Shown here: one piece after another, positions 1 through 64,000 of the stretch
Numbering within the stretch: the first letter of the stretch is position 1
How the letters are laid out: the number at the start of each line of letters is the position of its first letter
Made by a program: the position numbers and the translations under genes
Notes under the pieces: model-generated
What the model was told of the DNA's origin: nothing
The model's database searches: none
Seen by the model: the letters and a program-made list of their open reading frames with translations, nothing else
Source of the DNA: a virus
IMG/VR virus record: IMGVR_UViG_3300020185_000014
Location: 1 to 64,000 of that record
DNA length: 64,000 nt
Reading direction: 5' to 3' (one strand)

Positions 1-107
1 TCGTTTGCACCTAAGTCGGATAATCGTTCGATCTCGTTCCAGACATGGTCGAAACCAATAAAACGAGAATGTGGAAATGAAAACACTTTACTTCTTGTAG
101 TAACCAT
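1..107 (-). CDS. hsp20: Small heat shock protein Hsp20 (5' part, runs off window)
   Basis: Only the first 35 codons are in the window; the gene continues beyond base 1. The ATG at 107 is preceded by a full AGGAGG ribosome site (113-118 on the + strand). The readable N-terminus contains the pattern FIGFDHVWNEIE. This resembles the start of IbpA/Hsp20 proteins of T4-like marine phages, where a short tail precedes a GFD-h-hxxhE helix. Hsp20 is an ATP-independent holdase chaperone. The alpha-crystallin domain is not visible, so the call rests on this short segment and on the frequent presence of hsp20 in marine T4-like genomes. Confidence 0.6.
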   Translation of the reverse strand, partial: MVTTRSKVFSFPHSRFIGFDHVWNEIERLSDLGAN

Positions 108-174
108 TTTTGCCTCCTAAGCATTTTAGCAAGGTTGTTGTCTATCGACCGGACAATTCCGCATCGACCCATTA

Positions 175-203
175 TATATACTATGTTTTTCTTTGAATGT
201 AAA
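175..203 (-). promoter_or_regulatory. Candidate sigma70-type promoter for hsp20
   Basis: On the minus strand a TTTACA (-35, 203-198) and TATATA (-10, 180-175) are separated by 17 bases, about 70 bases upstream of the hsp20 ATG. An overlapping TATAAT lies 4 bases further on. A heat-shock-like early promoter would fit the position just after the regA terminator. Motif match only. Confidence 0.4.
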
Positions 204-206
204 GAG

Positions 207-227
207 ATGCGCCCGTAATGGGCGCAT
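207..227 (-). terminator. Hairpin terminator after regA
   Basis: Perfect 8-bp GC-rich stem (ATGCGCCC / GGGCGCAT) with a 5-base loop, just downstream of the regA stop. The following minus-strand sequence is CTCTTTAC, so the U-tract is weak. It separates the regA-proximal operon from hsp20. Confidence 0.6.
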
Positions 228-241
228 TCTTGTAAATTAGA

Positions 242-649
242 TTAAGATTTATTTCCGATGGAATACTTTGGACAAAGTTCCCATTCAGATTTTTCTTTAT
301 GTGAAATAATTTTAATTTGACGCATCGGTGCACATTCTGCAACGCGATGTGGTTCTACGATTTCGACTAATCCCCAATCGGAAAGTAGTGTGGCGATCGT
401 ATTTCTTCGAAGCGCGTCAGATTCTTCGAAGTTCGATTTTTTCCCGTCGAGCATAAACAGTTCTTTGAAGTGTACGATAAAGTACCTTCCCTGCTTATGC
501 AAAATATGACAAGACTGAAACAGTTTCTGATCCTTTCTAGATGCTACTCCGATTCGCGTTAATGTTTCGCGAACCTTCAGGAAATCGTCAGGTTCTTTAA
601 TTGTTATTTCCAGCATTTCTGCTGGAGACCATACTTGATTTTCTTCCAC
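242..649 (-). CDS. regA: RegA translational repressor of early mRNAs
   Basis: RegA binds the initiation regions of many early phage mRNAs and represses their translation. The 135-aa product matches T4 RegA along its length: the start MLEITIKEPDDFLKV, the QSCHILHKQGRYFIVHFKE core, an RRNTIATLLSDWGLVEIV segment and the ending PKYSIGN. The reading starts at a GTG (649), with GGAAAAGG about 8 bases upstream. The homologous T4 start would be the internal ATG at 616, which has no obvious ribosome site, so the extra 11 residues may or may not be real. It overlaps the 3' end of gene 62, as expected for a coupled 44-62-regA operon. Confidence 0.93.
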   Translation of the reverse strand: MEENQVWSPAEMLEITIKEPDDFLKVRETLTRIGVASRKDQKLFQSCHILHKQGRYFIVHFKELFMLDGKKSNFEESDALRRNTIATLLSDWGLVEIVEPHRVAECAPMRQIKIISHKEKSEWELCPKYSIGNKS

Positions 650-1019
650 CTTTAAATACCCTTTTCCTTAACTCGTCTAGTTGATCTGGTTGAAGGAGGG
701 ACAAAGATTGGCGCGCTTTTTCATTGCTATATCCATAATATTCTTTGACTACATCCATGTCACTAACCAGTTCTGGTTTCGTCCATTTAGAGAAGCGTTT
801 CCGCTTTCTCACAGTATTTAGTAGAAACTGATATTGCATAGAATTATCAAGTTGATGATGAAAGTTCATCTCGTTAGATAAAAGAACAGTGTCCTGAAAA
901 TAAGATAATTGTCTGTTTACAATAAATGCATTGTAACCTTTTTCTGCGATGTCATCCAACATAATGTTATTTTTTGTGTGGGTTATACTACCCACATATT
1001 CAAACGGATTAATTGCCAT
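597..1019 (-). CDS. 62: Clamp loader small subunit gp62
   Basis: With gp44 this subunit forms the clamp loader that opens gp45 rings onto primer-template DNA. The 140-aa protein is shorter than T4 gp62 (187 aa), as in other marine T4-like phages. The recognisable block is QYQFLLNTVRKRKRFSKW followed by a lysine/proline turn and a helical C-terminus. The position between gp44 and RegA is the strongest support. It overlaps the upstream membrane-protein gene by 11 bases and regA downstream, which suggests translational coupling. Confidence 0.8.
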   Translation of the reverse strand: MAINPFEYVGSITHTKNNIMLDDIAEKGYNAFIVNRQLSYFQDTVLLSNEMNFHHQLDNSMQYQFLLNTVRKRKRFSKWTKPELVSDMDVVKEYYGYSNEKARQSLSLLQPDQLDELRKRVFKGGRKSSMVSSRNAGNNN

Positions 1020-1989
1020 TAAAATGTTTTACCTCTTGTTCTGTCATCTTTTGAGTTTTAAGTAATTCGCCTTTCGTGCTAATCCAACCTTTTGTCGTCG
1101 CAATGGCGTTCTTCGCCCAGCGCGGTTTTTTGATCTTGGTTTCGACATCAAGTTCGTCAACACTCTCGATTAATTCTTCTTCGCCTTCTTCTTGACCTTC
1201 CTCTCGATTACTCCTAGGAAGGGCACCAGTTTTCTTTACAACTTTAACCTTTTTTGGTTCCTCAGAAATTGCCTTCGTACTCGCTAATAATAATACAATT
1301 GCCAGCGGATCAAAAACAAATATTAGAGATAGTATAACTGATCTTACCGCGTCTGCATAGTGGTTTTTCGCATCATCGCCGTATAATAATTCGGTGATGT
1401 ATTTGACTGCCCCTATTTCTGCTTCCGCGCCTAAGACTTCTAATCTTAGGGTAGATTCAACTTCTTTTAATTTTTCAATTCTGATAGAAATATCATCGCG
1501 AGTAGATTCTAGTAGAGTACGCTGATCTGTTTGCTCTTGCCTCGCGGTCAACCCTCGAGTGATATACCCTCTTTCGATATATTCTTCGAGCGCGCCGTCA
1601 AGAGAAGATAGTTGCCTATTAATTGCGGCAACTTTATCGTCTTCATCAGTTATTTTTTCTCTGACACTTTCTAGTCTAATCTCAACACCCGACAAAATAG
1701 ATTCTTGTTGTAAGTGCGCTTTGGATAATAATCCAAATATTCCCATGCTGGTAATCAGCATTAGGATAACGACAGCACCAGTTAAGTAATACTTGAGAAA
1801 ACTTCCTATTTCATTCCACTTAATATGTAACCACGCTGAAGTGACCAGTTTGCCTACTTCTAACGCAGCGCCCATGATTACGATTGCCCAGAAGGCACCA
1901 GAAAAAATAGTGGATAACCCAAGTATCGAAAAAAATGCTGCGACGGACGCAATCATTAACGATGTTAAAAACGCGATTCTATTTGCCAT
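1009..1989 (-). CDS. Membrane-anchored coiled-coil protein of the replisome operon
   Basis: Function unknown. The 326-aa product has hydrophobic segments at about residues 5-30, 32-50 and 66-88, a long charged heptad-like coiled coil (about 92-195), and a fourth hydrophobic segment (about 213-235) containing FVFDPLAIVLLLAS. A charged tail follows, with an EEGQEEGEEE acidic stretch and basic ends. This predicts an inner-membrane protein with a large soluble coiled coil between membrane hairpins. It lies between the two clamp-loader genes, 7 bases after gene 44, so it is probably co-translated with replication proteins. A role as a membrane tether for replication is only inference. Confidence 0.75.
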   Translation of the reverse strand: MANRIAFLTSLMIASVAAFFSILGLSTIFSGAFWAIVIMGAALEVGKLVTSAWLHIKWNEIGSFLKYYLTGAVVILMLITSMGIFGLLSKAHLQQESILSGVEIRLESVREKITDEDDKVAAINRQLSSLDGALEEYIERGYITRGLTARQEQTDQRTLLESTRDDISIRIEKLKEVESTLRLEVLGAEAEIGAVKYITELLYGDDAKNHYADAVRSVILSLIFVFDPLAIVLLLASTKAISEEPKKVKVVKKTGALPRSNREEGQEEGEEELIESVDELDVETKIKKPRWAKNAIATTKGWISTKGELLKTQKMTEQEVKHFNGN

Positions 1990-1996
1990 GTGTTCC

Positions 1997-2935
1997 TCAC
2001 TTCATGTCTACCTGCCCCATTATTTCAGTCATACACGCGACTGTATTCAGTTCGTGATCTGCAACAAAGGCATGTTTATATTGATATTCTGCTAAGATAG
2101 TAACCAAAAGCGGAACACTGTGATCTTGAATTTTATCCAGCATTCGATCGTAGATTCCGCGAAAAATAGCAGTTGCATCTATATCTATATTATTTACAAT
2201 CCAGGAACGCATCTTTTTGAAGTTTTTATCTTTGAGCGCATCAAACAATCCATCAAAAGAGTCGCCGTCAGCAGACTGCGAACTAGAGTCGAGCAGCACG
2301 CCGCCGACACTTCTTCGTTGACATTCATTAATCACTCTTCTCCAATCCGGAGCATGCTTCATGATTAATTTAGCGACGGTTTCTTTTTTGTATTCGATGC
2401 CTTCTTCATCAAGAATAAACATCATACGTTCAAGGAATTGACCACATAAGTCAGCAAGGTCTTTCTTGGTGGTATTGAATTCATTTACACCACAACGAGA
2501 ATGTAGCGGTTCAATGATTCGGTTCTTAAAATTACAGGTCAAAATGAACCGACAATTAGAAGAAAATTCCTCAATGAACGCTCGGAGTGCCGGTTGCGTA
2601 GATTGAGGGTTGAGGTAATCTGCCTCGTCGAGGATGACGACCTTGAGGTCGCCACTCAACGAGATAGAAGATGCAAATCTTTTAATCTTACCACGAAGCG
2701 TATCAATGTTACCCTCTTCGGATCCATTGACCACGATGTAGTCATAATCAAGTTCTTTGCAAAGTGCTTTTGCGACAGTGGTCTTGCCGAGACCTGCTGT
2801 TCCAGTTAACAACATGTTCGGCAATTCACCTTTGTCGACATACTTCTGGAATATCTCTTTGAGAGTACCAGGTAAAATTGTATCGCTAATCTTTTGTGGG
2901 CGGTATTTCTCCACCCATAAAAAAGAGTTACTCAT
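1997..2935 (-). CDS. 44: Clamp loader ATPase large subunit gp44
   Basis: AAA+ ATPase that, with gp62, loads the gp45 sliding clamp. The 312-aa product starts with the clamp-loader signature WVEKYRPQKISD. It has Walker A GTAGLGKT (residues 45-52), a DEAD-type Walker B (103-106) and the SRC sensor/arginine-finger motif (146-148), all in the order expected for RFC/gp44. An ATG with GGAG upstream sets the start. Length and motifs match T4 gp44 (319 aa). Confidence 0.95.
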   Translation of the reverse strand: MSNSFLWVEKYRPQKISDTILPGTLKEIFQKYVDKGELPNMLLTGTAGLGKTTVAKALCKELDYDYIVVNGSEEGNIDTLRGKIKRFASSISLSGDLKVVILDEADYLNPQSTQPALRAFIEEFSSNCRFILTCNFKNRIIEPLHSRCGVNEFNTTKKDLADLCGQFLERMMFILDEEGIEYKKETVAKLIMKHAPDWRRVINECQRRSVGGVLLDSSSQSADGDSFDGLFDALKDKNFKKMRSWIVNNIDIDATAIFRGIYDRMLDKIQDHSVPLLVTILAEYQYKHAFVADHELNTVACMTEIMGQVDMK

Positions 2936-2980
2936 ATTAATCTCCGAATCAAAAACAACAATAATAATATAGAAAGGGGT

Positions 2981-3005
2981 GGAGATTAAATATTATTAAC
3001 TCTCC
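2981..3005 (-). other. Imperfect hairpin at the end of the 68-aa gene
   Basis: GGAGA and TTAA on one side pair with TTAA and TCTCC on the other, with one bulged G; the hairpin spans the stop codon of the small upstream gene. It is followed on the minus strand by a modest pyrimidine run. It could be a weak attenuator or an mRNA-stabilising stem before gene 44. Confidence 0.3.
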
Positions 3006-3202
3006 TCAGATTGAGATTCAATTAGTTGAAGCAATGCAATGCTTTGGTCGCGTAACTGACCGATGGTTGCGAGTTCTTCGCCGCGGAAACCGCCACGACC
3101 TGCAACTGTATCAATTACAGCAACTGTACTTCGACAAACTCGGTTTGCCAGTTCAACTACTTCACTATTTGCTTCTTGCTTTGGTGCTTGTGTCTTAGCC
3201 AT
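2996..3202 (-). CDS. Small conserved-type protein between gp45 and gp44
   Basis: The 68-aa product is not recognised. It is mostly helical, with a Lys/Gln-rich start (MAKTQAPKQEA), an amphipathic helix around EVVELANRVC, a glycine/arginine turn (GRGGFRGEE) and an acidic Ser/Glu tail. There is no membrane segment. The start at 3202 follows a GGAG site overlapping the end of gene 45, two bases after its stop, so it is translated as part of the 45-44-62 operon. Its location suggests a replication accessory role, but nothing in the sequence proves it. Confidence 0.65.
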   Translation of the reverse strand: MAKTQAPKQEANSEVVELANRVCRSTVAVIDTVAGRGGFRGEELATIGQLRDQSIALLQLIESQSEES

Positions 3203-3204
3203 CG

Positions 3205-3882
3205 TTATTCTCCGTATCTACTAGACTTTTCAAGGGCGACCCAATAAGATAGGTCCATTTCTTTGTTAACAAATTGTGAGATAAGTTTTGAAGAAATATT
3301 AACATCATAATCACCGTCAATCATTTTAAGATTGCGGATGTCATAAATGAAATCAAATTGCTCATCTTCAAATTCACCATCTACATCGATTGAAAAAGCA
3401 TTCGACGTTCTGTCGTTGACGTCCAAGACAGAAATAGATAGTACATTATCTCTTGAGGAGACAGACATCTCCGTGTGTCCTAATACAGATGATGCTCGTT
3501 TTACACGCGAAAGAGTTTCACGGTCCAAAACAAAACTAACTTCTGCCTTCGGCATTTCTATGCCCTTCTTATTGGGTTTGGTTAGGTTTTCAATGTCCGA
3601 GTAAAAATACTTGGTTCTTGAACGACCCGTACCGTCACCAACAATGACATAGGATTCTTCGAACTTCAAACGAGGACTATCGACTAGAGATAGCACGCTT
3701 AGAAATTCATTGAGATCGTAGATCCCAAACGTTTGTGGGAATTCAACATCGAGTACCGATGTGCTCAACAGGTTCTTTGCTTCAGACACAGTCTGAACCA
3801 CGTTTCCCTCATTAATTACAACATTCTGATTAATAGAAGCAAAGTTCTTAAGAACCTGCAATGTGTTGTCGCTAATTTCCAT
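3205..3882 (-). CDS. 45: Sliding clamp (DNA polymerase processivity factor) gp45
   Basis: Forms the trimeric ring that tethers DNA polymerase and, in T4, also activates late transcription through gp33/gp55. The 225-aa length is close to T4 gp45 (228 aa). It shows the two-domain clamp pattern: an N-terminal helix-strand unit (DNTLQVLKNFASINQNVVI), a central basic linker (NKKGIEMPKAEV), then a second domain ending in YWVALEKS. Position directly before gp44 supports the call. A strong sigma70-like promoter lies 30-55 bases upstream of the ATG. Confidence 0.93.
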   Translation of the reverse strand: MEISDNTLQVLKNFASINQNVVINEGNVVQTVSEAKNLLSTSVLDVEFPQTFGIYDLNEFLSVLSLVDSPRLKFEESYVIVGDGTGRSRTKYFYSDIENLTKPNKKGIEMPKAEVSFVLDRETLSRVKRASSVLGHTEMSVSSRDNVLSISVLDVNDRTSNAFSIDVDGEFEDEQFDFIYDIRNLKMIDGDYDVNISSKLISQFVNKEMDLSYWVALEKSSRYGE

Positions 3883-3908
3883 AATTTATTCCTTTATCGT
3901 AGATATAT

Positions 3909-3937
3909 ATCTTACTTTTATTTTCGCTCAATGTCAA
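3909..3937 (-). promoter_or_regulatory. Sigma70-type early promoter for gene 45 operon
   Basis: Perfect -35 TTGACA (3937-3932) and -10 TAAGAT (3914-3909) are separated by exactly 17 bases, 27 bases upstream of the gp45 ATG. The -35 overlaps the last codons of the upstream zinc-motif gene. This would let the clamp and clamp loader be expressed early, independently of the upstream cassette. Confidence 0.75.
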
Positions 3938-4344
3938 GAGAAAAACTGGTCTAACAAATTTTTGTTTTGCTTTGGATGCGGTTTCTTTTTGGTTGGAGTT
4001 TTGACTATTGATAGTTCTCCAAAATCTAAAAGGTTTGTTTGCTCTTCGACGGGACGGTTTCGTTTGAGATATGCTCGCTTTGCAGATGCAATACTTCCAT
4101 TATATTGTTTATAACATGTAGCGCATAACTCTCGAAGATCGTCAGCATGCGATGTATATCCCCGTTTTACTTTAGATTTTTTATAGAAGGCTGTTATGGA
4201 AAAACGTTTACCGCATCCCCAGAGGCACAATTTTGTGTGCATTGTGTTATACCCAAACAAGGTTCTCGCATACAAACCACCTTGAGTAGTCGTCCGTGTG
4301 TGGACTCCTGGCGTTTCTTCTAACGATGTCACTTTATTAGACAT
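3934..4344 (-). CDS. Small zinc-motif protein with clamp-binding-like C-terminus
   Basis: Not assignable to a named family. The 136-aa product has two cysteine pairs, CLWGC near residue 40 and CATC near residue 75, spaced like a zinc ribbon or HNH-like knuckle and separated by a basic stretch (KKSKVKRGYTSHADD). The C-terminal third is Lys/Pro-rich and ends KNLLDQFFS, which resembles sliding-clamp binding peptides (hydrophobic pair plus terminal aromatics). A second similar stretch, TNLLDFG, lies about 30 residues earlier. The gene shares a TAATG overlap with the UDP-galactopyranose mutase gene and sits just before gp45. A clamp-recruited DNA-binding factor is plausible. Confidence 0.6.
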   Translation of the reverse strand: MSNKVTSLEETPGVHTRTTTQGGLYARTLFGYNTMHTKLCLWGCGKRFSITAFYKKSKVKRGYTSHADDLRELCATCYKQYNGSIASAKRAYLKRNRPVEEQTNLLDFGELSIVKTPTKKKPHPKQNKNLLDQFFS

Positions 4345-5360
4345 TACAATATTTCCTTTAAATATTTTTTTGATCCCGCTAATGATTGGTTAATTACTTG
4401 GTGCATATCCAGATACTGATAAGTCCCGCAACGACCGATAAAGGTCATGCGCTTGTTATCAATTTCTGTATATTTGTTATAAATCGCAGAGCTTAATCCG
4501 TCAGTAGTTTTGACAGGATAGTACCGCTCTTTCTGATTTGTTTTGTAATCACAGGGCCACTCATAGGTCAACGTTGTGAATCCTGGATTGTTTCCGTGAT
4601 TAGGAAAATTCTTCCACTCGGTGACCCTGGTCGGACCCTCCCATGTGGTGAAATTGGTAGTCGCCGTTTTAAATACATTCTTCTGGGGCAGCGTTACCGT
4701 TTGAAACTTGATTGATCTATACGGTAACTCGCCAAATATAAAATGATAATACTCGTCGATAGGCATGCTGTTAAAAGTATGCGTATATTCTTTTTCCATA
4801 TCATAAGAAAACGGTGTTTTAAGGCGAACAGAGATGTTCTCGTGATCTAAGATATTATCAATCAAAACGGTATAACCATCCTTCGGCATCTTCTGTATAG
4901 TGTCGTCGGGAAAATAATATTCATTGTAATCATCACGAACAGGAACGCGCTCTAATATTTTCGGATTTAGTTCTTCCAGAGAAATCCCCCACATTTTCTT
5001 TGTATACGGTTTAAAGAATATGTCGGCAACGTTCTCTTCTCCCACGAGCATCGATGTTTCTTTGTTTACTGGCAGAGTATAATATTCCCCATCGGTATGC
5101 AACGCTAAGACTTTATGCTTGTAATCGACCCACTCGGTATACTGAGACAACCACTTAAACACTCTTTCGTTACTGGTGTGAAAAATATGCGGTCCATATT
5201 TATGAACCCTGATATTATCTTCATTAAGATAATCAAACGCATTACCGGCGGTATGGTCCCGCGAATCAATCACGTCAACTCTTGCCCCTGCTTCAGCAAG
5301 TTCTCGAGCATAGACTGCGCCAGCAAACCCAGCGCCGACAACCAGATACTTCCTATCCAT
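4344..5360 (-). CDS. glf: UDP-galactopyranose mutase (FAD enzyme)
   Basis: Interconverts UDP-galactopyranose and UDP-galactofuranose. The 338-aa product has the FAD-binding GAGFAGAVYARELAE at the N-terminus, then the UGM hallmarks: AGNAFDY, YGPHIFHTSN, KMWG with ELNPKILERVPVR, ERYYPV and, near the end, GRCGTYQYLDMHQVI, the FAD/active-site motif. It is slightly shorter than bacterial UGMs (about 370-390 aa) but all blocks are present, so it is likely active. The start codon overlaps the end of the glycosyltransferase gene by 8 bases, and the stop overlaps the next gene, so the three are coupled. Its product would be a sugar donor for the adjacent glycosyltransferase. Confidence 0.9.
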   Translation of the reverse strand: MDRKYLVVGAGFAGAVYARELAEAGARVDVIDSRDHTAGNAFDYLNEDNIRVHKYGPHIFHTSNERVFKWLSQYTEWVDYKHKVLALHTDGEYYTLPVNKETSMLVGEENVADIFFKPYTKKMWGISLEELNPKILERVPVRDDYNEYYFPDDTIQKMPKDGYTVLIDNILDHENISVRLKTPFSYDMEKEYTHTFNSMPIDEYYHFIFGELPYRSIKFQTVTLPQKNVFKTATTNFTTWEGPTRVTEWKNFPNHGNNPGFTTLTYEWPCDYKTNQKERYYPVKTTDGLSSAIYNKYTEIDNKRMTFIGRCGTYQYLDMHQVINQSLAGSKKYLKEIL

Positions 5361-6381
5361 TCAAATAGTCCTCAACTTGTTTGATTGTTATTTGTTTATT
5401 CATAGGTTGAGATTCATAATACGCTATTTTTTGCTCGAAAGCAAGTTTTTCTAACTGACCTTCCGAAAGTTGTTCAATTTTCTTACAAGTCAAACCAATA
5501 TAAGGTTCGCCGAATATTGATGCTTCTTTATCATCGCAGATTAAAATTGACTCACAATCAGCAACTTGTTGCGGTCTCGCACGCCACCAACCAGAACCAG
5601 CATGCCAGTATCCTGCCATTAGAATACCCCATTGCTCATTGAAGGTCGTTACCATATCTTCTTCCGATAATCGAACTTGTTTTTTATTTTTAGATCCATA
5701 TTGTTTGATCTCCCACTTTGCTTCTGCGGTGATTCGGTTAAACCACTTCTCGGTCTCGGACTGAATCAATCCAGCAAAGTTAAAGATCTTTGCTTTATCG
5801 TCATCAAACAATGTTGTTCTAGGTTTGCGGTGTAGCGTGAACGGCGGCGGAAACCAAGAATGGATTTTATCGTTATCCCAATCAGAAAATAACATTTTAA
5901 AATCGCCACCCAAATGCGCAGGTAATGTGATAGGTCGATCCATGTTTGCTATCATGGTAAATGCTTTTTTGAAATCCGCTTTCCACTCTGGGCGAAGTTC
6001 TTTTTCAGCAACAACATTATTGACGTAATAATCGTTCGTGACCGAATCGACGACTTTGTCAATATTGTTTTTCCATGTATTAATGTTCTTGGGAGATTGC
6101 CAATCTTCAATAGCAAAAAGAACATCGTCGCGTTGAGCGATAGTCCAAAGCGCGCTGTAGATATGCGTGTTAAATGGAGATATGTGCATTAGAAACACAA
6201 CCACCTTATCATAAACAGATAAGTCCTCGCCGATCCTAACAGGTCTCTGTTCTACTTCATGCCCCATAGACTCAAGGCATTCGACTAGACTGAAATGGGC
6301 AGTACATAAACCGATCTGAGAAGACTTATGAAAATTCTTCGTACAAGCGGCGCGTGTGAACCCTGTGATTAATACTTTCAT
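5353..6381 (-). CDS. GT-B-like glycosyltransferase (possible DNA glycosyltransferase)
   Basis: The 342-aa product is not a close match to any family I can name. Its layout resembles T4 DNA beta-glucosyltransferase (351 aa): a Rossmann-like start (MKVLITGF), a DKVVVFLMHISPFN strand-loop, a central FNFAGLIQSE strand, and a C-terminal donor-binding part with GILMAGYW, then RPQQVADCESILICDD, resembling the 'W-E-x-M-A-x-D-A-V-x-L-I-D' stretch of BGT. Trp/Arg-rich segments (WHAGSGWWRAR) are distinctive. Expression probably starts at the promoter just upstream, and UGM follows with an 8-base overlap. Together with UGM and GalE this suggests transfer of galactose or galactofuranose. The acceptor could be modified DNA, a protein or a surface polymer. 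Confidence 0.6.
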   Translation of the reverse strand: MKVLITGFTRAACTKNFHKSSQIGLCTAHFSLVECLESMGHEVEQRPVRIGEDLSVYDKVVVFLMHISPFNTHIYSALWTIAQRDDVLFAIEDWQSPKNINTWKNNIDKVVDSVTNDYYVNNVVAEKELRPEWKADFKKAFTMIANMDRPITLPAHLGGDFKMLFSDWDNDKIHSWFPPPFTLHRKPRTTLFDDDKAKIFNFAGLIQSETEKWFNRITAEAKWEIKQYGSKNKKQVRLSEEDMVTTFNEQWGILMAGYWHAGSGWWRARPQQVADCESILICDDKEASIFGEPYIGLTCKKIEQLSEGQLEKLAFEQKIAYYESQPMNKQITIKQVEDYLNG

Positions 6382-6408
6382 CCGTTACCTCAATTTAATT
6401 GAAAGACT

Positions 6409-6437
6409 ATTATGACATATTATTACAAAAAAGTAAA
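6409..6437 (-). promoter_or_regulatory. Sigma70-type promoter for glycosyltransferase-UGM operon
   Basis: -35 TTTACT (6437-6432) and -10 CATAAT (6414-6409) are separated by 17 bases, 27 bases upstream of the glycosyltransferase ATG, in one of the few real gaps of this region (6382-6457). Confidence 0.6.
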
Positions 6438-6457
6438 GCGGTAAGTCGTTGATTTTA

Positions 6458-7348
6458 TTATTGTTTTTGTTCTAGGATGTATTGATCCAAACACATGTCC
6501 TGGATTGTGCGCTTTAGAGTAATTCTCTCTGATAAATTAGTAACCTTACAAGAGATCGCGTCTCCTGCACGTCTAGGCGCAACCTCATAGGGCAATAGGA
6601 TGCCTGTTGCATCATAAAATGCGTTATAGACATCCCATACGGTGAAACCCTTATTAGACCCCAATTCTTCATATTCAGTATTCAAAGGTCCATTCGCGCA
6701 TGCAGACTCAATAGCATCAGCAAGATCCAAGACGTGTACATAATCTCTAACGCATGTTCCGTCTTCCGTCGGATAATCATCACCAAATATTTGTAACGTT
6801 TCCCTTCTCTTGCAAGCAACTTCTGCCATTACACGGATGAGGTGTGACGCTGGACCGAGTTGTTTGAGGTTCCCGTCTGATCCGGAAACGTTGAAGAATC
6901 TAAAGATCGTCCACTCTTTACCAAATTTATTTTTCCTAATTGCCCACTCAGCACAGGTTTTAGATAAAGCATAAGGCGAAGCGTTTTCTAAGGAAGAAGA
7001 ACTGCCCGCAAAAATAATATGTTTCGCATTAATGTGCTCGAGCACTTCCTGAGTGCCTCTGATATTGGCATCAAAATATTCAAACGGGACTTCAATCGAA
7101 GGGGCGACTAAGTTCCTTCCCGCAAGATGAACACAAACGTCAAACTCAGTTTCCATTAAATCGCGATTCGTTATTTTGCAGATATCTTCTTTATAGAAGA
7201 TGTTACAGTAATTCTCGATTTCGTTATACTCATCATAAACGCCATAAGAATCTAAACCAGTTACTTTATATCCACGAGTTCTTAATATTTTAACAACATG
7301 TGATCCGATGTAACCTGCCGCACCCGTGACTAAAACTTTTTTGCTCAT
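6458..7348 (-). CDS. galE: UDP-glucose 4-epimerase-type SDR enzyme
   Basis: Extended short-chain dehydrogenase that would interconvert UDP-glucose and UDP-galactose. The 296-aa product shows VTGAAGYIGSH (NAD binding), the catalytic YxxxK as YALSK preceded by AGSSSS, and the GalE hallmark DGTCVRDYVHVLDLADA, then RRAGD near the C-terminus. It is about 40 residues shorter than E. coli GalE (338 aa), so the substrate could be another UDP-sugar. I start at the ATG at 7348, which overlaps the upstream oxygenase stop as TGATG and places the NAD motif at residue 8. A longer reading to 7450 has a basic, unrelated extension and is rejected. Confidence 0.88.
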   Translation of the reverse strand: MSKKVLVTGAAGYIGSHVVKILRTRGYKVTGLDSYGVYDEYNEIENYCNIFYKEDICKITNRDLMETEFDVCVHLAGRNLVAPSIEVPFEYFDANIRGTQEVLEHINAKHIIFAGSSSSLENASPYALSKTCAEWAIRKNKFGKEWTIFRFFNVSGSDGNLKQLGPASHLIRVMAEVACKRRETLQIFGDDYPTEDGTCVRDYVHVLDLADAIESACANGPLNTEYEELGSNKGFTVWDVYNAFYDATGILLPYEVAPRRAGDAISCKVTNLSERITLKRTIQDMCLDQYILEQKQ

Positions 7349-8661
7349 CAGAAAAATGCCTCCAAGGTTGATGTTTGCGGGTGATACTCTTCGAGTAAGT
7401 CTTCGCCGCCGTTGGTTCTCAAGTAGTCGTACCATTCTTCGCTCTGCCACATCTTCGCAGTGACGCCATTAAACTTAGGATCAGACGAAGCGAGTCTCCT
7501 CGAAGTTACAAAATTGTATCGTTGTTGCTCATATTCCCAAGACCCCAAGTCGATCATGTTTTCTCTAAAATAACACACCAAAGAGATACGCTCCATATCC
7601 TCAACGGTTTTTCCTGCTGGGGGAATGATTTCTGTGTTACCATGGATGCCTTCGTGATTATTGATTAATAACACATCTCCTGGTCGAACATTAATCGCGA
7701 TGCGGTATTCCGGAAGAACTAGATATCCCCCCTCCCATTCTTTTTCTTTAGACACGACTGTTAAGTTTGAGAAACCTTCGGTCAAATCACCAGCGTCTCG
7801 ATGCGCTGCAGTTCTGAAGTTCTTATTAACAGTTATTGTAGTGAATGGCGTATTCTTACCGGCAACTCTAAATCTAGGGTCAATCTTATCAGCATAGGTT
7901 TCTTGGGCGGCATGCCGTGTCGGCATTAATTGAGAAAATTGCTCTGCGAGAGTCATCATAAAAGGAAAACATTTTTTATACAAATCAGGATTCTTTTCAG
8001 TGTATGACGTTGCTCGACCATATGGTATTCTTGGATACCGATCAAAGAAACCGGCGATGCCGGAATTAACAGCATTGGCATATGTCGTGTCAGAAATATA
8101 TTTCGTTTTTACATGGAGCGCATCTGCAGATGCCTCATCCGAGGGCATGGACTTCCACATCTCTACTTTATGATTGAAGAAATCCTCATAAGTGAAACCT
8201 TCGTCTGCAATTTTACTTCGCAACCAAACCATGCCTCTGGTAGATTCTACTGGATTTCTTTTATGCCTAAGTTCTATTTCTGTAATGGGATCATCGCCGA
8301 ATATGTTAATCTGATCATTAATAACACAATCAAGAATATCCCATTGTACTGCAGTAACCCAATCGCGATTGCCGAGTTTTCCTTGTTTCGGACCTGCCGC
8401 CATGCCTCTATTTTGAGTAGGTTGGGCAGCACTGACCAGACCCTCGTATGCCCAGAGTTGTTCTCGCGCCGAGAATACGTTTTTCCTGAACTTAAAGATA
8501 CATTCGCTTTCTGATAACTCGGAGTTATCTCCATCGAGCGCACCCACTTTATAAAAATCTACGTCATCTTCAATAAGAGTATCATAATGACTTTCGTCGA
8601 GATACTTACCAAGTAAGTTTGTACAATCGTGTTTGTGCGTGGCTACAATAACCTGCGTCAT
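7348..8661 (-). CDS. TET/JBP-type 2-oxoglutarate/Fe(II) dioxygenase
   Basis: TET/JBP enzymes hydroxylate the 5-methyl group of thymine or 5-methylcytosine in DNA. The 437-aa product carries the family's double-stranded beta-helix: NKNFRTAAHRDAGD gives iron ligands H287 and D289, followed by GGYLVLPEYRIAINVRPGDVL, then the distal H340 in GIHGN and R358 (ERISLVCYF) for 2-oxoglutarate. An N-terminal NRGMAAGP block, typical of the family, is at about residues 84-91. AGGAG lies 9 bases before the ATG. The gene follows gp46 by 12 bases and is coupled to galE. A protein or free-nucleotide substrate cannot be excluded, but the fold details favour DNA. Confidence 0.85.
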   Translation of the reverse strand: MTQVIVATHKHDCTNLLGKYLDESHYDTLIEDDVDFYKVGALDGDNSELSESECIFKFRKNVFSAREQLWAYEGLVSAAQPTQNRGMAAGPKQGKLGNRDWVTAVQWDILDCVINDQINIFGDDPITEIELRHKRNPVESTRGMVWLRSKIADEGFTYEDFFNHKVEMWKSMPSDEASADALHVKTKYISDTTYANAVNSGIAGFFDRYPRIPYGRATSYTEKNPDLYKKCFPFMMTLAEQFSQLMPTRHAAQETYADKIDPRFRVAGKNTPFTTITVNKNFRTAAHRDAGDLTEGFSNLTVVSKEKEWEGGYLVLPEYRIAINVRPGDVLLINNHEGIHGNTEIIPPAGKTVEDMERISLVCYFRENMIDLGSWEYEQQRYNFVTSRRLASSDPKFNGVTAKMWQSEEWYDYLRTNGGEDLLEEYHPQTSTLEAFF

Positions 8662-8673
8662 TATGTATGCTCC

Positions 8674-10380
8674 TCAAGCGATTTTGCTAAAATTCTTTTG
8701 CTTCGTGAATTGGATTGTGTTTTCAAAGTGTTCTCCCATCACGTCACCTTTGTGAGAGATGACATAGACATTTGTATCATTACCTAAAGTATCTAATATT
8801 TTTATCAAATTGTCAACCCCATCAGCGTCTAAAGATGAGTCAAAGGTTTCGTCTAAGATTAGGAGGTTTGTGGCAACGCTGTTTTTCATCTTAGCGATCA
8901 TGCGCCAAGTGAATAACAACGAAAGGTCGATTCGCTGCTTCTCGCCTTCTGAAAACGAATCATAACTAAACGCATCGCGGTGTCGAGAACGAATAGTTTC
9001 TTTGAATGCTTCGTCAAGGTCGAAGTGGACGTAGAAGTCCAGAACCTGTAGATATTGGTTGGTGAGTTTATTAATGACGGGAAGATACTGCTTAATGATT
9101 TTAGTTTTAATCCCAGTGTCTTTAAGTAACTCAGTTATGACATTATTGTATTCTCGTTGCTCTGCGAGCGCGAGGCGTTCTTCCGTGAGAGAGCATTTCG
9201 CACTTTCTTCACGTAGTAAAGTATCTCGTGCTTCTTGCACGCTATGTACACCTGTTTGGAGTTCGGATAACTCACTCTGTAAAGAATCAATTCTTCTTTG
9301 GCTCCAGACAATCTTTTCTTTGGTTGTTCTGATTTCATTAAGTTTTTCAGTTTCGATATCAATCGCATCTTGTAGGGTGTCCTTTGCGTTATCTAACTCA
9401 CAGATTTTATGTTGGGCGGCAAGTTTCGCTTCGCCGAGTTCGTCACACTTGTGCTTGGCGTTCTGTACCTTATCCAATCGGAAGGAGGTTTCGATGGTCT
9501 GTTGACAGGTTGGACAGTCGTCGTTATCTTCATAGAATACTATTTCTTTTTTAGTTGCTTTTTGTTTTGACTCGAATTGAAAAACGTATTTTCCTATCTC
9601 TTGCATTTTAACATCGAGGGCGCGTTGTTTAGTCTGCAGATCAAGTAGAATATCGTCTTCCCATTCGGTCAACTGGGCGTTAAGGCGGGCCAACTCTGAC
9701 TTATGCTCGTCAAGTTCAGTTTCCTTTTCTTTACGAGCGGTGTCAGAGATTTTAGTTAATTCGCGGATGTGTTTTTTCTGCGAATCAATTTTAGTTTCCG
9801 TCAACTCTACTTGATGTAAATTATCTCTAATCTTATCTTTTAGGTTGGCGGTCTTTTCTTTAAGTAACGAGTTCATCTTTGAGAACACATTGATATCTAG
9901 TAGATCTTCAATGACGTCTCGCCGGTGCTGGGCGGGTAGTTGCATGAAAGGAACAAAACTGCTACTGCCCAGCACTACGATCTGATGAAATGATTTGTGA
10001 TTCAGTTTTAAAATATTTTGTTCGAGGATCTTCTGATACTCTTTGGCATGAGAAGATTGATTGACCATATTCCCGTCAGTATAGATTTCAAAGAGGTTCG
10101 GTTTCAACCCCCTGACGATTCTGAAATGCTGATCGTATGCATCAAACTCAACCTCAACAACACAATCTTTATCGTTGATCGTGTTAATCAATTGCGGTTT
10201 ATTGATATTTCTATGCGCCTTACCGAACAATGCAAAAGAAAGCGCATCAAGTAAAGTAGATTTACCAGCGCCGTTTTGTCCAACAATCAAATTAGTTTTG
10301 AAGTCTGTTAGGTTTATCTTGGTGAAACAATCACCGGTGGATAGAAAATTCTTATATTTTAAAGTCTTAAATGTAATCAC
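8674..10380 (-). CDS. 46: Recombination nuclease subunit gp46 (Rad50/SbcC-like ATPase)
   Basis: With gp47 this forms the Mre11-Rad50-type complex that resects DNA ends for recombination-dependent replication. The 568-aa product has Walker A GQNGAGKS (residues 34-41), a long coiled coil interrupted by the zinc hook CPTC (289-292), the ABC signature FSEGEKQR (476-483) and Walker B LLILDE (506-511), followed by an ISHK switch. It closely follows T4 gp46 throughout, including the QIVVLGSSSFVPFM region. It starts at a GTG (10380) that overlaps the gp47 stop, so the two are translationally coupled. Confidence 0.96.
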   Translation of the reverse strand: MITFKTLKYKNFLSTGDCFTKINLTDFKTNLIVGQNGAGKSTLLDALSFALFGKAHRNINKPQLINTINDKDCVVEVEFDAYDQHFRIVRGLKPNLFEIYTDGNMVNQSSHAKEYQKILEQNILKLNHKSFHQIVVLGSSSFVPFMQLPAQHRRDVIEDLLDINVFSKMNSLLKEKTANLKDKIRDNLHQVELTETKIDSQKKHIRELTKISDTARKEKETELDEHKSELARLNAQLTEWEDDILLDLQTKQRALDVKMQEIGKYVFQFESKQKATKKEIVFYEDNDDCPTCQQTIETSFRLDKVQNAKHKCDELGEAKLAAQHKICELDNAKDTLQDAIDIETEKLNEIRTTKEKIVWSQRRIDSLQSELSELQTGVHSVQEARDTLLREESAKCSLTEERLALAEQREYNNVITELLKDTGIKTKIIKQYLPVINKLTNQYLQVLDFYVHFDLDEAFKETIRSRHRDAFSYDSFSEGEKQRIDLSLLFTWRMIAKMKNSVATNLLILDETFDSSLDADGVDNLIKILDTLGNDTNVYVISHKGDVMGEHFENTIQFTKQKNFSKIA

Positions 10381-11447
10381 GCTATTTCCATTGTCTGTGC
10401 TTCGACCATCAGGTCACGAACTAACGATTTCAATTTGTTTTTATCTAGATCAGTTTCTACTGCATCTATGTAAGTATATAATAATTTGTCGGTGTTTTCA
10501 ACCGAAACTTTATCATCAGATACACTCGCCCCCAAGAACTCTGAAAAGTCTTCGGCGATCTGTAACCCATGAACTTTCCTTGCATTGATCCGATCAACAA
10601 ACTTTTCAAACTCAATGGGTTTTGATTTGTTCATAACGACGACCTTAACAAATTTCTTGTCAAGATAAGCAAGGTTCTGCGTCGCGAGTTTCTTGAAATT
10701 CTCAGAAGTATCGTCGTAATATATTTTTTCAAATACCGTTTGTGGATTATGTATCGGCGTCAACACCCGAGATTCTGTATCGAGAACGTGAAAATATTTT
10801 CTGTCGTCACAATCATTCCAGAAAAATTCCATCTGCGAACCGAGATAATGAATATTATCTTGTGATGATTTCGTATGGAAATGCCCAGAGAGTACCATCT
10901 CAAAACGATCGAACAAAGATTTATCCATCCCTTCCGCGCAAAGAACGCCGGACTGCATTTCAAACCCTTGCAGTTCTAGGTGCGCGCCGACAATATCCGC
11001 CTTGCATTTTTTAATAAAATCAACAGTTTTAGTTTCGTTTTCCGAGTTGATCCATGGGATGAGGGCAATTTTCATACCGTCATATTCAACCACAGAAGGT
11101 TTTTCGATAATGCGAACTTCAGACATGTAATGACCGAGAAGTTCTTTAAGGGCATTTAACTGATTGGTGTTCTTATAGTAAACGTCATGATTGCCTGGTA
11201 TAATATCCATATGAATATTACGATCCCTAAGAACGTCAAGGAATATCCGACGATTGTGATTAAGTGCTTTAAAATTGATCGATGTACGACTTTCATAATA
11301 ATCACCCAGATGTAAAACTTTTTTAATATTATGTTCTTCCAAATAAGGAAAGAAAACATCACGATAAAACTGCTCTTGGTAATCCATAAAGATTTCAGAA
11401 GAGTTTCTAACACCACAGTGAGTGTCGTTCAAGATTGCGATTTTCAT
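10377..11447 (-). CDS. 47: Recombination nuclease subunit gp47 (Mre11/SbcD-like)
   Basis: Calcineurin-like metallophosphoesterase partner of gp46. In the 356-aa product the five metal-binding blocks appear in order: LNDTHCG (D8, H10), LGDYYESR, GNHDVYY, an isolated histidine segment (GAHLELQG) and GHFHTKS. Length equals the T4 protein (339 aa) within a few residues. The ATG lies 2 bases after the gp55 stop, so 55-47-46 are one unit. Confidence 0.95.
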   Translation of the reverse strand: MKIAILNDTHCGVRNSSEIFMDYQEQFYRDVFFPYLEEHNIKKVLHLGDYYESRTSINFKALNHNRRIFLDVLRDRNIHMDIIPGNHDVYYKNTNQLNALKELLGHYMSEVRIIEKPSVVEYDGMKIALIPWINSENETKTVDFIKKCKADIVGAHLELQGFEMQSGVLCAEGMDKSLFDRFEMVLSGHFHTKSSQDNIHYLGSQMEFFWNDCDDRKYFHVLDTESRVLTPIHNPQTVFEKIYYDDTSENFKKLATQNLAYLDKKFVKVVVMNKSKPIEFEKFVDRINARKVHGLQIAEDFSEFLGASVSDDKVSVENTDKLLYTYIDAVETDLDKNKLKSLVRDLMVEAQTMEIA

Positions 11448-11448
11448 A

Positions 11449-12051
11449 TTATTCCATAAATTTAGTTAAGTCTGAATCAACTGTAATAGTTCTCTTTTTC
11501 CTTTTAGTTTGTTTGCCGTATTCCGAAACTTTGCTGTCGTTATCTTTAACCAAGTCAATGCGCAATCTAAGTTCATCAACAAACGCTTGAGTCTTTTGAT
11601 GAGCATAAGAATTGTCGCCTTCTTCTTCGACAAGAAACTCTAGACCAGACTCAAACAAATATTTGAGTTTGATATCTTGTTGCTTCTTTTCCTTTTCGAT
11701 CCTGCGAAGAAAGGCATACCAAGATATTTGAGTGAAGTATGCGAATGCATTTGGTTTGCCTGTTCTGGTTGCAGTTTCTAGATTATAGTTTTCAATTGCT
11801 TTCAAACAATTCTCAACGGCATCCATAACCATTTCTTCTCGATAAGTGTACCGAACAAAATTAGACTTATGCGATAAACCTTCAGCAATCTTTAAGAAGC
11901 ATTGAGCGACATAGTTGGGAACCTTGGGCGCTACATTACCTGCGGCGACCTGTTCGCGCTTATGCGATACGTATGCAACAACTGCAGCAGAAAACTCTGC
12001 ATTGTTCACATAATGTGGTTTTTCTTTGGGTTTTAGTTTCTTCTCAGACAT
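11449..12051 (-). CDS. 55: Late-transcription sigma factor gp55
   Basis: Directs host RNA polymerase to late promoters (TATAAATA), of which several occur in this window. The 200-aa product has the region 2-like segment: FVRYTYREEMVMDAVENCLKAI, then FAYFTQISWYAFLRRIEKEKK, the diagnostic block of T4 gp55 (185 aa). The C-terminus ends in DSDLTKFME, a hydrophobic/acidic tail consistent with the gp45-binding end of gp55. The upstream gap carries a candidate promoter. Confidence 0.93.
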   Translation of the reverse strand: MSEKKLKPKEKPHYVNNAEFSAAVVAYVSHKREQVAAGNVAPKVPNYVAQCFLKIAEGLSHKSNFVRYTYREEMVMDAVENCLKAIENYNLETATRTGKPNAFAYFTQISWYAFLRRIEKEKKQQDIKLKYLFESGLEFLVEEEGDNSYAHQKTQAFVDELRLRIDLVKDNDSKVSEYGKQTKRKKRTITVDSDLTKFME

Positions 12052-12090
12052 ATCTAAACGCTCATTAATTAATTTAAACTATAGAGATAT

Positions 12091-12117
12091 ATTATAGTAT
12101 TTTTAACAGGAAAGCAA
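12091..12117 (-). promoter_or_regulatory. Candidate promoter for gp55, possible middle-type
   Basis: A perfect -10 TATAAT (12096-12091) lies about 40 bases before the gp55 ATG. Upstream is TTGCTT (12117-12112) with only a 15-base spacer, short for sigma70. The same stretch (TTGCTTTC) resembles the T4 MotA box, which sits about 13 bases from the -10. No motA gene is in view, so the middle-promoter reading is tentative. Confidence 0.4.
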
Positions 12118-12131
12118 GGGGGTTGCTTTTT
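12111..12131 (+). terminator. Short hairpin with T-tract, + strand
   Basis: AAAGCAA, five G, TTGCTTTTTT reads as a 7-bp stem and T-tract on the + strand. No convincing + strand gene ends here, and the same arm forms the TTGCTT box of the gp55 promoter on the other strand, so it may be an operator-like dyad instead. The rest of the 139-base gap (12052-12190) has no ORF. Confidence 0.35.
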
Positions 12132-12190
12132 TCTTAAAACTTTAGTAAAATAAAGCTTATCTCATCAGAGGAGTGTAGAATACATTTATT

Positions 12191-12631
12191 TCAGTGAACA
12201 GGAAATTTAATAATATTATTACTATCAGAATCTAACCCTGCCTCATACTCTTCTTCTTCAAATATTTCTTTTAATGAATTTGCAATATCAGCAAACTTTC
12301 TTTGTTGAGAATTCATGTGTTCATTTCTTCTTTCTGTTGAAGTTAAATGCATTTCAACAATAGCGCGTTGATACTGTTCTAGTAATATCGGGTTCGGACT
12401 AACAATCGCAATAACGTGTCCGCTATTAATCATCACCAGTTCTTGCCTCGATTCTATATAATGCAACCAAGGTTTGAACACATAAACTTTTTCTTGTAAA
12501 GAAGTCATCGACGGGGCGATTGTCATAATATCCCGAACAATAATTTCTTGCTGACCTTCTTCGATCCATTCAATAACTTCACAAATAATTTCTTCGCCAC
12601 TAGTTAATTTAAACTGTTTGAAATCATACAT
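12191..12631 (-). CDS. Sm/LSm-like small protein
   Basis: The 146-aa product is of unknown function. The first about 70 residues form a strand-rich unit reminiscent of an Sm fold: FKLTSGEEIICEVIEW, then EIIVRDIMTIAP, and a later VMINSGHVIAIVSPN strand pair. The rest is a charged helix with an EEEEYEAG acidic stretch and a final IIKFPV. A Sm-like protein next to recombination genes is common in marine T4-like phages. It starts one base after the uvsW stop region. RNA binding is an inference from the fold only. Confidence 0.6.
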   Translation of the reverse strand: MYDFKQFKLTSGEEIICEVIEWIEEGQQEIIVRDIMTIAPSMTSLQEKVYVFKPWLHYIESRQELVMINSGHVIAIVSPNPILLEQYQRAIVEMHLTSTERRNEHMNSQQRKFADIANSLKEIFEEEEYEAGLDSDSNNIIKFPVH

Positions 12632-12632
12632 A

Positions 12633-14111
12633 TTATATTTTCACTTTTGTAACGCGATAAGGAAACTTCTCATTATTATATATCTTTGTTCTTTCGAAGC
12701 AATGCAGCAAGGTAAAATTTTTATTCGAATTGAAATGTAAATCATCAGCGATATCAAATAACTTGGTATCCCTGTGGTCATCACTCATTCGTAATCCTCT
12801 ACCGATCGATTGGAGTACGCGGATCTGTGACTTACTAGGAGAAGCAAATATAATGTTATGAATGTTCCGAATATTAATGCCAGTGGAGAAAGTCCCCAAA
12901 CTAGCAAGGATAATAGAATTTGTTTGCTTCTCAATAATACCACGGACTGCTTCCCGCTCGGTAGTTTTAGTCTCACCGGAAACATAAAATAGTTTCCGAT
13001 CATCTTCGATACCGTCTTCAATTAAATCTCTTAAGACTTTACCATGTTTTTCTACTAAATTAAAAAGAACCAACGTATTACCATCTAATGATAACGCAAG
13101 GTTCCGAATAAACTTATTGCGAGGTTCATATGAAACTAAAAAGTCAATTTCCTCTTGATAGGTATTACCTACATGTTCTTCGCAGGTCTTAGTATCATAT
13201 TCTAGCAATACAATATCTATATCTAATTTAGCTAAGGTTTTTTCTTCCTGAAGTTTAGCAGTCGTGGTAACCTTATGAACTAGTCCAAACAACCCCTCGA
13301 GCACCAACTTATTAACCTGCGTCCCGTCCAGGGTTCCGGTTGTTCCGAATCGATATTCAGCGTTGACGCATTTGTTCATAATGGTTGACAAAGATTTCGC
13401 TTTAAACCCGTGGCACTCGTCGCCGAATACAATGCCGAATTGCTCAAACCATTTTGGACCAAGTCTGTGTATTGATTGCCAAGTGCTGATTATAATCTTT
13501 TTACTTGTTTCCTTATCTTTACCCGAGTAAATGATATGGCAGTTCGTTTCCGAATCAAAACCATAAGAGGCAAAATCAGAAAACATCTGTTGGACCAAAC
13601 TAGTTGTCGGCACAACGATCAACGCCGATTGATCATAATTATCTAGATACCACCTAAGAAGAAGATAGATGATAAAAGATTTACCGGACCCTGTCGGCGA
13701 AACAAGAACACATCTTTTGTTTTCAATGCCATGCGTCACCGCGTCATATTGATAGTCCCTTGGTAAGAAAGGTATATTCTCAATCTTAGAAATCCATTTA
13801 AGAGTTTCCATGTGATTGATGGTATTTCTTTGATTGGGCGCGCCGAATTCAGAGTTAATGATTTGTACACCATACCCCCTGTCCTGAGCAAACTTTCTGA
13901 TTCTAAAATATAACCCTGCATTGATTTCTCCAGTCATACGATTCAGCATATGTATCTGACCGTCCCAAACTTTTTTTCTATATGCCGGCATAAACTTATA
14001 ACCGTCCACGTAAAAAGAAAATGCATCATAGAGTTCTTGCGCAATATGAGGCGAACACTCGACCAATTGCATCATGCTATAATTGTTCAACTTGAGTTTG
14101 ATCGTTTCCAA
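12633..14111 (-). CDS. uvsW: UvsW helicase (RecG-like, recombination and R-loop unwinding)
   Basis: SF2 helicase that unwinds branched DNA and R-loops and drives the switch to recombination-dependent replication. The 492-aa product has the UvsW N-terminal domain (FYVDGYKFMPAYRKKVWDGQIH), Walker A PTGSGKS (139-145), DECH box (231-234), GTTGTL motif III and QSIGRGLR motif VI (434-441). The start is a TTG at 14111, one base after the stop of the upstream small gene, with GAGAG 9 bases upstream. The N-terminal alignment with T4 UvsW supports this start. Confidence 0.94.
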   Translation of the reverse strand: METIKLKLNNYSMMQLVECSPHIAQELYDAFSFYVDGYKFMPAYRKKVWDGQIHMLNRMTGEINAGLYFRIRKFAQDRGYGVQIINSEFGAPNQRNTINHMETLKWISKIENIPFLPRDYQYDAVTHGIENKRCVLVSPTGSGKSFIIYLLLRWYLDNYDQSALIVVPTTSLVQQMFSDFASYGFDSETNCHIIYSGKDKETSKKIIISTWQSIHRLGPKWFEQFGIVFGDECHGFKAKSLSTIMNKCVNAEYRFGTTGTLDGTQVNKLVLEGLFGLVHKVTTTAKLQEEKTLAKLDIDIVLLEYDTKTCEEHVGNTYQEEIDFLVSYEPRNKFIRNLALSLDGNTLVLFNLVEKHGKVLRDLIEDGIEDDRKLFYVSGETKTTEREAVRGIIEKQTNSIILASLGTFSTGINIRNIHNIIFASPSKSQIRVLQSIGRGLRMSDDHRDTKLFDIADDLHFNSNKNFTLLHCFERTKIYNNEKFPYRVTKVKI

Positions 14112-14112
14112 T

Positions 14113-14262
14113 CTAGGTTTCTCTCATTTTATAAAAATCATATAATTTTACATACCAAGTAAATACGATGGGGTTTTGCTCATAGTTCGGTAGATTGGGA
14201 AAAGTCTTAATCAACTCTTTATGAATTTCGCTACCGGATAATTTTTTCAAATCTTGTTTCAT
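14113..14262 (-). CDS. 49-aa protein between uvsY and uvsW (uvsY.-2 position)
   Basis: A short gene of 49 codons filling the gap between uvsY and uvsW. Its ATG (14262) overlaps the uvsY stop as TAATG, and its TAG lies one base before the uvsW TTG, so it is embedded in a coupled operon. The product begins MKQDLKKLSGSEIHKEL and continues with an aromatic-rich PIVFTWYVKLYDFYKM. T4 carries small genes (uvsY.-1, uvsY.-2) at the same place. Function unknown. Confidence 0.7.
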   Translation of the reverse strand: MKQDLKKLSGSEIHKELIKTFPNLPNYEQNPIVFTWYVKLYDFYKMRET

Positions 14263-14708
14263 TAAAATCCTGCTTCAAACTTCTTCCATTCGATCATATT
14301 CTTAATTGTCGAGTGGCGCCATTTGAGGTTATCTAATATTTCCTTAAGAGTATCTATCACTGATTTAAGATACTGGATCTTCGCTTCGGACGCTTGCAGT
14401 TCAGGGTCTGCCTCGACGTAATGTTCCATATCTCCCTTGAGAATTTTTAACCCGTCGAATGGATCAGGATCCCAACCGAGTTCTACTACTTCTTCTTGAG
14501 ACATTTTCCCGTTGTACCACAACCACTTCAACTTCATCAAATCTTTTTGCTTGAATTCATATTGCTTTAATTTCAGTTTAGTTTCTGACATCATCGTCAG
14601 ATATTTGGCGTGCAGTTCCGGCGTCTTTCTAGAAGACTCGTCGGGAAAGGATGGGTCAATAATACAGTCGACTTTCCAATCAGAAAGTATTTCTTGTAAA
14701 TCTATCAT
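14262..14708 (-). CDS. uvsY: UvsY recombination mediator
   Basis: Loads the UvsX recombinase onto gp32-coated single-stranded DNA. The 148-aa product is helical and shows the UvsY plan: an N-terminal DLQEILSDWKVDCIID, a middle KYLTMMSETKLKLKQYE coiled helix, and the diagnostic ending NMIEWKKFEAGF (T4 ends with a similar MRAFEAGK). Length is close to T4's 137 aa. A strong sigma70 promoter precedes it. Confidence 0.9.
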   Translation of the reverse strand: MIDLQEILSDWKVDCIIDPSFPDESSRKTPELHAKYLTMMSETKLKLKQYEFKQKDLMKLKWLWYNGKMSQEEVVELGWDPDPFDGLKILKGDMEHYVEADPELQASEAKIQYLKSVIDTLKEILDNLKWRHSTIKNMIEWKKFEAGF

Positions 14709-14718
14709 AATGTATACC

Positions 14719-14755
14719 TTTTGAAATAGAGGTATTATACTAAATTATTTCAAAA
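14719..14755 (-). promoter_or_regulatory. 10-bp inverted repeat across the uvsY promoter
   Basis: TTTTGAAATA (14719-14728) is perfectly repeated in inverted orientation as TATTTCAAAA (14746-14755). The arms flank the -10 box of the uvsY promoter, an arrangement typical of an operator or of a weak hairpin ending the upstream transcript. Confidence 0.5.
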
Positions 14756-14762
14756 TAGTCAA
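14734..14762 (-). promoter_or_regulatory. Strong sigma70-type promoter for uvsY-uvsW operon
   Basis: -35 TTGACT (14762-14757) and a perfect -10 TATAAT (14739-14734) with a 17-base spacer, 25 bases before the uvsY ATG. The -35 lies within the last codons of the upstream tail gene. This separates early/middle recombination genes from the late structural genes. Confidence 0.8.
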
Positions 14763-15225
14763 ATCTAAACCCAACTGGAAAGGTGATATACTCACCGTCG
14801 CTGATTGCGCTAAATTCTATATCACCAAGAGATGTCGGGAGGGCGTTGTAATATTTTATCTTTCGATTAGGGTTGTTGTGGCTAGTGAAAATTTCCACTA
14901 CGATATCAGCGTATGATGACTCTTCTTCTTGATAAGGAGTTAACCTGTGTTGCAATTCGGTTATGTCGGTGAACCATTTAAAGATTTCTGCATAGGACTT
15001 CATATCTTCGTCCATCAATACATCTAGGATCAATTCTGAGTTGACCATCTTTCCGCCGATGAACGCAACGCTGGTTAATCTTTTATGCGGCACTTCGGTC
15101 GACGTTACTTCGACGGAAGGGTGCTGAACCCTCTGAACGAAGTATGTGAAATGCTCGAGTTTGCTTTTATTGATTACTACCTTAAACCCATTGGGCGAAA
15201 GGTTATTTAAATTGTCAATTGCCAT
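14740..15225 (-). CDS. Tail tube-fold protein, gp3-like tail completion protein
   Basis: The 161-aa product has the tail-tube/terminator pattern LSPNGFKVVINKSKLEHF, then VTSTEVPHKRLTSV, GGKMVNSELILDVLMDEDMK and a final strand pair. In marine T4-like phages a gene of this type between 23 and uvsY is annotated gp3, the tail completion and sheath stabiliser protein, and I follow that on position. I start at the ATG at 15225 (GAAGG 7 bases upstream, late promoter 24 bases upstream) and not at a TTG 36 bases earlier. It could equally be a gp19 relative. Confidence 0.65.
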   Translation of the reverse strand: MAIDNLNNLSPNGFKVVINKSKLEHFTYFVQRVQHPSVEVTSTEVPHKRLTSVAFIGGKMVNSELILDVLMDEDMKSYAEIFKWFTDITELQHRLTPYQEEESSYADIVVEIFTSHNNPNRKIKYYNALPTSLGDIEFSAISDGEYITFPVGFRFDYFEII

Positions 15226-15248
15226 GGAAATGCCTTCATTTAAAGTAT

Positions 15249-15256
15249 TATTTATA
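15249..15256 (-). promoter_or_regulatory. T4-type late promoter box TATAAATA (gp3-like gene)
   Basis: Exact match to the T4 late -10 consensus, 23 bases before the ATG at 15225. It is the sequence gp55-directed polymerase would use. Confidence 0.75.
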
Positions 15257-15272
15257 TGCAATAAATAAACGC

Positions 15273-15416
15273 ATGAACGAGAATGAACTAGAAATTTTTA
15301 TATCTGTACGAGTTGACCAGTTAATCAAAGATGGATATATCGACCCTACGCGGCGAGAAGAAATCGAGAAAAAGATGTTCGAGGCAAAAAAAAAGGAGAC
15401 CGAAGTCTCCTTTTAA
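15273..15416 (+). CDS. Possible 47-aa protein on the + strand
   Basis: The only + strand reading frame that is not a shadow of a minus-strand gene. It occupies the unusually long gap between the gp3-like gene and gp23. From ATG 15273 it reads MNENELEIFISVRVDQLIKD and goes on with a charged helical region (REEIEKKMFEAKKKE). The composition is protein-like, but no ribosome site precedes the ATG. The frame overlaps the gp23 terminator hairpin, and a small hairpin with T-tract (15421-15441) follows its stop. A chance ORF is possible. Confidence 0.35.
   Translation: MNENELEIFISVRVDQLIKDGYIDPTRREEIEKKMFEAKKKETEVSF
15386..15414 (-). terminator. UUCG-tetraloop terminator after gp23
   Basis: On the minus strand GGAGAC, TTCG, GTCTCC is followed by nine T residues. 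A C(UUCG)G tetraloop on a 6-bp stem plus U-tract is a classic strong intrinsic terminator, common after T4 genes. The flanking A and T runs make it partly bidirectional. Confidence 0.88.
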
Positions 15417-15420
15417 AATG

Positions 15421-15441
15421 ATCTCTAAGAGATTCTTTTTT
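15421..15441 (+). terminator. Small hairpin with T-tract, + strand
   Basis: ATCTC, TAA, GAGAT followed by TCTTTTTTATT reads as a weak terminator for + strand transcription immediately after the possible 47-aa gene. The stem is only 5 bp. Confidence 0.3.
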
Positions 15442-15454
15442 ATTATTACAGATA

Positions 15455-16807
15455 TTAGGCGAGGATATTGTCCACGCGGAAAATACGGTAATATTGATTG
15501 CTCTTAGCAGCAGCAAGACCATCAGCAGGTGTTTGACCAACGAATGGGTTAGATGCCATACCATAACGAGTCTTGAACCCGATACGTGGTTGGAAGTCAT
15601 CTTCGCCAACCGCACGTACCATCTGAAGAGGAACGTATGGGCAGTAGAAAACACCAGCGTCATATGGGTTTGTACCCTTATAACCAACAGTTACATAATC
15701 AGCAACTGCATATGGGTCGATATAGACGCGAGTACGACCATTCAGAACACCAGCAAAGGTGTTACCTGTATCGTCTACTGACAAGTTAGCAGAGATAGCA
15801 GGTGCATAGTCGAGCATACCAGAAGCAACAAGAGCAGTAGCAACATCTGAAGAACAGATGATTACGTTACCCTTACCGCGACGAGTTTCTTTAGCAATAA
15901 CGTTTGCTTCGCGCTCTAATTGAACTAACAGACCCTTGAACTTCTCAACAGACCAACGACCGTCAGCATCAGTTGAAAGGTCAAAAATACCTTTAGTTTG
16001 GATACCCTGTTGCAAACAACCTGTCTTAGCTTGACCGTTAATAGTACGGACAACTTCTCGGTTAATTTCAGCGAGGATTTCAGTTGACAAGATGTTTGCC
16101 AATTCTGTTTCAGCGTCAAGACCGTGGATCGCGCGCAAGTCTTGTGCGAGTTCCAAAGAGTATTCGGCTTTCAGGGCACGTGAACGAGCAGTAACAGTTG
16201 CCTTCTCGATTGTGAAACCCATTTCTGCGAAAGCAGAACCAACGCCCAAGTTTTCAGCGTCAGCAGTAGGCATGCCTTGAGTTGCAGGGGGCGTACCCAA
16301 ACCTGCAGGTGCAGCGCGGTCATCGTCAATAGATGAGTCAGTGTTTGCATCAGCAACACCAGACAGACCTGAAGGACCACCAGTTTGTGACAAAGAAGAG
16401 TCGCCAGAAAACGGTGACATAGGCTCTTGAAACAACGCTTCGTCGCCAGTAGTGGCACCGCCGCGAGTTGTCTTGTATCGTGACTTCATAGCGAAGATCA
16501 GACCAGTCGGTCCAGTCATCGGTTGAACGCCACACAAGTCATATGCCATCAGGTTCGGCATAGCGCGACGAACCAAAGCGATCAAGACTGGATCCCAGTT
16601 CGCGCCGCCAGGACCACCAGTCACTGCTGCGTTAGTGTTTGTTGGTGCTTCGACGAGCATTTCGTTCTGCTCGCGGAAAGCGATTTCTTGGTTTTCTAAA
16701 ACGGCAGCAGTAACTGCTCGTCGGTGATGATCGGTGATCTTGCCTGCTGATTCTTCATTCAGAACAGGAGACCATTTCTCAATCAGTTTATCGTAAGAAA
16801 TTTGCAT
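15455..16807 (-). CDS. 23: Major capsid protein gp23
   Basis: Forms the capsid hexamers. The 450-aa precursor has the gp23 plan: an N-terminal scaffold-associated region (IEKWSPVLNE), a cleavage site for the gp21 protease at LVE|A (after residue 53, L/I-x-E consensus), then GGANWDPVLIALVRRAMPNL and GPTGLIFAMKSRY of the HK97-like core, and a C-terminal FKTRYGMASNPF segment. It is preceded at 3 bases by gene 22 and followed by a strong terminator, as expected for the most abundant virion protein. Confidence 0.97.
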   Translation of the reverse strand: MQISYDKLIEKWSPVLNEESAGKITDHHRRAVTAAVLENQEIAFREQNEMLVEAPTNTNAAVTGGPGGANWDPVLIALVRRAMPNLMAYDLCGVQPMTGPTGLIFAMKSRYKTTRGGATTGDEALFQEPMSPFSGDSSLSQTGGPSGLSGVADANTDSSIDDDRAAPAGLGTPPATQGMPTADAENLGVGSAFAEMGFTIEKATVTARSRALKAEYSLELAQDLRAIHGLDAETELANILSTEILAEINREVVRTINGQAKTGCLQQGIQTKGIFDLSTDADGRWSVEKFKGLLVQLEREANVIAKETRRGKGNVIICSSDVATALVASGMLDYAPAISANLSVDDTGNTFAGVLNGRTRVYIDPYAVADYVTVGYKGTNPYDAGVFYCPYVPLQMVRAVGEDDFQPRIGFKTRYGMASNPFVGQTPADGLAAAKSNQYYRIFRVDNILA

Positions 16808-16810
16808 TTT

Positions 16811-17857
16811 TTACTCCTTAGTGGATTTCTTAATTGCTTGAAGATACCTGGCCATTGCAGTGTTATCTGCTACAACAGGCGCTTCCCAATCTTCTTCGAT
16901 TTCTTCTACATCAGATGAAGTTTTCTTAGAGAAGTATGCTTCTTTGACAGTTTTAACTTTCAAGGAAAACGATGCTTCGTCTTCGAACTCTAATGTGGAT
17001 ACGAGAGATTCTAATTTTTCGATTTCTGTATCTGCGAGATCACGTGAGGATTCGCGAATTACCGCTTCCCTCAGTGCACTTTCGAGTTTAACAGAAAGTT
17101 CGATTGCTGATTCAGTTTGAGCGTTGAGTTTTGATTCCAACTCTTCAACTTGCTCAGCGAGTTCGTCAACTAGGTCTACTTTGGATTCAGGAACCTCAAT
17201 ATAAGATTCTTCGAACAGGTTGCGCAGACTTGACATGAAATCTTCAGCGATTTCAGTTCGAAGTCCAGTTGTGATACCAACCTTGTTTTCTTCCATCCAT
17301 GTTTCAACAACATAGTTAAGATAGTTATCAACCTTTTCAACGAGATCATCACGAGTAACTTGGATTTCTTCGTCGAGTTTAGTTTGATATTCATTCTCTA
17401 AACGCTCTACTTCTGCAGAAACTTTAGAACGAATTGCGGTTTCAAAGATCACGGCAGTTTTTGCTTTGAATTCATCAGAAAGCGTCGCTTCTGATTCAAC
17501 AAGAGCACTGAGGTCATCAGAAAAATCGTATGACGTTTCTGGTAGTTCAACTACTTCTTCGTCTGCAATATCTCCGAGTTCTTCAGACATTTTAGCATAT
17601 GCGGCAGTCAGTTGGTCTTTCTTCATTCCAGACAACTTTGTGTACATAGCATTAATGAATGCTGCTTTGGTCTTTGGCATTGGATCGGCTGCTTTTAAGT
17701 TATCCCCTTTACGAGCGGGAGCACGTTTTGTGCCGTCTTCTGCCTTTTCAACAGATGCAATTGATTGTGCTTCTGCGTTTTTCATGTCGTGAGTTTGTTC
17801 TTCCTCGAGTTCGATGTCCTCATCAGGAAGATCAACACTCATGTTTTCTTCAGTCAT
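16811..17857 (-). CDS. 22: Prohead core scaffold protein gp22
   Basis: Main internal scaffold of the prohead, digested by gp21 during maturation. The 348-aa product is very acidic and almost entirely predicted helix/coiled coil (for example LVDELAEQVEELESKLNAQ), with several L/I/V-x-E sites for the protease. It is longer than T4 gp22 (269 aa). Identity rests on composition plus position between 21 and 23. Confidence 0.88.
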   Translation of the reverse strand: MTEENMSVDLPDEDIELEEEQTHDMKNAEAQSIASVEKAEDGTKRAPARKGDNLKAADPMPKTKAAFINAMYTKLSGMKKDQLTAAYAKMSEELGDIADEEVVELPETSYDFSDDLSALVESEATLSDEFKAKTAVIFETAIRSKVSAEVERLENEYQTKLDEEIQVTRDDLVEKVDNYLNYVVETWMEENKVGITTGLRTEIAEDFMSSLRNLFEESYIEVPESKVDLVDELAEQVEELESKLNAQTESAIELSVKLESALREAVIRESSRDLADTEIEKLESLVSTLEFEDEASFSLKVKTVKEAYFSKKTSSDVEEIEEDWEAPVVADNTAMARYLQAIKKSTKE

Positions 17858-17860
17858 GTC

Positions 17861-18529
17861 TTACTCCTTTAAATTTGAAGATTTGAGCAACGAGAGGAAA
17901 TTTTTAAACTCACGAACCTGCGTCTCATATAGAGCAGCACGCGGAGCTTTTTTAATTTCTGTCTCCATTTCTTCAATCACTTGAGGTTCAATAATGCCAT
18001 TATTCCAAACCCATTCGACGCCTTCCATTATCCCATTAACGAATGCTGCTGGCGCTGACGGATCTTGTACAATATCAACTGTATTAAGAATAAAATCGTC
18101 TTTGACGACCATGTAACCATTACGACTCTCAAGACTACCCATACCACGAGTTGAAACACCTAGTTTGACTCCCCCATCAAGAAGACCTTTAACAATCTTG
18201 CCATTCGGAGTATCTAATATAGATGCTTTTCCAATAACATCATTACCTTCCCATTGGAGGGCAGTGATGAGATGTGAAACTTTGTCTAGATTTACTGACG
18301 GACCTTCGGGGTGATTTAATTCACCCACTGCCCTTTTTGTTTTAACTTGGGTTTGAACGTATTGTTCAACTGCTTTTTCCATGATGGGGCGCGGATAGAT
18401 TCGACCGTTGCGGTTCTTCTGTTCCGCTTGCGCGAAAACGCCTTCGATGGCATAGGATTTACCGCCACCTTCTTTTGCTTCTGTAATCACTTCAAGATCT
18501 TGATCCTGATATTCAGCAATTAATTTCAT
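17861..18529 (-). CDS. 21: Prohead maturation protease gp21
   Basis: Serine protease that processes gp23, gp22 and other head precursors. In the 222-aa product the catalytic His lies in GELNHPEG (H73) and the Ser in GVSTRGMGS (S126), the typical pair of the gp21/herpes-type prohead proteases; D156 in IVQDPSAP is also conserved. The start overlaps the end of the upstream 74-aa gene by 4 bases (ATGA). Confidence 0.94.
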   Translation of the reverse strand: MKLIAEYQDQDLEVITEAKEGGGKSYAIEGVFAQAEQKNRNGRIYPRPIMEKAVEQYVQTQVKTKRAVGELNHPEGPSVNLDKVSHLITALQWEGNDVIGKASILDTPNGKIVKGLLDGGVKLGVSTRGMGSLESRNGYMVVKDDFILNTVDIVQDPSAPAAFVNGIMEGVEWVWNNGIIEPQVIEEMETEIKKAPRAALYETQVREFKNFLSLLKSSNLKE

Positions 18530-18750
18530 CCACGCATTCCTCTTAATTCTTTAGCAAATTGCGTTCCGACCTTTTCCGCTTCTTTCTGCGAAGGATACGA
18601 ATCCAATTTTTCGCCATCAATAAAAACAGTAAATTTTGATCCTGTCTTATAAATCTTTAAATCGGCGCCAGCAATCTTCTTGTTGAAGATGTGCTTGTTC
18701 GCCGGAATCTTGTCTTTTCTTTTTTGTCTAATTTCAAATATTGACTTCAT
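18526..18750 (-). CDS. Small basic head-cluster protein (gp68 position)
   Basis: The 74-aa product is basic, with an N-terminal helix (MKSIFEIRQKRKDKIPANK), a strand pair KIYKTGSKFTVFIDGEKLD and a C-terminal helix. In T4 the small prohead-core genes 67 and 68 lie between 20 and 21, and this gene occupies the gene 68 position, though it is half the length of T4 gp68. No ribosome site precedes the ATG; instead a late-promoter box ends 6 bases before it. Confidence 0.6.
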   Translation of the reverse strand: MKSIFEIRQKRKDKIPANKHIFNKKIAGADLKIYKTGSKFTVFIDGEKLDSYPSQKEAEKVGTQFAKELRGMRG

Positions 18751-18756
18751 GACAAT

Positions 18757-18764
18757 TATTTATA
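18757..18764 (-). promoter_or_regulatory. T4-type late promoter box TATAAATA (gp68-like/gp21)
   Basis: Exact TATAAATA ending 6 bases before the ATG at 18750. With T4 spacing the transcript would start about one base before this ATG, leaving no leader, so the message may mainly serve gp21-22-23. Confidence 0.65.
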
Positions 18765-18785
18765 ACAGAAAAAATCTTAAGAAAT

Positions 18786-19055
18786 TTACTCTGTTTCCTC
18801 GCCTGAAACTTCGAGTTCATCAGCAAATTCTTCTTCGCCTTCTTCGGCATTATTGAAGATATTGTTTGCTAACCCAATTCTTGTTTGGTCCAGCGCAATT
18901 TGCACCCTATCGTCAAGCAGGTCTTTGAACTGATTTTCGGCGGCGGAATACTCTTTAGATGAGACAGAATTGAGAAAATCGTGAATTCCTTGATTCTCTA
19001 ATTCGGGGGAAGGTGTTTCTTGATTTTCGATATCACTTGTTTCAAATTCTGACAT
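18786..19055 (-). CDS. 67: Prohead core protein gp67-like
   Basis: Small acidic scaffold component. The 89-aa product contains DFLNSVSSKEYSAAENQF, then DDRVQIALDQTRIGLANNIF, and a glutamate-rich tail. It matches the layout of T4 gp67 (80 aa: short helical repeat unit, a 'KIALARNF' segment, acidic tail). Its location upstream of 68/21 agrees. GAGGA precedes the ATG. Confidence 0.75.
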   Translation of the reverse strand: MSEFETSDIENQETPSPELENQGIHDFLNSVSSKEYSAAENQFKDLLDDRVQIALDQTRIGLANNIFNNAEEGEEEFADELEVSGEETE

Positions 19056-19095
19056 ATTATAATCCTCATATTAAAAAAAATAATTTAAAACCATA

Positions 19096-19115
19096 CGGGG
19101 GGAAAGGTCCCCCCG
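19096..19115 (-). terminator. GC-rich hairpin terminator upstream of gp67
   Basis: 8-bp stem CGGGGGGA / TCCCCCCG with a 4-base loop, followed on the minus strand by GG, TTTT, AAATTA and eight T residues. It ends the transcript of the repeat protein just upstream. A second stem (TCTAAGG 19133-19139 with CCTTAGA 19149-19155) lies between the stop and this hairpin. Confidence 0.82.
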
Positions 19116-19172
19116 ATGGAAATTACCACTTCTCTAAGGTTATATATGCCTTAGATAATTACTGTATATTGC

Positions 19173-20945
19173 TTATACAGATACTTGATGACGAACAACC
19201 TTATAAGAAGGTTGTTCAGCACTTTCTGCGACAGCAGAAAGTTCTACAACAGATCCACTAATAGCAGCAGAGAATGTTGCGAGTACGCCATTAGACTTAA
19301 TCACACCAAACTCAGTAGTCATAGCAGTTGAGCTACCATCATGCAATACCAAGATCTCAGAAGTCTGGTACTTATTACCAGAAGAGACCTGAATTGTGAA
19401 TCGAGCAGAACGCCAGTCCGCGATCGCGAATGACGAAATCACCTGAGTTGCTCCTGCAGATCCAGCAGCAGGGGTAGCGCTAGTGTCAATCAAAGCGACG
19501 TCGTCAATCTTAACAGAACTGAATTGAACGTCGTCAGTTGTTGCTACTGCCTGGCCGATTGCAATTACACCAGTTGCTGGAGTATATGTTACGCCAGTAC
19601 CAGCAGAAATAGCATTTTTAGCATCAGAGTCTGCGCGCGATGCAGTATAGTACAACTTATCGCCTTCAGCGAGGTCAGTTGTTGACATAGTACCAAAGTC
19701 TGAATCAAAGCGTACTGTCTGATAGAACAACTTATCGCCTTCAGCGAGGTCAGTTGTTGACATAGTACCAAAGTCTGAGTCAAAGCGTACTGTTTGGTAG
19801 AACAACTTATCGCCTTCGGCGAGGTCGGTTGTTGACATAGTACCAAAATCGCTATCGAAGCGTACTGTTGTATAGTACAACTTATCGCCTTCGGCGAGGT
19901 CAGTCGTTGTCTTAAGGGCAAAATCGCTATTGAAGTAAGAAGTTTTGTAATACTTATTCGTCAGACCTTCGGACAAATCGTCTGATGTCTTAGTACCAAA
20001 GTCTGAATCAAAGCGTACTGTCTGATAGAACAACTTATCGCCTTCGGCGAGATCAGTTGTCGACTTATCACCAAAATCGCTATCAAAACGTACTGTTGTA
20101 TAGAACAACTTATCGCCTTCAGCAAGATCAGTCGTCGACATAGTACCAAAGTCTGAGTCGAAACGTACTGTTGTATAGAACAACTTATCGCCTTCAGCAA
20201 GATCAGTTGTCGAGTTATCACCAAAATCGCTATCAAAACGTGCTGTTGTATAGAACAACTTATCGCCTTCGGCGAGATCAGTTGTCGACATAGTACCAAA
20301 GTCTGAATCAAAACGTACTGTTGTGTAGTACAGATTAGTTGAACCTTCAGTAACATCATCAGTTGTATTGGTCAAAGAACCAAAAGTCAACGCGCCTGTT
20401 ACTTCCATAGCAGCAGACATAGTAACGTTCTGCGATGAGTCACCAGCAATAGAGATATTACCTTGACCATCTGCGACGATTAACTGATTGTCTTTTCCAA
20501 CAATCGTTGATCCGCTAGCACGACCAATAATCGTGTTTGAACTTTCGCTAGTGAGAGAAGAACCTGCTTCGTCACCGATAATTGTGTTACCAGAACCGGT
20601 GCTTAGGGAAGCAGCGCCAGACTCACCGACTACGACGTTATCTACGCCGGATGAGATTGAAGCCAATACCCCGTCACCGAGACCAGTATTAGATGAGTTT
20701 GTTAAACCGAGTAAGAATGTGTCGCTATCATTAGCGGGTGCGAAATTCTGCGAAGCAGAATCCCACTTGATGATCTGGCCATCAGTAATATTACTGATGT
20801 TAACATCAACCATATCGGCAATGCTACCAGTTCCTGCGACGGTTTCCAAACCAACATTTGAAATTTGAATCTGAGCGAGCGAATCGAATGCGAGTACGCT
20901 TCCAATTCTAAGACCGCCTAGAATTTCGAAATCTTGTTTAGCCAT
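19173..20945 (-). CDS. Repeat-rich virion fibre protein
   Basis: The 590-aa product is built mainly of nine consecutive units of about 25 residues with consensus TVRFDSDFGTMSTTDLAEG followed by DKLFY, flanked by degenerate copies. Such units form trimeric fibre shafts in many phages. Before them is a YadA-head-like stretch (NTIIGDEAG, NTIIGRASG). The C-terminal about 85 residues (RSARFTIQVSS ... LVLHDGSS ... YKVVRHQ) are shared with the neighbouring collagen-like protein. N-terminal anchor MAKQDFEILGGLRIG. AAGGA precedes the ATG. Probably a head-associated fibre given its place between 67 and 20. Confidence 0.75.
   Translation of the reverse strand: MAKQDFEILGGLRIGSVLAFDSLAQIQISNVGLETVAGTGSIADMVDVNISNITDGQIIKWDSASQNFAPANDSDTFLLGLTNSSNTGLGDGVLASISSGVDNVVVGESGAASLSTGSGNTIIGDEAGSSLTSESSNTIIGRASGSTIVGKDNQLIVADGQGNISIAGDSSQNVTMSAAMEVTGALTFGSLTNTTDDVTEGSTNLYYTTVRFDSDFGTMSTTDLAEGDKLFYTTARFDSDFGDNSTTDLAEGDKLFYTTVRFDSDFGTMSTTDLAEGDKLFYTTVRFDSDFGDKSTTDLAEGDKLFYQTVRFDSDFGTKTSDDLSEGLTNKYYKTSYFNSDFALKTTTDLAEGDKLYYTTVRFDSDFGTMSTTDLAEGDKLFYQTVRFDSDFGTMSTTDLAEGDKLFYQTVRFDSDFGTMSTTDLAEGDKLYYTASRADSDAKNAISAGTGVTYTPATGVIAIGQAVATTDDVQFSSVKIDDVALIDTSATPAAGSAGATQVISSFAIADWRSARFTIQVSSGNKYQTSEILVLHDGSSTAMTTEFGVIKSNGVLATFSAAISGSVVELSAVAESAEQPSYKVVRHQVSV
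19640..20345 (-). repeat. 75-base tandem repeats in the fibre gene
   Basis: About nine imperfect copies of a 75-base unit encode the 25-residue shaft repeats. Several units are nearly identical at the DNA level (the GACATAGTACCAAAGTCTGA stretch recurs), which points to recent unit duplication. Confidence 0.85.
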
Positions 20946-20990
20946 TAAAGGATTCCTTTTGTGTGTTTATGGATTATTACTATAGTATTT

Positions 20991-22661
20991 TCAGGACTTG
21001 ATGGAAGACCGCAATACTTTATATACCATATGGTCCGAGGAACTTGGCGTTGTCAATAGTCTAACATCGTTATTATTTATATCAGACGAGAAATTGGCAA
21101 GGTTTGTGTCGGCGGTAGATAATACGCCATAAACAGTTATGAAAGGATTTGCGCTGTCGTGTAACAATAACACTTCAGCAGATTCATGAGTATTGTTAAC
21201 AGTATCATGAATTTGAATAGTAAACTTTGCTGTTCTATAACTAATATTGAACGAATCAATGGGAACAGTATCCACCGAATTCGTTTCTGTGATTGTTAAT
21301 GACGATAGGTTGACTTCTGCATTAGCGCCAATGTATAATGAGTTTGCGCTATCCATATGGATTTTTGTATTACCTTCGCCGTCAGATACAACAACCTGAT
21401 TGCTTAAACCTTCGATCGCTGATCCGTCGCCAGCGCCGATTAGTACATTATAATTGCCGCTAATTAAAGCGTTACCCGCGCCAGCACCAATGACAGTATT
21501 GCCGACTGCGTCTTCAGATATTTTAAGTGCTTCGAACCCGATCGCAGTATTATGCGTTCCCGAAACATTTGTGTCTAGGGCGTCGAGTCCAACTGCAGTG
21601 TTAGTCGTGAACCCGCCTAGACCGTGGGAAAGGATTGTTTCGTTATTAATTAAGAACCCGCCGGTGGGTGTTGTAGCGTTGAACCCGTTGGTCGCGTTAA
21701 ACGTATCACCTTGAAAAGTTTCGGATGAAATAATCCCGCCGGTTGATATAACGCTGAGAATATAATTAGAGTCGATCAATCCAAAAAGTTGAGCAGAATC
21801 GATTGTACCTTCGCCGCCCAACAGGTTCGCCGGAGATAAAACGAATTTATTTTTTACCGAACTAAATGCTAAAACATCACCGTCGTTTGCTTTCGAAAGC
21901 GGAGCATATTCAACGTCAGCGTTATCTAATAATTTATATGACCCGCCGCCGCTAGTACCTGCTCCGCCAGATCGCGCTGATATTCTTGATAGTCTTTGAT
22001 CTATTCTTCGATTAATTTCGTCTTGGTGATTTTTAACTTCTGTTTGGAAATCTTTACGAAGTTCTTCAAACTTTGGCGTAACGTCAGGCGCTGATTCCCC
22101 AGCAACTCCAGGGTCGCCCTTTTCGCCTTTCTCACCCTGAGTCCCGCGCTCTCCCAAGTCTCCTTTGGGTCCGGTCGCTCCTGTATCACCTTTTTCTCCT
22201 TTCTCGCCGACTGCGCCTTGAAGTCCAGGAAACCCTTGCGGACCTTCTGGACCAATTCCGCCTTGCGGACCTTCAATACCTTGTATACCGATCGGACCGG
22301 TATCGCCCTTTGGACCGATCGGACCAATTCCACCGATCTCGCCTTTAAGACCGATTGGACCAGCCGGACCTGTTAACCCGATGTCTCCCGTTTCGCCTTT
22401 CTCGCCCTTCTCACCTTTAGGACCACGCCTCCCTTCTAAACCAGTTTCGCCGCGATCGCCCTTAGAACCTTTTTGCCCATCCGGACCTTGCTTGCCTTGA
22501 AAGTGATGCTTTGTTGCTGACCGAACTTCCTTTGCTATGAAGTCGAGTTCTTCGGCAAGAGACAAAGTGCGTTGATCGATTTTTCCTTCCAATCGATCCA
22601 ACTCGTTCTTGGTGAACGCAATGTTAAATGCCGCAACAGCTGAGGGTTTAATCTTAGACAT
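20991..22661 (-). CDS. Collagen-like virion fibre protein
   Basis: The 556-aa product has about 44 Gly-X-Y triplets (residues about 58-190; for example GPKGEKGEKGETG), predicted to form a trimeric collagen helix. This is followed by a coiled segment, a YadA-like part (NTAIGFEALK, NTVIGAGAG) and a C-terminal domain shared with the next gene downstream (TAKFTIQIHD ... VLLLHDSA ... YKVLRS). The N-terminus is a short helical anchor. The gene shares one base with the portal gene end, so it is coupled to gene 20 and likely decorates the head. Confidence 0.8.
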   Translation of the reverse strand: MSKIKPSAVAAFNIAFTKNELDRLEGKIDQRTLSLAEELDFIAKEVRSATKHHFQGKQGPDGQKGSKGDRGETGLEGRRGPKGEKGEKGETGDIGLTGPAGPIGLKGEIGGIGPIGPKGDTGPIGIQGIEGPQGGIGPEGPQGFPGLQGAVGEKGEKGDTGATGPKGDLGERGTQGEKGEKGDPGVAGESAPDVTPKFEELRKDFQTEVKNHQDEINRRIDQRLSRISARSGGAGTSGGGSYKLLDNADVEYAPLSKANDGDVLAFSSVKNKFVLSPANLLGGEGTIDSAQLFGLIDSNYILSVISTGGIISSETFQGDTFNATNGFNATTPTGGFLINNETILSHGLGGFTTNTAVGLDALDTNVSGTHNTAIGFEALKISEDAVGNTVIGAGAGNALISGNYNVLIGAGDGSAIEGLSNQVVVSDGEGNTKIHMDSANSLYIGANAEVNLSSLTITETNSVDTVPIDSFNISYRTAKFTIQIHDTVNNTHESAEVLLLHDSANPFITVYGVLSTADTNLANFSSDINNNDVRLLTTPSSSDHMVYKVLRSSIKS

Positions 22662-24376
22662 TAATCAGAAACCGCGTTATTAAAATATTTGGTTGCTTCG
22701 GCGAACAAGTCTTCTGATTTAGATTCTTTGTCCGTATTGTCCGTTAAGTACCTGGACATTGATTCTATTAGTTCGTCTTCAGAGTGAATGGTTTCGTCTT
22801 CTTTACCTGATGTTGTGGGCATCGGAAGTCTTAATACTTCTGCCACATTTGGTTCCGGTTTCTTTTCGGGCGGTTCTGAATCTGTAGGTTCTTCGCCAGC
22901 AATTTCTTTATCTAGGGTCTTTACTTCTTCGTCGTTGAGTCGTAGAACGTTCTTCAAGATCCATTCTCGAGAGAAGAACTCGCCGACAAACGGTTGCGCT
23001 TCAGACAATAAATTAATTCTTTCGCGCATTAATTCCGCTTCTTTCAATTCAGTGAAGTGGTTGTCCTTAATGAAATCAACGCTGATATCATTCTTCCACT
23101 GGTCCCAATCTTGTGAAGTAATAATGCCTTTAAGAATTAATTGCTTCTTAAGAATACCGAGAAACATATTCGAAAACCTTTTTCTCAATCGGTCAACGAA
23201 CTTTTGGAATTTAAGTTCGTCTCGTGTGATCTCTGTAGAACGACCAATAGCAAACTGTGATTCTTGTTCTAAACGGTTGACCGGCACATTAAGCGCGCGA
23301 TATAGTCGTTTTTGGAAATAGATGATGTCGTCGATTTGTCCGAGGTTTTCCCCTCCAGGCAACGTTGAAATTTCGGTTCCTTTACCGCCTTCTCTACGCG
23401 GTAACCAAAAGTCTTCAAGCATTGACATAACCTTCCTGTCGTCCTTGAGTTTACCTGTATCGGCATCATAGACTAGTTTATTTCTGTACTTTGTCATGAT
23501 GTTGGTCATGTATTCTTCTGATTTACCTTTCGGCATATTACCAACATCGATGTAGAAAATTCTTCTTTCGGGTGCGCGCGCGAGGCGATAGATGACCAAC
23601 GAGTCTTCCATCATACGCAACTGGTTAATTGGTTTAAGCGCTTTGTGTAAGTGAGACACGACTTTCTTTTTAGTTTCGTCGAGCAAACCCGAACTGACAT
23701 AACTAATCGAGTCAGGAGAAAGTTTAACCCCTGAGTTGGTTGCCCCTGGTTTTTCTTCGAAGATGAAAAACTCTTCTGTCTTGTCGACAATTTTTACGCC
23801 AGTCTTTGGATCTTTTTTGTACTTGACGTTTTTGACTTTACGAATTCTTGACGAATCGATATTTCGTATTTCTTGAATGCCTGCTTTTAGGTTAGACTCG
23901 TTAACTAATAAGTGATGATAACACCTACCGTCAACATACCAAGAACGAAAAATGTCATGTCCGAGTTCGTTGAACTTTAACATAGCGACAATTCGTTCAA
24001 ATTCTTGAGACATTTGACTTTTAATTTTATCTGACGTTTCAACTTTTTCTAGACTGAGTGAAACATTTGATTCTAACTCTGATGCAGTGATACATTCATT
24101 GACGATTTCTTCAATTGCAGTGTCGACTTCAGGGTGCATTGAAACGCCACGGTATTTAATAATTAATTGATGATTGTCCTTCGACCCATCACCGTCCATA
24201 TTAATGTACTGCGCGTAGTGCCCTGCCGCTGAAGTTACATATCCAGCGCCGTCATCATCTGTCGGAGGAACGATCGCTTGTAATTTATTAGAAGCACTTT
24301 CTTCTTTAGATCGTCGTATTTCAAATCCGAACAGTTTTAAAATACCGTTGTCATTTTCTGCCATGTTATTTTCCAA
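22661..24376 (-). CDS. 20: Portal vertex protein gp20
   Basis: Dodecameric portal through which DNA is packaged. The 571-aa product shows the gp20 blocks YRGVSMHPEVDTAIEEIVNE, then RSWYVDGRCYHHLL, RMMEDSLVIYRLARAPERRIFYIDVGNMPK, and LPGGENLGQIDDIIYFQKRL near the crown/stem. T4 gp20 is 524 aa. It is followed by collagen-like and repeat fibre genes not found in T4. Confidence 0.96.
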   Translation of the reverse strand: MENNMAENDNGILKLFGFEIRRSKEESASNKLQAIVPPTDDDGAGYVTSAAGHYAQYINMDGDGSKDNHQLIIKYRGVSMHPEVDTAIEEIVNECITASELESNVSLSLEKVETSDKIKSQMSQEFERIVAMLKFNELGHDIFRSWYVDGRCYHHLLVNESNLKAGIQEIRNIDSSRIRKVKNVKYKKDPKTGVKIVDKTEEFFIFEEKPGATNSGVKLSPDSISYVSSGLLDETKKKVVSHLHKALKPINQLRMMEDSLVIYRLARAPERRIFYIDVGNMPKGKSEEYMTNIMTKYRNKLVYDADTGKLKDDRKVMSMLEDFWLPRREGGKGTEISTLPGGENLGQIDDIIYFQKRLYRALNVPVNRLEQESQFAIGRSTEITRDELKFQKFVDRLRKRFSNMFLGILKKQLILKGIITSQDWDQWKNDISVDFIKDNHFTELKEAELMRERINLLSEAQPFVGEFFSREWILKNVLRLNDEEVKTLDKEIAGEEPTDSEPPEKKPEPNVAEVLRLPMPTTSGKEDETIHSEDELIESMSRYLTDNTDKESKSEDLFAEATKYFNNAVSD

Positions 24377-24386
24377 AATATAAAGG

Positions 24387-24422
24387 GATACTTGAGACCC
24401 GATTTAATGGGTCTCAAGTATC
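24387..24422 (-). terminator. 14-bp perfect-stem terminator between gp19 and gp20
   Basis: GATACTTGAGACCC pairs perfectly with GGGTCTCAAGTATC across an 8-base loop, followed on the minus strand by CCTTTATATTTT. It lies just after the gp19 stop and should end the sheath/tube transcript before gene 20. Confidence 0.85.
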
Positions 24423-24453
24423 TAGGCTCAAAATATCACACCAAGTATAACTA

Positions 24454-24981
24454 TTAACTTGTTGTGTCTGATTCCCAATATTGCATTTGAAATTCTACAG
24501 TGAACCGCTCAACTTCGTCAACCGCCCCATAACCAACAGCAATTTCAGAAACCGCTGTCGGGAAACAACCACGGAGGTTGTATCTTTTGATCACGCTTTC
24601 GTCGCGATCTAATTGATCGACCATCAGGTCAGTTTGATAGTCTGTGGGGTTGGTTAAACCTGTGTTGGATGCATGACCGTTGATACCGTTCATCCATCGC
24701 TCCATTGAATTGCGAACCTGAAAATCAGTATCGTTGATGATAGTTACTGTCCAAGGTTCAAACACGCGATCCCCTGCGATTTTTACTTGCCTTCCGCGAA
24801 ACGGGACGTTGATTAAACCAACGATCGATTGAGGAAGAACAGCGCTCTCGCACAGGAATGATGTTAGTTCAACATCACCCGCAGCGTATGCGGGAAAATT
24901 CAAAGTTGCTTTGAATAACGTGGGGCGAGCACCGCCGCCGCGCAACTTTGCTTTAAAGTCATCGACTCCTAAAATAGCCAT
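24454..24981 (-). CDS. 19: Tail tube protein gp19
   Basis: Stacks as hexamers into the inner tail tube. The 175-aa product has the family pattern KLRGGGARPTLFKATLNFPAYA, then LCESAVLPQSIVGLINVPFRGRQVKIAGD, a TVTIINDTDFQVRNSMERWMNGINGH core and the C-terminal VERFTVEFQMQYWE. Length equals the usual 160-175 aa. It lies 11 bases after gene 18. Confidence 0.95.
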   Translation of the reverse strand: MAILGVDDFKAKLRGGGARPTLFKATLNFPAYAAGDVELTSFLCESAVLPQSIVGLINVPFRGRQVKIAGDRVFEPWTVTIINDTDFQVRNSMERWMNGINGHASNTGLTNPTDYQTDLMVDQLDRDESVIKRYNLRGCFPTAVSEIAVGYGAVDEVERFTVEFQMQYWESDTTS

Positions 24982-24992
24982 TTAAATTCTCC

Positions 24993-26720
24993 TTATACCG
25001 TGCCGACGATTTCTTCAAACTCAACACCGGTTCGCGTAGCAACAAAATTAAGTGTTACGAAGTTGATTGACCGTGCTGGTTTAACGAAAATGCTTGCAAC
25101 AAAATTGTTGGTATCGATAACATTCGCTGTGTTGTTTGTTGCGTCACAAACAACTCTGAAATCAGTGATACCGCGACGCCCTTTGATTTCTCTCAGGAAT
25201 GGTTCAACAATATTGACAAATTCAGAACGAGTAAACTCATCATTGAATTCGAACATAACGCCGCTGCTGGCGCGTTTAATTGCTTTCTCAATAACCAAAA
25301 ACAAACGACGAACATTAATTCGATCGAATGCTGAAGGTCTTGATTCTTTCGTCTTGTCGCCGAAAAGGAGAATGCCCTGTCCAGGAAGGTTAACGATTGG
25401 ATTGATCCCTGCTTTATACAATTGATCCCTTTCAACTTTTGATGGGTTGTATGCTAAAGAAGTGACGCCAAAGTATTGACCCCTTCTTTGTCCTGCGGGA
25501 GAAAACCAAGGCGCGGCATTAATATCAGTTGCCGCCATAATACCTGCAGTTGAACTTGCCGCAGGCACCATGATGTATTGGTCGTTGTACTTGTCATAAA
25601 CTTTTAAATAGTTGTTATCAGCAACTAAGTAAGAACTAGACGTGAATAAATTTACACTTGTTAACGTACTCGCTACCACACTAGATGCGGCAACGTTTAC
25701 TACTGCAGAGCGACTAGGTGAGGCGACTGCGACGCAATCTTTTCTACCGTTACCGCCCGCGATCATTGAAACAATATGATTAACCACTGTTGCTTGATCT
25801 GTGTCAGTTGTCATTCCAGGTGCAATGATGAAGTCAACTTCATACGAATTTTCATCAGCATACATATCGTAACCAGTAATCATTTCCGCCGTACCGAGCG
25901 CTGCTGAGGCAACACCTCCTGATAAGGAAGAAGCGACGGCAGTATGGGTTGATCCGAATGCAGTAGAGGATACTGAACCGTGATTCGTATACCCTTCATC
26001 TAAATCAACGCAATAAACATATTCTGACTTAGAATTAATTACGTCTTCAATAAAATTTGAAGAACCGTCAGATGTTTTTGCATCAGATGCCTGAGAGACA
26101 AAGGGGAATGTTTCTAAAACAGTACCCTTGGTACCAGAAAATGTTCCGTCTTCATCGATGACTGCAACGTGAACTTCGTCATTGCTGCCGCCAAGGTTTA
26201 ACGCATGCGCAGACGATACTGGTTTAGCGTCAAACAAGTCAGCGTATGCCCAAAGTGCGAAATCAGAGTCATTGCAAGATCCGATGTATGCTACTTTCAA
26301 ACTGTTGCCAGCAGTTCCTGGGAACTTACCAATAAAGGTATTACCTGCAGATGCTAGACCAGTTTTTTGCGTATCAAATTCTGATAGATTTTTAATCAAC
26401 GGCGCGTCGCCGTCGCTATCCACTGCAGCAATACAAGAGTTTGTTGCTGAGTCGTCAACCATACGGGTGACATACATGTTTCCGGAATATCTAAGGAAGT
26501 TTGCTGCAGCGTGAAAATCGGCAGCAGAGGTTAATGAAGGTTGTCCAAACGTACTAACTAAAGATGATTGATTGCCAATCAATTTAGGTTCTTCAGTTGG
26601 ACCCCACTGAAAATCTCCAACAATCGCGCCAGTAGTTGTATTTACATTCGGTACAACACCGGACAGGTCAACTTCTTTGACCGTGATTGAAGGGGACAGA
26701 CCAGACGATAAAAGTGCCAT
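24993..26720 (-). CDS. 18: Tail sheath protein gp18
   Basis: Contractile sheath subunit. The 575-aa product shows LSSGLSPSITVKEVDLSGVVP at the start, a variable middle domain, and the conserved C-terminal sheath domain: PAGQRRGQYFGVTSLAYNPS, then INPIVNLPGQGILLFGDKT, FDRINVRRLFLVIEKAIKRA and FVNIVEPFLREIKGRRGI. A late-promoter palindrome lies 64 bases upstream. Confidence 0.96.
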   Translation of the reverse strand: MALLSSGLSPSITVKEVDLSGVVPNVNTTTGAIVGDFQWGPTEEPKLIGNQSSLVSTFGQPSLTSAADFHAAANFLRYSGNMYVTRMVDDSATNSCIAAVDSDGDAPLIKNLSEFDTQKTGLASAGNTFIGKFPGTAGNSLKVAYIGSCNDSDFALWAYADLFDAKPVSSAHALNLGGSNDEVHVAVIDEDGTFSGTKGTVLETFPFVSQASDAKTSDGSSNFIEDVINSKSEYVYCVDLDEGYTNHGSVSSTAFGSTHTAVASSLSGGVASAALGTAEMITGYDMYADENSYEVDFIIAPGMTTDTDQATVVNHIVSMIAGGNGRKDCVAVASPSRSAVVNVAASSVVASTLTSVNLFTSSSYLVADNNYLKVYDKYNDQYIMVPAASSTAGIMAATDINAAPWFSPAGQRRGQYFGVTSLAYNPSKVERDQLYKAGINPIVNLPGQGILLFGDKTKESRPSAFDRINVRRLFLVIEKAIKRASSGVMFEFNDEFTRSEFVNIVEPFLREIKGRRGITDFRVVCDATNNTANVIDTNNFVASIFVKPARSINFVTLNFVATRTGVEFEEIVGTV

Positions 26721-26783
26721 ATTCTTGTCCTTCTCGAAAAAAATTTATGATAAGTTACATTATGCGGTTATTTTCAATGAATT

Positions 26784-26795
26784 TATTTATAAATA
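26784..26795. promoter_or_regulatory. Late promoter box upstream of gp18, palindromic
   Basis: A 16-base palindrome (TTTATTTATAAATAAA) contains TATAAATA on the minus strand (26791-26784), directed at gp18, and again on the plus strand (26788-26795), directed antisense into the 3' end of gene 17. The remainder of the 84-base gap (26721-26804) holds only the gp18 leader. Confidence 0.65.
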
Positions 26796-26804
26796 AAATT
26801 TCCT

Positions 26805-28409
26805 TCAAAAATCGTTGTGGTCGTATATCTGCCAATGCCCCCGTTCCATCATCTCTCGGGTTTCTATTTCTGCGATTGCTGACGACCCATCGTCGATAAA
26901 TCCGAACGGCACAACGTCTTCTTCGATTTCCCGCATCTTCTGTTCGAACATCATCTGTTTTAAATTGATATTTGTCATATCGGCAAAAAACTGAGTTGCA
27001 ACAAAATATCCGAACATAACTAAATTCATCATCAGGTCATCGTGGTTGCCTTCACTCGCTTCGTATGATTGACCCCTAGAGACAAATGTGCTGATTTCTA
27101 GTATTGTATTTTCGTCGACGATGTTTAATTTATTTTCTTCTAATAAATCTTTTATCCCCGAACATCCAAGACGTTTTGATTTTCGTGTTATCTCGATACC
27201 AATAGCATTTGATTTGATCGCGGAAGAAACGTGCACATTCTCATATTCTAAATCATGATATAACCCGTTGCATACTACCGACCCTTGGTCGTTCGATTCG
27301 ATAACAACATATGCCTGATTGTAAACGTTAGCATACTTATAGATAATATCAGGGAAAAGCAATGGAGAGATAGTGTTATTCCGGTACACAGCAACTTGCT
27401 GGAATGGACGGGTTGATATGTCAATAATTGTAAAAGTAGAGTAATCCTGACCTCTTCCTTTCGATACATCAACGGTCATGATGTATTCGTGACTCGGCCG
27501 AGTCTTATCGTAAACCGATAACAGACCACCTTCTAACGTCTGCTGGGCGTTCTTTGCGCGAAAGTTCAAGAGCGTCTCGGCAGAAATTAGAGTGTCCCCT
27601 GTTCCTATAAAAGAATTACCGAATTCTTGATCAAACTGTATTTGAGAAGTATTAGAAATTGTTTCTAATTTCCATTTCTCGTCTCTATCTGGAACGTCCC
27701 ACCAATCCACACGAAAGTGTTTAAACTCGTTCACGCCTTGTACAGAACCTTCCCATATCTTATGGAAAGTATTTCCGATACCGTTCGCTGTTGACGTGAT
27801 AATAACTTTGGTATCTTTACCAGAAGAAACAACTGGATATGTTGATGTATAGAATTCTGCTGCGCGTTCAACAAAAGCAAACTCATCTAAGAACAGGAGG
27901 TTGACCGACATACCACGAATCGACGACCCCGACGTTGCCGCAGCAATAATTCTAGAGTTGTTTGAAAATTCAATGGAACCTTTATTAAGCGTTCGGCATC
28001 CTGGTTGAATCCACATTGGAAGGTTTTCTAGCATAAGGGTCACGCGCGCGAGCATCTCTCGGGCAGTCGCACCTTTGTTCGCTAGAATTGCTACTGTTTT
28101 GTCAGACTGGAAAAGAGAAAACCAAAGAAGATAGGCAACAGAGGATATGGACTTACCAGATTGACGACAAGCAAGAACAATAGAAAATCGATTATCGTTA
28201 AACTGTTCGAACATTTTTTCTTGATATGGGTAGAGGTCAAACCCGACCAATCCTTTGTCAAGAGATATGATTTTAATATAAGTACGAGCAAAATAAGCAG
28301 GATCGCGCATACAACGAGTATATTCAACCAATTGCTCCTTAGTCCAAGATTGAACTACACCGTCTCTTTTTATATTTGGGTTGCCTAGATATGTTTCATT
28401 CTGCATCAT
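26805..28409 (-). CDS. 17: Large terminase subunit gp17 (packaging ATPase-nuclease)
   Basis: Motor that packages DNA into the prohead and cuts it to length. In the 534-aa product the ATPase has the terminase-type Walker A CRQSGKS (81-87) and Walker B LLFLDEF (171-177), with coupling motif TSTANG. The RNase H-like nuclease has MTVDVSKGRGQDYS (D314) and DDLMM near the C-terminus. T4 gp17 is 610 aa. The gene overlaps gene 16 by 14 bases. Confidence 0.97.
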   Translation of the reverse strand: MMQNETYLGNPNIKRDGVVQSWTKEQLVEYTRCMRDPAYFARTYIKIISLDKGLVGFDLYPYQEKMFEQFNDNRFSIVLACRQSGKSISSVAYLLWFSLFQSDKTVAILANKGATAREMLARVTLMLENLPMWIQPGCRTLNKGSIEFSNNSRIIAAATSGSSIRGMSVNLLFLDEFAFVERAAEFYTSTYPVVSSGKDTKVIITSTANGIGNTFHKIWEGSVQGVNEFKHFRVDWWDVPDRDEKWKLETISNTSQIQFDQEFGNSFIGTGDTLISAETLLNFRAKNAQQTLEGGLLSVYDKTRPSHEYIMTVDVSKGRGQDYSTFTIIDISTRPFQQVAVYRNNTISPLLFPDIIYKYANVYNQAYVVIESNDQGSVVCNGLYHDLEYENVHVSSAIKSNAIGIEITRKSKRLGCSGIKDLLEENKLNIVDENTILEISTFVSRGQSYEASEGNHDDLMMNLVMFGYFVATQFFADMTNINLKQMMFEQKMREIEEDVVPFGFIDDGSSAIAEIETREMMERGHWQIYDHNDF

Positions 28410-28746
28410 TATTCGGAGTCACGTCAATCGCTTCATCTTTTAACATACGTTGTAGATCTGCGGCGCTGCCGAGAAACACATTGTTATTAGTAGTTATATG
28501 TTTAGTTTCTTCTTCTTTATCAACTTTAAGGATCTCTTTGTTTTTCTTATTCAAATCCATCAGTCTATCATTAACATCGGATATGTTTTTAACCATGCCC
28601 GAAAGAACTTCAAATGCGCGCGGATGTTCTGACTCTCGCGCGACCTCTATCATAAGTTCTAAAGACTCTTTGCCCTTTTCGATTAACTCGTAATATGTTT
28701 TTCTAGAATAATCATAATCTGATTCAATTTTATCTTTCTCTGCCAT
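28396..28746 (-). CDS. 16: Small terminase subunit gp16
   Basis: Regulates packaging initiation and stimulates gp17. The 116-aa product has the central coiled-coil typical of gp16 (GKESLELMIEVARESEHPRA, VLSGMVKNISDVNDRLM) and the oligomerisation helix end, followed by a NNNVFLGSAADLQRML tail as in marine T4-like gp16. It is shorter than T4 gp16 (164 aa). Confidence 0.9.
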   Translation of the reverse strand: MAEKDKIESDYDYSRKTYYELIEKGKESLELMIEVARESEHPRAFEVLSGMVKNISDVNDRLMDLNKKNKEILKVDKEEETKHITTNNNVFLGSAADLQRMLKDEAIDVTPNNDAE

Positions 28747-28765
28747 TATTTAATCCCCTAATAGA

Positions 28766-31579
28766 TCAATTTAAGTTTAAGTCACCGAGACCTGGCGTCG
28801 GATTAGGTGCGGGACTAGGACTAGGACTAGGACTAGGACTAGGACTAGGACTGGGCCCAGCGCTGTTGTCTGTAATCACAATTGTATCCGATACTGATCC
28901 AACCGATCCGCCATTACTATCTGTTGAATCTAAAGTTAATGTTAAAGTCTCATCGCCTTCTGTCGTAGAGTCTGCGACTGCAGTAAACGACAATGCTCCG
29001 ACGCCGCTAGTTATGGTGATCGAACCAGTTAAAGAAGATAGACTAATATCGCCAACGGAAACGCCGCTGATTGTGTATCCAACAGTTGTACCGTTACCGA
29101 CGCCGGTGGTAACCACTAAAAAGTTTGCTTGTCTTTGCGCTATAGAACCAGATTCCAGTATAGAAGTTTTGGCAAAGTACCCATGATAAAATTCGTTACC
29201 GGTAGCAGAATCAGGAGACCCTTGTAGTTGAACCGTTGGGGAATTGGAATTTACATTCGTTATTGTTATTGTTCCCACAGAAGAACTCGATCCGCTGAAA
29301 ACTTCAGCGGTATATGTGTTACTGCTGTACAAACTAATTATAAACTGTTCGTTGCTTGTTGAAGAAGAGTTTTGTGTTAACCGGATTTTAATAGTTCCTT
29401 GACCGCTACCATCGATAGTCACAAAACCTTTATCGAACCCTGTTGCAAAATTTGCTGTATCTGCTGCTGACCCATCGACATTATTACATCGCCAATATAA
29501 AACAGCGCCTGCAGCAACCCCAGAAGTTGTTACGGTGTAAGAATATTCATCAACCACGGTAACATCGCCGAATGCTGACGAAAGAACGTTGCTCGGAAGG
29601 TTGTTGATGAACGCGTTTTGAACCCAATAGGTGAAGTCTGCGGAATAATTTCCCGTGCTAACAGCAGAAGACATGTCGATCATAAAATATTGATTTGCAA
29701 TATCAGAATTATCGATGTAAGCGAAAAACCCCTCGGCCGGTAGTGTATATAAACCTTGAGAAGATGTCACCGCGACGTTAAGGTATAAATTTGTTACACT
29801 GTTACTTCGAATAGTTGTTATTATGTTTCCGGTAGAACTTATCTGAGGATCAAAATATATCTTTAAGAAATCTCTAGAGTTTACGTCTAGTTCAATAGAT
29901 TCGGGGATGTTAAAATCCAGCGGAGAGTTTTCTAAACTATAAATGGTTCCCGCAACTGGTTCTGTTAAGGTTGAATCCCCCGCTATATCATAAGTGATAC
30001 TTGCACCATCAACGCTACCGCCTGTAACGTCGCCGTTAAGTCCAACGCATTTAAGATGTAAAACTTGAAGACACGGGTCGTGAACTGCCGCAACGCTTCT
30101 GGATATCTGGAACGTTGTCTCGCCGGACGCGACATCGCAAATATACATATGCGTTGCAGAATACCCTTTTGTGCCGTAATTTTGGAGCGAAGACCTTGTC
30201 ATTATTTCTTGAAAAGAACCGCCTAAAGTTATTTCTGTTTGCGCGGTAGTGTTAGAATTAGACTCATCCATCGCGAAGGCGATTATAATATCGTTTCTGC
30301 TAACTCCAGTTACCGTTGCAGTCGGAACATTTTCGCCCGACCTATAATCTGTTACCTGATATCTCCCTGGAAGAATAAAAAACCCACGCTCATAATACCC
30401 AGAAAGACTGCCGAAATGTAGTTTTAAATCTAACGAATCAATTTGCCTGTATTTTGCATTGACATGTGTATATCCAACTCTAGAAAATTTAGCGATATCC
30501 TGCGTAGGAACATCAGTAGTCGACTGTTGAACTCCGTTAATTTTCAAGAACCCGAGATGCGTGGCGTCTGAAGATAAATCATCAGAAACGTAATATGTAG
30601 TCAATTGAGCGTTGTCGCCAGGAATACCATAGTTCCTATAGATCACGGTGCACCAATTAATAAAATCTGTCACATCTTTTTTAGGATCATTATGGTTGGA
30701 ATACCCGATGGTGTTTAGGTATCGATGCCCAGTGCCGGTTGTCGGTGTGCCGCCGTTAACAAAAAAATTAACCCTCGTATCATTTTCTAACTTATTGAAT
30801 GTGACGTGGCTAATGAAATCATTTCTCAAACTTGTCCCGCCAGTCCTCCACATGTTACCCAGCGCTTCACAAATAGGATAAGACCCATTTGTCAGCGTAA
30901 ATGTAAAAGTCGCGCTTCCTCTAATCGTTTGTGAGTTGGAGTCCCTAATAACAACAAGAAATGTGGAAACGTTGTTTATTCCCTCGCCCGATGAGTCTTC
31001 TATCTTAAATTTTAAGTTTGACTGTAGAGACTCCCAACCCTCCGCATACGAAACCCAACTAGATCCTGTGTATATCTTTATAGTGTGGTTTGCATTTACG
31101 TTAACATTTGCAATCTTAAGATCGTAGATATTTCCTGGTGTATCCGAACCAGAAGGCGTGTACCATGAAGTCAAATTACGAACCGCGCCGTTTTCGTCAA
31201 CTGTTACGCTGCCATCTAATTTAAATGTTGCTGTGGCGTAGGTGATGCTGCCAGTTCCTTCTGCAGTAATCGCTTCGTTTGCTATGGTGCTTGCTATGAC
31301 CGGTTCTAGTAGTTTAATTGTCCCAGATTCATGAACTAAATTTGTTCTACCAGAATCCGAATAAAGGTTAATCTTAAATGTTTTATTCTTTTCAATTCCG
31401 GCATTATACTCAACTCCAACATCAATGTCGCCCGTAGAAGCAGCGATCGTAACTGAACCGACGAGCGATGTGAAATCAGAAGCAATTGTCGGGTTTGCGC
31501 CCGTTCCGACAATCTTCCAATACAACGTACCAGCGGGCAGGTTTGTCGTGGACAATGTGTATGTATGAGTGGTCGCCAT
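28766..31579 (-). CDS. Large Calx-beta/Ig-like virion protein with Ser-Pro tail
   Basis: The 937-aa product is not assignable to a T4 gene. It is almost entirely beta-rich: an N-terminal unit with LYWKIVGTGANPTIASDF, at least one more such unit (LYWRCNNVDGSAADTANF) and a C-terminal Calx-beta-like unit with TAVADSTTEGDETLTLTLD. It ends in a low-complexity Ser-Pro linker (about nine SP pairs) and a short tail. It lies between gp15 and gp16, and similar units occur in neighbouring virion genes, so a surface-exposed virion protein is likely. No catalytic motif seen. Confidence 0.7.
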   Translation of the reverse strand: MATTHTYTLSTTNLPAGTLYWKIVGTGANPTIASDFTSLVGSVTIAASTGDIDVGVEYNAGIEKNKTFKINLYSDSGRTNLVHESGTIKLLEPVIASTIANEAITAEGTGSITYATATFKLDGSVTVDENGAVRNLTSWYTPSGSDTPGNIYDLKIANVNVNANHTIKIYTGSSWVSYAEGWESLQSNLKFKIEDSSGEGINNVSTFLVVIRDSNSQTIRGSATFTFTLTNGSYPICEALGNMWRTGGTSLRNDFISHVTFNKLENDTRVNFFVNGGTPTTGTGHRYLNTIGYSNHNDPKKDVTDFINWCTVIYRNYGIPGDNAQLTTYYVSDDLSSDATHLGFLKINGVQQSTTDVPTQDIAKFSRVGYTHVNAKYRQIDSLDLKLHFGSLSGYYERGFFILPGRYQVTDYRSGENVPTATVTGVSRNDIIIAFAMDESNSNTTAQTEITLGGSFQEIMTRSSLQNYGTKGYSATHMYICDVASGETTFQISRSVAAVHDPCLQVLHLKCVGLNGDVTGGSVDGASITYDIAGDSTLTEPVAGTIYSLENSPLDFNIPESIELDVNSRDFLKIYFDPQISSTGNIITTIRSNSVTNLYLNVAVTSSQGLYTLPAEGFFAYIDNSDIANQYFMIDMSSAVSTGNYSADFTYWVQNAFINNLPSNVLSSAFGDVTVVDEYSYTVTTSGVAAGAVLYWRCNNVDGSAADTANFATGFDKGFVTIDGSGQGTIKIRLTQNSSSTSNEQFIISLYSSNTYTAEVFSGSSSSVGTITITNVNSNSPTVQLQGSPDSATGNEFYHGYFAKTSILESGSIAQRQANFLVVTTGVGNGTTVGYTISGVSVGDISLSSLTGSITITSGVGALSFTAVADSTTEGDETLTLTLDSTDSNGGSVGSVSDTIVITDNSAGPSPSPSPSPSPSPSPAPNPTPGLGDLNLN
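28809..28856 (-). repeat. Hexanucleotide repeat encoding a Ser-Pro run
   Basis: Perfect to near-perfect tandem GGACTA units (minus strand codons TCC-TAG in the complementary sense read as Ser-Pro) at the 3' end of the large virion gene. Length changes in units of six would keep the frame. Confidence 0.8.
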
Positions 31580-31581
31580 AA

Positions 31582-33342
31582 TTATGAACTCGGTTCTATT
31601 ATACTTGTTGGTCCGGAGATGGTGTATCCTATGTCAGACACATCAGTCATGGTGAAATTGATGCTCGCGGTTGCGCCGGATGTATCTCCGGTCACCGTAA
31701 TAGTTCCGTCCTGATCGCCTTGCGCCGTGACGTTAACTGTCGTTCCGACTCGAACTAATGAAGAAGTTGCATTGCCATCGTTTCCGTCCATCCCAGTAAT
31801 AGTTCCAGTCGGAGACGGGATTCTCGATAACACGTTATCACTAGCGTTATTAGATATCGAATAAGTGATGGTCGAATCGATACTGTTTTTACTGATGACT
31901 CTAAACCCGATATCATTACCCTCGACCACAATCGACCCTGGATCAAGTTCAATAACGAATTCTGTCGCAGCATCCAGCATTTGGAAACTACCCGTGCTTT
32001 GAGATCCGGAGTTTACGCCGGTGACGGTGATATAACCATTACTGACACCATTAATTTTATCGTCGATTGTTGACGCGGGGACTACAATTGCTCTGGGGGA
32101 TGAGATAGATGTTTCAGTTCCGGTTTTAATCGGCAATCTTGCTTCCACATCTTCTCCAAACAGAACCCACGAAATTGTTTCGCCGTTCGCATCTTCAGGC
32201 ACAATAGTAAACGTCAACGACTGGCCTTCGGTAACATCCCCAGCGACTATACTATATGTTGGAATGGCGATAGGAGTCAAAGAAGTGTCGTTAATTGCTA
32301 CAGCTGTTGATGCTAATATCGTTCCGAAAGGGTACGGTTGATCGTAGATGTATGCGTTGAATGTTTGCGTACCTTCTGTTGCTGAGTCAGTGGCGATTTC
32401 TAAAGTGTACGTTCCGGTCTGATTGGAAATCGGAATGGATTTTCTACTAGTCGCGGTCGGTATCGGATCGTTCGGATCTTCCACAAAATCATCAGGATCT
32501 GTTGATACATGCCCAATACTGAAATATACCGGAGTGTTTGGAATATATGCACCGCTGGTAGTAAATGTCACTTGTTTGTTAGTCGTTTCATCCACAACTT
32601 CAGGCGTTGCTGTTAAAGTATAAACAACGGGTGGAGTATATTCAATGTCAATTTCTCCCGTCGCTGTAACTTCTGTAGAAGCGACCGGCGTCATTTTGTC
32701 GCTCCCCCAAACAAGATCCGAGATTCCTGGATTTGGTTGCCTCGTCAAAAAGTTTAATCCTACCACGTCAACCAAAAGTAATTTAGCGGCAAGATACATC
32801 CCTGCGGGATGTACCATAACTTTGTACAAATCTCTCCATTCAGAAATCGGAACGCCGACTTTGACTAGGATAGCGTACACTTGATAGAGTTTGTCGTCTG
32901 TTAAAAATTTAAGAGATTCTGAACCAATTCCCGAAAGAGGGTCGTTAAGTTTAAACACATCAACTTTGGGAAAAATAATCTCTGCGTCTAAATTAAAAAA
33001 GGCACGAAAGAACCATTGTACCGAATACTGAGTCCCCTTCGCTCTGAGCAACTCGCTCGAGAATAGAGCAGTAGACCTTCTATCTAAAAACCGATTACCC
33101 ATGAGAAGTTCATGTTCGATGTAATGCAGTAGGTCTAAGTCGACTTGCGTTATATCGCGAGTTTCCAGCAGATGATGCATAAGTTCTGTCGAATCATTCT
33201 CGTCGAGAAACTCATAATACTTGTTGAGCAGAGTGATAAATTTTGGGAACGAAGCAATGAAATATTCGGGTAGTATTCCCTTCACCGCCGGAGATTGAAA
33301 ATTTAACTCCCTTCGTCCTTTATCGTCAGTTTTAATATGCAT
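31582..33342 (-). CDS. Virion protein with conserved N-terminus and Ig-like repeats
   Basis: The 586-aa product has a well-defined helical N-terminal domain of about 200 residues (RRELNFQSPAVKGILPEYF, FITLLNKYYEFLDEND, GTQYSVQWFFRAFFNLDAEI, PAGMYLAAKLLLVDVVG) that recurs in marine T4-like virion proteins. It is followed by three or four Ig/Calx-beta-like domains (for example TLEIATDSATEGTQTFNAYI). It is next to gp15 and probably sits on the tail or neck. No exact T4 counterpart is known to me. The ATG lacks a ribosome site. Confidence 0.7.
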   Translation of the reverse strand: MHIKTDDKGRRELNFQSPAVKGILPEYFIASFPKFITLLNKYYEFLDENDSTELMHHLLETRDITQVDLDLLHYIEHELLMGNRFLDRRSTALFSSELLRAKGTQYSVQWFFRAFFNLDAEIIFPKVDVFKLNDPLSGIGSESLKFLTDDKLYQVYAILVKVGVPISEWRDLYKVMVHPAGMYLAAKLLLVDVVGLNFLTRQPNPGISDLVWGSDKMTPVASTEVTATGEIDIEYTPPVVYTLTATPEVVDETTNKQVTFTTSGAYIPNTPVYFSIGHVSTDPDDFVEDPNDPIPTATSRKSIPISNQTGTYTLEIATDSATEGTQTFNAYIYDQPYPFGTILASTAVAINDTSLTPIAIPTYSIVAGDVTEGQSLTFTIVPEDANGETISWVLFGEDVEARLPIKTGTETSISSPRAIVVPASTIDDKINGVSNGYITVTGVNSGSQSTGSFQMLDAATEFVIELDPGSIVVEGNDIGFRVISKNSIDSTITYSISNNASDNVLSRIPSPTGTITGMDGNDGNATSSLVRVGTTVNVTAQGDQDGTITVTGDTSGATASINFTMTDVSDIGYTISGPTSIIEPSS

Positions 33343-33347
33343 AATGT

Positions 33348-33355
33348 TATTTATC
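33348..33355 (-). promoter_or_regulatory. Variant late promoter box GATAAATA
   Basis: One mismatch to TATAAATA, ending 5 bases before the ATG at 33342. With T4 spacing the transcript would start at the ATG itself. Confidence 0.35.
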
Positions 33356-33357
33356 TT

Positions 33358-34062
33358 TTATAAAATAGAGCTGTCGTAACTATATAGTTCCTGTAGATTA
33401 CTCTCCATATCAAAAGCACTTGCTTCGACTTGGGTGATGACGCTACCTGCCGCGCCAATTCGTTTGTATAGATTTATTTTCATTTCAAAATCAAGCGTGT
33501 AGACTATCGTTCTTCGCGCTTCTATCGCACCTTCGTAGTCGTCAGAAAACACAATACCGTCTAGGCGAATTGGATTATCTTCTTTAATATGCGGGAATTC
33601 TGAAAGAGGAACAACTGTTATATTATATTGTGGATCGAAGTACGGTATAATCTGCTCGACGATTTGCAATGCATCGTCTTGACTTTTAGCGTATGCGTTT
33701 AATTGAAACTGCAGATTGAACGGCACTCGTGTATATATTTTAAATGCGTCTGACTCGCCGGTGGTACTTCTTGCATAGTTGGATTTTGGAATTTGTCTAA
33801 CCGCATCATAATTTATCGCCAGAAGTTCAAAAGAAAGTCTTGGCAACTTAATAGCAACTTTTCTTTCTGACGCTTCACCCAAACCCATTTGCTCTATTCT
33901 TTCGATAAAATTTCTTCGGGGAGCATAACTCAGCGGAACCTTTACTGTGTTGATGACATTACCATTCGAACCCTTACGAACAACCGTGATATCGTTAAAC
34001 AGAGAACCGAACGCAGCAACAGACATTCGAATTCGTTGATGGTAAAAATGCTCAGCAAACAT
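33358..34062 (-). CDS. 15: Tail terminator / sheath stabiliser gp15
   Basis: Hexameric ring that caps the tail and connects to the neck. The 234-aa product starts like T4 gp15 (MFAEHFYHQRIRMSVAAFGSLF, then DITVVRKGSNG, and VPLSYAPRRNFIERIEQ). The middle has the KLPRLSFELLAINYD and FNLQFQLNAYAKSQDDALQIVEQIIPYFDPQYNI segments conserved in the family. It overlaps gene 14 by one base. Confidence 0.94.
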   Translation of the reverse strand: MFAEHFYHQRIRMSVAAFGSLFNDITVVRKGSNGNVINTVKVPLSYAPRRNFIERIEQMGLGEASERKVAIKLPRLSFELLAINYDAVRQIPKSNYARSTTGESDAFKIYTRVPFNLQFQLNAYAKSQDDALQIVEQIIPYFDPQYNITVVPLSEFPHIKEDNPIRLDGIVFSDDYEGAIEARRTIVYTLDFEMKINLYKRIGAAGSVITQVEASAFDMESNLQELYSYDSSIL

Positions 34063-34946
34063 TAGTTAGGATCTCCGAAAGGATTTGATTCGCTAAAATC
34101 GATGAAAGAGTTACCAATGGTTTCTATGTCTAGATTTTGTTCTAGACTATTGATATCTTGAAGTTCTTGTATCAAAGTCGGCGTTGCTGAATTACCGCTT
34201 TCCGACCCGACGACTGCCGCCGAAGTTGTAAATTTAGAAAACTTACTCGAGTTGGAACCGATATGCGCAACATATAACTTTCCGGTTGCGCCGTCCCAAC
34301 GAACAACTTTACCCGTCATGGTTTTATCAGATAATGATTGTGACACAGGTTCTCCGATAACCCACGGTGTGGTAATGTCGGAAGTGTCAAACGTCATTAC
34401 GTTTTGGAAAGCAAACTTATCTTCGATATCGTCGATCTCGGGAACATCGGTGTCAAATTTCTCTTCATTGTACTCAAACAACTCGCAGGTCATTCTAAAC
34501 ACGGGAAGGTTTTTTAACTGGTAAAACGGTTGTTCATCTTCCACTTTCATAACTTGAAAAATAGAATTAGATAACGGAAGTTGGATTAAGTCGCCTTCTC
34601 GCGGTCTATAGAAATCCTTGTTCGCACTTTCGTACGGCACAACTTCAGAATTCCATCTTCTTCTTGCAACAATAAAAGTCGCAGCATCTCTAATTTCTAC
34701 GCCGAACTTTGCAAATATGTCTCCTTCGCCGTCAAACCCTTCAGTGTTTTCAATATACATTTCTATTTTATATGCGCGTTGAAACGAAGAAGAAGGATCG
34801 TCTTTAAATAGTTTATCGAGATTAACCGTTTCTCTCGGAATATAATAAACATCCTGCCCGTACATCTTTAAAGATTCTACAATCAAATCTTCGTAAAGGC
34901 GCTGCTCGTTCCTCGAACCCTGTGCAAAATAATGATTAATGGCCAT
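34062..34946 (-). CDS. 14: Neck protein gp14
   Basis: Part of the head-tail connector with gp13. The 294-aa product has the gp14 signature NEQRLYEDLIVESLKMYGQDVYYIPRE, then YKIEMYIENTEGFDGEGDIFAKFG and PREGDLIQLPLSNSIFQV. The C-terminal third is more variable. T4 gp14 is 256 aa. One base separates it from gene 13. Confidence 0.94.
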   Translation of the reverse strand: MAINHYFAQGSRNEQRLYEDLIVESLKMYGQDVYYIPRETVNLDKLFKDDPSSSFQRAYKIEMYIENTEGFDGEGDIFAKFGVEIRDAATFIVARRRWNSEVVPYESANKDFYRPREGDLIQLPLSNSIFQVMKVEDEQPFYQLKNLPVFRMTCELFEYNEEKFDTDVPEIDDIEDKFAFQNVMTFDTSDITTPWVIGEPVSQSLSDKTMTGKVVRWDGATGKLYVAHIGSNSSKFSKFTTSAAVVGSESGNSATPTLIQELQDINSLEQNLDIETIGNSFIDFSESNPFGDPN

Positions 34947-34947
34947 G

Positions 34948-35703
34948 CTAACCCACGAAAAAATCTGGTGGAAGTTCGTGCTCGGATCTCATTTTCTCTT
35001 CGAGCGCCTGTAGTTCTTGTGATGCGTCGTCGTAATATTGCCGACCGTTAATTGTCACGCCGCCAGGAAGTTGAACGCCTTCGAATTTTAACATGTTCAT
35101 ACCCCATTGTTGTTTAATCAACGAGGTTACATAGTTCTTAATGAACATGTCGTTATATACGCTTGTGTGTTGTGTTTCGTCGACGATCGAATAAACTTCA
35201 GCGACTAGGTATGACCCCTCTCTAATATCTCCGTCGTTAAAATCGCCTTCAATATACAAACGGTTTTGTCTGCGAGAGAAATGAACTTGAGGTCGACCGT
35301 GTAGTTGTTGATCGATCAAACTAAGATACTGCCGCATCTGATAAAAATAATTCAAATCACCGGCGAAACTCATAAAGTCGCCCATGTTGTTTAGAAACAT
35401 TTGATAGCGAATGTCAAACATCCCTTGACCAGTACCGAATGATGAGGCCACCGGAAATAACGCAGAAAGGTAGACCACATCAGATGATATCGGAATGTAC
35501 TGATTAGCAACATCTTCAGCAGTCACTAAATGAGACATATAAGTTTTGATTGTTGCGTCGCTGTGAAACTCTCGGTATAACTGTAGAGCATCGTCGACTT
35601 TGTCTTCTACTTGATCGACATCGACATTTACTTCTAAGACGGGTTCACCCAACCTGCGAAGGCAATATTCAATCAATCCGTCTCGGGATGTAATAACTGC
35701 CAT
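34948..35703 (-). CDS. 13: Neck protein gp13
   Basis: Connector protein that completes the head. The 251-aa product has RDGLIEYCLRRLGEPVLEVNVD, DDALQLYREFHSD, FDIRYQMFLNNMGDF and a final QALEEKMRSEHELP helix, all typical of gp13. A late promoter box lies 33 bases upstream. Confidence 0.93.
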   Translation of the reverse strand: MAVITSRDGLIEYCLRRLGEPVLEVNVDVDQVEDKVDDALQLYREFHSDATIKTYMSHLVTAEDVANQYIPISSDVVYLSALFPVASSFGTGQGMFDIRYQMFLNNMGDFMSFAGDLNYFYQMRQYLSLIDQQLHGRPQVHFSRRQNRLYIEGDFNDGDIREGSYLVAEVYSIVDETQHTSVYNDMFIKNYVTSLIKQQWGMNMLKFEGVQLPGGVTINGRQYYDDASQELQALEEKMRSEHELPPDFFVG

Positions 35704-35736
35704 AATTAATTCTCTTTAATTAAATTTCCATGTTTT

Positions 35737-35744
35737 TATTTATA
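35737..35744 (-). promoter_or_regulatory. T4-type late promoter box TATAAATA (gp13-14-15)
   Basis: Exact match located 33 bases before the gp13 ATG, just after the end of the upstream oxygenase gene. The spacing is the same as for several other late genes here (about 33-36 bases). Confidence 0.78.
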
Positions 35745-35745
35745 G

Positions 35746-37041
35746 TTATCTGAACCTGTTCGCGCCGTGAATCCAAATAACTAAAGACCACCTTTCGCCG
35801 GATTCGATTTTCTTAACGCGGTGCAATGAATAACTCGGGAACATATTGATAGAACCCACCTCTCTATTACCTTCTCGTAGAACGCCGTTGTCCCAAATTT
35901 CAAGTTCTCCTCCGGTGTACCCCTCACTAAGAGGAACCGAAATAGATATTTTTCTTGTAGAACTATTTTCCGCTCCCATATCAATGTGCCAATCATAGTG
36001 CGCTTCATCTTCTGCTTGGTATTGCAACAATTGTAGAGAGTGTGTTATTCCCATCAAGTCGTATCGGTAATACTCAGCATTCGCTGTCGCGACCGCAGAT
36101 AATATTTTATCGAATATCCATTCCGTGCTATCGTTCAATATTAATTCGAATAGGTTTACCTCTCGTATGTCAGACTTGTATTCTTTGGTTGAATCTGAAC
36201 CGACTGGAGGTTTTATAGAGTAAAGGTCTTCGGCGGATTTAATTATTGCGTCGCATTCTTCTTTCGAGAATGCAAACTCTGGTCTGAATTTCGAGTTGTA
36301 AGAAAACAGTCCAGGGCATAACGAGTCGTGCGTTGTTATCATTAAACCGTTTTTAATTATTTTTGATTGCGGTAACGAATATTCTTTAACTGGATCTGCT
36401 GCAGCGGGTTCTTGCGTTTTGGTCGGAGTGTAATCAAGGACAGGTGTTTTTTTCTCTTCGATGCCCGACATCATTTCCCTTCCGTCAAATTTAAGATGTT
36501 GGTTTTCGCCGTCCGCCCTAACAAAATGAAAGAATACCTGAACCTGCCACTCGCCCTTATATTCTTCTCTCCAGTGAGGAACCTCACAACCTTTGTACAA
36601 AACTAAATCACCTTGGTTGATTGTGATTGGAGACGATTCGGATTTTCCGAAATAATTCTGCACTGACCCGAAATAGATCGGCCATACTGTGTTATCGGGA
36701 GCAAACCCTAGCGTCAGAGTTCCTGAGACTTCGCAGGAGGGGCGATCGACGTGTGGGGTAAGGGTTTCTCCGTGCCGATAAATTCTAACGTAGGTGTACG
36801 TTGGAGAGAGTATAAACCCGAGTTGCCTTGAAAGTGGGTCTGATATTTTAACAGCAATTTCATCAAATATATCACAACCATAGATTGAATCAGAAAGAGG
36901 GCACTGATCATCTTTTTGCGTTTGCCCCTGTTCGTGAAGTTCGAACACGTATTTCACTAATTCGTTACAATCGTGTTTTCCGATTACATCCGATAAGTAA
37001 ACAAAACCCTTTTCGTCGAAATGAGATCTAACCGCCACCAT
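35746..37041 (-). CDS. Tandem 2-oxoglutarate/Fe(II) oxygenase
   Basis: The 431-aa product carries two oxygenase-like modules. The first has HVDRPS (H97, D99), a GDLVLYKG strand and PHWRE (H156), the usual HxD...H triad. The second is prolyl-4-hydroxylase-like, with HIDMG (H352, D354), GGELEIWD, then a distal H407 (SLHRV) and R417. A Pro/Thr/Lys-rich linker joins them. It sits in the late virion region between gp13 and the propeller array. Hydroxylation of a virion or host protein is the simplest idea, but no substrate can be read from the sequence. Confidence 0.8.
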   Translation of the reverse strand: MVAVRSHFDEKGFVYLSDVIGKHDCNELVKYVFELHEQGQTQKDDQCPLSDSIYGCDIFDEIAVKISDPLSRQLGFILSPTYTYVRIYRHGETLTPHVDRPSCEVSGTLTLGFAPDNTVWPIYFGSVQNYFGKSESSPITINQGDLVLYKGCEVPHWREEYKGEWQVQVFFHFVRADGENQHLKFDGREMMSGIEEKKTPVLDYTPTKTQEPAAADPVKEYSLPQSKIIKNGLMITTHDSLCPGLFSYNSKFRPEFAFSKEECDAIIKSAEDLYSIKPPVGSDSTKEYKSDIREVNLFELILNDSTEWIFDKILSAVATANAEYYRYDLMGITHSLQLLQYQAEDEAHYDWHIDMGAENSSTRKISISVPLSEGYTGGELEIWDNGVLREGNREVGSINMFPSYSLHRVKKIESGERWSLVIWIHGANRFR

Positions 37042-37079
37042 AATATAACTCTATCAAATAATAGTTATTTAGGTTGGTG

Positions 37080-37334
37080 TTAGGCGATGCCCTGTCCGCC
37101 TTGCCGCGTCCAAACCCCGCCCATATTTTTATAAAGACTGTTATCGCCTTTATTAAAAGCAAGCAACGACGTTGAAGGGAAATCATCGACGGAGTCGTAC
37201 GCGAGAACAAAGTTATTCGAGACTAGGGATGCTTTGATTGCCCGAATAACATCAATCGCTTCTTCCTCGGTCATCCCCGCAATCTTTTTCTGCAGTTCGG
37301 ATAGTGTGTGCGTTATGTCTATCGGCGTCGTCAT
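37080..37334 (-). CDS. Small module protein of the propeller array
   Basis: The 84-aa product is not a named family. It has an N-terminal helical hairpin (DITHTLSELQKKIAGMT) followed by the short strand unit ending NSLYKNMGGVWTRQ. That 'LY-x-x-x-G-x-x-W' unit also occurs in the N-terminal part of the neighbouring propeller proteins. Start and stop overlap neighbours closely. Confidence 0.6.
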   Translation of the reverse strand: MTTPIDITHTLSELQKKIAGMTEEEAIDVIRAIKASLVSNNFVLAYDSVDDFPSTSLLAFNKGDNSLYKNMGGVWTRQGGQGIA

Positions 37335-38518
37335 TAAACTTGATGCCCAGCGTGAGTCGACTTTGATTGTGATAAATCGCCGACATCAAGAGAAGAAACG
37401 AACGGGTTTGCAAACGGAAACTTATCGACCAGATTAGATACTACCGGTTCTGAACCGCCCATCGTGTATCCAAATGTGAAAGAAGAAACCCCTGCCGCGT
37501 TCATTCTTGCCGTTCCGAGTGTTCCGATATTCGCAGATGAAATCGCATCACTCGCGAACGGAAACTTATATATTTCGTTTCTGATTGATACCGGAGAATT
37601 GATTTGTCCACCAGAAGTGAACCCCGCAACTTCAGAAGAAATTCCTGCTGCATAATTTCTGCTAACGGAGAGGTTTCCGACATGTACAGCGTCGTTGTCT
37701 GTTTGGAACGAAAACCTCTCTACTCGGTTTTGATATCCGTATGAGGGAGTATAACCGCCGGAAGAGTAACCGTGAGTCAAAGAAGAATGCCCTGCTCGCC
37801 CGTATTGGTTCGTGTATGTTGTGAGGTCCGCCGAATGAATACCAGAAGTTTCGGAAGAAAATCTAAATTTCTGAATTTCTCCTGTACCAACGCCAACCGG
37901 AAGATTACTTCTACTTGTTAGATAACCATAATGTTCAGAAGAACTCGCCGCTTGTTGAGTAATTGTTTTCGACAGATCGCCAACGATCGCGCCATCGGCA
38001 AAGGCAGCGAATGAGAACTTCTCGATAGATAATCTTCCTGGAGAACCGCCAGCAACGAAACCGTCAGACTGACTAGAATTTCCAGCAACAAAATTTCTCG
38101 CAACAGCAAGGTTGCCGATCGCCGTGGCAGTTCCTTCAGATGCAAATGGATATCGATCAATAGTCGTTAATCGATATCCTGATGCCCCGCCCGAAGTAAA
38201 TGCAAAATCATCACCTGGAAATGCTTTTCGATCTGAGTCTAAATTTATTAACAATTCCCAATCTGAACCGGTGTTGAGATATAATCCATTATTCATACCG
38301 AACGATTGGATAATTGCGGTCATACCCTCAAGGTTTGAGTCTAGGGGTAGTGCCGCGATGCTGTCATAATAATTTACAAACTCTCTTTCTTTCCACGGAG
38401 AAATTGAATTGACTGCATCGATCAACTGCAGGAGTTCTAGTGCTTCCGCAGAATCGTTTACAAAAAGATCAAACGCCGAATCTAGTTGAGTTAATATTAT
38501 ATTTTTATTAATTGCCAT
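37334..38518 (-). CDS. Six-repeat kelch-like propeller protein A
   Basis: The 394-aa product has an N-terminal helical part and strand unit (NGLYLNTGSDWELLINLD), then six repeats of about 45-50 residues. Each has a Gly-Tyr/Phe-x-x-Gly-Gly turn, an I/V-E-x-F-x-F strand and a GDLSxxRxxAAGxSS segment (turns at FTSGG, FVAGG, YLTSR, YSSGG, FTSGG, YTMGG). It ends HAGHQV. A six-bladed beta-propeller is predicted. It lies in the late tail region and is likely a receptor- or glycan-binding tail protein. Confidence 0.7.
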   Translation of the reverse strand: MAINKNIILTQLDSAFDLFVNDSAEALELLQLIDAVNSISPWKEREFVNYYDSIAALPLDSNLEGMTAIIQSFGMNNGLYLNTGSDWELLINLDSDRKAFPGDDFAFTSGGASGYRLTTIDRYPFASEGTATAIGNLAVARNFVAGNSSQSDGFVAGGSPGRLSIEKFSFAAFADGAIVGDLSKTITQQAASSSEHYGYLTSRSNLPVGVGTGEIQKFRFSSETSGIHSADLTTYTNQYGRAGHSSLTHGYSSGGYTPSYGYQNRVERFSFQTDNDAVHVGNLSVSRNYAAGISSEVAGFTSGGQINSPVSIRNEIYKFPFASDAISSANIGTLGTARMNAAGVSSFTFGYTMGGSEPVVSNLVDKFPFANPFVSSLDVGDLSQSKSTHAGHQV

Positions 38519-38528
38519 GAAGCATCCT

Positions 38529-38819
38529 TTATGGGATTTCAGGTTCGGGTTCGGGTTCGGGTGCTATAAAATCAGTTAACGTAACTGGTTTCCAATTTTT
38601 ACCATTCGAAACGAAGATAGTTTGTGTATCTGTATCATAGTACATATGACTGAAATTTTGTAACGATGCTACCGGTAAAGTAGCGCCCGTTCCGACAACA
38701 GTATATCCATCGTTTTTGAGCAAAAGTGCTTGCAGTTTGGACAACGCGGTCGTTTCTGTTGCGGTCGATCCTACTATGGTATTTGCATTATTAACGAGAT
38801 TTGATATATTGATAAACAT
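38529..38819 (-). CDS. Small module protein with Glu-Pro tail
   Basis: The 96-aa product repeats the N-terminal helical unit (FINISNLVNNANTIVG) and strand unit (IFVSNGKNWKPV) of the adjacent propeller proteins without the propeller. It ends in a Glu-Pro repeat (EPEPEPEIP) encoded by a GGTTCG hexanucleotide repeat. It overlaps the next gene by one base. Confidence 0.6.
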   Translation of the reverse strand: MFINISNLVNNANTIVGSTATETTALSKLQALLLKNDGYTVVGTGATLPVASLQNFSHMYYDTDTQTIFVSNGKNWKPVTLTDFIAPEPEPEPEIP

Positions 38820-40009
38820 TATACTTGATGCCCTACTGTGTTATGCCGCGACCCGACTAAATCTCCTGCAGCGGTTATTGTTACCGGCGAAGCGCTGAAT
38901 GGAAATGATTCTATTGTACTTATAGAAGGCGAGAATCCTCCAGAAATATATCCGTCGGTCCTAGAGGATTGACCAGAAACTAGTCGTTTCGCAGTCGACA
39001 AATCTCCGACATCGATAGAAGAATATGGTGAGTTGAACGAAAACCTTTCGATGTTCTGCAAAGAAAAGGCGTCAAACCCACCAGAAACATAACCATGAGT
39101 CTCGGAGGAATTTCCTGCCGCTTTTGAGTTCGCCACTGTTAAATTAGTAATATAGGCAGAAGATGTGAATGCGACGAAACTGAACCTGTCCACTGAGGTT
39201 AAGTTGATGCTGGTCGTTTCGTTAATACCGCCAGCGACATATCCGAAATCAAAATCCGAAATTCCGATTGCCTCTGACTTTCCTATCAGCGACCCCGAAA
39301 CATATAAATTTCCGTGAAGACTGGATTGTGTTTCGTTAGCAAAGGGGAATTTATATATTCTCCTCATTGCTTGTGTTAATTGCGGTTGCGAAGTAACATC
39401 GCCCCCTGCCGCGAATCCTATCGCATGTGCATTGGTTGAAAGACCTGCCGATTTCGAACGTTCGAATTCTAGATCACCGACCAACAGAGAATTGGTAGTG
39501 TTAACAAATTCGAATTTCTCAATTTCGCTAATTACTGCGCCGGTGCTAACCTTACCGCCGGTGGAATATCCTCTTAATTCTGACGACTGTCCCGCTAATT
39601 CTATTTTTCCTGCAGTCAAATCACCCAAAGTTAAAGCGTTGGTAAAACTAGAAAACGGAAACCGCTCAATCGAAGAACTGAATCCTGGGTTCAAACCGCC
39701 CGATACAAATCCGTAATCGTCTCCTTGAAAACGTCTACTCTCATCTAGTAATGCACCGAGCACGATGGGTTTCCACTTGTTTCTATGAGAAACATAGAAC
39801 GCATCCGAATCGCGATTGAATGCAATGATGCCTTCGTTCGATACTGTTGCGCTGTCGAAATCGTGTATATGTCTATATTGGACTGCGTGTGAATATGCTT
39901 TTGAAAATTTGTCGAGACTGTTTAATCTCACCTGCTCTGTCGAGTTCGCCGTTCCGCTAGCGACTCTGGCGTTTATCGTATCAAGTAAATCTTTAATATT
40001 AATTGTCAT
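38819..40009 (-). CDS. Six-repeat kelch-like propeller protein B
   Basis: The 396-aa product is a paralogue of the 394-aa protein. N-terminal helical region NIKDLLDTINARVASG, strand unit AFYVSHRNKWKPI, then six Gly-Gly blades (FVSGG, YSTGG, FAAGG, YVAGG, YVSGG, YISGG), each followed by an IE-x-F-x-F strand. It ends with GHQV. The N-terminal region carries the array-wide module. Confidence 0.7.
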   Translation of the reverse strand: MTINIKDLLDTINARVASGTANSTEQVRLNSLDKFSKAYSHAVQYRHIHDFDSATVSNEGIIAFNRDSDAFYVSHRNKWKPIVLGALLDESRRFQGDDYGFVSGGLNPGFSSSIERFPFSSFTNALTLGDLTAGKIELAGQSSELRGYSTGGKVSTGAVISEIEKFEFVNTTNSLLVGDLEFERSKSAGLSTNAHAIGFAAGGDVTSQPQLTQAMRRIYKFPFANETQSSLHGNLYVSGSLIGKSEAIGISDFDFGYVAGGINETTSINLTSVDRFSFVAFTSSAYITNLTVANSKAAGNSSETHGYVSGGFDAFSLQNIERFSFNSPYSSIDVGDLSTAKRLVSGQSSRTDGYISGGFSPSISTIESFPFSASPVTITAAGDLVGSRHNTVGHQV

Positions 40010-40016
40010 AACACGC

Positions 40017-41171
40017 TCAGTACTGCTGGGAAGAACCCTTGTTCTTTTCTATTGATAAATCACCTACATCGATCGAAGTTCCGTCAGTGTAGAAAGAGAA
40101 TTTCTGTATGACTTTCGAACGACTCGCCTCGCCGCCGCCGGCAATAAACCCTCTTTCTGTTGACGACGTTCCCCCAGAGAAATTTTCTGTTTGTATTGTT
40201 AAATCACCAACATCAGAAGCATTAACGTCCGAAGAGAACGGAAACTTATCAACAATATTGTTATTTATTAGGTCAGTATAAACGTTGTATCCATAACCTT
40301 GCATTGAAGATAACCCAGCGCCGTTATTTGAAGCACTAGAAAGGTTTGCTGAGTTAACGGCATTTGCTACAGATGCGGTGAATGTTACTTTATCGATTAC
40401 GTTATTACTCGCCCCGTCACCGCCGGTGAAATATGCAGAGGTGTTAGAAGAACTTCCCGCAGAACCTGTTTTCATGGCAGTTAAATCGCCAACATCGAGC
40501 GCATCAACCTCGCTGATAAAAGAAAACCTATCAAGAACGTCACTATTAGCAGGAGTGGAACCACCTGCAGTGTAACCAAACCCATACGACGCAGAGGAGG
40601 CACCGCCCGCAGAAGAACGCGCGGTTGTTAAATTAGCAACTGATTCAAGCACCGCAGGAGAAGCAAATGAAAACTTTTCAATGGTCGATAATAATCCAGC
40701 ATCCAAACCGCCAGAACTATATCCATCTGTCTTTGACGATTGTCCTGCTGAACTCATTCGTCCGGCGAATAATTGCGCGCCATGACTGATCGAATTACCG
40801 TCAGTGACAAAGGAAAATCGATCAATGTTATTGGTTAACGACCCGACATTACCGCCGGAATAGAACCCCGCGATTTCTCCTTGGAATATATCTTGTTGGT
40901 TCCCGAGTCTACGATAACCATCCGAATCTCTCATGTAGAGCGTTTTACTATGAACGTCAAAAAATATTCTCGCTCTTCCAGATTCTATATCGGGGTCATC
41001 TCCGGCGCTTAATGGGAATGTTGATGAATGGTTATAACTTGATAGTGATGATATGCTAGCATCTGAAACAAGTTCGGACAAATAACGTAACGACTGTGTT
41101 GATGTATCGGAATCACTTTCGATGCACTGCTGTTGTAAATTAACAATAAACCCTGTAATGTTAGTAATCAT
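40017..41171 (-). CDS. Six-repeat kelch-like propeller protein C
   Basis: The 384-aa paralogue has six blades with turns FYSGG, YSSGG, YTAGG, YFTGG, a degenerate YNVYT and FIAGG, each with a D/E-x-F-x-F strand and a VGDLT/S segment. N-terminal unit TLYMRDSDGYRRL. The ending SSQQY is the least like the others. It is followed by a small module protein in the next gene. Confidence 0.68.
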   Translation of the reverse strand: MITNITGFIVNLQQQCIESDSDTSTQSLRYLSELVSDASISSLSSYNHSSTFPLSAGDDPDIESGRARIFFDVHSKTLYMRDSDGYRRLGNQQDIFQGEIAGFYSGGNVGSLTNNIDRFSFVTDGNSISHGAQLFAGRMSSAGQSSKTDGYSSGGLDAGLLSTIEKFSFASPAVLESVANLTTARSSAGGASSASYGFGYTAGGSTPANSDVLDRFSFISEVDALDVGDLTAMKTGSAGSSSNTSAYFTGGDGASNNVIDKVTFTASVANAVNSANLSSASNNGAGLSSMQGYGYNVYTDLINNNIVDKFPFSSDVNASDVGDLTIQTENFSGGTSSTERGFIAGGGEASRSKVIQKFSFYTDGTSIDVGDLSIEKNKGSSQQY

Positions 41172-41172
41172 G

Positions 41173-41535
41173 TCAACTCTCTAGTATTGTCAATTCGACC
41201 CACTTAAACCCTTTCGACACATAAAACATCAGATCTGCCTCAGAATAAACGATGCATCCGATGTTCTCGAAAGTTGGTGTTGGGAACGTTGATTGAGATT
41301 GATGAGTGACTGCAGTTTCAAGTGCGGATAGTCTTCGCTGCCTGAGTTTGTGAAGTTGCATAATATCATCCGCTGGACCCGATCCAACATTTTGGTATGT
41401 TTCGAGAATTGCAGTCAGTATTAATAACGTTTCTCGGTGATGTTCAAACACAGCATTGTCGCTCGCCGCTTGCAACGATAGACGCTGGTACGCGGCGAGA
41501 GCAACTATTTGTAGTTTTTCGAGATTCAGGATCAT
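41173..41535 (-). CDS. Small module protein of the propeller array
   Basis: The 120-aa product is helical in its first two thirds (LEKLQIVALAAYQRLSLQAA, LHKLRQRRLSALETAV) and ends in the array strand unit MFYVSKGFKWVEL. No other motif. It overlaps the next propeller gene's stop by one base. Confidence 0.6.
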   Translation of the reverse strand: MILNLEKLQIVALAAYQRLSLQAASDNAVFEHHRETLLILTAILETYQNVGSGPADDIMQLHKLRQRRLSALETAVTHQSQSTFPTPTFENIGCIVYSEADLMFYVSKGFKWVELTILES

Positions 41536-42698
41536 TAATTTTGATGCCCTGTTGAAGCATATTTTGCGGCAGTTAGTGATCCCACGTCGCTCGCGTCACC
41601 ATCCGACGCGAAGGGAAAACTCTCAATATTGTCCGTTGATGTTGTTGTAAAACCGCCAGCAACCCATCCACTCACGTTAGAAGATTGTCCCGCAGATTCT
41701 CTCTTCGCGGACGCGAGATTTCCAACGGTAGTAAATGTTGAAGAACCGGAAAATGGAAACTTTTCGATGCTCGATATATTGGATCCAGATAACCCGCCGC
41801 TAACGTATCCGTGGGTTGTAGAAGATTGTCCAGTAGTGAAGGATCTTGATGCGTTCAGGTCACCCACGCCGGTCGTAGCAAAAGAGAACCAGAACGGAAA
41901 TTTATCAACGGCAGTTGTGTTGCTCGCGCCGATTCTTCCTCCGCTTCGATACCCATCATATTCTGAAGTTTGTCCTGCGGTCGCCGCAACGTTTTCGGTT
42001 AACGCGCCGACTTCTGTAGCATCAGTTCCTGCAGAAAAAGAAAATTTGTCAATGGCATCAGTAAACCCTGCCCCTATATTTCCGCCCGCAACATACCCAT
42101 GCCCCTTACCCATGTCCGTCTGACCGGAAACTTCAGATCTACTCGAAACGAGGTTAGAAACATCGGTAGCAACGAACGGCGAGTTGTAAGAAAACTTTTC
42201 TATTTTATCCGTCGGTCCTGGTTGCCCGCCGGCAACAAACCCGAACCCATTAACTCGATCAGACATTCCAGCACTTTTTGAACGCGTGGAAGATAAATTA
42301 ACAACGGATGCCGAATTTGATCCTGAGGGAAAATCGAATGATACAACCAACCTCGATTGAGACGCATCTCCGGATGAATATCCTTTCAGCGTGCCTTGAA
42401 ACGGCGTGATTGCTGGAAATTGATTGACGAAATTAGATTCATCTAGGGGAATACTGTTCCAATCGAAATTATGAGAAACTTTCCATGTATCCAGCGTTTC
42501 GTCATATATCATATTGCCGAAAGTTTTTTCTTCTGGGAGTGGTATACTATAGTTATGGTATGAAAAGAAATTCTGTAGATTCCTAATCAATTCAGTTCCT
42601 CGGGTTAAACGTCCGAGTTCTACGTTTGTATCCGCGCTGTCGGCGAGATCGATCTTTTCTTGTAGTTTAAAGATTATGTTTTCAATATTAATTGCCAT
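41535..42698 (-). CDS. Six-repeat kelch-like propeller protein D
   Basis: The 387-aa paralogue starts at the ATG at 42698 (GGAAGG 10 bases upstream; a TTG 18 bases earlier was rejected). Blades: YSSGD (degenerate), FVAGG, YVAGG, YRSGG, YVSGG, WVAGG. Ends with GHQN. The N-terminal unit DTWKVSHNFDWNSIPLDE replaces the LY unit of its siblings. Some shared blade sequences with B and C suggest recombination among them. Confidence 0.7.
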   Translation of the reverse strand: MAINIENIIFKLQEKIDLADSADTNVELGRLTRGTELIRNLQNFFSYHNYSIPLPEEKTFGNMIYDETLDTWKVSHNFDWNSIPLDESNFVNQFPAITPFQGTLKGYSSGDASQSRLVVSFDFPSGSNSASVVNLSSTRSKSAGMSDRVNGFGFVAGGQPGPTDKIEKFSYNSPFVATDVSNLVSSRSEVSGQTDMGKGHGYVAGGNIGAGFTDAIDKFSFSAGTDATEVGALTENVAATAGQTSEYDGYRSGGRIGASNTTAVDKFPFWFSFATTGVGDLNASRSFTTGQSSTTHGYVSGGLSGSNISSIEKFPFSGSSTFTTVGNLASAKRESAGQSSNVSGWVAGGFTTTSTDNIESFPFASDGDASDVGSLTAAKYASTGHQN

Positions 42699-42700
42699 GG

Positions 42701-43273
42701 TTATACAACCTTCCAATTGTTTAATTCTCTATTTCTTAACATCAACTTGCTGGCATGTGTATCGAAAAGAATATTAACACTACTGTCTAACGCGGTCAAT
42801 ACCTCTGCAGAATCTACAAGTCTCGTGTGAATCAATCCCGAAGACTGCCGCTCGCACATATTGAATATATCGGTTAAGTCAAACGGATGTGAATTGCTAT
42901 CTAGTGCGTATATGTTATTATTAGTGGTCTGTAGTGCCGTGGTTAAATCGTATAGATCATCGCTTGGATATGTCCAAGCAGAATCATCATTTAAATTCAT
43001 CAACAGATTCCACGAAGATCCGTTGCTGAGATATATCTCATTATCCAAACCTGTATTCGTACCGCGAAAACTGATCGCTGATCCTTTGTTTGAGGAATCT
43101 GCAGGAAACGGAAATCCAGATCCGGTTCGCGTATATTCTGAACTTAAATAATAATTCTTGGTTCCATAAAAGTTCGCCGCACGTTCCAATACTAGAATAT
43201 CAGTGGTCGGCGTCAACTCATCAATATCAGATATTGCTATCGTTAAAACGCTTTTAAGATTATCGATATTCAT
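42701..43273 (-). CDS. Double-module protein of the propeller array
   Basis: The 190-aa product holds two copies of the small strand/helix unit. N-terminal MNIDNLKSVLTIAISD and EIYLSNGSSWNLLMNLN give the first; a second helical unit and KLMLRNRELNNWKVV end the protein. It has no propeller, is one base after the next propeller gene's end, and looks like a fusion of two small module proteins. Confidence 0.6.
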   Translation of the reverse strand: MNIDNLKSVLTIAISDIDELTPTTDILVLERAANFYGTKNYYLSSEYTRTGSGFPFPADSSNKGSAISFRGTNTGLDNEIYLSNGSSWNLLMNLNDDSAWTYPSDDLYDLTTALQTTNNNIYALDSNSHPFDLTDIFNMCERQSSGLIHTRLVDSAEVLTALDSSVNILFDTHASKLMLRNRELNNWKVV

Positions 43274-44418
43274 CAGTGTTGCGCTCCGGCAGATCCATGT
43301 TTCGATGCAGTTAGATTAGCAACTGAAATACCAGTTAGTCCGGACTGGAATGAATACTTCTCAGTAGATGCAGTTAACCCGCCAGATGGCGATGTATTAC
43401 CTCCGGCAACATAACCATGTTGTTTCGAAGACGCTCCAGTACCAGAAGATAGTAACCTATTAATAGACAAGTTTCCAATATCTGATATCTCTACCGGTGA
43501 ATTTGAAAACGCATACTTGTAAACGTTGTCAGATCCTAACGGAGAAAGTCCGCCAGAAACATATCCATGAGTTAATGATGAGTTGCCTGCTGCTTGAGTG
43601 ACTGGCGATGGCAACCCTCCAACAGTAGTCGCGTTCGCGTTTGACGCAAATGAAAATTGTTCTAAACGTGTTCCGTAGTTGACATATCCTTTGCTGCCCG
43701 TAGTGTCTGAAGAACCTGCGCCGAATTCGCAACCAGAGGTCAATCCACCCCACGCAGCGCCTGAAGTAGAAGAGGCGAAATTAAATTTCTCTACCCTAGT
43801 TACAGCGTTCTGCCCGCCCATTGTATACCCTGCGGCATTGATTACATCAGATGCCCCTGCGACTCTGCCCTTGGGTTCGGTTAGACTCCCTGCGGTGGTT
43901 GCGCTATTCGATGACGTGAATGAGAATTTTTGAATAGCATCGGTGCCGGCACCGCCGCTGACATATCCGTCTTCGTTTGTAGTGTCTGAATGTCCAGCAA
44001 GATGATTCGCTGCCGTGGATAAACTTCCTACATTGACGCCGTTGTTATCGCTAGAGAATGAATATTTCTCAACAACATCATTGGCGATTGGACCGCCGCC
44101 CATGGCGAAACCATATTTCGTACCCTGGAACGCAGGTGCGGCCACGTGTTTTAGGAGCGGTTTCCAATACCTTTTGTCAGAAAAAAATAAATTCTTTTCA
44201 TCTTTAACGTATGCAATCTGTTCTGGGTCAGTTACGTCGTCGAGTAAATTCGGCAACGCTCCTGCCGAATCATACATATGAATCGGATTGCCGTCGCCGC
44301 GAATAGCAATTTTAAGGAGATAAATCAAATCTTGCGAATGCGAACTGGCAGTCGATTCGTTAATTTGCTTTTGCGATATCTTTAATATATTTTTAATATT
44401 AAATGGAGTATTCGGCAT
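43273..44418 (-). CDS. Six-repeat kelch-like propeller protein E
   Basis: The 381-aa paralogue has the N-terminal helical region, the NLFFSDKRYWKPLL unit, and six blades: FAMGG, YVSGG, YTMGG, YVNYG (degenerate), YVSGG, YVAGG. Ends AGAQH. The blade consensus is the same as in the other four, but the amino-acid details differ, so it is the oldest or most exchanged copy. Confidence 0.68.
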   Translation of the reverse strand: MPNTPFNIKNILKISQKQINESTASSHSQDLIYLLKIAIRGDGNPIHMYDSAGALPNLLDDVTDPEQIAYVKDEKNLFFSDKRYWKPLLKHVAAPAFQGTKYGFAMGGGPIANDVVEKYSFSSDNNGVNVGSLSTAANHLAGHSDTTNEDGYVSGGAGTDAIQKFSFTSSNSATTAGSLTEPKGRVAGASDVINAAGYTMGGQNAVTRVEKFNFASSTSGAAWGGLTSGCEFGAGSSDTTGSKGYVNYGTRLEQFSFASNANATTVGGLPSPVTQAAGNSSLTHGYVSGGLSPLGSDNVYKYAFSNSPVEISDIGNLSINRLLSSGTGASSKQHGYVAGGNTSPSGGLTASTEKYSFQSGLTGISVANLTASKHGSAGAQH

Positions 44419-44426
44419 TTTAGTTC

Positions 44427-44726
44427 CTATTCGTTAAGGTCGAATGCGATATTCCAAAAATCGCCACTGCATACATAAAGAAAATTTCCGGAACTAACGT
44501 CATCTGTTTTCGTAACAGCGAGCATACCTTTTAGATTGTCATGGGGGACGGGCAACGCTTCAAAGTTCTCATAGACCCTTCCGATATCAATTTTATTATA
44601 TTCGCTATCTCTTAAATCTTGAATCGCTTCCCATGAAACCAAAAGATCTAACGGGGATTGCGCTATCCCGATATTACCTGCGCGAGCAGACATTACTGCT
44701 GATAAATTTTGTGTGTTAATTTTCAT
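44427..44726 (-). CDS. Small module protein of the propeller array
   Basis: The 99-aa product has an N-terminal helical part (INTQNLSAVMSARAGNI) and the strand unit FLYVCSGDFWNIAFDLN. It overlaps the neighbouring small module gene by 4 bases. Confidence 0.58.
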   Translation of the reverse strand: MKINTQNLSAVMSARAGNIGIAQSPLDLLVSWEAIQDLRDSEYNKIDIGRVYENFEALPVPHDNLKGMLAVTKTDDVSSGNFLYVCSGDFWNIAFDLNE

Positions 44727-45106
44727 AACAACGCCGGCACGAATAATTGGACATACCTAGAATTTAGAGGGAATGGTGTTGGTTCTTCTCTCGTTCCGAT
44801 ATCCTCAAAAATTTTAACCCAAGCAGATCCAGTACACAACCATAATTCCATGGTGGAATTGTATCGATATAATACTGAACTGGCGTTTAATAATGATTCG
44901 AAATACACGGTGGCGACCATGCCTTGCAACGGAAGTTCAGCAGTCGGTAAATCTGCAGAACTATCGTAATATATCCGCGCAACCTTTTTCTTAGTGGATT
45001 CGTTTACAATCTGAAGAAAATGCTGTACCGGATCAGTTTCCGAAATAGCATTCGCTTGCGTTTGTATTAAATCTCTAGTGGCGAGTGCCGCTCTACTTAA
45101 TGTCAT
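44723..45106 (-). CDS. Small module protein of the propeller array
   Basis: The 127-aa product begins with a helical region (LSRAALATRDLIQTQANAIS) and carries the strand unit MELWLCTGSAWVKIF, then a short ending. Same modular type as the other small proteins in this array; it closes the array on its 5' side, overlapping the next gene by 14 bases. Confidence 0.58.
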   Translation of the reverse strand: MTLSRAALATRDLIQTQANAISETDPVQHFLQIVNESTKKKVARIYYDSSADLPTAELPLQGMVATVYFESLLNASSVLYRYNSTMELWLCTGSAWVKIFEDIGTREEPTPFPLNSRYVQLFVPALL

Positions 45107-46013
45107 TTTCCTTTACCGTCTTGGCAACTGTTCCAGAATACGAGATAAACTCTTTCGCTTCTGATTTAAACCCCATCAGACCCATACGGATTTGATCTAC
45201 GTGCAATACATCTATCAATTCAGCGACGACAGATTCAACGAATCCGTGAAGACCGACCGTCGTCCAATCTGAACTTGCTTCTTCTTCAGTGACATAATGT
45301 CTAATCCTTGCTTGCATTTTAGTTGGATTAACTCCAATCTGCTCAAGGTATTCTTGTTCGCCTTTTGTTATATGTCCCTGTTGCCTAACATCTCGAATAC
45401 ATTGTACTACACTTCTTTTTAAGTGGGACTTCGATTCTTCTTTTTCGAAATCTTGCTCAGTAAACCCATCAAACTTCTGTTTCATTTCTTCATAGAGTTC
45501 GTTTAGAGCAAGAACATCTTTCATCGCGCCTTCAATATATGTCATTCCAGAAGCGTTCTTTTCTTTTCTTTCTGCGATATTAAGTTTCAAATCTATTTCT
45601 TTCCAATAGTCTAATGAACCTGATTCTATTTTTTCTTGCATCTTTTTTATCGCAACTTCATTTTTAACTTGACGCCATTTCGCTTCATCTAGAGCCATTT
45701 TCTTTCGACTCATTTCTGCAGCAATCTGCCGCACATTTTTATAATCGCTATGGTAAGAAAGATTAATATGTCGCCAATCCCACTGCGAGTGGGATCGGTT
45801 CCATAAATTCTGCAACTCGTTGGTATTCTCTAATGCCGCATCGACCATTTGAGCATTTTCGGCGAGCGTCTTTCCTCCGAAACTTTTAGTTGCTGCGAGT
45901 TGCCCCTTTCCAAATACCATAGAAACGGGCACGTGCATTTCATTTTTGTCTTCGACGATTGTTACGTCTTTAACAATTTCTTCATATGTCCCAGGAAGTT
46001 TCACCTTACTCAT
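45093..46013 (-). CDS. Helical protein of unknown function, late-expressed
   Basis: The 306-aa product is not recognised. It is rich in charged helices (for example EMSRKKMALDEAKWRQVKNE, EEMKQKFDGFTEQDFEKEE), with no membrane segment. I start at the ATG at 46013 (GGAG 7 bases upstream); a TTG 6 bases earlier was rejected. A late promoter box lies 33 bases upstream, so it is expressed with virion genes and may be a structural or assembly protein. Confidence 0.65.
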   Translation of the reverse strand: MSKVKLPGTYEEIVKDVTIVEDKNEMHVPVSMVFGKGQLAATKSFGGKTLAENAQMVDAALENTNELQNLWNRSHSQWDWRHINLSYHSDYKNVRQIAAEMSRKKMALDEAKWRQVKNEVAIKKMQEKIESGSLDYWKEIDLKLNIAERKEKNASGMTYIEGAMKDVLALNELYEEMKQKFDGFTEQDFEKEESKSHLKRSVVQCIRDVRQQGHITKGEQEYLEQIGVNPTKMQARIRHYVTEEEASSDWTTVGLHGFVESVVAELIDVLHVDQIRMGLMGFKSEAKEFISYSGTVAKTVKENDIK

Positions 46014-46046
46014 TAACAATCTCCATTAAATAATATCATCATTCAA

Positions 46047-46054
46047 TATTTATA
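46047..46054 (-). promoter_or_regulatory. T4-type late promoter box TATAAATA (306-aa protein)
   Basis: Exact match, 33 bases before the ATG at 46013 and just after the protease stop at 46066. It would drive the 306-aa gene and the propeller array. Confidence 0.78.
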
Positions 46055-46065
46055 CTCCCAAATCA

Positions 46066-47697
46066 CTATACTGCTTTGGTAGATATGTTCAATACCGTAT
46101 CAGAATTGATTGGACTGTATAGATATTTTCCTGCACCCCCGAGCAAAGAGCGATAGTTCGCTGGATCGTGCGACGGTTCTGATATCTCGCCGTTAATAGC
46201 ATTATTCATAATCCACGCTTTCGCTTGCTCCGGAGTTGCTTGTGGATTGATTTGTAACATCATAGCAAGGACGCCCGCGACTTGCGGAGCCGCTTGACTG
46301 GTACCGGAGTAGACCCCAGACTTGAATGTCGTATTTGGCGGATATGGCCAAGCATTGATATTATTGCTCGCAAACCCTGCGGCAATTTTAGTGCCAGGAG
46401 CATATATGTCCACACCTGGACCAGTTTCGGAACTTTCGTTTTTCTGTTCTTTATTATTGCTTTTATCGACATCACGGTCAATATTACCAACGACAATAAC
46501 TTTGCTAAGAGTTTCTTTTTGCGATGTTGTAGTGCCGAGTGCTGCACCGCCTGGACCCTTTCCGCGGTTGTAAAAATAAGTTACACCGCTGACGACTACA
46601 GAGTTATCGTGATCCTGTCCGCCATCGAGATCGACTTTAAACGACCTGTTACCAGCGCTGGTGATATAGTGGATACCGTCATCAATAGCGTCTTCAATCT
46701 CCGCTTGAACGGCACTCGAAAAACTGTTAAACCTACGGTTCGTCGTTGCCCCTTGTGCAAAAGGATCTACAAACCCAAGCGCCGCGCGTTTTGCTTGTGT
46801 GTTGATCGCTGTGCCGGTGTATGTTGATCCTCGGTATGTGATTGAAGTGACATCTGAAAAATTGTATGATCTTGAATAAGACCAACTTGCATTAACAACG
46901 GTCGGGCGTTTTACACCGAGATTCGCGTCAACAGATTTATTATTATGCCATGCCCGAAGTAGTTGGAAAGAAACCAACGGGTCAATTTTCCATGAGGAAG
47001 TGATGTTAGTTAGATCGTAAATTGCTGCATTCTTCGCCCATCCATACTGTTTTCCGGCGACAATACTAGCGCAATGCGTACCGTGATTGTCTAATCTGGT
47101 GGCGCTGTAGTAATTACTAGGGAGCGATCCTGAGACTCCTGGAGTAGAATACCAGTCGTATTCTACAACTCGACTATTACCGTCGGCGTCGTTGAATTCG
47201 GGGTGGGTTAAGTGTACTCCAGTATCTTGAATCACTACGTCAACACCAGTTCCATCTAAGACATAACGATGATTGTCGTCGCTGGGTAAAATTCCATTAG
47301 CGCCATTGGGTCCCAAATCATCCCCATGCCAATTCGGCCATAATGCATTGTCTTTCTCAACAACGCGACGAAGACCCCAGTTGGTGTAATCCGCAAACCC
47401 TGGAACAACAAATTTGTCGAACCTGCCTGTTTGGATAATATCGGGTTCGATCATTAAAGTTTCGTCATCGTCAAAGGGTAACTCGATCGCAACAACGCGA
47501 GAGTCTAACCTTAATAACGCTGCTTCTTCATCCGATAACATATAGACTGTATTTCTTCTAGATAAAGGCATCGCGTCAGCAACATCTATGGGTCTAGCGG
47601 GTATGGTTTCAGAACCAAATGCACTGACCATTTCTTGATTAAATTGCCCAACATCAATACCCTTTACGAGAGTTACAATATATTGTTTTTCCGACAT
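46066..47697 (-). CDS. Subtilisin-like serine protease (S8 family)
   Basis: The 543-aa product shows the complete subtilase triad: Asp158 in VVIQDTGV, His205 in DNHGTHCASIVAG and Ser467 in SGTSQAAPQVAG, with an oxyanion Asn in TSAGN. The first about 100 residues form an inhibitor I9-like prodomain, with strands around YIVTLVKGIDVG and VYMLSDEEAALLRLDSRV. There is no signal peptide, so it would be a cytoplasmic or virion-associated enzyme. It lies between fibre genes and the propeller array. Roles such as fibre maturation or attack on the host surface are inferences. Confidence 0.85.
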   Translation of the reverse strand: MSEKQYIVTLVKGIDVGQFNQEMVSAFGSETIPARPIDVADAMPLSRRNTVYMLSDEEAALLRLDSRVVAIELPFDDDETLMIEPDIIQTGRFDKFVVPGFADYTNWGLRRVVEKDNALWPNWHGDDLGPNGANGILPSDDNHRYVLDGTGVDVVIQDTGVHLTHPEFNDADGNSRVVEYDWYSTPGVSGSLPSNYYSATRLDNHGTHCASIVAGKQYGWAKNAAIYDLTNITSSWKIDPLVSFQLLRAWHNNKSVDANLGVKRPTVVNASWSYSRSYNFSDVTSITYRGSTYTGTAINTQAKRAALGFVDPFAQGATTNRRFNSFSSAVQAEIEDAIDDGIHYITSAGNRSFKVDLDGGQDHDNSVVVSGVTYFYNRGKGPGGAALGTTTSQKETLSKVIVVGNIDRDVDKSNNKEQKNESSETGPGVDIYAPGTKIAAGFASNNINAWPYPPNTTFKSGVYSGTSQAAPQVAGVLAMMLQINPQATPEQAKAWIMNNAINGEISEPSHDPANYRSLLGGAGKYLYSPINSDTVLNISTKAV

Positions 47698-47723
47698 TGT
47701 AATTTCCTTATTATTTTATTAGA

Positions 47724-50700
47724 TTAAAATTGATAAATTAAAACTGAAACCGCGCCAGAGTCGAACGATGTAAATATGTCAAAGTGTGTAGCAAAATTTC
47801 TCACACTTGCACCGGTTGCGCCAGTTGCGTTGTTTCCTTGATATGTGGTTATTACCGAATAATCGGTTATTGCGTTGTATGGAGTTGTGAATGTTATGCT
47901 ATACTGACCGGCAGCAATTTTACTAGCAGAATCAATACCAATCGATCCGGACCAAGCGGGAGTCTCTCCGAGAGTCAGACTTCCACCAATCTTCGGAACA
48001 ATTCCCGTTTCCCATGTCGCAGACCCATTTCCCGCGCTCTTTAGTAATTGCCCTGCAGACCCATTGTCCCCAACAACATCACCTATATCTAGCGCATTTA
48101 TTTCTGCTAGAACAATATCCAACACCGTTGATGAATCTGTACCTGTCTCTATTCTAGAATTGATATAATCTGAATCTATTAACCCGATAACACCTAAAGA
48201 ATCAACTGCTGGCACGACTCTCGCGTTAATATAATCCGAATCGATTAATTGTATTGCTTCAGAAGAATCTAAAAATAAACTGCGGTCGATCGTTGCGTTA
48301 ATGTAATTTGAGTTAATTATTCCAGTGACATATGACGAGTTAATTATTCCAGTGACATATGACGAGTTAATTATTCCAGTGACATATGACGAGTTAATTA
48401 TTCCAGTGACATATGACGAGTTAATTATTCCAGTGACGTCGGCGCTATCAAATGTGTTGCCGTCGATTAAAGCGAGAACTTGATTTTGAGTGAGTCCTCC
48501 TCCCCCTCCTCCGCCGCCGGCAACAACTTCAGTCCATTCAGCATGACCATTACCCAAAGATTTTAGATAATAACCGGCAACGCCGTTGTCGCCGATAATG
48601 TCGCCTATATCTAGCGCATTTATTTCTGCTAGAACAATATCCAACACCGTTGATGAATCTGTACCTGTCTCTATTCTAGAATTGATATAATCCGAATCTA
48701 TTAACGCAAGAACACCCAACGAGTCGACTGCCGGATCAACTCTCGCGTTAATATAATCTGAATCTATTAACCCGATAACCGCCAACGAATCAACTGCAGG
48801 CACGACTCTCGCGTTAATATAATCTGAATCGATTAATTGTATTGCTTCAGAAGAATCTAAAAATAAACTGCGATCGATTCTATCATTAATAAACCCAGGA
48901 GTGATCGCCGTTTGTAAAAATGCTGAATCGAGGACGTCTAGAACAGTTGGAACGACGACAGAAGAATCTACTTGAATAACTGACCAATCAAAATTAGAAC
49001 CGCCAGCGCTCCTCAAATAAGTGCCCTGAGCGCCATATCCTATGCCGAAGACCTCATTAAAGTCGATGACCTGAATATTCGCTTGAATCAAATCTCGAAC
49101 GAACTGTGTTATTTCCGCAGAATCTAACCCAATTTCTTGTATAAGGTTAACTGCTTCTAAAGAATCAATCGAATTCTTATGAATCAAATCAATAGTAGCG
49201 ACCGAATCGACACCAGAAACATTTCCTAATTCAAATGTGATTCTACTTAAAATATAATCCGAATCAATTAGTTGGATCGTTTCGTTAGAATCAAAAGATA
49301 CGCGATTATTGATATAATCAGAGTCGATCAAATTGTATATGCTGTTTGAGTCTAGACCGAAACTTCCGAAGGTTGCCCAGTTTGCTTGCCCGTTTCCGCG
49401 ACTGACTAAGAATTGTCCAGTAGATCCGTTTCCGCCGACCAAATCACCGACATCGAGCGTTTGAATGGTTGCTTGAACTAAGTCGGTCGCTGTTGTATTG
49501 ATAGTTGAAATTACCAAAGGAGTTAGGAAACTCGTATCGACTGTTTCGATTATCAAATCAATAACTGCTGGCGAGTCTACAGTTCCTACACCGCCGCCGC
49601 CAACAACAGCGTCAACCCGAAAGTTAATATAGTCCGAATCAATGATCGTTGTGATTGTACTTGGGTCTACCAAAGAATTAATATATGACGAATTAATAAG
49701 GTTAAGCACTTCGAGAGAGTCGACTGAAGTATTTTTGATCTGGTCTTCGATCTCTACGGACAAATTAACCCAAGTCGTATCGCCATTACCGAGAGATTTT
49801 AAATACTGTCCTGCATTTCCATTTCCTCCGACAATATCACCCAAGTCGATAGATTGAATCTTTGCATCAACAAGAGCAGAAGAAACATCAACAACGGTCT
49901 GATAGAAAAATGCCGAGTCGACAGTTTCGTAGATTATGTCGACAACTTCACCCGAATCAATTTCAAACGTCGCGCGAGCATTGATATAATCGGCATCGAT
50001 GAACGCAATTATTTGAGCAGAGTCTAAAACATTAGGAAGTTCCACTCCAGGAATTTCCACGTTACCTTTAACGATATTGGTTATCTGAATAATCGTATCG
50101 GAATCTTTGTCTAATCTCGACCAATAATATGTTCCGTCGCCCTTTGCATGTAGAACATCTGCAGGCGCGCCGACAGAATCAATAAATGAAGAAAGGTTGA
50201 AGTCTATTCGATCATTAACATAATCAGAGTCAACGATCAACGGAATGGCGTTTGTTGTTTGTAGCAGTTGAGCGCTGTTGAGCGACGTAGTATTAAAAAT
50301 ACCAGTTATCAGTTCTGAATCAAATTCTATTAGAGTTTTCCACGTGAAACTTGAATGACCGTCATACTTTAAATATTGTCCGGTCAGTCCAGGTTCATTT
50401 GTCAAATTATCCGTTAAATTAAAAACCTGCAACTTTGCATCAACAATATCATTTAAATATGCAGAGTCGACATACTGCGGTCTCGCGTTTTGGATAAAAG
50501 CGGAGTCGACAATAGTTAATATGTAAGCAGAATCAATTAAACTGAGTGTTGCTAGGCTGTCTATCCCGCCGCCCGCGCCAAAGTCTTCGGGCAATGTGTT
50601 AACTAAAAAACTCTGAGTGATCTGCGATTCAATATACGCTTGGTCTATAATGGTTTGGATAGTCGCCGAGTTGATTTCCGTCCTAGCGTTTACATAGTCC

Positions 50701-51710
50701 GAATCAATTAGAGTGATGATGTGCTCAGAATCTAATCCAAGCGATGTGATCGTTTTCCAAACTGCCCCGCCGGTTCCGCTTGAAATAAAGTATTGCCCTG
50801 CATGTTCTGCCTGATCGACTAGGTCTTCAAGGTCGATAGTTTGTATCTTAGCATCAACAACATCATTCAAATATGCAGAGTCGACATACTGCGGTCTCGC
50901 CCGCTGAATGAAAGCAGAATCAACGATCGATAGGATAAAATAAGAATCACAAAATTCACTTATCAAATCAATAACTGCGGGCGAGTCGACAGTTCCCACA
51001 CCGCCACCGCCGCCGGTGTTAGTAACTCTAGCATCAATATAGGCGGTATTGACTGTTTGTGTTATTAGATTAATTGCAGCGACTGAATCAATATTGGTAT
51101 CGACCCGAGCGTTGATATAGTCAGAATCGATTAAAGTTATTATTCTATCTGAGTCGAGACCTAGCGAACCGAACGTTTGCCATCTAAATGAGTTGTCGCC
51201 GTTGCTGATAAGAAACTGATCATTCAACCCAGGACTTCCAATAAAGTCCATTATGTCGATAACTTGAATCGATGCATCAATGGCATCATAAATCGGATCA
51301 AAGTTGACTCGAGTATTTACATAGTCCGAGTCAACTAACTGAATTATCTCAGAAGAATCTAACCCAATTCCAAGTCGAATCAACGACCAATTATCTTTAG
51401 CGTTTAATAGATTACCTGTATTAGAATCGCGATATTCGCCCGCCAGCATACTGTACTTGTAGTATTGTTGCCCATCTATGGTAGACAAAGAATCGTGGGC
51501 AGAATCGATATTTGTTTTTTGAACATAAACGATCATGCCGTCTTGCAATCGCTGCCCGCTGATGTTAGATAAACGATCCGCGGAGTCGCCTGTTATTGTA
51601 CGAATCCCGCCGCGAATTTCTGCATCGAGAACAATTGGGTGTTTAGCAGAAGGACTCCACGTTCCTGGCCATTGGTTGATCGTCAACCCATATGTATCTT
51701 TAACCGCCAT
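47724..51710 (-). CDS. Very long repeat-rich tail fibre protein
   Basis: The 1328-aa product consists largely of degenerate 'L-I-D-S-D-Y-I-N-A-R-V' units (for example IIQLVDSDYVNTRV) with interspersed GQYLKSLGNG-type segments, the pattern of trimeric phage fibre shafts. The C-terminal about 120 residues (SITFTTPYNAITDYSV, FDSGAVSVLIYQF) resemble a knob domain. The N-terminus (MAVKDTYGLTINQWPGTW) probably docks to the baseplate. Internal DNA repeats indicate ongoing expansion. It shares one base with the next fibre gene. Confidence 0.75.
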   Translation of the reverse strand: MAVKDTYGLTINQWPGTWSPSAKHPIVLDAEIRGGIRTITGDSADRLSNISGQRLQDGMIVYVQKTNIDSAHDSLSTIDGQQYYKYSMLAGEYRDSNTGNLLNAKDNWSLIRLGIGLDSSEIIQLVDSDYVNTRVNFDPIYDAIDASIQVIDIMDFIGSPGLNDQFLISNGDNSFRWQTFGSLGLDSDRIITLIDSDYINARVDTNIDSVAAINLITQTVNTAYIDARVTNTGGGGGVGTVDSPAVIDLISEFCDSYFILSIVDSAFIQRARPQYVDSAYLNDVVDAKIQTIDLEDLVDQAEHAGQYFISSGTGGAVWKTITSLGLDSEHIITLIDSDYVNARTEINSATIQTIIDQAYIESQITQSFLVNTLPEDFGAGGGIDSLATLSLIDSAYILTIVDSAFIQNARPQYVDSAYLNDIVDAKLQVFNLTDNLTNEPGLTGQYLKYDGHSSFTWKTLIEFDSELITGIFNTTSLNSAQLLQTTNAIPLIVDSDYVNDRIDFNLSSFIDSVGAPADVLHAKGDGTYYWSRLDKDSDTIIQITNIVKGNVEIPGVELPNVLDSAQIIAFIDADYINARATFEIDSGEVVDIIYETVDSAFFYQTVVDVSSALVDAKIQSIDLGDIVGGNGNAGQYLKSLGNGDTTWVNLSVEIEDQIKNTSVDSLEVLNLINSSYINSLVDPSTITTIIDSDYINFRVDAVVGGGGVGTVDSPAVIDLIIETVDTSFLTPLVISTINTTATDLVQATIQTLDVGDLVGGNGSTGQFLVSRGNGQANWATFGSFGLDSNSIYNLIDSDYINNRVSFDSNETIQLIDSDYILSRITFELGNVSGVDSVATIDLIHKNSIDSLEAVNLIQEIGLDSAEITQFVRDLIQANIQVIDFNEVFGIGYGAQGTYLRSAGGSNFDWSVIQVDSSVVVPTVLDVLDSAFLQTAITPGFINDRIDRSLFLDSSEAIQLIDSDYINARVVPAVDSLAVIGLIDSDYINARVDPAVDSLGVLALIDSDYINSRIETGTDSSTVLDIVLAEINALDIGDIIGDNGVAGYYLKSLGNGHAEWTEVVAGGGGGGGGLTQNQVLALIDGNTFDSADVTGIINSSYVTGIINSSYVTGIINSSYVTGIINSSYVTGIINSNYINATIDRSLFLDSSEAIQLIDSDYINARVVPAVDSLGVIGLIDSDYINSRIETGTDSSTVLDIVLAEINALDIGDVVGDNGSAGQLLKSAGNGSATWETGIVPKIGGSLTLGETPAWSGSIGIDSASKIAAGQYSITFTTPYNAITDYSVITTYQGNNATGATGASVRNFATHFDIFTSFDSGAVSVLIYQF
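48082..48715 (-). repeat. Segmental duplication in the long fibre gene
   Basis: About 100 bases beginning CCTATATCTAGCGCATTTAT recur almost unchanged 522 bases later (48604 onward). A second near-identical pair starts near 48245 and 48835 (TGTATTGCTTCAGAAGAATC). These are larger-scale copies of the same shaft module. Confidence 0.8.
48310..48437 (-). repeat. Perfect 27-base tandem repeat inside the long fibre gene
   Basis: Four full and one partial copy of a 27-base unit (GAGTTAATTATTCCAGTGAC plus ATATGAC). Each encodes the nine residues GIINSSYVT. The four full copies are identical, which argues for recent slippage or unequal recombination. Confidence 0.95.
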
Positions 51711-53359
51711 CAGTTAATGCTCACATATGTTGATCCAGGTTGTAGGGTGATCCCGTATAAATTATATGCTTCTGATACATAACCAGCAGGAGCATCGTCG
51801 GGTTCCATCAGTATAGTTTGCCCCGTTGTCACCGCGACAGTCGAGAGCAGTGCTGCGCTCGCCCCTGTTTGGAAATTTGTCGGTTGCGTTGCAGAAGAAC
51901 GAACGGCAAAATAAAATGCTTTGGGAGTCGCGGCGGCGTTCTCGATGAATCCGCTGATAGTGTGAGACTGATTTCCCAGAACAGTGGTGTCTGATGTAAA
52001 CGTCGACCCTACAACTACATCCGCCCTTGTTGGAGGATTAGATGTTGAATTCGCGAATATATGAAAACTCGGATATGTAAATGACGCTGACAAACTCGTA
52101 TCGCTCGCTGTTCTCGTTGTGGTATATTCCGTTCCGGACACGCTCGCCGGTCGTGTAAAGGCAGTCGATAATTGTACAGACCGCCCACCGTTATTATCTT
52201 TATGAATCGGATTGGTGAAAGTAAATGTACCAGAATTCAACACATTACTGACCGACCCGCCCGTTGCTGTAACCGTATTTACCCTGTTGCTATTGTTCGA
52301 TATTCCGGAAGTCGATACGTTATATGCGGTTGACGTATACGTTTCTAGAAATGTTTTGCCGCTCAAATTAGACATCGAAATTGAATTAGAAACACTTGAC
52401 CAATTAAAACTAATCGTCGCCGTTTGGGATATAATGCCGCCCAAGTCGTTATTAAATTCGACAGTGGCGCTTGCGCTCCCGCCAGTGTGATTGCTGCTGT
52501 TTGAATATATTTGAGAGATAGCATTAGTCGTAAATGATTGCGTCCAATCGACGGTTCCGGCAGGTGGCAGAGATGGACCAGATGACGTATAATCGCCAAC
52601 GTCAGGGTCAATAATGCCGTTGATGCTTTTCAGCAAGGGTGCGACAGAAGCAACATACTGCGAAGGAAAGTCGTCGGGGTTTGAAACACTAACCGCCCAA
52701 GTGGATGCCGGCGTATCCCACGTCAAACTTTGACCATTCGCCGAGACTGTTGGACTGAACGATGCAAGTTCAAGTTGTAATAATCCGCTTGCATTGAATT
52801 GAGATCGCCTAACAACATAAGAAGTGTCGTTCTCAATCCAACCAGTGTTAATTCTCAGGTCGCCCTCTGTTTCCCAAACCAAATTTGGAACAAAAGTTTC
52901 GACTCTTGCGTTAATGTAATCTGAATCGATTAAAGCAAAAACGCCGTATGAATCAACTGCTGGGTCGACTCTTGTGTTAATATATGCAGAGTCGATTGCT
53001 GTCGTGATTAATGATATAGTCGAGACCGAATCAATACCAACATCGCCGACCCTGGTTGTGACATAGTCAGAGTCAACCAGGGAGAATATATCACCAGAAT
53101 CCAAACCATATTTTATGAGAGTGTTTATTTTCGGCGGTGGACTGCCGATGATGATTCTGTCGATCAGAGTTTGATTTGAGATAACTTTAGTCGCGGAAGA
53201 AGCGCCGACCGCAATGATGTTTGCTTGAGGTACTGCATCGGGTAGACTAATCTGGGAAGCAGAAGAACCGACAATAACTTTTTGCACTATTGTCTGTTTT
53301 GATAGAACCTTCTTAACAGTAGGATTATCAACAACAATGTTAAATACGTGTGATGTCAT
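51710..53359 (-). CDS. Tail fibre protein with SDYIN-type repeats
   Basis: The 549-aa product shares the DSDYINTRV / IDSDYINARV units of the long fibre in its first third and then has a long Ser/Thr/Asn-rich beta region (VSNVLNSGTFTFTN, QLSTAFTRPASVSG) ending in EAYNLYGITLQPGSTYVSIN. N-terminal unit VVDNPTVKKVLSKQTIVQK is repeated imperfectly (ATKVISNQTLIDRIIIG). A late promoter lies 37 bases upstream. Probably a second subunit of the same fibre. Confidence 0.7.
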   Translation of the reverse strand: MTSHVFNIVVDNPTVKKVLSKQTIVQKVIVGSSASQISLPDAVPQANIIAVGASSATKVISNQTLIDRIIIGSPPPKINTLIKYGLDSGDIFSLVDSDYVTTRVGDVGIDSVSTISLITTAIDSAYINTRVDPAVDSYGVFALIDSDYINARVETFVPNLVWETEGDLRINTGWIENDTSYVVRRSQFNASGLLQLELASFSPTVSANGQSLTWDTPASTWAVSVSNPDDFPSQYVASVAPLLKSINGIIDPDVGDYTSSGPSLPPAGTVDWTQSFTTNAISQIYSNSSNHTGGSASATVEFNNDLGGIISQTATISFNWSSVSNSISMSNLSGKTFLETYTSTAYNVSTSGISNNSNRVNTVTATGGSVSNVLNSGTFTFTNPIHKDNNGGRSVQLSTAFTRPASVSGTEYTTTRTASDTSLSASFTYPSFHIFANSTSNPPTRADVVVGSTFTSDTTVLGNQSHTISGFIENAAATPKAFYFAVRSSATQPTNFQTGASAALLSTVAVTTGQTILMEPDDAPAGYVSEAYNLYGITLQPGSTYVSIN

Positions 53360-53373
53360 TACGCCGAGCGCCC

Positions 53374-53408
53374 AAAAATAAAAAATTCTAAGAACTATTT
53401 ATAAGTTC
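53374..53408 (-). promoter_or_regulatory. Late promoter box inside a hairpin loop
   Basis: TATAAATA (53403-53396) lies 36 bases before the ATG at 53359 and in the loop of a 5-bp stem (GAACT / AGTTC), which is followed by a T-rich run. The same stretch could serve as late promoter for this fibre gene and as weak terminator of the upstream gene. Confidence 0.6.
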
Positions 53409-53418
53409 CAAGGATCCT

Positions 53419-53775
53419 TTATTTTGTGACAGATGGTGTCACAAATATTTGTCCTTCCATAATACGCTCAGTGATCGTATTGGTGTCGCTGTCTACATGA
53501 GAAATTTCTACATCATAAACATACTTCCTCTTCGCTTTGAGCGAATCGGTTTGGGCGTTAGTTAACGAAAGGTTGACGATGCCGTTAGCTTCCGGAGTAA
53601 CAATTTCAATAGCGAACGCAGTTTTATCTGAATCGGTTGCGCTATAACTAGGACTCAATTTTGCCGCCACAGTGAAATCGCTCAAATCTTTTGGCGTATT
53701 ATCCGAATTGACTAAGTGCAATTGGACCGCTAAATCGCTTCCTTGGTCGATTGTTAAATCTTTATAATGTGCCAT
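53419..53775 (-). CDS. Small beta-rich baseplate/fibre-associated protein
   Basis: The 118-aa product is an Ig/BppU_N-like beta-sandwich by pattern: LTIDQGSDLAVQLHLVN, then DLSDFTVAAKLSPSY, GIVNLSLTNAQTDSL and KRKYVYDVEI. Such domains anchor fibres to the baseplate in several phages. No T4 counterpart is obvious. A variant late box lies 32 bases upstream. Confidence 0.6.
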   Translation of the reverse strand: MAHYKDLTIDQGSDLAVQLHLVNSDNTPKDLSDFTVAAKLSPSYSATDSDKTAFAIEIVTPEANGIVNLSLTNAQTDSLKAKRKYVYDVEISHVDSDTNTITERIMEGQIFVTPSVTK

Positions 53776-53807
53776 ATTGTTCTCTTTAAATTATTTTTTG
53801 ATACCAA

Positions 53808-53815
53808 TATTTATT
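53808..53815 (-). promoter_or_regulatory. Variant late promoter box AATAAATA
   Basis: One mismatch to the late consensus, 32 bases before the ATG at 53775, the same distance as for four exact boxes. Confidence 0.4.
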
Positions 53816-55733
53816 GTAATCCGCCACCGCCAAAACCACCACCTTCGATATCAGATAATGCTGTTGCCTGCAACGACCATTGCGTATCCACTACTCTATC
53901 CGTTTCGCCGCTTTTGCTAAAAGTTAATCTTACACTTCCATCGTTTTGTTGGTTTATTTCTCCTTCGCTAGTTCCAGAAAGGGCAGTGAGTCCGAACCAT
54001 AACGCTCTCTTTCCCTTACTTCCGGATGTAACTCCTTGAGCAGAAGTAGTGATACCATCAAAATTATCATCAACGGTAGAGTGGTTTGCGACAAATGTTA
54101 TTGCCCTTGCAGTCGGTGATGTCTCCCAATTGACTTGCTCGCTCAACGAATACTTAACGGTCCATCCGGCAGAAGCAATATCGTTCAACCTAAAACATTC
54201 TCGTCTATTACTATAATCTGTTCCGGTTTCTGGTATCGCAGTCATCGTACTCGTGTTGGTGGTTCCTTCGGATTTATATAAAATAGACACGGTGCTGCTA
54301 TTTCCAGCACCGGTCAGAACAGTACCTGCCCCAGCGGCATATACTATAATGTCCGACCCAGATTCTTCAACCATTAAATATCCTTCGCATCTAGATGCGG
54401 CAGTAGTACCACCAGTAGATACAATACTGCTCATGGAAACTGTATATGGGTTTGTTGAATGGAGCGGATAAACATCCATAGTAGAAGTCACCGGATCCGA
54501 CGCCGTCGAACTGGTATCGTTAATGACAACAGTATCGGATACGCTTCCAGTTGCTGTAGAATTACTATCTGTCGATGCTAATGTTAGGGTTACAGTTTCT
54601 GCACCTTCGGTCGTAGCATCAGCGTTTGCTGTAAACGAAACAGAACCAGTGTTGTTATTGATTGTAATTGTACCAGTTAGTGAAGACAAACTAATATCGT
54701 TTACAGAAACCCCAGTGATTGTATATCCGACCGTCACCCCATTTGAGATATTCGCAGTCGTCACCGTAAAGGTCGCGGCAGAAGAACCATCTTCATTGAT
54801 CGAAGCAACGTCAAAGATTCCGCTAACATAAGTTGGTACGGCAGGTGTCGTGCTAGTATCGTTAATGACAACAGTATCGGATACGCTTCCAACGTCCAAT
54901 GCTAAGGTCAACGTCTCCGCGCCTTCGGTCGTAGCATCAGCGTTTGCTGTAAATGAAACAGAACCAGTGTTGCTATTAATTGTAATTGTTCCGGTTAAAG
55001 ATGGTAGACTAATATCGTTTGCTGTAATTCCTGTGCCGGAAATAGTGTAACCGAGATTCGTACCATTCGGAACATTCGCAGTCGTCACCGTAAAGGTTGC
55101 TGCAGAAGAACCATCTTCATTGATCGAAGCAACGTCGAAGGAACCTGCATATGTTGCTGATGCGGGTGTTAAACTCGTATCAGTAACTTCTATGGTAGCT
55201 GTGTCGAGAACATTGGAATAACCTGTATCTGTTGATAATGCAACTTCCAGAGTAAATGATTCGGTTCCCTCGGTTGTATTATCTTCAACAACTTCGACTG
55301 TAAAACTTTGTGAAGAAATATTGAATGGCGCGCCGCTAAAGACGGTACTGAACGATCCCGAACTTGCAGTAAAATCAGATCCTCCGGACACGATTCTCCA
55401 GATAAAAGTTTTCGCTCCGCCAGAGTTATTTTCTATGAATGAGAAGGTTTGCTGGCGATCATTAGTTTCGTTCTTTATTACAGATTCCGGCGTTAATGCA
55501 TATGAAGAATAGACGACACCATACTCCGCGTTTCTAAATTCGTGTATACTAATCGTCGACGCATCTGTTGCATCGATACCCGTCCCGTGCAAGTCAGAAT
55601 AGGTTGCGTTCAAAGTGAGACCGGTCGCATTGCGAATATCGGTATCGTTTAACGAAACTTCTGTCTGGTGGGTTCCTCCGACAGCAACGTGGATATCGTT
55701 AAGCGATATATCATTTATTGGTATATTAGCCAT
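53811..55733 (-). CDS. Calx-beta-repeat virion fibre protein
   Basis: The 640-aa product starts with the marine-phage fibre anchor (ISLNDIHVAVGGTHQTEVSLND). It has a ISIHEFRNAEYG unit, then three Calx-beta-type domains with the same core (SFTANADATTEGAETLTLAL, DTVVIND), and a C-terminal domain of about 150 residues ending in a Gly-rich tail. Two Calx-beta units are nearly identical, so they arose by duplication. It is likely an adhesin-like accessory fibre. Confidence 0.72.
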   Translation of the reverse strand: MANIPINDISLNDIHVAVGGTHQTEVSLNDTDIRNATGLTLNATYSDLHGTGIDATDASTISIHEFRNAEYGVVYSSYALTPESVIKNETNDRQQTFSFIENNSGGAKTFIWRIVSGGSDFTASSGSFSTVFSGAPFNISSQSFTVEVVEDNTTEGTESFTLEVALSTDTGYSNVLDTATIEVTDTSLTPASATYAGSFDVASINEDGSSAATFTVTTANVPNGTNLGYTISGTGITANDISLPSLTGTITINSNTGSVSFTANADATTEGAETLTLALDVGSVSDTVVINDTSTTPAVPTYVSGIFDVASINEDGSSAATFTVTTANISNGVTVGYTITGVSVNDISLSSLTGTITINNNTGSVSFTANADATTEGAETVTLTLASTDSNSTATGSVSDTVVINDTSSTASDPVTSTMDVYPLHSTNPYTVSMSSIVSTGGTTAASRCEGYLMVEESGSDIIVYAAGAGTVLTGAGNSSTVSILYKSEGTTNTSTMTAIPETGTDYSNRRECFRLNDIASAGWTVKYSLSEQVNWETSPTARAITFVANHSTVDDNFDGITTSAQGVTSGSKGKRALWFGLTALSGTSEGEINQQNDGSVRLTFSKSGETDRVVDTQWSLQATALSDIEGGGFGGGGLQ

Positions 55734-55744
55734 TGTATATTATA

Positions 55745-57688
55745 TCAAAGTTTCTTGTTGATTTCGTGTATTGCTGATTGATTTCTAATACCGATGTTTT
55801 TAGCATTAGTGACCAGAGATTTTAACTCTTTGATTTCTTGTCTCAGTTTAGCGATCTCGTCAAGGTCGACCGCGGATGGCGTTTCTTGTACAGTATTAGT
55901 TACACTCGTCAATTTAGTTCCGCCCTGTTCTAGAACATCAATCCGACTTGAGAGTTTCTTCGCCTCTTCTGCGCTCGCAGATAGAACGGTCAGTTCTTTG
56001 ATCGCTTCGACTAAGACCGGAATCACCCCTTCGTATTTGACGGCAAGTTTTCCGTCGGTCGGACGTTTAACCACAATGTCCGGAATGACTTTAATAACTT
56101 GTTGAGCGAGTAACCCGATGTCGTGCCGTCTAACATAATATCCATCAATCCCGCCGCGCTGGTGTATAACTTCCTCGGTCCAGTCGAAAGAAATGCCGTC
56201 GAGTTGCCTAATGACTTCGAGGGGGTTCGGTATTCTTCTAATGTTTTCTTTCATCGTTATATCAGAAGATGAATATGCAACCACGTTCGAGGCAGACCTA
56301 ATCTCTCCAGATGCAACTATAGTTCCACCCGTACCCTGCGTTGTAATTGAACCAGTGATTTGAATATTACCATCACCGGTGATGTCGTTAGAATTTACAT
56401 CCAATCCACCGCCTAACTGTGGTGTTGTATCCTCAACAACACTAGCGATACCGGAGCTCGTATTGCCGACCAGATCAGCGCTATTCAACCATTCGCCGTT
56501 CGAATATTTCAAAACTTGACCGTCGGACGGATTCGTGATAGTAACGTCACCGATATTTTCTAGATTGTCAATAACTGCATCGGGCACAGATGTTAAGTAA
56601 TTCTGATTGGCGACCCATGTTGTTGTAGCATAAGATGCAAGATCGGTTGCTATTAGGTAATTCTGCTCGCCAACCCATGTTTCGGTCGCGTATCCGCTAG
56701 GAATACTGGTTAAGTAATTTTGCTCGCCGACCCATGTTTCGGTCGCGTATCCGCTAGGAATACTGGTTAAGTAATTTTGCTCGCCGACCCATGTTTCGGT
56801 TGCATAATCCTGATCAATTACCCAATTTTGCAAAGAATCTAATCCATCGGATAATGAGGTGAGTGCCGCGCTCGGGTCAAAATTACCAGCGTGGTAAATT
56901 ACGTTTTCAGTTATGCCATCAATCGTATGTACGAATCCATTGGCGTCCGGCGTCCAAATCGCAACCTTATCCGCAACATCATTCTCTGCCTTGATATACA
57001 ACCTCAGATCTTCGCTTCCTGGATTTAAAACATCAGCATAAATCCATAAACGATCTCCGCCGCCGGTATCAAAATCATTTAATCCGAACTGCACTCCATT
57101 ATCAGAACCATGAGGAACCTGTATTCTACGATCCGCCCTAAGTTTAGGAATAGCATCTTCGGTGACCAGCGACAACCCAAGACTAGCGGAATCAATATAA
57201 TTTTTATCCAGGACCCATGTTTCGGTTGCTACGCTTGAATAGAAACTAGGATCATCCCCAATCGCCGCAGCAATTTCGTTTAACGTGTCTAGAGTTTCAG
57301 GTGCACCGTCAATCAGATTAGATATTTGAGTCGCTACATAAGTTTCTGTGGCAAAGGTGCTCGAGAAAACAATCTGAGATTCGGCGATGGAAAGATCACT
57401 TTGAAACTGGGTTATATCCGCCGCTAAGAGCCCCGTAGTGTTCCACAGGGCGGTGTTGATATCATACCTAATGAATTGCCCGTCCAGTGGAGTTTCTGCT
57501 TGGACGTCCTGCAGTTCCATCAGGAGAGGCAAATTACCGCCGAGATTAATTTCATTAATCGCCGAAACCAGATCGCTATTCGCAGAGGTTGTTAAACTAA
57601 CCAAGTCACCTTGGTATGCAGCGACTTGGTTAAACTTGATTCGCCAAGAGTTGATTGTGTCTGTTAATTGTGCTGCAACTATTGCCAT
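55745..57688 (-). CDS. Tail fibre with S74 self-cleaving chaperone
   Basis: The 647-aa product has a shaft with four ATETWVGEQNYLTS-type repeats and ends in an S74 intramolecular chaperone (SSSDITMKENIRRI, LDGISFDW, GLLAQQVIKVIPDIV, KYEGVIPVLVEAIKEL). In the family a Ser-Asp near the start of the domain marks self-cleavage after trimer folding. An N-terminal unit (LTDTINSWRIKFNQVAAYQG) resembles other virion-attached fibres. It shares one base with the next gene. Confidence 0.85.
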   Translation of the reverse strand: MAIVAAQLTDTINSWRIKFNQVAAYQGDLVSLTTSANSDLVSAINEINLGGNLPLLMELQDVQAETPLDGQFIRYDINTALWNTTGLLAADITQFQSDLSIAESQIVFSSTFATETYVATQISNLIDGAPETLDTLNEIAAAIGDDPSFYSSVATETWVLDKNYIDSASLGLSLVTEDAIPKLRADRRIQVPHGSDNGVQFGLNDFDTGGGDRLWIYADVLNPGSEDLRLYIKAENDVADKVAIWTPDANGFVHTIDGITENVIYHAGNFDPSAALTSLSDGLDSLQNWVIDQDYATETWVGEQNYLTSIPSGYATETWVGEQNYLTSIPSGYATETWVGEQNYLIATDLASYATTTWVANQNYLTSVPDAVIDNLENIGDVTITNPSDGQVLKYSNGEWLNSADLVGNTSSGIASVVEDTTPQLGGGLDVNSNDITGDGNIQITGSITTQGTGGTIVASGEIRSASNVVAYSSSDITMKENIRRIPNPLEVIRQLDGISFDWTEEVIHQRGGIDGYYVRRHDIGLLAQQVIKVIPDIVVKRPTDGKLAVKYEGVIPVLVEAIKELTVLSASAEEAKKLSSRIDVLEQGGTKLTSVTNTVQETPSAVDLDEIAKLRQEIKELKSLVTNAKNIGIRNQSAIHEINKKL

Positions 57689-57915
57689 TACTTATTCTCG
57701 ATTAATTGTAATAGAAGGGTTTTAATCTCGCTGATTTCTTCTTTTAACTCTAAGACAGTTTGATTAATTTCTTCTTGTTCTTGGAGTTTTTTGCGTTTAA
57801 TCAACTTCCTCGCTCGTGCCATTTCTATTTCATGACTGTCAACATTAACATATAATCCGGTTTTATTATTCTTAACAAGTCCAGGAAACCCATCAACTTT
57901 TAAATATTCACTCAT
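57688..57915 (-). CDS. 75-aa coiled-coil protein
   Basis: Not recognised. N-terminal 25 residues (YLKVDGFPGLVKNNKTGLYVN) form a small strand unit, and the rest is a charged coiled coil (RKLIKRKKLQEQEEINQTVL, EEISEIKTLLLQLIEN). Similar short proteins lie beside DUF4815-type genes in marine T4-like phages. It may help attach the fibre to the baseplate. Confidence 0.62.
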   Translation of the reverse strand: MSEYLKVDGFPGLVKNNKTGLYVNVDSHEIEMARARKLIKRKKLQEQEEINQTVLELKEEISEIKTLLLQLIENK

Positions 57916-57918
57916 ATT

Positions 57919-60900
57919 TTATGTCGCCAGGAATTTGATTCTCAGGTCTTTGATCATCGGAACAGCAGATGAATTGGTAGACTTCATGACGATCTTGAAC
58001 TGCGCTCTGTTAAACGAAGGCAACGTACCGCCGATTCCTCCAGGCAATGCTTCTGCCTCGGAGAACGCAGAAGCAGAAGCACTATGTACTAGTCTAGATT
58101 CTGTCGCTATACTTACCCAATTCAAATCTCGAATATTCTGCCCGTCCGTTCCTGTTCTATAATAGACTTCAATATCTGCTTCTGGCGGGAGGTTGTACTT
58201 AAACAACACCTGCGCGCCGACCGCATCATTCACCAAGTCATAGACGTTGGTGATGTGCTTCGCGGCAGCAGTTCCATCCCTCGGGTCTGTCTCTGAAACT
58301 GTATCTAGGTTTGAATTATTATCGATGCAGTTTCCAACCAACGTTAATGAACAACGCTGGAGATCTACCACAGGAGACACATAATCGTTACCGCTCTTCA
58401 AGTCAACCTTAATAGTCGCCGAAGAATTACCAGACATGTATGCAGTTTCGTTTGTTCCGTTTGCTATAATTCTCGGATTGGCGTATGTGTTATTCTCGTT
58501 AGACGAAATCCTGCTGAAGAACGTGTCTTGTACATATTTGGTTTCTGACCCAGATATAGATTTACCTGTGGATAATTTACTCGAAACGACAACAGATGTT
58601 GAGTTCGGAATAATATTATCAGATTTGACATTCAGAACATCAAACTGGATATTTCTTCCTGCGACAACTTTCGTGCCGCCCACATAAGAACTAAGGGTAG
58701 CGCTGGTCCCGACATTAAACGAATATCCATCAATACCTGCCGCTGTAATAGTATGGTTACCATTTAACGCTGAACCTATGATACCGGCATAAGTTGTTGT
58801 GGGCGTTAACCCTGAAATAATCGCCTGTTCGCCGACATCCAAACCGTGACACATGTGTTTCACAGTCACCACATCACTGCCGTTCGTTGTTTTAATTGGG
58901 TTTTCTTTAAGGAGTTTTCCTGGAACACTAGCGTTATTCAGCAATAAACTTCCGTTGGTTTTGAAACTTGCTCTTGACGTCGAGAACATTAAGTTCATCG
59001 CGCCCGAAGGATTCCAAGTAGTGCCAACCTGCGGCATAAAAAATTGACCAGTCGTTTCTTGTGAAGCAACTTTCTTTGACGTCGAACCGAGAACATAGTC
59101 TTTAACGTCACCAACATATATCTTATAATCTGATGAAGGCGAACTGACAACTAATGCATATTCCGTCCAAGGACTCAGGTATATCGGTTCTTCGAATACA
59201 AAGGAAGTTGGACTCGAGGCGACAGTCGCGAGCAAAGTTGAAGACGTTTCAACAACAACATTAACGTCAGCGCTGTTAACCACAACTGATGATCCTGGTA
59301 CAGCAATTTCTGTTGAAGGCGCGCCGTTAATAATTGGTCGAAGTTTCAACATTACGGGAAGATAATCATCCTTCGCGCTGAAGAATAAATCGATCTTCGT
59401 TAAGACCACACCGAACTGATTGTCCACATAAAAACTTTGTGCCATTGGGTTTTCAGATACCGATACCGCGTCAGTCGACGTTAATGACAATTGATTCGTA
59501 TCAGTGTTAACATAGTCGGAAAGAATCGCTGACATGTTTGCTGCATACGTGCTCGGGTTAACACCCGCGACTGCCTGTTGGTTTTCGCCAATTAAATGTG
59601 GTTGTTCCAACATAATATCAGCAGGGTCAATTCCGTCAAGATAGTTTCTTATATCTCTACCTCTGTATGAAATCGGCATTGATGTATTGCTATACACTGC
59701 GGACACTGGTTCAACATCGCGAGTTGAAGTTACATTTTGTTGATTATTATCAAACACACCTGCCGTAGTGTAATGCGCAACCGCTTTACTTCCCGCAGCA
59801 TTATAATCGTTTGTCGTGATATCTAATAGTTTGAATTCTTTTCTACCCGCGCGGAAACGATTAGTCGTCGTAGATGGAATAAAGAAGGAACCAATTATCT
59901 CGCCCTTTTGATCAGAGACCAAAGGAGTAGAACCATCAGGATGACTCACAATACCGAGATCAGCATAAGTTCCGCCAAGGTCATCGTTTGTTTCTGATAC
60001 TCGTACAAAGGTAGATTCTTCACGGCACCAATCGTCAAAACGTTTGCCGTCAAAGAAAGGAATAAATCTAGTGTTGGGTTTCAACCCAGAAACTTTAAAG
60101 AAGACTTTCTTTGAACGAATCCAAGGGACTAAAGCGACATCAACATAATTGTTGCCGTATCGCGTGCGAATAGTTTCTGAAAAGAATACGCGATTAACAT
60201 GCCCTGCAGAAGAATGCCTGTCGCTGGGTTTTGCCGCAGATGACGTGTAAGTATCTTTCGCAGGTAAACCTGCTCGCGCGCCAACGCCGTTTTGATTCCT
60301 AGGGTAAACTGATTCTGCGGGTTGGTGTAAATCTTCTCCACTTCTTCCCGACCAGTTCCATTCCCACTCGTTCCAGAGCAATGCTTCATTTGTATCGAAA
60401 CGTGTTGCTCCATCAATAGCATGATTGGACCCGACTCCCGTCTGCTTCCAATCATCTGAGGCAGGAGAAAGAGTCAACTCGCCCACATATGCATGACTGT
60501 TGAATGGGTTGACCGCAATTGATTTTGATGCGAGTGTGTTAAATTTCCATGACGCAGAGTCATACGACAAATACACATTATCGCCCCGTACCACAACACC
60601 GCTCGACGAACCATTATCGATAACTAACCTGATGTTGTCTTCGTCGAATCCAGGACGTAGAGTTTTGCTTTCGGGATCGATCGCTCCGGAGTATTCTTTC
60701 GAACCAGTATCAGAACCAATTTGATCGCTAAAATCATCAACCACAAATCCAGACTCTAATCTTAACTCTCCGTCTGAATCAAACAATTGAGATAGTTTAC
60801 TTTCCATTTCTAGAAAACTTAACGAGGTAGATTGTTCTAGTTTATCGACTTTGTTTTCTAGATCTCGAATATCCGCCATCGTATATCGTCGATGATCAAC

Positions 60901-63186
60901 TTGAGTGACGCTGATGTCTTTAGCGTCGAACGTATTTGCATTAAGAACAACTTTGTACAATGTCAAAGCATTCTCGGGAGTTGCTTTGAATTTAGGATGT
61001 TCATCTTGCTCACCCATCAGTAACGAGAGTTCACCGTTCTGATCAATCAGCACTTTATCCGCTCTTGGTAAATAGTATTCAACATCCGCAGTTAAGTTAT
61101 TGGTGTTAGGCGGCAACTCTTTAGTGTTAACAAACGTTCCGTCAGCATTTTTGTCTGGGCGAAAATCAATTACATTCCGCAGAGAAACTTTCGTGCCGTC
61201 TGTTTGTGTGTAAGTTGGAATATCTTTATAATCAATACCGCTGAAAGATTGCGAAGAATAAAAATTACCGGAAGACGTTCTTGTAAAATATTTAAACTTA
61301 ACAAAAATCGAAGTCGTCGGAGCGTCAGTCTCTTTTAGGATTAACCGCCCTTGCTCGTAGTAGTTATCTCGCTGTCCGTCGTCTAACGCAAACATAGGAG
61401 ATAGATCTTCGCCGCTAATATCGACAGCTGTAATTTGACTAACCGAGTAAATGTCGAAGAGACCGAGGTCGACATACCGCGTACCGTCCGAACCAGTCGT
61501 TAATGAATACGTTTGCTGATGTTCGACTAAATTCTTCATCGCAACCGCGCCGCTTGAATTGTTCACTACGGCATAGATTGTATAATTGATGTTTAAACTT
61601 AATCCTGATATTTGAGCAGTTCGATTGTTGTTCGAAAGCGTAACCGTCAATGCTTGTCGCGTTGTCGAATCACGGGCAGCGATCCAAGAAGATGTGTCTG
61701 TAAAAGATTCTGTTCCACTAACAGAAATCGTTGCAGTGCCCGATGAATTTGTTAGAGATACGAACGCGCGTTGGGTGTTAATACTGATTGAAGTAATCGA
61801 TCCTGGTCTTGGTCTTGGCAATGAGAACAATAAATTGTCGTTCGCAGCATCTTGCATTTTCAGACCCTGTGCGGATGAAGCAACCACAGTAAAATATTTA
61901 CCTGTGTCTCCGACGCTGCGGATATCTCGTAATTGACCTGTGGTCATAACAACATCAAGAAGATATACTTTTAAATTCGCCCCATGCGTCTCGACCGATT
62001 TGATCTTTGCTGTGCCGGCGGCACCGGTAGCATTTGATGATGTGTATAAATTAACAGAACTGAATAACGATGGTAAACCTTGATTGCCGTCGGCGATTAG
62101 ATAATTTCCATAATCAACATTAATTGAATTGTTTTGTACTGTTTGAGTTTTGGTTGGTTTCGGAAACACTAACCGAGTCGACGATGGCGTGTGCGCTCTA
62201 TGACCTTTAACATATGCAGTACCAGCAGATACCACTAAATCTAATTTAGATGCATCTGTGTTATCTTCCATATGCATAAAGAACGGTTCTGAAATATAAT
62301 TACCAGATTCTTCAAACGTTCTTTGTGCGAGAAGATTTTTGATTTGATTATAACCTTCGAAAGAAGATACAGTATCGACAATGATATTATTCTCAACTGA
62401 CGCAACCTTGATGAAGGTTTCATCTGATTGCACGTCTGATTCTTCAACCAAGACTAAGTTGATTCTGTATCGATCTGCGCCAGGAGATGAAGTGTTCGGG
62501 TTATCGCCAGCATTATCGTACAAAGTAGAATCGTCGTCGACAGTTACAATATCCTGTACTACTTTATATCCAACTGAAGCATTGATACCGCTGCTTGTAT
62601 ATTTGCTCAAGAAAATACTTTGTTTACTAGCATGGACAAAATGACCGACCGCAAAAAAGTCACCCTCGTCGATGGTAAATTCTGTTCCGCTTCCGACTTC
62701 AGAGACGGTCATTGACCAACCGCCGCCGACTAAGATCTCTCCAGGAATAAATTCTGTGGTGGTTGCGCCCGTATTTTCAGTACCCTGTGAAATGTATTGG
62801 ACATAAACTGTATTTGGATCAGAGTTCGCTGCAGAAACAGCAAGGATTATCTTCGCCTCAATTCCCGCAGCACTGCCCGTGACTGTTAATCCAGCGGGTA
62901 TTGCCGAAAAAGAAGTTTGACCAGATGGCGCCGAGAAAGCAGAAATTTTAGCAAACCGTTTCTTCGAGTTAATGTGGGTCGAACCGGCATTAACCGCAGC
63001 GCCGCCTTTAAAGACGTTCTCGCCGAGTCTTTGCATTTCTTTTTGAAGGATAGTTTGAAGTTGCGTTAATTCTCTTGCTTGCAGCGCTTTGCCGCTCCTG
63101 AAAAGAATTTTATGAAATCCTTTTTCTTCGTCCCAATCATCCTTATAGGTTGTTGAGAGAGTATTCTTATTGTACGTCGTTGGCAT
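57919..63186 (-). CDS. DUF4815-type large baseplate/fibre protein
   Basis: The 1755-aa product begins with the conserved DUF4815 pattern (YNKNTLSTTYKDDWDEEKGF, LFRSGKALQARELTQLQTIL, ENVFKGGAAVNAGS), known from marine T4-like virions. The rest is beta-rich with a long middle region and a C-terminal domain (NRAQFKIVMKSTNSS, MIKDLRIKFL). It lies directly after gp8, the place of T4 gp9/gp10, so a baseplate-to-fibre link is likely, but the sequence does not align with gp10 by eye. Confidence 0.75.
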   Translation of the reverse strand: MPTTYNKNTLSTTYKDDWDEEKGFHKILFRSGKALQARELTQLQTILQKEMQRLGENVFKGGAAVNAGSTHINSKKRFAKISAFSAPSGQTSFSAIPAGLTVTGSAAGIEAKIILAVSAANSDPNTVYVQYISQGTENTGATTTEFIPGEILVGGGWSMTVSEVGSGTEFTIDEGDFFAVGHFVHASKQSIFLSKYTSSGINASVGYKVVQDIVTVDDDSTLYDNAGDNPNTSSPGADRYRINLVLVEESDVQSDETFIKVASVENNIIVDTVSSFEGYNQIKNLLAQRTFEESGNYISEPFFMHMEDNTDASKLDLVVSAGTAYVKGHRAHTPSSTRLVFPKPTKTQTVQNNSINVDYGNYLIADGNQGLPSLFSSVNLYTSSNATGAAGTAKIKSVETHGANLKVYLLDVVMTTGQLRDIRSVGDTGKYFTVVASSAQGLKMQDAANDNLLFSLPRPRPGSITSISINTQRAFVSLTNSSGTATISVSGTESFTDTSSWIAARDSTTRQALTVTLSNNNRTAQISGLSLNINYTIYAVVNNSSGAVAMKNLVEHQQTYSLTTGSDGTRYVDLGLFDIYSVSQITAVDISGEDLSPMFALDDGQRDNYYEQGRLILKETDAPTTSIFVKFKYFTRTSSGNFYSSQSFSGIDYKDIPTYTQTDGTKVSLRNVIDFRPDKNADGTFVNTKELPPNTNNLTADVEYYLPRADKVLIDQNGELSLLMGEQDEHPKFKATPENALTLYKVVLNANTFDAKDISVTQVDHRRYTMADIRDLENKVDKLEQSTSLSFLEMESKLSQLFDSDGELRLESGFVVDDFSDQIGSDTGSKEYSGAIDPESKTLRPGFDEDNIRLVIDNGSSSGVVVRGDNVYLSYDSASWKFNTLASKSIAVNPFNSHAYVGELTLSPASDDWKQTGVGSNHAIDGATRFDTNEALLWNEWEWNWSGRSGEDLHQPAESVYPRNQNGVGARAGLPAKDTYTSSAAKPSDRHSSAGHVNRVFFSETIRTRYGNNYVDVALVPWIRSKKVFFKVSGLKPNTRFIPFFDGKRFDDWCREESTFVRVSETNDDLGGTYADLGIVSHPDGSTPLVSDQKGEIIGSFFIPSTTTNRFRAGRKEFKLLDITTNDYNAAGSKAVAHYTTAGVFDNNQQNVTSTRDVEPVSAVYSNTSMPISYRGRDIRNYLDGIDPADIMLEQPHLIGENQQAVAGVNPSTYAANMSAILSDYVNTDTNQLSLTSTDAVSVSENPMAQSFYVDNQFGVVLTKIDLFFSAKDDYLPVMLKLRPIINGAPSTEIAVPGSSVVVNSADVNVVVETSSTLLATVASSPTSFVFEEPIYLSPWTEYALVVSSPSSDYKIYVGDVKDYVLGSTSKKVASQETTGQFFMPQVGTTWNPSGAMNLMFSTSRASFKTNGSLLLNNASVPGKLLKENPIKTTNGSDVVTVKHMCHGLDVGEQAIISGLTPTTTYAGIIGSALNGNHTITAAGIDGYSFNVGTSATLSSYVGGTKVVAGRNIQFDVLNVKSDNIIPNSTSVVVSSKLSTGKSISGSETKYVQDTFFSRISSNENNTYANPRIIANGTNETAYMSGNSSATIKVDLKSGNDYVSPVVDLQRCSLTLVGNCIDNNSNLDTVSETDPRDGTAAAKHITNVYDLVNDAVGAQVLFKYNLPPEADIEVYYRTGTDGQNIRDLNWVSIATESRLVHSASASAFSEAEALPGGIGGTLPSFNRAQFKIVMKSTNSSAVPMIKDLRIKFLAT

Positions 63187-63194
63187 ATGTCACC

Positions 63195-64000
63195 TTACAG
63201 TTTAATTACAACTTTAACATCTTCAGTTTGATTTGGATCTCTAGTCACTGCCGCGATGTTGTTAATATAAATCATGTCACCAGAATATATATCAATATCT
63301 GGAGCAATGATTCCACCGGCCGGAAGCAATGTTCCTGACCCAGATCCCGCCCCCTCTTCTGCAGATATTGTTTCCCCTGCGTTAAAAGGCGTGAAACCTG
63401 TTGTTTGATTTTGATAGATCCACGCCATAGTATCATAATGAACCAAGTATGCTTTAGCGCCGGAAGTTTGCCCGACGATTACGCGGTCGCTCAAGAAATC
63501 ATTGGTTACACTAGCAAATTGTAATTTCTGCATGGCATTACCAGATTGATCGGTAAAATTCGCACCAAGAACTGAATTGTATTCTTTGGGGTTTTTAATT
63601 AATGCGACTTGTCTAAAATCATTTTCGGAAAGTATCGTACCGTTTTCTGTGTTTTCAAAATCCGAGTGAAACATCAACGCGTCGCATCGTAATGATTTAG
63701 TCGGGTCTGCTGAAACTCCAGCAGACGGTCCAAGAACAGCACGAACAGAAGCGCCGGATCCATTTCCAATGACCGTAACTTTAGAATTTTTATAACCCGA
63801 ACCATTTAAAACATTACCCGCACCGTCTAAATCTAATTTAACATGCGTAATTACACCGCCAGATAAATTTGCAGTAGCGCTCGCGCCGATGCCGCCCTCG
63901 GTAAAAACCAAATTAACGGTTCCGCTGTAACCCGATCCACCATCCAACACTTCAACACCGAGAATCGCGCCGGAGACTGCATCATCTTGTAATCTTTTTT
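63195..64000 (-). CDS. 8: Baseplate wedge protein gp8 (3' part, runs off window)
   Basis: The frame is open to the window edge; 268 codons are visible. The C-terminus matches T4 gp8 clearly: DFRQVALIKNPKE, then YSGDMIYINNIAAVTRDPNQ and TEDVKVVIKL, against a T4 ending with GEMIYMENRPPI and DQTEEINILFTF. Before it are Gly-rich repeats (LDGGSGYSGTVNLVFTEGG, LNGSGYKNSKVTVIG) found in the marine homologues, which are longer than T4 gp8 (334 aa). It ends 8 bases before the DUF4815 gene. Confidence 0.85.
   Translation of the reverse strand, partial: KRLQDDAVSGAILGVEVLDGGSGYSGTVNLVFTEGGIGASATANLSGGVITHVKLDLDGAGNVLNGSGYKNSKVTVIGNGSGASVRAVLGPSAGVSADPTKSLRCDALMFHSDFENTENGTILSENDFRQVALIKNPKEYNSVLGANFTDQSGNAMQKLQFASVTNDFLSDRVIVGQTSGAKAYLVHYDTMAWIYQNQTTGFTPFNAGETISAEEGAGSGSGTLLPAGGIIAPDIDIYSGDMIYINNIAAVTRDPNQTEDVKVVIKL

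Follow-up and report, generated by a model that had tools for sequence, protein, structure and literature searches.

Organization of the locus

The window analysed here, 64,000 nucleotides in length, is part of IMG/VR virus record IMGVR_UViG_3300020185_000014, a 116 kb fragment of a T4-like phage. Four minus-strand open reading frames form a cassette between genes 46 and 45. The following features are relevant.

7348..8661, minus strand: TET/JBP Fe(II)/2-oxoglutarate DNA-base oxygenase (TET), 437 aa, PF12851
6458..7348, minus strand: GalE-like UDP-glucose 4-epimerase, 296 aa, PF01370
6382..6457, minus strand: GalE/GT gap, 76 nt, with a weak promoter-like match in its sequence
5353..6381, minus strand: GT-B glycosyltransferase (GT), 342 aa, phrog_14998, by predicted fold
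4344..5360, minus strand: UDP-galactopyranose mutase (UGM), 338 aa, PF03275
3205-3882: gp45, flank of the cassette
8674-10380: gp46/SbcC, flank of the cassette
10377-11447: gp47, flank of the cassette
11449-12051: gp55, flank of the cassette

A previous sequence-only reading had proposed these four enzymes at these coordinates, placed between replication and recombination genes. The positions were reproduced, gp46 and gp45 were recovered in the flanks, and Pfam profiles together with key residues confirmed the oxygenase, the epimerase and the mutase. The same reading had described overlapping start and stop codons within the gene pairs, which holds for TET/GalE (1 nt) and GT/UGM (8 nt) but not for GalE and GT, separated here by 76 nt. 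Two relatives, L035 and L122, have a 4-nt overlap at each of the three junctions. The 76-nt gap contains a weak promoter-like match (6437-6409) and may mark the start of a separate GT-UGM transcript; the match is not evidence of function, as a scan for promoters and terminators yielded about as many matches as expected by chance.

The oxygenase and the sugar enzymes

The oxygenase matches PF12851 with an E-value of 8.7e-26 and a score of 90.5 bits, where the curated cut-off is 34.9. Its HxD...H iron triad (H287/D289/H340) and the 2OG-binding R358 are invariant in an alignment of 31 relatives and align to the corresponding residues of TET2, and the top structural matches of its predicted fold (pLDDT 84) are human TET2, CcTet, NgTet1 and CMD1. 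Profile, residues and fold thus confirm membership of the TET/JBP family, from which oxidation of a 5-methylpyrimidine in DNA is inferred.

The epimerase matches PF01370 (E 4.9e-33) and carries the extended SDR motifs GxxGYIGSH and YxxxK. Although its best PDB relatives are GalE/GAL10 (E 8e-40), the protein is short, and specificity for UDP-Glc/UDP-Gal is only proposed. The mutase matches PF03275 (E 3.2e-50) and PDB UGMs (E 8e-65) and retains all six of the Klebsiella pneumoniae UGM catalytic residues that were checked (W160, R174, Y185, R280, Y349 and D351). Its identity as a UGM is confirmed by profile and catalytic residues, while conversion of UDP-Galp to UDP-Galf is inferred from these sequence features.

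The glycosyltransferase resembles T4 DNA glucosyltransferases in predicted fold only

No Pfam match and no PDB sequence match was found for the product of 5353-6381, PDB profile searches being empty or returning noise, and the phrog_14998 family to which it belongs has no assigned function. Comparison by hhalign with T4 alpha-GT and beta-GT gave a probability below 2%, and no match was obtained with RB69 ORF003c; homology to these proteins is thus not recognisable at the sequence level. Neither is it a TAGT, as the PF20691 profile has no match anywhere in the record. The proposal that it is a glycosyltransferase is nevertheless upheld by its predicted structure. An AF2 model built from an alignment containing only rows from the retrieved loci (pLDDT 90.3, pTM 0.89) was compared by Foldseek with 350,542 PDB chains. 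The best match was T4 beta-GT (E 1.2e-7; TM 0.65), followed by alpha-GT (E 3.4e-7), and the top nine matches were all structures of these two enzymes. The family alignment suggests D93 as the counterpart of beta-GT D100, and given the beta-GT-like fold the enzyme is probably inverting. GT-B folds are common. The link to known DNA glycosyltransferases consists of the modelled fold alone, and DNA as the substrate is inferred; we therefore do not class the GT as a member of the T4-type family, while the model suggests that it may work like one.

Conservation and exchange of partners across phages

Using the GT alone as query, 14 metagenomic contigs were retrieved. Wherever the contig contained enough DNA to judge, TET lies upstream (12 of 12) and UGM downstream (12 of 12), and an epimerase is found between TET and GT in 11 of 12. 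As the same arrangement recurs in independent contigs, it is not a product of chance. Phage C48C1 likewise carries consecutive TET-GT-UGM genes. In more distant GT-UGM pairs, TET is replaced by another base-modifying enzyme: a dCMP hydroxymethylase of the gp42-like kind in the Aeromonas phages Aes012 and phage 25 and in Erwinia phage FBB1, or a C5-cytosine methyltransferase near GT(-UGM) in actinophages. Only the hydroxymethyl source accompanies the GT more constantly than UGM does. RL38J1, which has been listed among phages with glycosylated hmC, possesses a UGM but no member of this GT family, and so provides only a weak link.

The fold of the GT and the conservation of TET and UGM, together with the replacement of TET by a gp42-like enzyme or a methyltransferase beside GT-UGM, make this almost certainly an operon for DNA-base glycosylation. 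The earlier proposal that a pyrimidine is hydroxylated and then receives a galactose-type sugar is thus supported by families, folds, operon conservation and gene swaps. In the absence of biochemistry, we infer that a base in the phage's DNA is very probably hydroxylated by the phage itself and then given such a sugar, most likely galactofuranose, which would probably protect this DNA from bacterial nucleases.

Proposed pathway

In the proposed pathway, the oxygenase would act on phage DNA and hydroxylate a pyrimidine at its 5-methyl group; the most likely target is thymine, which would become 5-hydroxymethyluracil. GalE would convert host UDP-glucose to UDP-galactopyranose, from which UGM would form UDP-galactofuranose, and the GT-B transferase, putatively inverting, would place galactofuranose on the hydroxymethyl group of the base. 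The predicted product is 5-(galactofuranosyloxymethyl)uracil, which resembles base J, or its hmC counterpart. We consider it likely that the four genes constitute such a post-replicative hypermodification operon, with thymine as the most likely base and galactofuranose as the added sugar. A more specific version is put forward tentatively, namely a base J analogue in which thymine is oxidized in place to 5hmU and capped with galactofuranose through the phage GalE-UGM route, this cap being one of a number of modules, based on either sugars or amino acids, that can replace one another and are served by the same TET.

Thymine or cytosine as the modified base

Relatives of the oxygenase were collected from IMG/VR by an alignment-based scan, a scan with the single TET protein having given no matches. 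Among the 80 closest relatives, 53 have an amino acid:DNA transferase as neighbour and 41 a 5hmU-DNA-kinase-type P-loop kinase. These neighbours point to thymine, oxidized to 5hmU by a base-J-like route. In a phage cluster for thymidine hypermodification described in the literature, a TET-like protein occurs together with a 5-hmU DNA kinase (PMC11955845), and T4 beta-GT glucosylates 5hmU in vitro, only poorly when it is single-stranded or mispaired with G (PMC4111573).

The sequence-only reading had suggested a search for a C5-methyltransferase or a gp42-like enzyme elsewhere in the genome. None was detected in the record or in its TET-bearing relatives. No PF00145 match was obtained for the 116 kb record, for four complete TET phages or for the 0.86 Mb of sequence from relatives, and neither a PF00145 nor a gp42-like gene is present in this record, C48C1, DLP6, S-CBWM1 or 19 metagenomic TET records; Cr30, which like DLP6 carries TET but no UGM, yielded only a strong thymidylate-synthase-type match in this search. 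Since this search was negative and the TET subfamily has the neighbours described above, the likeliest base shifts from methylated cytosine to thymine.

Cytosine remains possible, though less likely. In that case, 5mC would be made by a methyltransferase that belongs to the host or has escaped detection, TET would oxidize this 5mC, and the GT would glycosylate the resulting 5hmC. The absence of PF00145 from the four complete TET phages, the record and the 0.86 Mb of relatives, and the thymine-type neighbours of the close TET subfamily, argue against this, while the record itself is a fragment lacking the DNA-polymerase side, so that a methyltransferase in the missing part is not excluded. Moreover, the distant relatives of the GT accompany C5-methyltransferases or gp42-like proteins that keep the T4 Asp marking dCMP use, and other phage TETs are reported to act on 5mC (Burke et al. 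2021). The GT relatives thus point to cytosine and the TET relatives to thymine, making the base less certain than glycosylation itself. Comparison of active-site residues D292 and R366 with TET2 and NgTet1 could not decide the base from sequence. Eighteen restriction enzymes were tested in the DLP6 paper, in passages that state no clear result.

Identity and destination of the sugar

It is also conceivable, though rather unlikely, that DNA carries another sugar, such as galactopyranose, arabinofuranose or a disaccharide, with UGM using a different UDP-sugar or feeding a second transferase. Homologs of the GT are paired with an arabinose-5-P isomerase in Rgz1 and with an unannotated counterpart of it in PSTRCR_121, the L117-L119 cassettes carry an additional GT1-type transferase, and the epimerase differs or lies downstream in L121 and L126. 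Against this stand the constancy of UGM as a partner and the preservation of its checked catalytic residues, and GalE and UGM in series fit a route from UDP-Glc via UDP-Gal to UDP-Galf. A further reading, which we regard as very improbable, is that the GT and sugar enzymes add galactofuranose to a surface glycan, be it on LPS, capsule or virion protein, TET being a mere neighbour. In its favour, the classical role of UGM is in the cell envelope, this GT is absent from the surroundings of many phage UGMs, and the genome encodes KDO8P/DAHP synthase-like and UDP-glucose dehydrogenase-like proteins and GT25/GT8-type transferases, LPS-type sugar genes that could use UDP-Galf. Against it, TET, GT and UGM are strictly linked across contigs, other base-modifying enzymes replace TET beside the same GT, TAGT, or ADDT with a P-loop kinase, takes the place of the GT beside the same TET subfamily (TET-GalE-TAGT in L050), and the folds nearest to the GT are T4 DNA glucosyltransferases.

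Phage DNA is known to carry glucose, gentiobiose, arabinose and amino-acid-derived groups, while galactofuranose is otherwise known mainly from cell envelopes and, to our knowledge, has not yet been described on DNA. If the preferred reading of galactofuranose on a DNA base is correct, this sugar would add to the known DNA decorations and come from a pathway dedicated to it, and phrog_14998 would be a previously unassigned DNA-glycosyltransferase family common to T4-like, Aeromonas, Erwinia and actinobacterial phages. TET/JBP enzymes would then supply hydroxymethyl groups in general, to sugar and amino-acid modules that can be exchanged for one another. The system could also yield new DNA-labelling enzymes and account for phage DNA that resists restriction. 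Since the GT-UGM pair is shared by Aeromonas and Erwinia phages that can be cultured, the sugar question is directly testable.

Comparison with known systems

As in the phage TET + TAGT systems (S-CBWM1, P12024L, L037, L040, L042 and L050), a TET/JBP oxygenase adjoins a glycosyltransferase; here, however, the latter is of the T4 beta-GT-like GT-B type and has its own dedicated UGM. The T4 beta- and alpha-glucosyltransferases, which act on hmC made by gp42, share the GT-B DNA glycosyltransferase fold without sequence similarity to the present GT, and T4 a-gt lies near gp47 while the cassette lies in the gp46-gp45 region. In T4, the hydroxymethyl group is made at the nucleotide level and the sugar is glucose, whereas in this phage the group would be made on DNA by TET and the sugar is probably galactofuranose.

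If thymine is the base, which is not proven, the order of TET/JBP hydroxylase and then glycosyltransferase on 5hmU matches that of kinetoplastid base J (JBP1/2 and J-glucosyltransferase), with a different GT family and sugar, and in phage rather than nuclear DNA. A parallel to the RB69-type arabinosylation module is seen in Rgz1, where the GT homolog adjoins the isomerase, gp43 and a gp42-like gene. UGM and TET are missing from the RB69-type module, its ORF003c is not recognisably homologous to the GT, and its sugar sits on 5-hydroxycytosine (PMC13390438). Thymine hypermodification combines a hydroxymethyl source with a 5hmU DNA kinase and ADDT/aGPT-PPlase, and in most relatives this source is likely to be a TET of the subfamily found here; in the present phage, whose genome has no detected ADDT, kinase or amidoligase homologs, sugar would replace the amino-acid branch.

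Cassette and conservation

The source record is a 116,069-base IMG/VR virus fragment of a T4-like phage, in which the gene order is gp55, gp47, gp46, cassette, gp45, clamp loader. All four genes that the sequence-only reading had assigned to the cassette are present on the minus strand, where that reading placed them; two further features of the window are listed with them.

7348-8661, minus strand: TET/JBP oxygenase (TET)
6458-7348, minus strand: GalE-like epimerase (GalE)
5353-6381, minus strand: GT-B glycosyltransferase (GT)
4344-5360, minus strand: UDP-galactopyranose mutase (UGM)
3934-4344, minus strand: Cys-rich 136-aa protein, overlapping the UGM stop
37334-44418, minus strand: long, repeat-rich, tandemly related proteins in the phage tail region, with kelch-like repeats by eye

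Overlaps had been claimed inside each pair; TET/GalE and GT/UGM do overlap, but GalE and GT lie 76 nt apart. Pfam and PDB sequence searches clearly identify TET, epimerase and UGM. TET retains the HxD, H and 2OG Arg residues, and all catalytic residues of Klebsiella pneumoniae UGM checked by PDB alignment are conserved in the mutase. The 3934-4344 protein matches the Lar-like and endonuclease VII families only very weakly; in phage C48C1 the corresponding position is occupied by an HNH endonuclease.

Scanning IMG/VR with GT as the only query yielded a close clade of 14 contigs (65-99% identity). Where enough DNA was available, TET lay upstream and UGM downstream of GT in 12/12 contigs each, with the epimerase between TET and GT in 11/12; some contigs are near-identical, and the independent number is perhaps seven. 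In the annotated phage collection, C48C1 (complete, 156 kb) carries TET-GT-UGM without GalE.

Glycosyltransferase fold and family

GT (342 aa) has no match in Pfam or by PDB sequence search, and its sole PHROG match is unannotated. Its AlphaFold model, built with 27 relatives (pLDDT 90.3, pTM 0.89), was compared with 350,542 PDB chains, and the top nine matches are entries of T4 beta- and alpha-glucosyltransferase, both of which glycosylate DNA bases. GT residues D93 and then P97 resemble D100 and P104 of the beta enzyme, which makes D93 a candidate for the catalytic base, short of structural proof. Because sequence profiles gave no link to the T4 DNA glucosyltransferase families, GT is a separate family, predicted from the model to work like T4 beta-glucosyltransferase.

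Exchange of partners

The partners of GT are enzymes altering pyrimidine C5, the identity of the enzyme varying. Phages Aes012 (Aeromonas) and FBB1 (Erwinia) carry UGM-GT and, at other places in their genomes, two genes of the thymidylate-synthase family; of these two, the gp42-like one keeps the T4 Asp that is linked to dCMP. In loci L129-L135 (e.g. L131:4573-8491) a C5-cytosine methyltransferase and a gp42-like gene, an unusual combination, flank the GT homolog. In actinophages (L022:5992-12326, L020, L021, L139-L159) GT stands beside a C5-methyltransferase, frequently accompanied by UGM and another GT-like paralog. A PF12851 search found no TET in the three complete ones, where the route from 5mC to a glycosylatable base is unexplained.

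Likewise, the module neighbouring this TET subfamily keeps changing. Among the closest 80 of at least 561 TET relatives, a PF18724 amino acid:DNA transferase occurs in 53, a PF18751-type kinase in 41 of these 53, TET-associated glycosyltransferase (TAGT) in 10 and GT in 2; the transferase and GT never occur together in these 80. One locus (L050) reads TET-GalE-TAGT. The case for the inferred substrate, a hydroxymethylated base within DNA, rests most strongly on this two-way swapping, of C5 enzymes beside GT and of modules beside TET.

Cr30 (L007:11027-14474) carries consecutive genes for an amino acid:DNA transferase, a TAGT-like protein and inositol-1-phosphate synthase, and the transferase and inositol synthase recur near TET in L063; this raises the question of an inositol-linked modification. 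GenBank labels the TET/JBP gene of DLP6, Cr30 and S-CBWM1 (L006, L007, L025) 'SNF2 DNA repair protein', a label that looks like a misannotation passed on between records.

Modified base and sugar

A C5-methyltransferase or gp42-like gene had been proposed as something to seek in the rest of the genome; the 116,069-base record yielded neither, nor any other thymidylate-synthase-family enzyme, TAGT, amino acid:DNA transferase or 5hmU-kinase homolog. It encodes ThyX. PF00145 methyltransferases were also not found in C48C1, DLP6, Cr30, S-CBWM1 or 19 metagenomic TET records (0.86 Mb total), and thymidylate-synthase-family enzymes were absent from the TET-bearing set searched, save a single strong match in Cr30, of thymidylate-synthase type. 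The common neighbours of TET are those of thymine hypermodification, and the window TET shares 51-67% identity with most TETs beside such genes. In phage Tonitrus a TET-like protein, aGPT-PPlase2 and a 5-hmU DNA kinase form one thymine-hypermodification cluster (PMC11955845). We lean towards thymine as the modified base; cytosine, favoured by the distant relatives of GT, is the main open alternative.

GalE and UGM acting in series would produce UDP-galactofuranose, and among the partners of GT, UGM is the one found most consistently. GalE is dispensable, being missing in C48C1 and the Aeromonas phages, presumably because hosts supply UDP-galactose. Other sugars remain possible, such as arabinose, given that an arabinose-5-P isomerase, together with a DNA polymerase and a gp42-like gene, adjoins the GT homolog of Morganella phage Rgz1, or a disaccharide, suggested for some relatives by a GT1-type glycosyltransferase added between GalE and GT (L117:3715-4680, L118, L119). 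We found no description of phage DNA carrying galactofuranose in the literature searched. Two papers are suggestive only. One speculated that a protein of an enterococcal phage, similar to a galactofuranosyltransferase, might add a further modification to glycosylated DNA (2016; PMC4999554). The other concerns Agrobacterium phage Atu_ph04, which encodes UGM together with a dCMP hydroxymethyltransferase and a GT1 protein, and whose DNA resists nine restriction enzymes (PMC6630229).

It is possible that the sugar enzymes of the cassette serve a surface glycan, LPS-type sugar genes also being present in the source genome, but this leaves the strict linkage and both exchanges unexplained. A second sugar gene set of that genome (L003:1581-9422, L002:16847-17659, L004:6328-7110), perhaps for surface or virion glycans, comprises GT25/GT8-type glycosyltransferases, a UDP-glucose dehydrogenase-like protein and a DAHP/KDO8P synthase family protein.

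Comparison with known systems

Phage TET paired with a glycosyltransferase, of the TAGT family, is reportedly known from the work of Iyer, Burke and Pyle. The window shares this pairing, but differs from TET-TAGT phages in glycosyltransferase family, in its dedicated UGM and in the probable base.

Follow-up and report, generated by a model that had tools for sequence, protein, structure and literature searches.

A TET/JBP-type 2-oxoglutarate/Fe(II) oxygenase heads a tight same-strand cassette of sugar genes in a T4-like phage, and the evidence favours thymine over 5-methylcytosine (5mC) as the base on which it would act. With moderate confidence, the enzyme can be read from its sequence and context as a DNA-level thymine hydroxylase, which would produce 5-hydroxymethyluracil (5hmU) in phage DNA for subsequent galactofuranosylation, in a base-J-like manner. 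Thymine had been put forward in the preliminary description of this DNA as an alternative substrate to 5mC; this alternative gained support from the gene context, namely amino-acid:DNA transferase (ADDT) and kinase neighbours in related phages and the exchange of a hydroxymethylase for the TET, which tilts the balance to thymine.

In the proposed pathway the TET, using Fe(II), O2 and 2-oxoglutarate, would convert thymine in the phage's own DNA to 5hmU. An epimerase would form UDP-galactose from UDP-glucose, a mutase would convert UDP-galactopyranose to UDP-galactofuranose, and a 342-aa transferase would place the sugar onto the hydroxymethyl group of 5hmU. The resulting galactofuranosyl-oxymethyluracil would shield phage DNA against host nucleases; the DNA of phage DLP6, the closest isolate, is listed as restriction-enzyme resistant (PMC8228603). 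In sister phages the product of the same TET would pass to a kinase and an ADDT instead.

The analysed stretch of 64,000 bases (the window) takes up positions 1-64000 of a viral record that is 116,069 bases long and itself a genome fragment. T4-like genes are present, including those for RegA, the clamp loader, the gp45 clamp, gp46/gp47, UvsW, UvsY and gp23.

Family, fold and active site of the oxygenase

The TET gene (positions 7348-8661 of the window, minus strand) encodes a 437-aa protein with an ATG start codon, preceded by a ribosome-binding-like GAGGAG sequence directly past the stop codon of the gp46 gene. Its assignment draws on Pfam, PHROG, fold and active-site residues. Residues 211-367 match PF12851 (Tet_JBP) with 90.5 bits and an E-value of 8.7e-26, the curated cut-off being 34.9, and phrog_24024 matches the full length at 1e-158, so that the family match is far beyond chance. 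A Pfam search of the 437 aa found no second domain. A single-sequence scan for relatives of this protein in viral contigs returned none and an alignment-based scan at least 580; similarly, single-protein phmmer against PDB sequences gave chance matches only, and a profile of seven relatives reached TET2 at 3.5e-5.

The iron ligands H287, D289 and H340, which form the HxD...H triad of the TET/JBP double-stranded beta-helix, and the 2-oxoglutarate arginine R358 are all present where the preliminary description had placed them, and two alignments, one of 7 and one of 22 relatives, show no variation at any of them. The same alignments show that R85, G86 and G90 of the NRGMAAG block, which had also been singled out, are invariant. 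The earlier suggestion about protein length held in part: the 437-aa length is correct, but the N-terminal region of about 80 residues is not a free-standing domain, being conserved across the clade and included in the structural match to TET2, which starts from residue 1. The main difference between this protein and the 288-302-aa phage TETs in the alignment is found at residues ~91-190.

An AlphaFold2 model built from 22 sequences (that of the window and IMG/VR rows) had a mean pLDDT of 76.7, with values below 50 in the loop 284-291 around H287 and D289. In a Foldseek search of the PDB the model matched CcTet (6.8e-8), NgTET1 (9.6e-8), TET2 (5e-7) and CMD1 (6e-5), and the VIA-align Z-scores were 17.1 for TET2, 16.2 for CMD1, 16.1 for NgTET1 and 15.2 for CcTet, followed by ALKBH3 with 12.0. 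The leading PDB matches are all TET/JBP-clade DNA oxygenases. Non-DNA 2-oxoglutarate oxygenases, such as phytanoyl-CoA and amino-acid hydroxylases, which had been named earlier as the match that would contradict a TET/JBP assignment, were absent among the best folds from both Foldseek and VIA-align.

The fold also bears on the idea that the oxygenase acts on free nucleotides, converting dTMP or dTTP to a hydroxymethyl-dUTP that is then incorporated by the polymerase. Such a role would agree with the place of the TET in related gene sets, where it stands in the position of dUMP/dCMP hydroxymethylases, but the nearest folds are DNA-base oxygenases throughout and we know of no TET/JBP enzyme that uses free nucleotides; we regard it as very improbable.

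A profile alignment to TET2 places D292 at N1387 and R366 at H1904 of that protein, which we take to be the 5mC-contacting residues in the TET2-DNA structure. Arginine is found at the R366 position in 155 of 163 full-length sequences, and six of the other eight lack any match to the motif pattern. An arginine at the position of TET2 H1904 could prefer thymine, with its O4, to cytosine, with its amino group; this is only suggestive, the reference of the comparison being TET2 and not the 5mC-specific phage TETs.

The TET genes of the DLP6, Cr30, S-CBWM1 and HTVC112P orthologues (L002, L003, L005 and L013) are labelled '(putative) SNF2 DNA repair protein' in GenBank. By sequence and fold, these genes encode TET/JBP oxygenases.

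The sugar cassette

The TET gene is followed on the same strand by genes for a GalE-like epimerase, a putative glycosyltransferase and a UDP-galactopyranose mutase, which are its most informative neighbours and were unmentioned in the preliminary description. The GalE-like nucleotide-sugar 4-epimerase (6458-7348, minus strand, 296 aa) has galE as its best NCBIfam model, with a score of 184 bits that lies under the model cut-off of 262, and its ATG shares one base with the TET stop codon (TGATG). The putative DNA glycosyltransferase (5353-6381, minus strand, 342 aa) comes next, and its gene overlaps by 8 bases with that of the UDP-galactopyranose mutase (4344-5360, minus strand, 338 aa; GLF, PF03275, 3e-50). 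The run is closed, before the gp45 clamp gene, by a small conserved ORF of 136 aa (3934-4344, minus strand), the order of which is kept in the near relative L226; its membership in the cassette is uncertain. The order TET-epimerase-transferase-mutase recurs, with gene overlaps of a few bases, in L044 and L227, and C48C1 carries TET-transferase-mutase.

Sequence searches with the 342-aa protein gave no Pfam or PDB match, and its structural model was too poor (pLDDT 51; best PDB E-value 9e-3), several GT-B enzymes being among the insignificant matches. That it is a glycosyltransferase is suggested by a homologue in phage DSL-LC01 annotated 'glycosyltransferase' and by the location of its relatives, which adjoin UDP-galactopyranose mutase in T4-like phages of Aeromonas and Erwinia. 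The likely donor is UDP-galactofuranose.

Beyond the window, a further run of sugar genes extends over contig positions 80847-93422 and comprises an apparent UDP-sugar dehydrogenase, three LPS-type glycosyltransferase-like ORFs and two sugar-transferase-like ORFs, as recognised by eye. Another unusual element is a 590-aa ORF with DUF285 repeats (window 19173-20945, minus strand), located amid head genes, which is odd cargo for a T4-like head module.

Sugar and glycosyltransferase-like genes such as those at contig 80847-93422 need not act on DNA. The TET might modify another base (N6-methyladenine, as CcTet can, or a base in RNA), with the sugar genes devoted to the surface of the host or to the virion; in line with this, one of the closest structures is CcTet in complex with 6mA or 5mC DNA. 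Against this stands the repeated tight linkage of TETs to ADDT, kinase and TET-associated glycosyltransferase genes in unrelated phages, and we consider such a division of roles improbable.

Source of the hydroxymethylpyrimidine

The preliminary description found no methyltransferase that would make 5mC in the window, and the absence reaches much further. C5-cytosine methyltransferases (PF00145) were found in none of the 71 records with full-length TET relatives, comprising the 116-kb window contig, the complete genomes of the four isolates DLP6, C48C1, Cr30 and S-CBWM1, 50 IMG/VR relatives and 16 further records. Since many of the IMG/VR records are fragments, the complete isolates weigh most in this result. 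PF00145 is also absent from HTVC112P, P12024L and Kharcho, which carry shorter TETs. The same search does find C5-methyltransferases in phage records, for example in DSL-LC01 and L112, and the Pfam search found one in L019 as well. A search by TET-associated glycosyltransferase for TETs with neighbouring C5-methyltransferases returned mostly more members of the same short-TET clade. Of the short-TET relatives, only L112 (308-1171, plus strand; record G070) proved to have a C5-cytosine methyltransferase gene, located ~4.5 kb upstream of its TET.

The search for thymidylate-synthase-type hydroxymethylases (PF00303) likewise gave nothing in the window contig, DLP6, C48C1 and S-CBWM1, nor in any of the 42 TET relatives searched; the sole PF00303 protein of Cr30 is a canonical thymidylate synthase, which has Asn of the dUMP type. 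With neither a C5-methyltransferase nor a PF00303 hydroxymethylase found, none of the known ways of arriving at hydroxymethylpyrimidines is represented. Thymine is the sole C5-methylated pyrimidine surely present in all these phages. The ThyX gene of the window phage is located at contig 82942-83667, and the complete C48C1 genome has neither ThyX nor ThyA at threshold. DLP6 encodes a divergent ThyX-like protein (L011, W01:49878-50366; E 3.6e-10) in a 343-aa frame, longer than usual.

The main competing explanation is that the TET oxidises 5mC to 5-hydroxymethylcytosine (5hmC), which is then galactofuranosylated, the 5mC being made by a host methyltransferase or by a phage enzyme that either does not belong to PF00145 or is encoded elsewhere than on the contig. 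As far as the work of Burke et al. 2021 is described in PMC12730594, characterised phage TETs act together with C5-methyltransferases and glycosyltransferases on cytosine; in addition, the short-TET relative L112 has a C5-methyltransferase, and the fragmentary state of the window contig leaves room for a methyltransferase gene elsewhere in the genome. Host methyltransferases, however, hit few sites and differ among the Caulobacter, Stenotrophomonas and Synechococcus hosts, and the full-length clade was devoid of C5-methyltransferases in every record searched. TETs at 50-60% identity, moreover, adjoin genes of thymidine hypermodification. With the evidence from the transferase, considered below, also counted in its favour, oxidation of 5mC is judged unlikely, though it is the strongest of the competitors.

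The transferase points partly in the direction of cytosine. Its distant relatives (24-30% identity) occur in the TET-less phages Aes012, FBB1, Rgz1 and DSL-LC01, which have an extra PF00303 protein with the dCMP-type Asp, and the transferase/mutase pair is found in T4-like phages that encode a dCMP-type hydroxymethylase. The transferase family may therefore prefer hydroxymethylcytosine, which counts against thymine: if acceptor specificity is conserved, the TET product would be 5hmC. The TET clade outweighs the transferase relatives because it is much closer, at 50-62% identity, and because a source of 5mC is missing. T4 beta-glucosyltransferase glucosylates 5hmU in some DNA contexts (PMC4111573), which makes switches of acceptor plausible.

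Two probable outlets of one TET, and comparison with known systems

Oxidation of thymine, the preferred reading, agrees with the genes found beside TETs of the clade. Within ~7 kb of the TET, ADDT (PF18724) is present at 40 of 89 loci and a P-loop kinase (PF18751) also at 40, with both at 37. Among the 78 A1-selected loci, 37 were of the amine type, having the TET beside ADDT and usually a P-loop kinase, and 11 of the sugar type. Thymidine hypermodification proceeds through a 5hmdU DNA kinase followed by transferases (PMC6449724), and ADDT homologues are widespread in Ackermannviridae. Two points count against thymine: no ADDT or kinase was found on the window contig, and ADDT may also act on hydroxymethylcytosine-derived DNA.

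The distribution of hydroxymethylases among ADDT phages is consistent with a replacement. Twenty of 26 ADDT genomes have a TET without a divergent hydroxymethylase, and the remaining six (Det7, phiDP23.1, K452, 1.255, VPALA and 3M) have no TET and carry a divergent PF00303 protein with the dUMP-type Asn, the Asn or Asp at this position marking the use of dUMP or dCMP (PMC8670742). In the thymidylate-synthase alignment the row Aes012_a, which is in a wrong reading frame, was disregarded. The exclusivity is significant (Fisher p 4e-6) with relatedness ignored. In IMG/VR genomes picked by ADDT alone, TET was present in 18 of 18 and PF00303 in none of the 18, and the ADDT-bearing Mycobacterium phage VioletZ combines a divergent TET with a lack of PF00303. 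The two enzymes never occurring together in the 26 genomes, the TET appears to stand in the place of the dUMP hydroxymethylase.

ADDT and sugar genes were never found together near a TET at 167 loci, of which ~80 had been selected by ADDT. On the TET tree the sugar and amine cassettes interleave with eight changes: L044, which has the cassette of the window, sits inside a group of ADDT phages, and DLP6, with sugar genes, groups with L077 and L079, which have ADDT. Since the outlets have been swapped repeatedly, a single TET product probably feeds both. The broader scenario, which we hold as tentative, with chances a little short of even, is that a clade of T4-like phages swapped the nucleotide hydroxymethylase for a thymine-hydroxylating TET/JBP enzyme, the product of which would become galactofuranosyl-oxymethyluracil in the window phage and enter the kinase/ADDT route in its sisters.

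Four known systems offer comparison. JBP makes base J from thymine (PMC12730594), and the window enzyme shares the TET/JBP superfamily with JBP1 and JBP2 of kinetoplastids, as well as, by proposal, the conversion of thymine to 5hmU in DNA before glycosylation; this likeness is one of superfamily and proposed reaction. JBP1 is marked by a J-binding domain and JBP2 by a SWI/SNF-type domain. The sugar of base J is glucose, whereas the phage has a putative galactofuranose donor pathway and an unrelated transferase, and its activity on thymine is a prediction. The phage systems of TET, C5-methyltransferase and glycosyltransferase (Burke et al. 2021, PNAS) resemble the window in combining a phage TET with glycosyltransferase partners; they start from phage-made 5mC, whereas in the window clade the defining methyltransferase was sought and not found, and for this reason the protein is classed as a TET/JBP enzyme and not as a member of a 5mC-TET system. 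A further difference may be the arginine at the TET2 H1904 position, set here against TET2 and not against residues of the Burke enzymes.

ViI/M6-like thymidine hypermodification employs a dUMP hydroxymethylase, a 5hmdU DNA kinase and ADDT. In sister phages of the window, genes for the kinase and ADDT lie next to that of the TET, and both routes would pass through a hydroxymethylpyrimidine in DNA; the window clade differs in having a TET instead of the dUMP hydroxymethylase, and the window phage in having sugar genes in place of kinase and ADDT. Finally, T4-like phages of Aeromonas and Erwinia (phage 25, Aes012 and FBB1) have a homologous transferase and mutase side by side, as in the window. 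Aes012 and FBB1 have no TET match and a dCMP-type hydroxymethylase, whereas in the window the pair follows the TET and epimerase; such a hydroxymethylase as acceptor source is lacking on the window contig and in the complete C48C1 genome, both without PF00303.

Iyer et al. in 2013 reportedly predicted that hydroxymethylpyrimidines made by TET/JBP enzymes start further modification in phages. Relative to that general idea, this particular cassette and the replacement of the hydroxymethylase by a TET are worked out here. To our knowledge, thymine-directed TET/JBP activity is firmly established only for kinetoplastid base J, and 5mC is the substrate of those phage TETs that are known from experiment; no thymine-acting phage TET was found in the literature searched, in which most subscription journals were out of reach. 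If the prediction is true, this would be, as far as we know, the first thymine-specific TET/JBP enzyme outside kinetoplastids. A thymine-acting phage clade would then be a plausible source for JBP, would offer a new enzymatic means to write 5hmU into DNA, and would constitute a modular system in which one oxygenase leads to either sugar or amine chemistry. Orthologues are present in three culturable phages with named hosts (DLP6, Cr30 and S-CBWM1), which makes the action on thymine directly testable.

Several further genes were observed around the TETs of sister phages. Glutamine-amidotransferase-like and amidoligase-like genes often flank the TET/ADDT/kinase set (L078:11302-12859, L039:5523-7099, L042:6217-7780), and the presence of an amidotransferase near 41 of 89 TETs hints at further decoration of a peptide or amide type. 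An inositol-1-phosphate synthase gene accompanies those for TET and ADDT in Cr30 (L003:17293-18474) and in L068 (L068:7916-9055), which suggests an inositol-linked modification. The P-loop kinases beside the TET (L039:11335-11883 and similar) match Pfam Ploopntkinase3, and the label 'terminase small subunit' that they receive from phrog_800 looks wrong.
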